A DNA stretch of 12,885 nucleotides from Thalassiosira profunda (Eukaryota > Bacillariophyta > Thalassiosirophyceae > Thalassiosirales > Thalassiosiraceae). Location: the NCBI GenBank assembly GCA_036939355.1, contig JALLAP010001286.1, positions 1-12,885 of the forward strand, written 5' to 3'. The translations under genes and the position numbers were made by a program. Below the pieces are notes generated by a model, which saw only the letters and a program-made list of their open reading frames with translations, ran no database searches and was not told where the DNA came from. Below, piece by piece: positions 1-12,885 of the stretch. How positions within the stretch are numbered: position 1 is the stretch's first letter; each line of letters opens with the position of its first letter.

Positions 1-2374
1 CGGCTCGGGCCAATGTCGTCTTGGCACAACCCGGAGGTCCGTGCAGAAGCACGCCCCGTGGTGGCGTCAGACCCAGAGCTTGGAAGGCGCCTCGTCGCGT
101 TCGTGGCCACTCGATTGCCTCGCGCAATGCCCGCTTCGCGCCTCTGGCATCGCCCGCAATATCGTCCCAGTTGGTTTTTGGTGGGGCCGAAAGGGAGGCA
201 TCGCGGAGGCACGAGGCGCCAACGTCGTTCATTGCCGAGAAAAGGTCTTTTGCAATCATCGTTGGCGGGTGATTTTGGAGTTCAGGCCGACGCAGTGGGT
301 CATGAAATTGTCTCTCGATGCAGAGAATTGCAGCCCTGCGAACGAGCGCAGACAGATCCGCCGCAACGTAGCCGACGCAGGCTTCTGCAACTCTTTGCAA
401 ATCTGCTTCGTCAATACAGTCGGAAGGCCCAATCAAGCTCTTCAAGAGACCGAATCGTTCCTCGGCGTCCGGCGGGCTCACCACCACCTCCTTTTCGAGC
501 CTTCCCGGCCTTCGAAGGAACGCTGGAATGGCATCCACGCGGTTGGTAGCCGCGGCGACCAGAATGCGCTCCCAGCCACCCCCGCCCTCGTCTGGATCCA
601 CGACCCCTTCCATCCGATCCAGAATCACGGCCAGCATCGCCGCCACCACGGGCGATGAGACGAGAGCGTCGCACTCGTCCAAGAAGACAATTACCGCTTC
701 GGCGATGGCACCGGTGGCGCTTCGAAACTGCCTCTCCAACTCCCGCGCTGAGGAGGCGTGGTTTCCGCCGGACGAGGACGCAGTCGCCAGAAGCTCTGAT
801 CCCCTTAGAGACAGAAGATGCACCGCCTTACGATCCGACGTCGACGCAGTTACGTCCAACGGCCACGAGTTGGCAATATCCACAGCTTGCTTCACAGAGT
901 ACGTCTTGCCCACACCCGGGGGACCAGATAGCAGGAAGCTCCTTGGGACCGTCGGCCTGCCTCGATCCGATTGGAAGCACAGCATTGCCCTCAAGGAGTC
1001 CACGAGATGTTGGTGAGGCGGCACGCGCGCGTGATGGCCCTTGGAGGATGGCAGTGGTGGTATTTGTGCAATGGGATGCACATCTGGTGCAGTGGAGTTT
1101 GTTGATTGCCCCGCTTTGCCAGAACCCGCCTTCTCATCGCACTGAAAGATTATCCTCGTGCTCGGAAGTATGACAAAAAGTGTCAATGCATCACTTTGGT
1201 CCTGAAGCGACGTTTGACTCCCGGACGATTGGACGTCCCCAACTCCAAACTCTAGTACCCTCCAAAGGCCTCCAACGCCAGCAGGTGGATTCTGTGGAAC
1301 TTTCACCGACAATCTGCATCTGATGGACAATGTGGCTTGTTCTCCGTCCTCGTTCTTTGCGCGGTGCAATATGACCCTTCCAACGAGGAGGCGCTTGACG
1401 CAGGCCCTGAGCAGGGCATCGGAATTGATGTCGCTACCGGCCGAGGTATCTCCGCCGCGTGGATAAAGAGTGATCGAAAGGAGAGGTATCCTTCTGGCAG
1501 TTGGAAGCGGCAGGATGAAACCATCACCTTGACTGGGAGCCGACGATGCCGGTTCGTTTCCCAAAGAATCACCAGAGCCTTCACCGATGCCCTCAGCAAT
1601 CAATAGCCTCAGATTCACCTGATCGCGTCCCTTTTGCAAAGCTCGCGGTAACGAAGATGAACTCCCAGGAAAATTGCCCACGTCATCGTCCATTCCCAGC
1701 ACTTCCACGATGGCGTCGGCCACGCAACACTCGTTGCTGCAAGGGCAGCGGCGACGGTGGACGTGATGCCCGCTTGCCACCTGAGCAAGGGATCGATACA
1801 TCTGTTCAACGTCCCCTCGCGATACGTCCAATACGCGCTCATTTCTCCCCCTCGATCGGTTTGAATATTGCCTCGAACGCCAATTTGCAATGCAACGCCG
1901 CAGAAACGATACGCACCCCTCGGTCGGTGCATCCCTCCCGTCGACGCTGCAACCAGTCTCGTTCGACGGTGCGACGATGGAATGGCTGTTTGGAAAGTGA
2001 GCCAGAATCTCCTCCAAAGAAAGATCCTCCTTCTCAGTCTCAACACCGGATTCGTTCTCTGTGCGCAGACTGATGCCAACACGGGTGTCGTTGTCCGTCC
2101 CTTCGTAGAGGCACAGGAATCGCTCGTCCGATGCTCCCTCCCCACTTGTTGATGGGCGCGCGCATCTGATGGGCACTCTTGCAATTTTGCACAGCCGTCC
2201 ACAGATGGGCGCCCCGACGCCCTCATTTACATCTCCACTGCGCACGACCACGGCGTCACATTGCCTTAGAGCCGCGCGCGACGATGGATGCGGGCGACGA
2301 CGCCGTCGCCCATCAAAAATCGATGGCAGGGCGTCCTCCTGCCGCCGCGGCGGAGGAGCGTTCGCAGTCGCCAT
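1..2374 (-). CDS. Type II AAA+ ATPase, CDC48B/SPATA5L1 (AFG2B)-like, 3' end outside window
   Basis: An uninterrupted minus-strand frame runs from ATG 2374 (context gcaaaaATGg) off the left edge, at least 791 residues. Domain D1 has Walker A GPPGVGKT (residues ~484-491, nt 925-902), Walker B VIVFLDECD (~561-569), a sensor-1 segment AAATNRVDAI, and an arginine-finger-like RRPGR. D2 starts near NWDDIAGD and shows Walker A GPPGCAKT (~779-786, nt 40-17), where the window ends. The unusual P-loop GCAKTTLARA and the IEWP...GLTPPRGVLLHGPPG run are typical of SPATA5L1 and plant CDC48B rather than of CDC48/p97, PEX1/6 or NSF. These proteins act as ATP-driven unfoldases, in animals in 60S ribosome maturation with AFG2A. 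The region before D1 is long (~480 residues versus roughly 240 in human SPATA5L1) and holds a cysteine cluster CPCSNECC at ~210-217. The frame stays open back to 2455, just after a C-tract and CACAG, so an upstream exon is possible. Confidence 0.88.
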   Translation of the reverse strand, partial: MATANAPPPRRQEDALPSIFDGRRRRRPHPSSRAALRQCDAVVVRSGDVNEGVGAPICGRLCKIARVPIRCARPSTSGEGASDERFLCLYEGTDNDTRVGISLRTENESGVETEKEDLSLEEILAHFPNSHSIVAPSNETGCSVDGRDAPTEGCVSFLRRCIANWRSRQYSNRSRGRNERVLDVSRGDVEQMYRSLAQVASGHHVHRRRCPCSNECCVADAIVEVLGMDDDVGNFPGSSSSLPRALQKGRDQVNLRLLIAEGIGEGSGDSLGNEPASSAPSQGDGFILPLPTARRIPLLSITLYPRGGDTSAGSDINSDALLRACVKRLLVGRVILHRAKNEDGEQATLSIRCRLSVKVPQNPPAGVGGLWRVLEFGVGDVQSSGSQTSLQDQSDALTLFVILPSTRIIFQCDEKAGSGKAGQSTNSTAPDVHPIAQIPPLPSSKGHHARVPPHQHLVDSLRAMLCFQSDRGRPTVPRSFLLSGPPGVGKTYSVKQAVDIANSWPLDVTASTSDRKAVHLLSLRGSELLATASSSGGNHASSARELERQFRSATGAIAEAVIVFLDECDALVSSPVVAAMLAVILDRMEGVVDPDEGGGGWERILVAAATNRVDAIPAFLRRPGRLEKEVVVSPPDAEERFGLLKSLIGPSDCIDEADLQRVAEACVGYVAADLSALVRRAAILCIERQFHDPLRRPELQNHPPTMIAKDLFSAMNDVGASCLRDASLSAPPKTNWDDIAGDARGAKRALREAIEWPRTRRGAFQALGLTPPRGVLLHGPPGCAKTTLARA

Positions 2375-2575
2375 TTTTGCCGCCTGCAATTGCTGTCCCT
2401 CCCGCGCGAAGGCTCGGGGCCCCTCTGCTCTGGCCGCCACGGTGCCGAGGGAGGCCTGTGCAGGGGGGGGGGGGGTGCTGGTCGGTCTGGCAGGTCGGTG
2501 CTATGTAGCTGTACGAGGACGAAGGGTGGGAGGCGGGAGGAGGAGGAGAAAAAGATCACGTGACTTAAGTGTTAC
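2375..2575 (-). promoter_or_regulatory. Probable upstream region of the AAA ATPase gene with CACGTG elements
   Basis: This stretch holds a perfect palindrome TCACGTGA (2556-2563) and a second half-type element TTACGTGAC (2572-2580) 16 nt further on, the classic target shape of bHLH/bZIP factors. It also holds a run of 13 G (C on the minus strand) at 2463-2475. On the minus strand the C-run is followed by CTGCACAG, which also looks like a splice acceptor ending at 2456. The region is therefore either promoter/5' UTR of the ATPase starting at 2374, or a 120-nt intron (2456-2575, GTAACA...CACAG) joining the ORF piece at 2576-2851 to the ATPase. Both ends would be phase 0, so the sequence alone does not decide. 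Confidence 0.45.
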
Positions 2576-2851
2576 GTGACTTCCCACTTCCAGGCCCACC
2601 AAGCCGACCGGCCCGCCGTTCTTGCCTCGGCCTCGCTTGCCACCATTCTGCTGGTGTTTGCCGTCGCCCTCCTCCAATCCCCGCAGCGTGGCCTCGCTTA
2701 GCGGCAGACTTCGGAAGGCGACCTTCTGGGCGAGGGGCGGGGCGTAGCCGCGGGCGGGACACTCGTCGCGGAGGCGGCGGCGGAGGCGGGCGATGCTTTG
2801 GCGCTCGGACGACAGGGCGGTGGGCCGCTTTGCTGAGGCTGCGGGCGCCAT
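2576..2851 (-). CDS. Dbp4/DDX10-like N-terminal fragment, or a 5' exon of the AAA gene
   Basis: From ATG 2851, in strong context (gccATGG), 92 codons of GC3-rich, coding-looking sequence precede a possible GTAACA donor at 2575. Unspliced, the frame ends at 2501. The piece ERQSIARLRRRLRDE followed ~15 residues later by FRSLPLSEATLRGLEEG matches from memory the start of Dbp4/DDX10 DEAD-box helicases: a basic helix, then F-x-x-LP-[IL]-S-x-x-TL-[KR]-GL. Dbp4 helicases act in pre-rRNA processing. The Q-motif and helicase core that should follow are absent. Instead come a basic linker GKRGRGKNGG and then VGLVGLEVGSHV. Alternative reading: exon 1 of the neighbouring ATPase, since GLEVGSHV also resembles a CDC48-type N-domain strand and the splice phases agree. 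The piece looks coding; its identity is uncertain. Confidence 0.42.
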
Positions 2852-2910
2852 GGCGACGGATACTATGCGGGTTATGGACGCCGCGGTTGAGGATGGAGCT
2901 GAGATAGTAA

Positions 2911-3237
2911 TACTTTGCCACCCTCGCGGTGGAGGACTACTTTGCCCGCGCCGGCGCCGTGGCGCCCGCAACCGTCATGTTGACGAAAGAACAGGTGGAG
3001 ACCCATCCCGTCAGCATGGTCGAACAATTTCGCAAGTTGGGGCTGCCCGTCGAGGTGAAGAACCGGCGGGTGGCCTTCGTGGGCGGACGGGAGGAGTGGG
3101 AGGTGTGCAAGGAGGGCAAAGAGCTGAGCGTCGAGCAGTGCAAGATACTGGTGCACATGGGGGTGAAGCTGGCGACGTTCAAGATCGGGCTGGTGCGACG
3201 GTGGGAGAAGGACGACGGGGCGGTGGAGGAGTTTTGA
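2911..3237 (+). pseudogene. Mrt4 (60S assembly factor, uL10/P0 paralogue) C-terminal fragment
   Basis: The 108-residue frame ending at TGA 3235-3237 matches the second half of Mrt4. It contains DYFARAG, then [15 protein letters not shown] (human: a LRQLGLPTALKRG-type segment), then [24 protein letters not shown] and a final FKIGLVRRW. Mrt4 occupies the P0 site on pre-60S particles before ribosomal stalk assembly. The full protein is about 236-240 residues. The N-terminal ~120, which carry the basic start and the rRNA-binding half, are not found in any plus-strand frame upstream. The homologous frame meets TAA at 2908-2910 directly before Tyr 2911. No splice acceptor fits there, because the AG at 2906-2907 would place TAA first in the exon. 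The first in-frame ATG is 2977, giving only 86 residues. It is likely a truncated copy or an assembly breakpoint, though residue conservation suggests it is recent. Confidence 0.72.
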
Positions 3238-3950
3238 GGATGAGAATGTAGCGAGAAATGAGATCAACCTGCGGTGGGCGCGGTGGTGTCGATCACGTCG
3301 ATGTATGAAAGACGACGGTTTGCACAGCACAGAGGGTTGGGCATCAAAATGTACTCGATCAGTATGCTTTCCGCCAGCACCAATGTCCACAGCCCGGCAT
3401 CAAGCGTAGCTCTTTCGATATGTAATATCAGCAACGAAGGATGAGTGTGCGATTGTGATGATCGTTCCCCTGCATTCCAGACAATAGGCCAAAATGAGGC
3501 CATCGATTGAAAGGCCACCGGTGTGGAGAGTGCAAATATCGGCCGGCATTCCAAGAATTCTTTTGAGTGTAAAGCCTTATGCGAGTGAGCCTCCATCCCT
3601 CGCGCACCAGGAAAAGTTGTCAGCACTCTTTCTCAAATCTGTAGTTTGCTTCTGCTCGGCAAAGGTGTCTGACTGGGGCAGCTCAAGGGCAGTTCCAGGC
3701 ACTTCACACACGTTTCTACAAACTGACAATGTCCTACTCAGGTGTTCTCATTTATACACTGATATTCTCTTATCGGCGATGTTGTGTATGATTCCTACGT
3801 ATTAGATTCTCTTCAGCGGCGAAGTCGGCCATGTGAATGATACCGTGGGATGTCATCTGACGCAAACACGATGCGAGCAATTGCCCCCTCTTTCCACCTC
3901 TCTCTATCATTTACCTGTGCACTGTTGCAACTCTGCATGCATTCAGATGC
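3238..3950. other. Lower-GC intergenic stretch, no supported gene
   Basis: GC content falls clearly compared with the flanking genes, and codon-like periodicity is lost. Two overlapping frames on opposite strands exist: minus 3264-3626 (120 aa) and plus 3494-3805 (103 aa). Neither resembles a family I know and neither has a convincing start context, and overlapping antisense frames cannot both be ordinary genes. I see no RNA gene, transposase or terminal repeat here. The stretch likely contains the 3' flank of the Mrt4 fragment and distal upstream sequence of the gene at 4213. Confidence 0.5.
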
Positions 3951-4039
3951 AGTTCGCAAGTTGACACCTCGCCGGTTTGGTTGCAAAACAGTTCGCTTGC
4001 TGACACTCGCCTGCTTTTTTAGTTCGCAAGTTGAGAGCC
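3951..4039 (+). repeat. Three-copy AGTTCGC(A/T)(A/T)G(T/C)TGA motif upstream of the secreted-protein gene
   Basis: Three related ~19-23 nt units begin at 3951, 3990 and 4021. Each begins AGTTCGC. Units 1 and 3 share AGTTCGCAAGTTGA exactly. Unit 2 reads AGTTCGCTTGCTGA, and units 1 and 2 continue with CAC(C)TCGCC. Spacing is 39 and 31 nt. They lie 174-262 bp before ATG 4213, so a clustered transcription-factor site is plausible. A TATA-like CATAAAATT follows at about 4077-4085. Confidence 0.5.
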
Positions 4040-4212
4040 TTTGTGTACTACATACAAAAAGCAAGCGGACGAGGCGCATAAAATTCTTATCACACCGAGC
4101 GCATCGCTAGCATTCAGCCCCACTCCACGAAGTAAGGCATTGGGCTACCGTTTGTTATCCTCTTGCAATCTTTCTGTTGCCTCATTTTCCGCTGTCGTGT
4201 GCACGCGTAGCC

Positions 4213-4701
4213 ATGAAGCTCTCCCTTCTCGCCTCCCTCCCCCTCCTAGCTGCCGCTGGCCCCGGCGGCGTCCGTCGCGATCTCCAGGCCGTAGTTTACA
4301 AGAACAAACAGAAGTTCACCGATCCCTTCACTAACTACGCTTCGTGCGCCGATCCGCCCGAAGCTCTCCTTTGCTCTGGTGTCCGCAACCTATCATCAAC
4401 CACAACCATCAACGGCAATCATTTCTCGTACCATTATCACTTCAATTGGCAAGGCGTCAAGTGCGTCGGCCAAATCTCCGGAGACATTTACAAATATGTC
4501 AATAACCTCTTTGGACGGGGGAGCGGTGTCTTTGTTAATGATGCGTTCACCACTGGGGAACTGTACAACTTGAAGTTGATTGGGCCTGGACCGGACAACA
4601 TCTTCACCTCCAAGCAACGCGTCAAAACTACTGTCAATGCCAATGGCGAGATAACGGTCGAAATCGACAGTGGGGTGGAATACGGGTGTAAGGGCGAATA
4701 A
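4213..4701 (+). CDS. Small secreted protein of unknown family
   Basis: A 162-residue protein beginning MKLSLLASLPLLAAAG, a textbook signal peptide with basic residue, hydrophobic core and small residues near a likely cleavage around 15-19. I chose ATG 4213 because it places this signal at the very N-terminus; the frame upstream contains no other ATG. The mature part is polar and aromatic, with FSYHYHFNW at ~71-79, four cysteines (45, 54, 84, 159) that could form two disulfides, and an NLSS glycosylation sequon at 59-62. The short alternating hydrophobic pattern and many G/N turns suggest a small beta-rich fold. I do not recognise a family. It probably acts outside the cell or in the secretory path. 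It ends GCKGE-TAA; the same frame then stays open for another 83 codons, and a good donor-like GTAAGG (4688-4693) lies just before the stop, so an alternative C-terminus is conceivable. It converges on the NELF-like gene, 377 bp away. Confidence 0.72.
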   Translation: MKLSLLASLPLLAAAGPGGVRRDLQAVVYKNKQKFTDPFTNYASCADPPEALLCSGVRNLSSTTTINGNHFSYHYHFNWQGVKCVGQISGDIYKYVNNLFGRGSGVFVNDAFTTGELYNLKLIGPGPDNIFTSKQRVKTTVNANGEITVEIDSGVEYGCKGE

Positions 4702-4728
4702 ATCCACACCGAACTCCTCAAGGTCCTC

Positions 4729-4860
4729 CACGAAGCCACACCACCACGCCATCCACGACATTTACGCTGTTTAAAGACAAGCCCGCTGGCGTTCCCCGAG
4801 ACTGTTCTGTTGGTATCATGTTTGCTTCTGTGTTTGAAGCTAGCTGTTGGTAATAACGAG
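4729..4860 (+). repeat. Imperfect direct repeat, copy 1
   Basis: This copy shares ordered blocks with 4911-5040 at an offset of 182-184 nt: CACGAAGC at the start, GACATTT in the middle, GAGAC(T/C)GT(T/C)CTGTT, then CTGTTTG-like sequence and GTTGGTAA near the end. Identity is high only in blocks, so this is an old duplication. Read in the frame of the upstream gene, the block encodes FPETVLLVSCLLLCLKLAVG, a hydrophobic stretch. Confidence 0.5.
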
Positions 4861-4910
4861 ACAGAGCCCGACATCTACCACAAGAATAACGAAGAATTCG
4901 GCGCGAGGGG

Positions 4911-5040
4911 CACGAAGCGACGCCCCAAGACATTTCTCCTTACGAGCCACTAGAGACGAGCAACTGCCCCCGCGCTTTGCTGAGACCGTCCTGTTTGCCA
5001 TCCTGTCTGCACCTCTGTTTGCTATTGTTGGTAACTGTAG
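4911..5040 (+). repeat. Imperfect direct repeat, copy 2
   Basis: Partner of the block at 4729-4860. In one plus-strand frame it encodes FAETVLFAILSAPLFAIVGN, which resembles the corresponding peptide of copy 1, so the hydrophobic character is preserved in both copies despite base changes. It lies just downstream of the stop of the NELF-like gene on the minus strand. Confidence 0.5.
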
Positions 5041-5078
5041 GAGGAAATCTGCTTCAAGAAGTATTGTATGTTGCCCTC

Positions 5079-7925
5079 TTAGTTGCTTGGCGAACAATAG
5101 GTACCCTTCAGCGTCGACAACAGCGTCTCGTCTTCTTCCGACACTTCCTTCAGAACATCGGCCGCCTTCTCAAAGTCCTGGATCAAGCCAACGATCCGTT
5201 CCCGCTTCGACGCCTCGAAGTGATTCGACAGCAGCGCGTCCACGCACGGCCGCTTCGTCATCAGCCCTCCCAGCGCCCGCACATACGCCATCGAATAGGG
5301 CGGTCGCGCGATCTCCAGCACGCCGCCGAAGAAGTATCGGAGGAGGGCCGAGTCCATCTCCGACGACCCCCCCTTCTCGAGCGTGCGCCGCACCGCCGAT
5401 AGCACGGCGAGGGACAGGCCCTGCGTGCACAGCCACAGCATCAGCCGTAGGCACTGCTCCTTGATGCTCGCCATCTTTTGGTGCGAGATCTCCCGATTCG
5501 AGTGGCCCATGAAAATAAGAGAGATGTCCAGGATGGCCGGCCGCGCCAGCGGGTGATGACGGGAGATGAGCCGCGCCAGGCTCAGGATGCACGGCGAGAT
5601 GGTGGGGTAGGAGGCCGTTTCCGCAAAGTCGGGCCGGCCGGCGAATTCCCTCGCCCACAGCAGCGCTCCCTGCGCCACCACGGGGTGGTGGATGCACAGG
5701 GCGCTCAGCTGCCGCCCCACCGAGCCATCGGCCGCGTCGCGGGCCTCGTCGACGACGGTGAAGGAGACCACGTTCTCCAGCCGCTCGCACAGCTGGCTGC
5801 CCTTCAGTATGGCCTCCGACAGGGCGTCCTCGTCGCTCGCGGCCACGTCCGCGTGGCCGCCCTCCGACCGCGCCCGCCGCTCCGCCGCCGTCGCCGCCAG
5901 CGCCACCAGCCGCGCGCACTTGAGCCGCGCCTCCAGCTGCCGGACGCGCTTCGCCCCGAACAGCGCCTGCAATAATGCCGTCACAGCAGCGGGATGTCGC
6001 ACGAGCAGGTCGCCGATTCGGTCGGTGGTCCCTCCGTAGGCGTACTTCAAGACGTTCTCCGCCACCTCCTTGTCGATGGGGACGTCCAGGCTGCTCTTCG
6101 TGAGCAGCTGCATCAGGGCCGAGTCCAGTGCGTCCGCGAGGTCGTCGTGCGACGACGAGCTGCCACTGACCGAACCGTCCACGCCATCGTTTGCCGGAGC
6201 CTTCCGCTTCCTCTTGCGCTGGAACAACTCCCCCATCGTCAACGCGGCGTCCACCCGACGTTTCCGCTGGAAGGTCGTCCCCGCCTTCGTCGGCGCGAGC
6301 ATCTCGTCCTCGAGCTCCTCGCGGAGGCGCTCCCACTTTCGGACGGCCCGCGCCAACCCCTGCCGCTGGCTGCCATCGTCGCCATTATTTGCCAGCAGCT
6401 CCTTCGTTTGGGCAATCAGCCTCTCCAGAACCTCCGTTGCATACAGATACGTGAAGGACGCGGACGTGCACGTCCGTCGCAGATCGGCCACCAGCCCGCC
6501 CATCGCGCCCGTGGTCCCGTCGATCGCCGAAGCCACCTCCCTCGTACATCCGTCCACCGCCACCCTCGCCGCGATCGACAATTCGCTCCCGAGCATAGAG
6601 CTGAACACCTCGAAGTACTCGCTCTGGTCGATCCGCCCCGCAATGTCCCGATGGTGGCCCAGGCTCGAGATCTTGCGCAGGCAGTAGGCAAATAACTTGC
6701 TCTCCTTGTGCGTCGCCGACAGGTCGATCAACAGCTTGCGCCACCGCTCCGAACGGATCATGTCCTCGACGAACCCGGCCTCCCCCTTCTTGAGGCCGAG
6801 GATGGCGTCGCCGTGCTCCTTCGTGAAGTGGTCGCGCACCAGGCGGCCGATGGCGTCTTCGGCGATGGATCGGGCGGCGTGTGCGCCCTCCTCGAACAAC
6901 GGATCCGCTGCACCCCCACCGTTGCCATACCCAACACTGTTGGGATTGGCAGTCCCCTCCTTCCCAATCACGGCCCCGCCCGCCCTTAACTCCGCGAGCC
7001 ACCGTCCCATCAGCCCGCACGATGCCGCACTCCCGCCGTAATGGGTCACTAAACTCTGCAATGCCTTGGGACCGGCCACCTGCGGCCCCAATTCCCGCAC
7101 CAACACATTAATCTGCTCGACGACGGCGGGTTCCATGACCGCATCGGGGCGCTGCAGAAATTGTTCGGCCTCGGCGGCGGTGCGTTGGGGCTTGCCGTCG
7201 GTGGGTTCGACGTCCATGCTGTCGTCGGCCCATTGCTTGGAGGGGGAGACGTCCCCTTCTTGGGGAGACTTCCCTCCCAGCGGAGATGCAGCCTCCTCGT
7301 CGCCCAACTGCATGCCCTCCGCACCCATCTCCTCCTCTGGACTGCGAGGAGTGGACGCCCCCGCAATACCGCCCGCCTCCTCCTCCGCCGCCCCGACGTC
7401 GGGCCGCTCCCACTGCGTCTCCCCCGAGTCGGCGTGGTAATAGTACACCCTCCCCTCGTTGTCGGGATCTTTATAGGCGACCCACCCGCCCCCGATGTCC
7501 TCCCCGTTGGCCGCGTCCTCGTCGGCCTCCTCTGCTTCCTCTGCGGCCGGTTCAGCGGCGGCCTCGGCGTTGAATGAGGGTGGAGACTTCGCGATGCCGT
7601 CGCCGTCGTCTGGTGCACCCGCGGGGGGGGACGTGGCAATTCCCCCCCCCGCGGGCGATTTCGCGGCGCGCTCAATTTCCAGAGGAGGCCTCTCCGCACC
7701 AGCGCCGCCCCCTTCGTTTCCAACAGCGTCTCCGTCTCCATCTGCAGCAGCCACACCACCAGCAGCAGCACCCTCCTCGGCAAAGCCCGGGGGCGCGTCC
7801 CACGTCGTCTCGCCCGACCTTTCGTTGTGGTAATACGTCCGCCCGTCGTCGTCGAGGTAGGCCGTCCAGTCGCCGATCGTCCGCCCCTCGGCCGCGGAGG
7901 CGGCGGCGGAGTCGTCGTCCGCCAT
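5079..7925 (-). CDS. NELF-C/D (TH1) homologue with two N-terminal WW domains
   Basis: Intronless 948-residue protein. WW1 spans ~18-47 (W20, YY31-32, W42, P45). WW2 spans ~146-176 (W148, YYY161-163, W172, P175). Both are the group seen in Prp40/FBP11-type splicing and transcription proteins. An acidic linker follows, with repeated Ser-Pro sites (KSPA, TSPP, KSPP, TPRSP, KSPQ, SPSK). From ~252 to ~930 it matches NELF-C/D: RPDAVMEP, HFTKEHGDAIL, SERWRKLLIDLS near the start, and HPVVAQGALLWA, RRTLEKGG, LLRYFFGGVLEIARPPY near the end. In animals NELF-C/D is a core subunit of the negative elongation factor that holds promoter-proximal Pol II. An inserted basic segment KRKRK (~568-573) followed by a Ser-rich stretch may be a nuclear signal. 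Human NELF-C/D is about 590 residues and has no WW domain. Start ATG 7925 precedes WW1 directly. It diverges from the gene at 8155 over 229 bp. Confidence 0.87.
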   Translation of the reverse strand: MADDDSAAASAAEGRTIGDWTAYLDDDGRTYYHNERSGETTWDAPPGFAEEGAAAGGVAAADGDGDAVGNEGGGAGAERPPLEIERAAKSPAGGGIATSPPAGAPDDGDGIAKSPPSFNAEAAAEPAAEEAEEADEDAANGEDIGGGWVAYKDPDNEGRVYYYHADSGETQWERPDVGAAEEEAGGIAGASTPRSPEEEMGAEGMQLGDEEAASPLGGKSPQEGDVSPSKQWADDSMDVEPTDGKPQRTAAEAEQFLQRPDAVMEPAVVEQINVLVRELGPQVAGPKALQSLVTHYGGSAASCGLMGRWLAELRAGGAVIGKEGTANPNSVGYGNGGGAADPLFEEGAHAARSIAEDAIGRLVRDHFTKEHGDAILGLKKGEAGFVEDMIRSERWRKLLIDLSATHKESKLFAYCLRKISSLGHHRDIAGRIDQSEYFEVFSSMLGSELSIAARVAVDGCTREVASAIDGTTGAMGGLVADLRRTCTSASFTYLYATEVLERLIAQTKELLANNGDDGSQRQGLARAVRKWERLREELEDEMLAPTKAGTTFQRKRRVDAALTMGELFQRKRKRKAPANDGVDGSVSGSSSSHDDLADALDSALMQLLTKSSLDVPIDKEVAENVLKYAYGGTTDRIGDLLVRHPAAVTALLQALFGAKRVRQLEARLKCARLVALAATAAERRARSEGGHADVAASDEDALSEAILKGSQLCERLENVVSFTVVDEARDAADGSVGRQLSALCIHHPVVAQGALLWAREFAGRPDFAETASYPTISPCILSLARLISRHHPLARPAILDISLIFMGHSNREISHQKMASIKEQCLRLMLWLCTQGLSLAVLSAVRRTLEKGGSSEMDSALLRYFFGGVLEIARPPYSMAYVRALGGLMTKRPCVDALLSNHFEASKRERIVGLIQDFEKAADVLKEVSEEDETLLSTLKGTYCSPSN
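7618..7655. repeat. Perfect 13-bp GC inverted repeat inside the NELF-like coding region
   Basis: Left arm CCCGCGGGGGGGG (7618-7630) is the exact reverse complement of CCCCCCCCGCGGG (7643-7655), with a 12-nt spacer. On the transcript it would form a very stable hairpin in the linker between the WW domains, where the protein reads SPAGGGIATSPPAG. The reading frame is intact across it, since both WW domains lie in one frame. Confidence 0.8.
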
Positions 7926-8154
7926 GCTGGTCGATGCTGGGGCTGCAAGCTGGGAGGGGCGGGAGCGGAGAGGGAGCGAGGAGGCGAGGGTGTTGAGCGT
8001 GACGGCTGCACCTGTGATGTGTCACGTGACCATCAAATCCGACGGCGACCTGTCGGCGACCGGAGCTCGCTTCGCTTCCCTCCTCCATCCCCTCGCTCGC
8101 ACCCAACCCCTTCGTCGGCGGCACGTGTTCTGCCTCTCTCATAAAACAACAACC
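7926..8154. promoter_or_regulatory. Divergent promoter shared by the NELF-like gene and the F-box-like gene
   Basis: Only 229 bp separate the two start codons. The perfect 10-bp palindrome GTCACGTGAC lies at 8021-8030, about 96 bp from ATG 7925 and 125 bp from ATG 8155. A further CACGTG occurs at 8122-8127. The leader before ATG 8155 is A/C-rich (ATAAAACAACAACC), a typical unstructured 5' UTR. No clear TATA box is seen for the minus-strand gene. Confidence 0.6.
8021..8030. promoter_or_regulatory. Palindromic E-box/G-box GTCACGTGAC
   Basis: Perfect 10-bp palindrome between divergent genes. The same TCACGTGA core occurs at 2556-2563 upstream of the AAA ATPase start. Such cores are bound by bHLH and bZIP dimers. 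Confidence 0.6.
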
Positions 8155-9783
8155 ATGTCGAAGGCTCTAGTACTTGACGATATTGAAGGGTCTCTATCGG
8201 AGGTCCTGTCCTATTTCACGCTGGCAGAGCTGGCGGAAATCCGCCGTGCGTCGCCCAATCTTCGGGAGGCATGCGAGCGTCGCAAGGCGTACATTCACAG
8301 CCTATTGACGAAGGGCGCGCTGGTGGAGATCGTCGACCTGACCTCCGAGCGCGGGAAGCGGCTGAATGGACGGCTGGCGGCAGTGAGCGGTCCTATCGAC
8401 AACGGCCGGTACCCGGTGAAAGTGCGACACATCACCGGCAAGGCGGAGAACATCAGCCTGAAGCCCACCAACGTCAACCCATTCCTCAAGCCGGACGATG
8501 AGGCGAAAGAGAAATCCCGGCTCGCTTTCATCGACTACTCGTCCGATGCGAAAGTCAGGGAGGGGCACGGGCGTTTGTTCGATCAAGTCCTCATGTTGAT
8601 GCGCTATGCCGTGAACGAGCGACAGGGCTGCGATTGCTTCGAGGGGGAGTTCGAAGAGTTCATGCTTTTACCCAGGGCGGATCGGATGATTGCCAAGTTG
8701 AACAGGGAGGTATTCACTTATTACAAGGCCAAGCCATCTTTGGCAGGGTTGATGGTACCTGGCAACATGTCAGTGCTAGACAGCACCATCCATTCTCTAT
8801 GCGAATGCGAGGATGATATCATCGGTTGGTTCGGAAAGATGGCCGGATATGAGAAGGATGGTGCTGGAGGAGAGCTGATGGTTCGGAACTTCGTGCGATT
8901 CATGCAGTCCTGGGACAAAGAAAGGGTTTGTGGGGAGTTCTGGCTATGCAAGGTCGTCAAGACGGGCACACTTGTTGTTCAGAAAGTCGATGACGGCTTG
9001 GGGAATGTCTACCTGGTGAAAGGAGTTGGTAGCGTAGTGGGTGGACACGTGCCAACTTCGCTACCCGTCCTCGTCCGAACGACATTCCTCCCTCTGTATG
9101 ACATGCTCGTTTACGATGAGATCATGTTGGGCCTGCGCTTCCATGCAAGCCATTCATTCAAGGAAAAGATTGAGAAACATGTTGCCAAGGCGGTCCGGGA
9201 ACAGTCGGTGATTCATTGTGGAGAGAGTGCGTCCCGTGGACTCTGGAATACGGAGCCACCCAAAGTCGTGAAGCCGGTGCCTAGCAATAAGTCGCCATTG
9301 GAGGATCAGAAGGAAAATGTGGATCCCAAAGAGACCACGTACAAGCCGACTCGGAACCAGCTTCGCCTGGCGGTGAAGCTGGTGAAATTCGCCAAACGAC
9401 ATGGCTTCAAGACTGAAGAGCGCCCAGGGATTTCGAGGCTGACAGTCAGGCGGCTCGGTTACACGAAGGAGGATAATCCAATGCAAATGGTTGGATTGAT
9501 GTATCAGAAAGGGTCTTTTCATGATGGCATCTGTCCCTTTCCCTTCGAGAAGTGGCCCTGCTACACGTTGGACGAACTTCTGGCCATGATTTTCACGAAG
9601 GTGAAGATGCTTGGCACCATGCCCGGCATGATCTGGGTGGACGAGACATCTCTCGTTGCTCCGCTGAGAAAGTGTCTGAAAGTGGCGAGTGATCACATCG
9701 GCTTCCACGAGGAGGTGCAAGTGGTGTGGTATCCTCCGCCCTCCGACGAGGAGCAGGCCTACCACTCGTATGGGCTGTATTGA
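8155..9783 (+). CDS. F-box-like and SH3-like domain protein, function unknown
   Basis: A 542-residue intronless protein starting at ATG 8155 (context aaccATGt). The frame is open further upstream but has no better ATG and crosses the promoter palindrome, so I place the start here. Residues ~8-46 look like a weak F-box (LSEVLSYFTLAELAEIRRAS), which in other proteins binds Skp1 in ubiquitin ligases. Residues ~56-110 contain LVEIVDLTSERGKRLNGRLA and GRYPVKV...ISLKPTNV, the small SH3-like barrel seen in many algal proteins, often beside MYND fingers; no zinc-finger cysteine pattern is present here. The middle is charged with hydrophobic helices. After a KEN-containing acidic linker (~391-397), a C-terminal part has a basic helix (NQLRLAVKLVKFAKRHG) and a terminal alpha/beta segment with MIWVDETSLVAPLRKCL and VVWYPPPSDEEQ, similar in shape to DUF6930-type domains. 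Both calls beyond the SH3-like barrel are tentative. Confidence 0.75.
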   Translation: MSKALVLDDIEGSLSEVLSYFTLAELAEIRRASPNLREACERRKAYIHSLLTKGALVEIVDLTSERGKRLNGRLAAVSGPIDNGRYPVKVRHITGKAENISLKPTNVNPFLKPDDEAKEKSRLAFIDYSSDAKVREGHGRLFDQVLMLMRYAVNERQGCDCFEGEFEEFMLLPRADRMIAKLNREVFTYYKAKPSLAGLMVPGNMSVLDSTIHSLCECEDDIIGWFGKMAGYEKDGAGGELMVRNFVRFMQSWDKERVCGEFWLCKVVKTGTLVVQKVDDGLGNVYLVKGVGSVVGGHVPTSLPVLVRTTFLPLYDMLVYDEIMLGLRFHASHSFKEKIEKHVAKAVREQSVIHCGESASRGLWNTEPPKVVKPVPSNKSPLEDQKENVDPKETTYKPTRNQLRLAVKLVKFAKRHGFKTEERPGISRLTVRRLGYTKEDNPMQMVGLMYQKGSFHDGICPFPFEKWPCYTLDELLAMIFTKVKMLGTMPGMIWVDETSLVAPLRKCLKVASDHIGFHEEVQVVWYPPPSDEEQAYHSYGLY

Positions 9784-9966
9784 ATGTGTTGTGATTTCGG
9801 GTTGATTGGATCAATATCTTTCACAAACATCACACTTAGGTGGCCTCCTGATAAAGGAGCATGCATGTTTGCTTTTGAAGTACCATAAGCAATAGAAGAA
9901 ACCATTAATCTCAGCTCCTTTCCGTTGCTACCGTCGCCCATTGCATGCCTTCCTCTGGCGGTGCTT
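9784..9966. other. Convergent 3' flank between F-box-like gene and metallopeptidase gene
   Basis: 183 bp, lower GC. It contains short inverted repeats (ATTGGATCAAT; CTCCTGATAAAGGAG) that could take part in transcript ending on either strand, but nothing strong enough to call a terminator. Confidence 0.35.
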
Positions 9967-12095
9967 TCACGTTGGAAAGACAGTAACTTCCGCAGTCCCG
10001 GCGATGCGATCGATCTGGCCAACGCTGATTATGTACCCCCAAATCTCAAAGGACCCTCCGGAGTCCAGCTTGGCCACCAGTTCCGACTCGGAATAGCTGT
10101 TCCTCCCGCCGCGCGGACGTCGCACGACGGTGACCATGTTCCGAGCCTCCTGCGTCTGCGCGTTGATCCCCCGTTTGGCGTTGAAGTTGACGTAATGATC
10201 GTTTCCCGACCGATTTTGGATCNTGCGTCTGCGCGTTGATCCCCCGTTTGGCGTTGAAGTTGACGTAATGATCGTTTCCCGACCGATTTTGGATCCGCAG
10301 AAGGACGGTGGTCGCAATTGGATAGTCCGCGATGCCGTGAAGAATCCCATCAAAACTGTTGTTGGCCCCACTGGAATTGATCGTGATGCCTTTATCTCGA
10401 TACCAACCCGTCTGCCAGCTTTTCGCAGCGTTGAAGCACATCCGCGGGGAATCGCTGTTGGGATACGAAGCACCCATGATCCCAGTCTGATCCTCGTACG
10501 TCTCGCCGCCTTCGTTCGAGTGACCCATATTGAGGTTGTGCCCCTGAGGAAAAGAAAACATGCTTGTAGCAAACACTTACGAATGCATCAAGCACTCCAG
10601 TCGCAAAGAAACTCACCAGCTCATGCATCTGGAGGGAAACTGAAGTACACCACTTGTCGTTGAAAATCGAGAGCCAATGATGAATGTAGGCGTATGCAAT
10701 GCCTTTGCCGTCCGCACCAGGGTTGGGGCTGTACGTGCCAACGGGCAGGCAGTAGACCACAAATTTGGCGAGCTCTGTTGGATGCTTCACGCCAAACATT
10801 CTGTTGAGCTCCTTCGTTACGGCAACCCGCATTGTGCCGTGTCCGTCGACTTTGCGGACTGACGGAAGGTTAACTGTCACAACTCCGTTGGCAATGGAGG
10901 CATTTCGATTGTCAGCACTTCCTCCGGATCGATCCAGAGCTTTGACGAGCTTCAACTTTCCGTGGCTGCACGCGTCGAATTGCGACACCATATTCGCGCG
11001 GTCGACGCCATTGCCGAACACGCTATTGCTGAGGGATGTCTCGTTCACCGACATTGCTTTGTCCGCCACGTCTACGCGTACGACAAGGACGGATTGGGTG
11101 CCTTCAAAAGCAGTGTCCTCCTTCTCGCGTTGGCCTGCCGCAATTGGCGCCTCTCCCTTCAGATCCACCGTGCCATTTGGGAAGAACTCCGTGCTCTCTG
11201 GGAGAGCAATCAGCGACACCCCCGAGACGAGTTCGCGCTTGGCGTAGTCCACAAAGCCGGAAGGGAGGTTCTGCAGCTCGTAAATTGTCCCCTCGGGCAG
11301 CTCCACGTTCAGCGGCCGCTCCCTCCGCGGCATGATGAGGATCGTCCCTGTCACTTCCTCCCCGTCGCCTCCGATATCGTCAATAACGTCGGATCGCTCA
11401 ACTTCAAAGGGAAAATCCTTCTCCTCGTACAAGTCCTCAGGATCGCTCTCCAACACGACCCCTCCGTCGACCCTCGCGCTCCATTCCCCCCGACCGTACG
11501 CGCAGCACATCCCATCTCCCGAGGAGTCGAACCACCTCATGAAATACTCCCCGGGAGGAAGGCAGAGGGCGCCCACATAACGGGTCCGACGTTTGTACTT
11601 CGTGCCCTCGGGTGGGCCGAAAGCCAATAGTTCACCCTCTCCATCGTCTCCGCCTGAGGCATGCAGTTCCCATCGGATCTCGCCGGGAAAATCGTCCGTT
11701 AAGAGGCGGAGGATCCACCGATGCTCGCCGTCGGGGCAGCGGGCGGGAGTGGACGACGAGGGGGGCGGCTGCCGGAGGACTTTTTGTTGGTTGATGGTCA
11801 TTAAGCTCGACGCATCTCCCATCGCTGCATCCGCACTGCCGCCGAAGGTCGGATCGCGGGCATCGCCACGTCTTGTGCCGAGGTAAGCCGCCACGCCGAC
11901 GAGTGCCGAGAACAACAGCGCGAGGAGGGCGGCGATGTGACCTCGGCGACACATTGCAACTGAAGAGCGGCGGGCGCTCTCGTTATCGGTCGCGCCCTCC
12001 GCCCTTGCCTCTTCGTCATCTATCGCGCTCATCGACTCTAGATTATGATGCCGATTGTGCAGCAAATCTCCTGTCTCCTTCATCCGATCTTGCAT
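9967..12095 (-). CDS. Membrane-anchored gametolysin-type (M11) metallopeptidase, two exons, disrupted by an assembly duplication
   Basis: Exon 1 runs 12095-10617 (493 codons) and exon 2 runs 10543-9967. ATG 12095 directly follows an in-frame TAG. Residues 54-72 form one hydrophobic helix after basic residues, suggesting a type II anchor with the enzyme outside or in the lumen. Residues ~126-230 form a domain with TDDFPGE, CLPPGEYFMRWFDSSGDGMCCAYG, a GDGxC pattern common in stramenopile secreted proteins. Splicing creates the zinc motif HELGHNLNMGHS (H491, E492, H495, H501), then DQTGIMGASY (Met-turn M516) and MCFNAAKSWQTGWY, all hallmarks of peptidase family M11, which cleaves cell-wall or matrix glycoproteins in Chlamydomonas. 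The usual metzincin glycine (HExxHxxG) is Asn here. A 72-bp duplication around an N shifts the frame. Without the extra 73 nt exon 2 is exactly 168 codons and ends at TGA 9967-9969, giving 660 residues, so the gene is probably intact in the organism. Confidence 0.85.
10151..10295. repeat. Two identical 72-bp blocks around a single N (likely assembly artefact)
   Basis: Block 10151-10222 and block 10224-10295 are identical over 72 bp, starting TGCGTCTGCG and ending TTTTGGATC, with N at 10223 between them. The extra length (72 + 1 = 73 nt) is not a multiple of three and breaks the M11 peptidase frame; counting the block once restores it. This is what results when two overlapping contig ends are placed side by side with a token gap. 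Confidence 0.93.
10544..10616 (-). other. 73-nt spliceosomal intron within the zinc-binding motif
   Basis: Donor GTGAGT directly follows CATGAGCTG (His-Glu-Leu). The acceptor is TTTTCTTTTCCTCAG, a strong pyrimidine tract, followed by GGGCACAAC (Gly-His-Asn). Joining them at phase 0 restores HELGHN, so the splice sites are fixed by the protein family rather than guessed. Unspliced, exon 1 reads through into a wrong frame and stops at 10392-10394. Confidence 0.92.
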
Positions 12096-12885
12096 CTAGC
12101 GAAGGAGGATTTATCTGCAATCGGCACGCGATCGGTGTAACATCATGTGAATCGCGCCCGGCTGCAAACTAGACGCGGCCGGAAAGCAACCGCAGATGCA
12201 GAGGGGTGGCCTGACTGCGTCTGGCCGAGGACAAAGAGCCATGCCGCCGCCGAGGGCGGATGGGCGAGCGCAACGCGCGACAGCGCGAGGCGCGAGGCCG
12301 CGCGTCTACCATACTCATACCTACCTCAAGAACTCCTTTCTACCATCTTTTGAACCATTTTTTTTTCAACAAAACAAGAAGGGGGCGCCCCGAAGGGCAA
12401 GGTCCTCCAAAATCATCCTCCTCCGTCAACCGCCAAAGCACCAGCGCTTGTGCACTGTAGCGGGTGCTTCGATGCTCTTCCCATGACCCCGCAGCCGCAG
12501 CCGCAGCAAAGCGGGTCCGGGAGAGAGATTTTTCTCATGGTATCCCCGCCGCGAAACGACTGCTGTTGAATAGGTCGTGGTTTGGCTTTGTAAGTATGTG
12601 AGCCACCGTGTAAAATCGTCTGTGGGGTAGAATATATTTTTTTCCCTGGCCAAGGATCCCATGCTCATGACCGGCAAGCGGAACTGCGCGGCACGCGAAC
12701 CGTTCTCTCTCCCCGAGACAGAGACAGAGTGACAAACCCGAGAGAGCGACTGGGATATTTTTTTCCTAGCTGGCCCACGCTCTACGGAAATCGGAGACGT
12801 TTGAGTTTTGAGTCGAACAAGACTAAATTAACGTAGGAATAGGTATGTTTTGGGTTCTTTTTTGCTTCGAAAATCGGCTTACTTT
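12096..12885. other. Upstream region of the metallopeptidase gene, no supported gene
   Basis: About 790 bp containing only short, low-complexity-biased frames. Visible items are a (GCAGCC)n run at 12491-12507, a T-run of nine at about 12358-12366, and a GAGACA repeat at 12715-12726. GC falls toward the right end. No tRNA, transposase, or family-like peptide was recognised. It probably holds the promoter of the gene starting at 12095 and the flank of a gene beyond the window. Confidence 0.5.

Follow-up and report, generated by a model that had tools for sequence, protein, structure and literature searches.

The window analysed here, a 12,885-nucleotide stretch of a Thalassiosira profunda contig, carries on its reverse strand a gene whose product would be a NELF-C/D protein with two WW domains upstream of the NELF-C/D (TH1) body (Table 1). 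Such a protein is predicted to belong to the core of a complex by which RNA polymerase II is slowed close to promoters. The reading frame runs from ATG to stop and contains no internal stop codon and no N. In Pfam searches TH1 scored 122.3 bits (cut-off 24, E=3.3e-35), and WW scored 70.4 bits over two stretches of the protein (cut-off 26.9, E=1.2e-19). The best PDB sequence match was NELF-C/D (E=6.7e-20), followed by the WW domains of PRPF40A and TCERG1. The presence of WW and TH1 in one protein is confirmed as a real observation, far beyond chance, and a genome search found no other TH1 gene in the 21.8 Mb assembly (1366 contigs). Glyco_hyd_101C and Choline_bind_3, two weak Pfam matches over the WW domains, fell below cut-off and were rejected.

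Table 1. Coordinates of the NELF-C/D gene, its parts and the neighbouring features in the window
Feature	Position	Strand	Description
WW-WW-TH1 protein (NELF-C/D)	5079..7925	-	948 aa, single frame
WW domain 1	7791..7868	-	residues 20-45; acidic loop 1 LDDDGRT
Linker A	7485..7790	-	residues 46-147; acidic; KSP, ATSP, KSP motifs
WW domain 2	7401..7484	-	residues 148-175; acidic loop 1 KDPDNEGRV
Linker B	7173..7400	-	residues 176-251; Ser-Pro motifs
NELF-C/D (TH1) body	5097..7172	-	residues 252-943; all-helical in model
Most conserved stretch of the family	6582..6743	-	residues 395-448; invariant columns in 31 rows
C-terminal TH1 block	5271..6023	-	residues 635-885, matched to human NELF-C about 327-552
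Start of AAA ATPase, CDC48-like	2-2440	-	813 aa to window edge
Match to insertion domain of 60S ribosomal protein L10P	2929-3234	+	Pfam E=7.8e-16; only this protein piece scanned
Divergent frame	8155-9780	+	542 aa; no Pfam or NCBIfam match
Direct repeat of about 72 bases	10151-10295		flanks single N at 10223
Frame near the repeat	10395-12095	-	567 aa; no Pfam match

The frame at the left edge of the window gave two AAA matches (Pfam AAA, E=3.2e-20), with the NCBIfam CDC48 model below its cut-off. The divergent forward-strand frame begins about 230 bases from the start codon of NELF-C/D, and the direct repeat further along is likely an assembly scar.

Domain structure of the predicted protein

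The original prediction, made from the DNA letters alone, had named two canonical WW domains (W20/W42/P45 and W148/W172/P175) and a full-length NELF-C/D body in one uninterrupted frame. The residue numbers proved correct, and both domains have the two Trp residues, the closing Pro, a beta-sheet and a score over the Pfam cut-off that characterise WW. Each is modelled with strands, of which the third amounts to two residues by DSSP, and the region of the first is modelled with pLDDT block means of 79-95 (residues 11-50). Most of linker A is predicted to be disordered (pLDDT below 50 at residues 51-135), as is linker B (pLDDT below 50 at residues 179-245). The significant TH1 match bears out the assignment of the body, which is full length since it is spanned by TH1 from residue 252 to residue 943, and the whole-body predicted structure has the NELF-C/D fold.

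The N-terminal part of the body matches human NELF-C from the NELF-BCE structure (8jj6_D profile match, E=1.2e-7, a statement of sequence similarity only), and this match extends into the first part of the stretch that is most conserved in the family. Two residues of the basic patch of human NELF-C, R419 and R506, read in the alignment as His and Gln in the diatom protein.

Distribution of the fusion among diatoms

Three protein searches, which scored only candidates sharing most words and so favour close kin, returned relatives named as Thalassiosira exigua, Discostella, Cyclostephanos and Conticribra (first search), Skeletonema dohrnii, S. potamos, Fragilaria crotonensis, Nitzschia inconspicua, Epithemia, Cylindrotheca and a Bacillariaceae MAG (second search, best 120 of 161), and Mediolabrus comicus (third search). 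Two more relatives have record codes that we take to be those of Cyclotella cryptica and Pseudo-nitzschia multiseries. Among the records bearing organism names in these searches, one of which comprised the best 120 of 161, none came from outside the diatoms, with lineage look-ups covering Fragilaria crotonensis and Mediolabrus comicus.

Together with the window's own protein, 150 database proteins made up a survey set of 151, in which WW domains were counted with a local model built from the surveyed proteins. In 115 of them the TH1 start is intact and is preceded by 100 residues or more; every one of these carries WW, in one (13 proteins), two (78), three (4), four (7), five (6), seven (5), eight (1) or nine (1) copies. 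As for the remaining 36, 26 have neither a TH1 start nor WW, eight are short upstream and lack WW, and two are short upstream and nevertheless have it. Precomputed Pfam domains agree with the local WW model in all 114 database proteins of the set of 115 except P0092. A Pfam run on 31 proteins found WW in 28, and the models of P0018, P0021 and P0022, which are listed as WW-less, begin inside TH1 or inside WW2.

These counts bear on whether the fusion could be an artefact of gene modelling or assembly that joins two genes. The 34 models without WW might be taken to favour an artefact, yet all of them lack a TH1 start or have fewer than 100 residues upstream, the long-enough models are fused without exception, and the frame in the window is single and N-free. 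Furthermore, both parts lie in one frame in four MMETSP transcripts that are marked as complete (P0030, P0033, P0107 and P0134). The original prediction would have had to be given up had transcripts placed the WW and TH1 parts in separate genes; the transcripts that speak to this, which are those of relatives and not of the window gene, hold both. On the strength of the survey and the relatives' transcripts we rejected the artefact, which we consider exceedingly improbable.

In a tree of 118 rows the window protein pairs with that of T. exigua (SH-aLRT 97, quick method), so that it most likely belongs to a thalassiosiroid diatom. WW-bearing rows stand on either side of the midpoint; provided that the midpoint root is correct, the fusion would therefore be older than the divergence of the diatoms sampled. 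Most WW-less rows are dispersed among rows that bear WW, with the exception of two clusters, namely nine rows in which P0023 alone has WW and a long-branched clade of P0022, P0049 and P0057, none of which has WW and whose models begin inside TH1. WW may have been lost in the latter clade; the clusters are no proof of loss because the models in them begin within TH1 or near it. Arrays of seven to nine WW domains occur in P0141, P0091, P0040, P0086, P0087, P0097 and P0144, and five of them, those included in the tree, lie on three different branches. The fusion is conserved in the centric and pennate diatoms sampled and is old within them.

Some JGI records are titled 'TH1 protein/WW domain', so the architecture is already visible in databases. 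No published account of it was found in the open PMC literature among the matches listed, and the fusion is thus a variant of NELF-C/D that is undescribed in the literature searched.

WW type, linker composition and proposed function

The original prediction had further assigned the WW domains to a group that binds phospho-Ser-Pro, and this part of it was not supported. Asn-His is the mark of group I WW domains and of Pin1, whose WW domain has basic residues in loop 1 for phosphate. The family contains 291 WW domains, eight of which were not parsed; among the 283 parsed, Asn-His occurs in four, loop 1 is acidic (net charge -1 or lower) in 279, and the third aromatic position is Y, F or H in 270. 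The basic loop 1 of the Pin1 type (group IV) is accordingly missing from nearly all of them, and an acidic loop 1 fits basic proline ligands and speaks against phosphoserine. A search of the same genome with a model built from the NELF WW domains, which gave loci for 30 of 33 WW places, yielded 25 distinct WW domains, two being those of NELF; six others were not parsed, and an acidic loop 1 was present in just two of the 17 that were.

The other parts of the prediction, a real and conserved WW-NELF-C/D fusion and a linker rich in Ser-Pro, stood, the latter across the family. Against a shuffle control, a comparison that takes in the linkers themselves and not other acidic disordered regions, Ser-Pro occurs 170 times where 62.1+-7.1 are expected (56 representatives) and 77 times where 25.1+-4.8 are expected at a stricter cut (21 representatives). 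The reverse Pro-Ser is enriched as well, if less so (93 against 61.0+-7.5 in the 56 and 42 against 25.3+-4.4 in the 21), and part of the Ser-Pro excess is therefore plain clustering of Ser and Pro. Thr-Pro shows no enrichment in the linkers of the representatives, while [RK]SP, PP[RK] and PPP are all enriched (PPP 41 against 7.5). In the 56 representatives the linkers show no enrichment of PPLP-type motifs (one hit) or of PPxY (zero hits), and self-binding would thus depend on some other motif; before reduction, the set of 91 has six PPxY hits against 0.6 expected. Linker motifs vary between lineages, and a DG[IFL]x(x)SP-type motif, found in 5 of the 56 representatives and, when the stricter cut is applied, in 1 of the 21, is for that reason largely a lineage matter. 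Some centric diatoms have recurrent DG[IF][TA][RK]SP repeats and certain others SPxRPxSP (e.g., P0003, P0033, P0034, P0037 and P0080).

What is known of RNA polymerase II pausing by NELF comes mainly from animals, in which NELF-A and NELF-E provide further contacts to the polymerase and to RNA. The preprint PMC11482795, as far as its main text goes, presents NELF-B and NELF-C/D as a widely shared core and NELF-A and NELF-E as newer, and does not use the words diatom, stramenopile or WW domain. Profiles for NELF-B and NELF-A (PF06209, PF23553) had no match in the genome; those for Spt5-NGN, FF and the Rpb1 CTD were equally empty, which means that the assembly or the search misses genes and that the NELF-A/NELF-B result carries no weight. 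Among control genomes the Spt5-NGN profile did match, in four archaea.

We infer, with our confidence about evenly divided, that this is a NELF-C/D whose WW arm would anchor the complex to basic motifs that are rich in proline and not phosphorylated. What this reading takes from observation is the domain order, a model with the NELF-C/D fold, the occurrence of the fusion in both centric and pennate diatoms, the one to nine WW domains, the acidic loop 1 and the Ser-Pro linkers. The body would still sit in a NELF core with NELF-B, and the WW domains would bind proline-rich segments flanked by Arg or Lys, that is, group II/III ligands. The arm's own R/K-Ser-Pro motifs might compete for the WW domains, as the proline-rich stretch of PRPF40A does, and proline-directed kinases, e.g., CDK7 or CDK9, could phosphorylate serines of the arm and so toggle it between self-binding and partner-binding. 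The first candidates for the partner would be proline-rich proteins of early elongation or of splicing, or else the Pol II tail in its unphosphorylated state. A more far-reaching version, which we think unlikely, is that diatoms have a pause-control device of their own, consisting of a NELF core whose C/D subunit bears an expandable WW array and a Ser-Pro-rich, kinase-switched docking arm, such that recruitment, which in animals falls to NELF-A and NELF-E, is done by one fused protein.

The WW domains may bind the CTD, and the arm might read its phosphorylated form, so that the pausing factor would sense the state of the Pol II tail directly. The WW domains of yeast Prp40 and of PCIF1 bind phospho-CTD, and arrays of up to nine WW domains would suit a repeated ligand. 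Human NELF-C has a CID-like fold, yet NELF-AC did not bind CTD diheptads (PMC4940160), which leaves room for an added reader and would make the WW arm a gain of surface. However, the near-universal acidic loop 1, rare in the genome's other WW domains, and the scarcity of Asn-His should repel phosphate, and we judge a phospho-CTD reader rather improbable. CTD repeats were not found in the genome, in a search that was uninformative because control profiles missed too.

A bridge to splicing, in which the Prp40-like WW domains of NELF-C/D bring proline-rich splicing factors of the SF1 or U1 type to the early elongating polymerase, is a special case of tethering, and a quite doubtful one in our estimation. 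WBP4 joins PRPF40A and TCERG1 among the closest solved WW domains, and those of PRPF40A bind SF1 and SF3A1 (PMC11079029, excerpt); against this, FF domains are absent from the diatom protein in the Pfam scan, its loop 1 charge is unlike that of most other parsed WW domains of the genome, and no partner was seen. The array might also act mainly on the protein itself, the WW domains binding their own Ser-Pro linkers and so forming a phospho-regulated lock or a glue for multimerisation, without any external ligand. The enriched linker motifs are in keeping with this, and the excerpted text of PMC11079029 has the tandem WW domains of PRPF40A held back by the protein's own proline-rich segment, which is a precedent for a self-ligand here, but the motifs depend on lineage and Ser-Pro is absent from the linkers of 12 of the 56 representatives, and we regard a purely self-acting array as distinctly unlikely.

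Comparison with known WW and NELF proteins

That centric and pennate diatoms alike have a NELF-C/D carrying its own binding array suggests an independent rewiring of the NELF core in a major algal group. The fusion also makes it readily testable whether Pol II is paused in diatoms and how a NELF core without arms of the animal type would be recruited.

With Pin1/ESS1 the diatom protein shares the WW fold at a weaker sequence match; unlike them, it has no isomerase domain in the Pfam scan, little Asn-His and a loop 1 that is acidic rather than basic. The WW domains nearest by sequence among solved structures are those of PRPF40A/Prp40 and TCERG1 (CA150), which likewise are transcription-linked proteins with tandem WW domains beside disordered, proline-containing stretches. 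In PRPF40A, per the excerpt of PMC11079029, the WW domains bind PPLP/PPPP and the FF domains bind phospho-CTD. The diatom protein differs from all three in having no FF domain, an acidic loop 1 and a TH1 body. With metazoan NELF-C/D (TH1, NELFCD) it has in common the TH1 profile and the fold of the entire body, the match covering the N-terminal part as well as the C-terminal horseshoe. In contrast to the metazoan proteins, those of diatoms carry one to nine WW domains and an acidic Ser-Pro linker N-terminal to the body, and the human NELF-C/D chain (590 aa) aligns with the diatom protein only from residue 218 onward.
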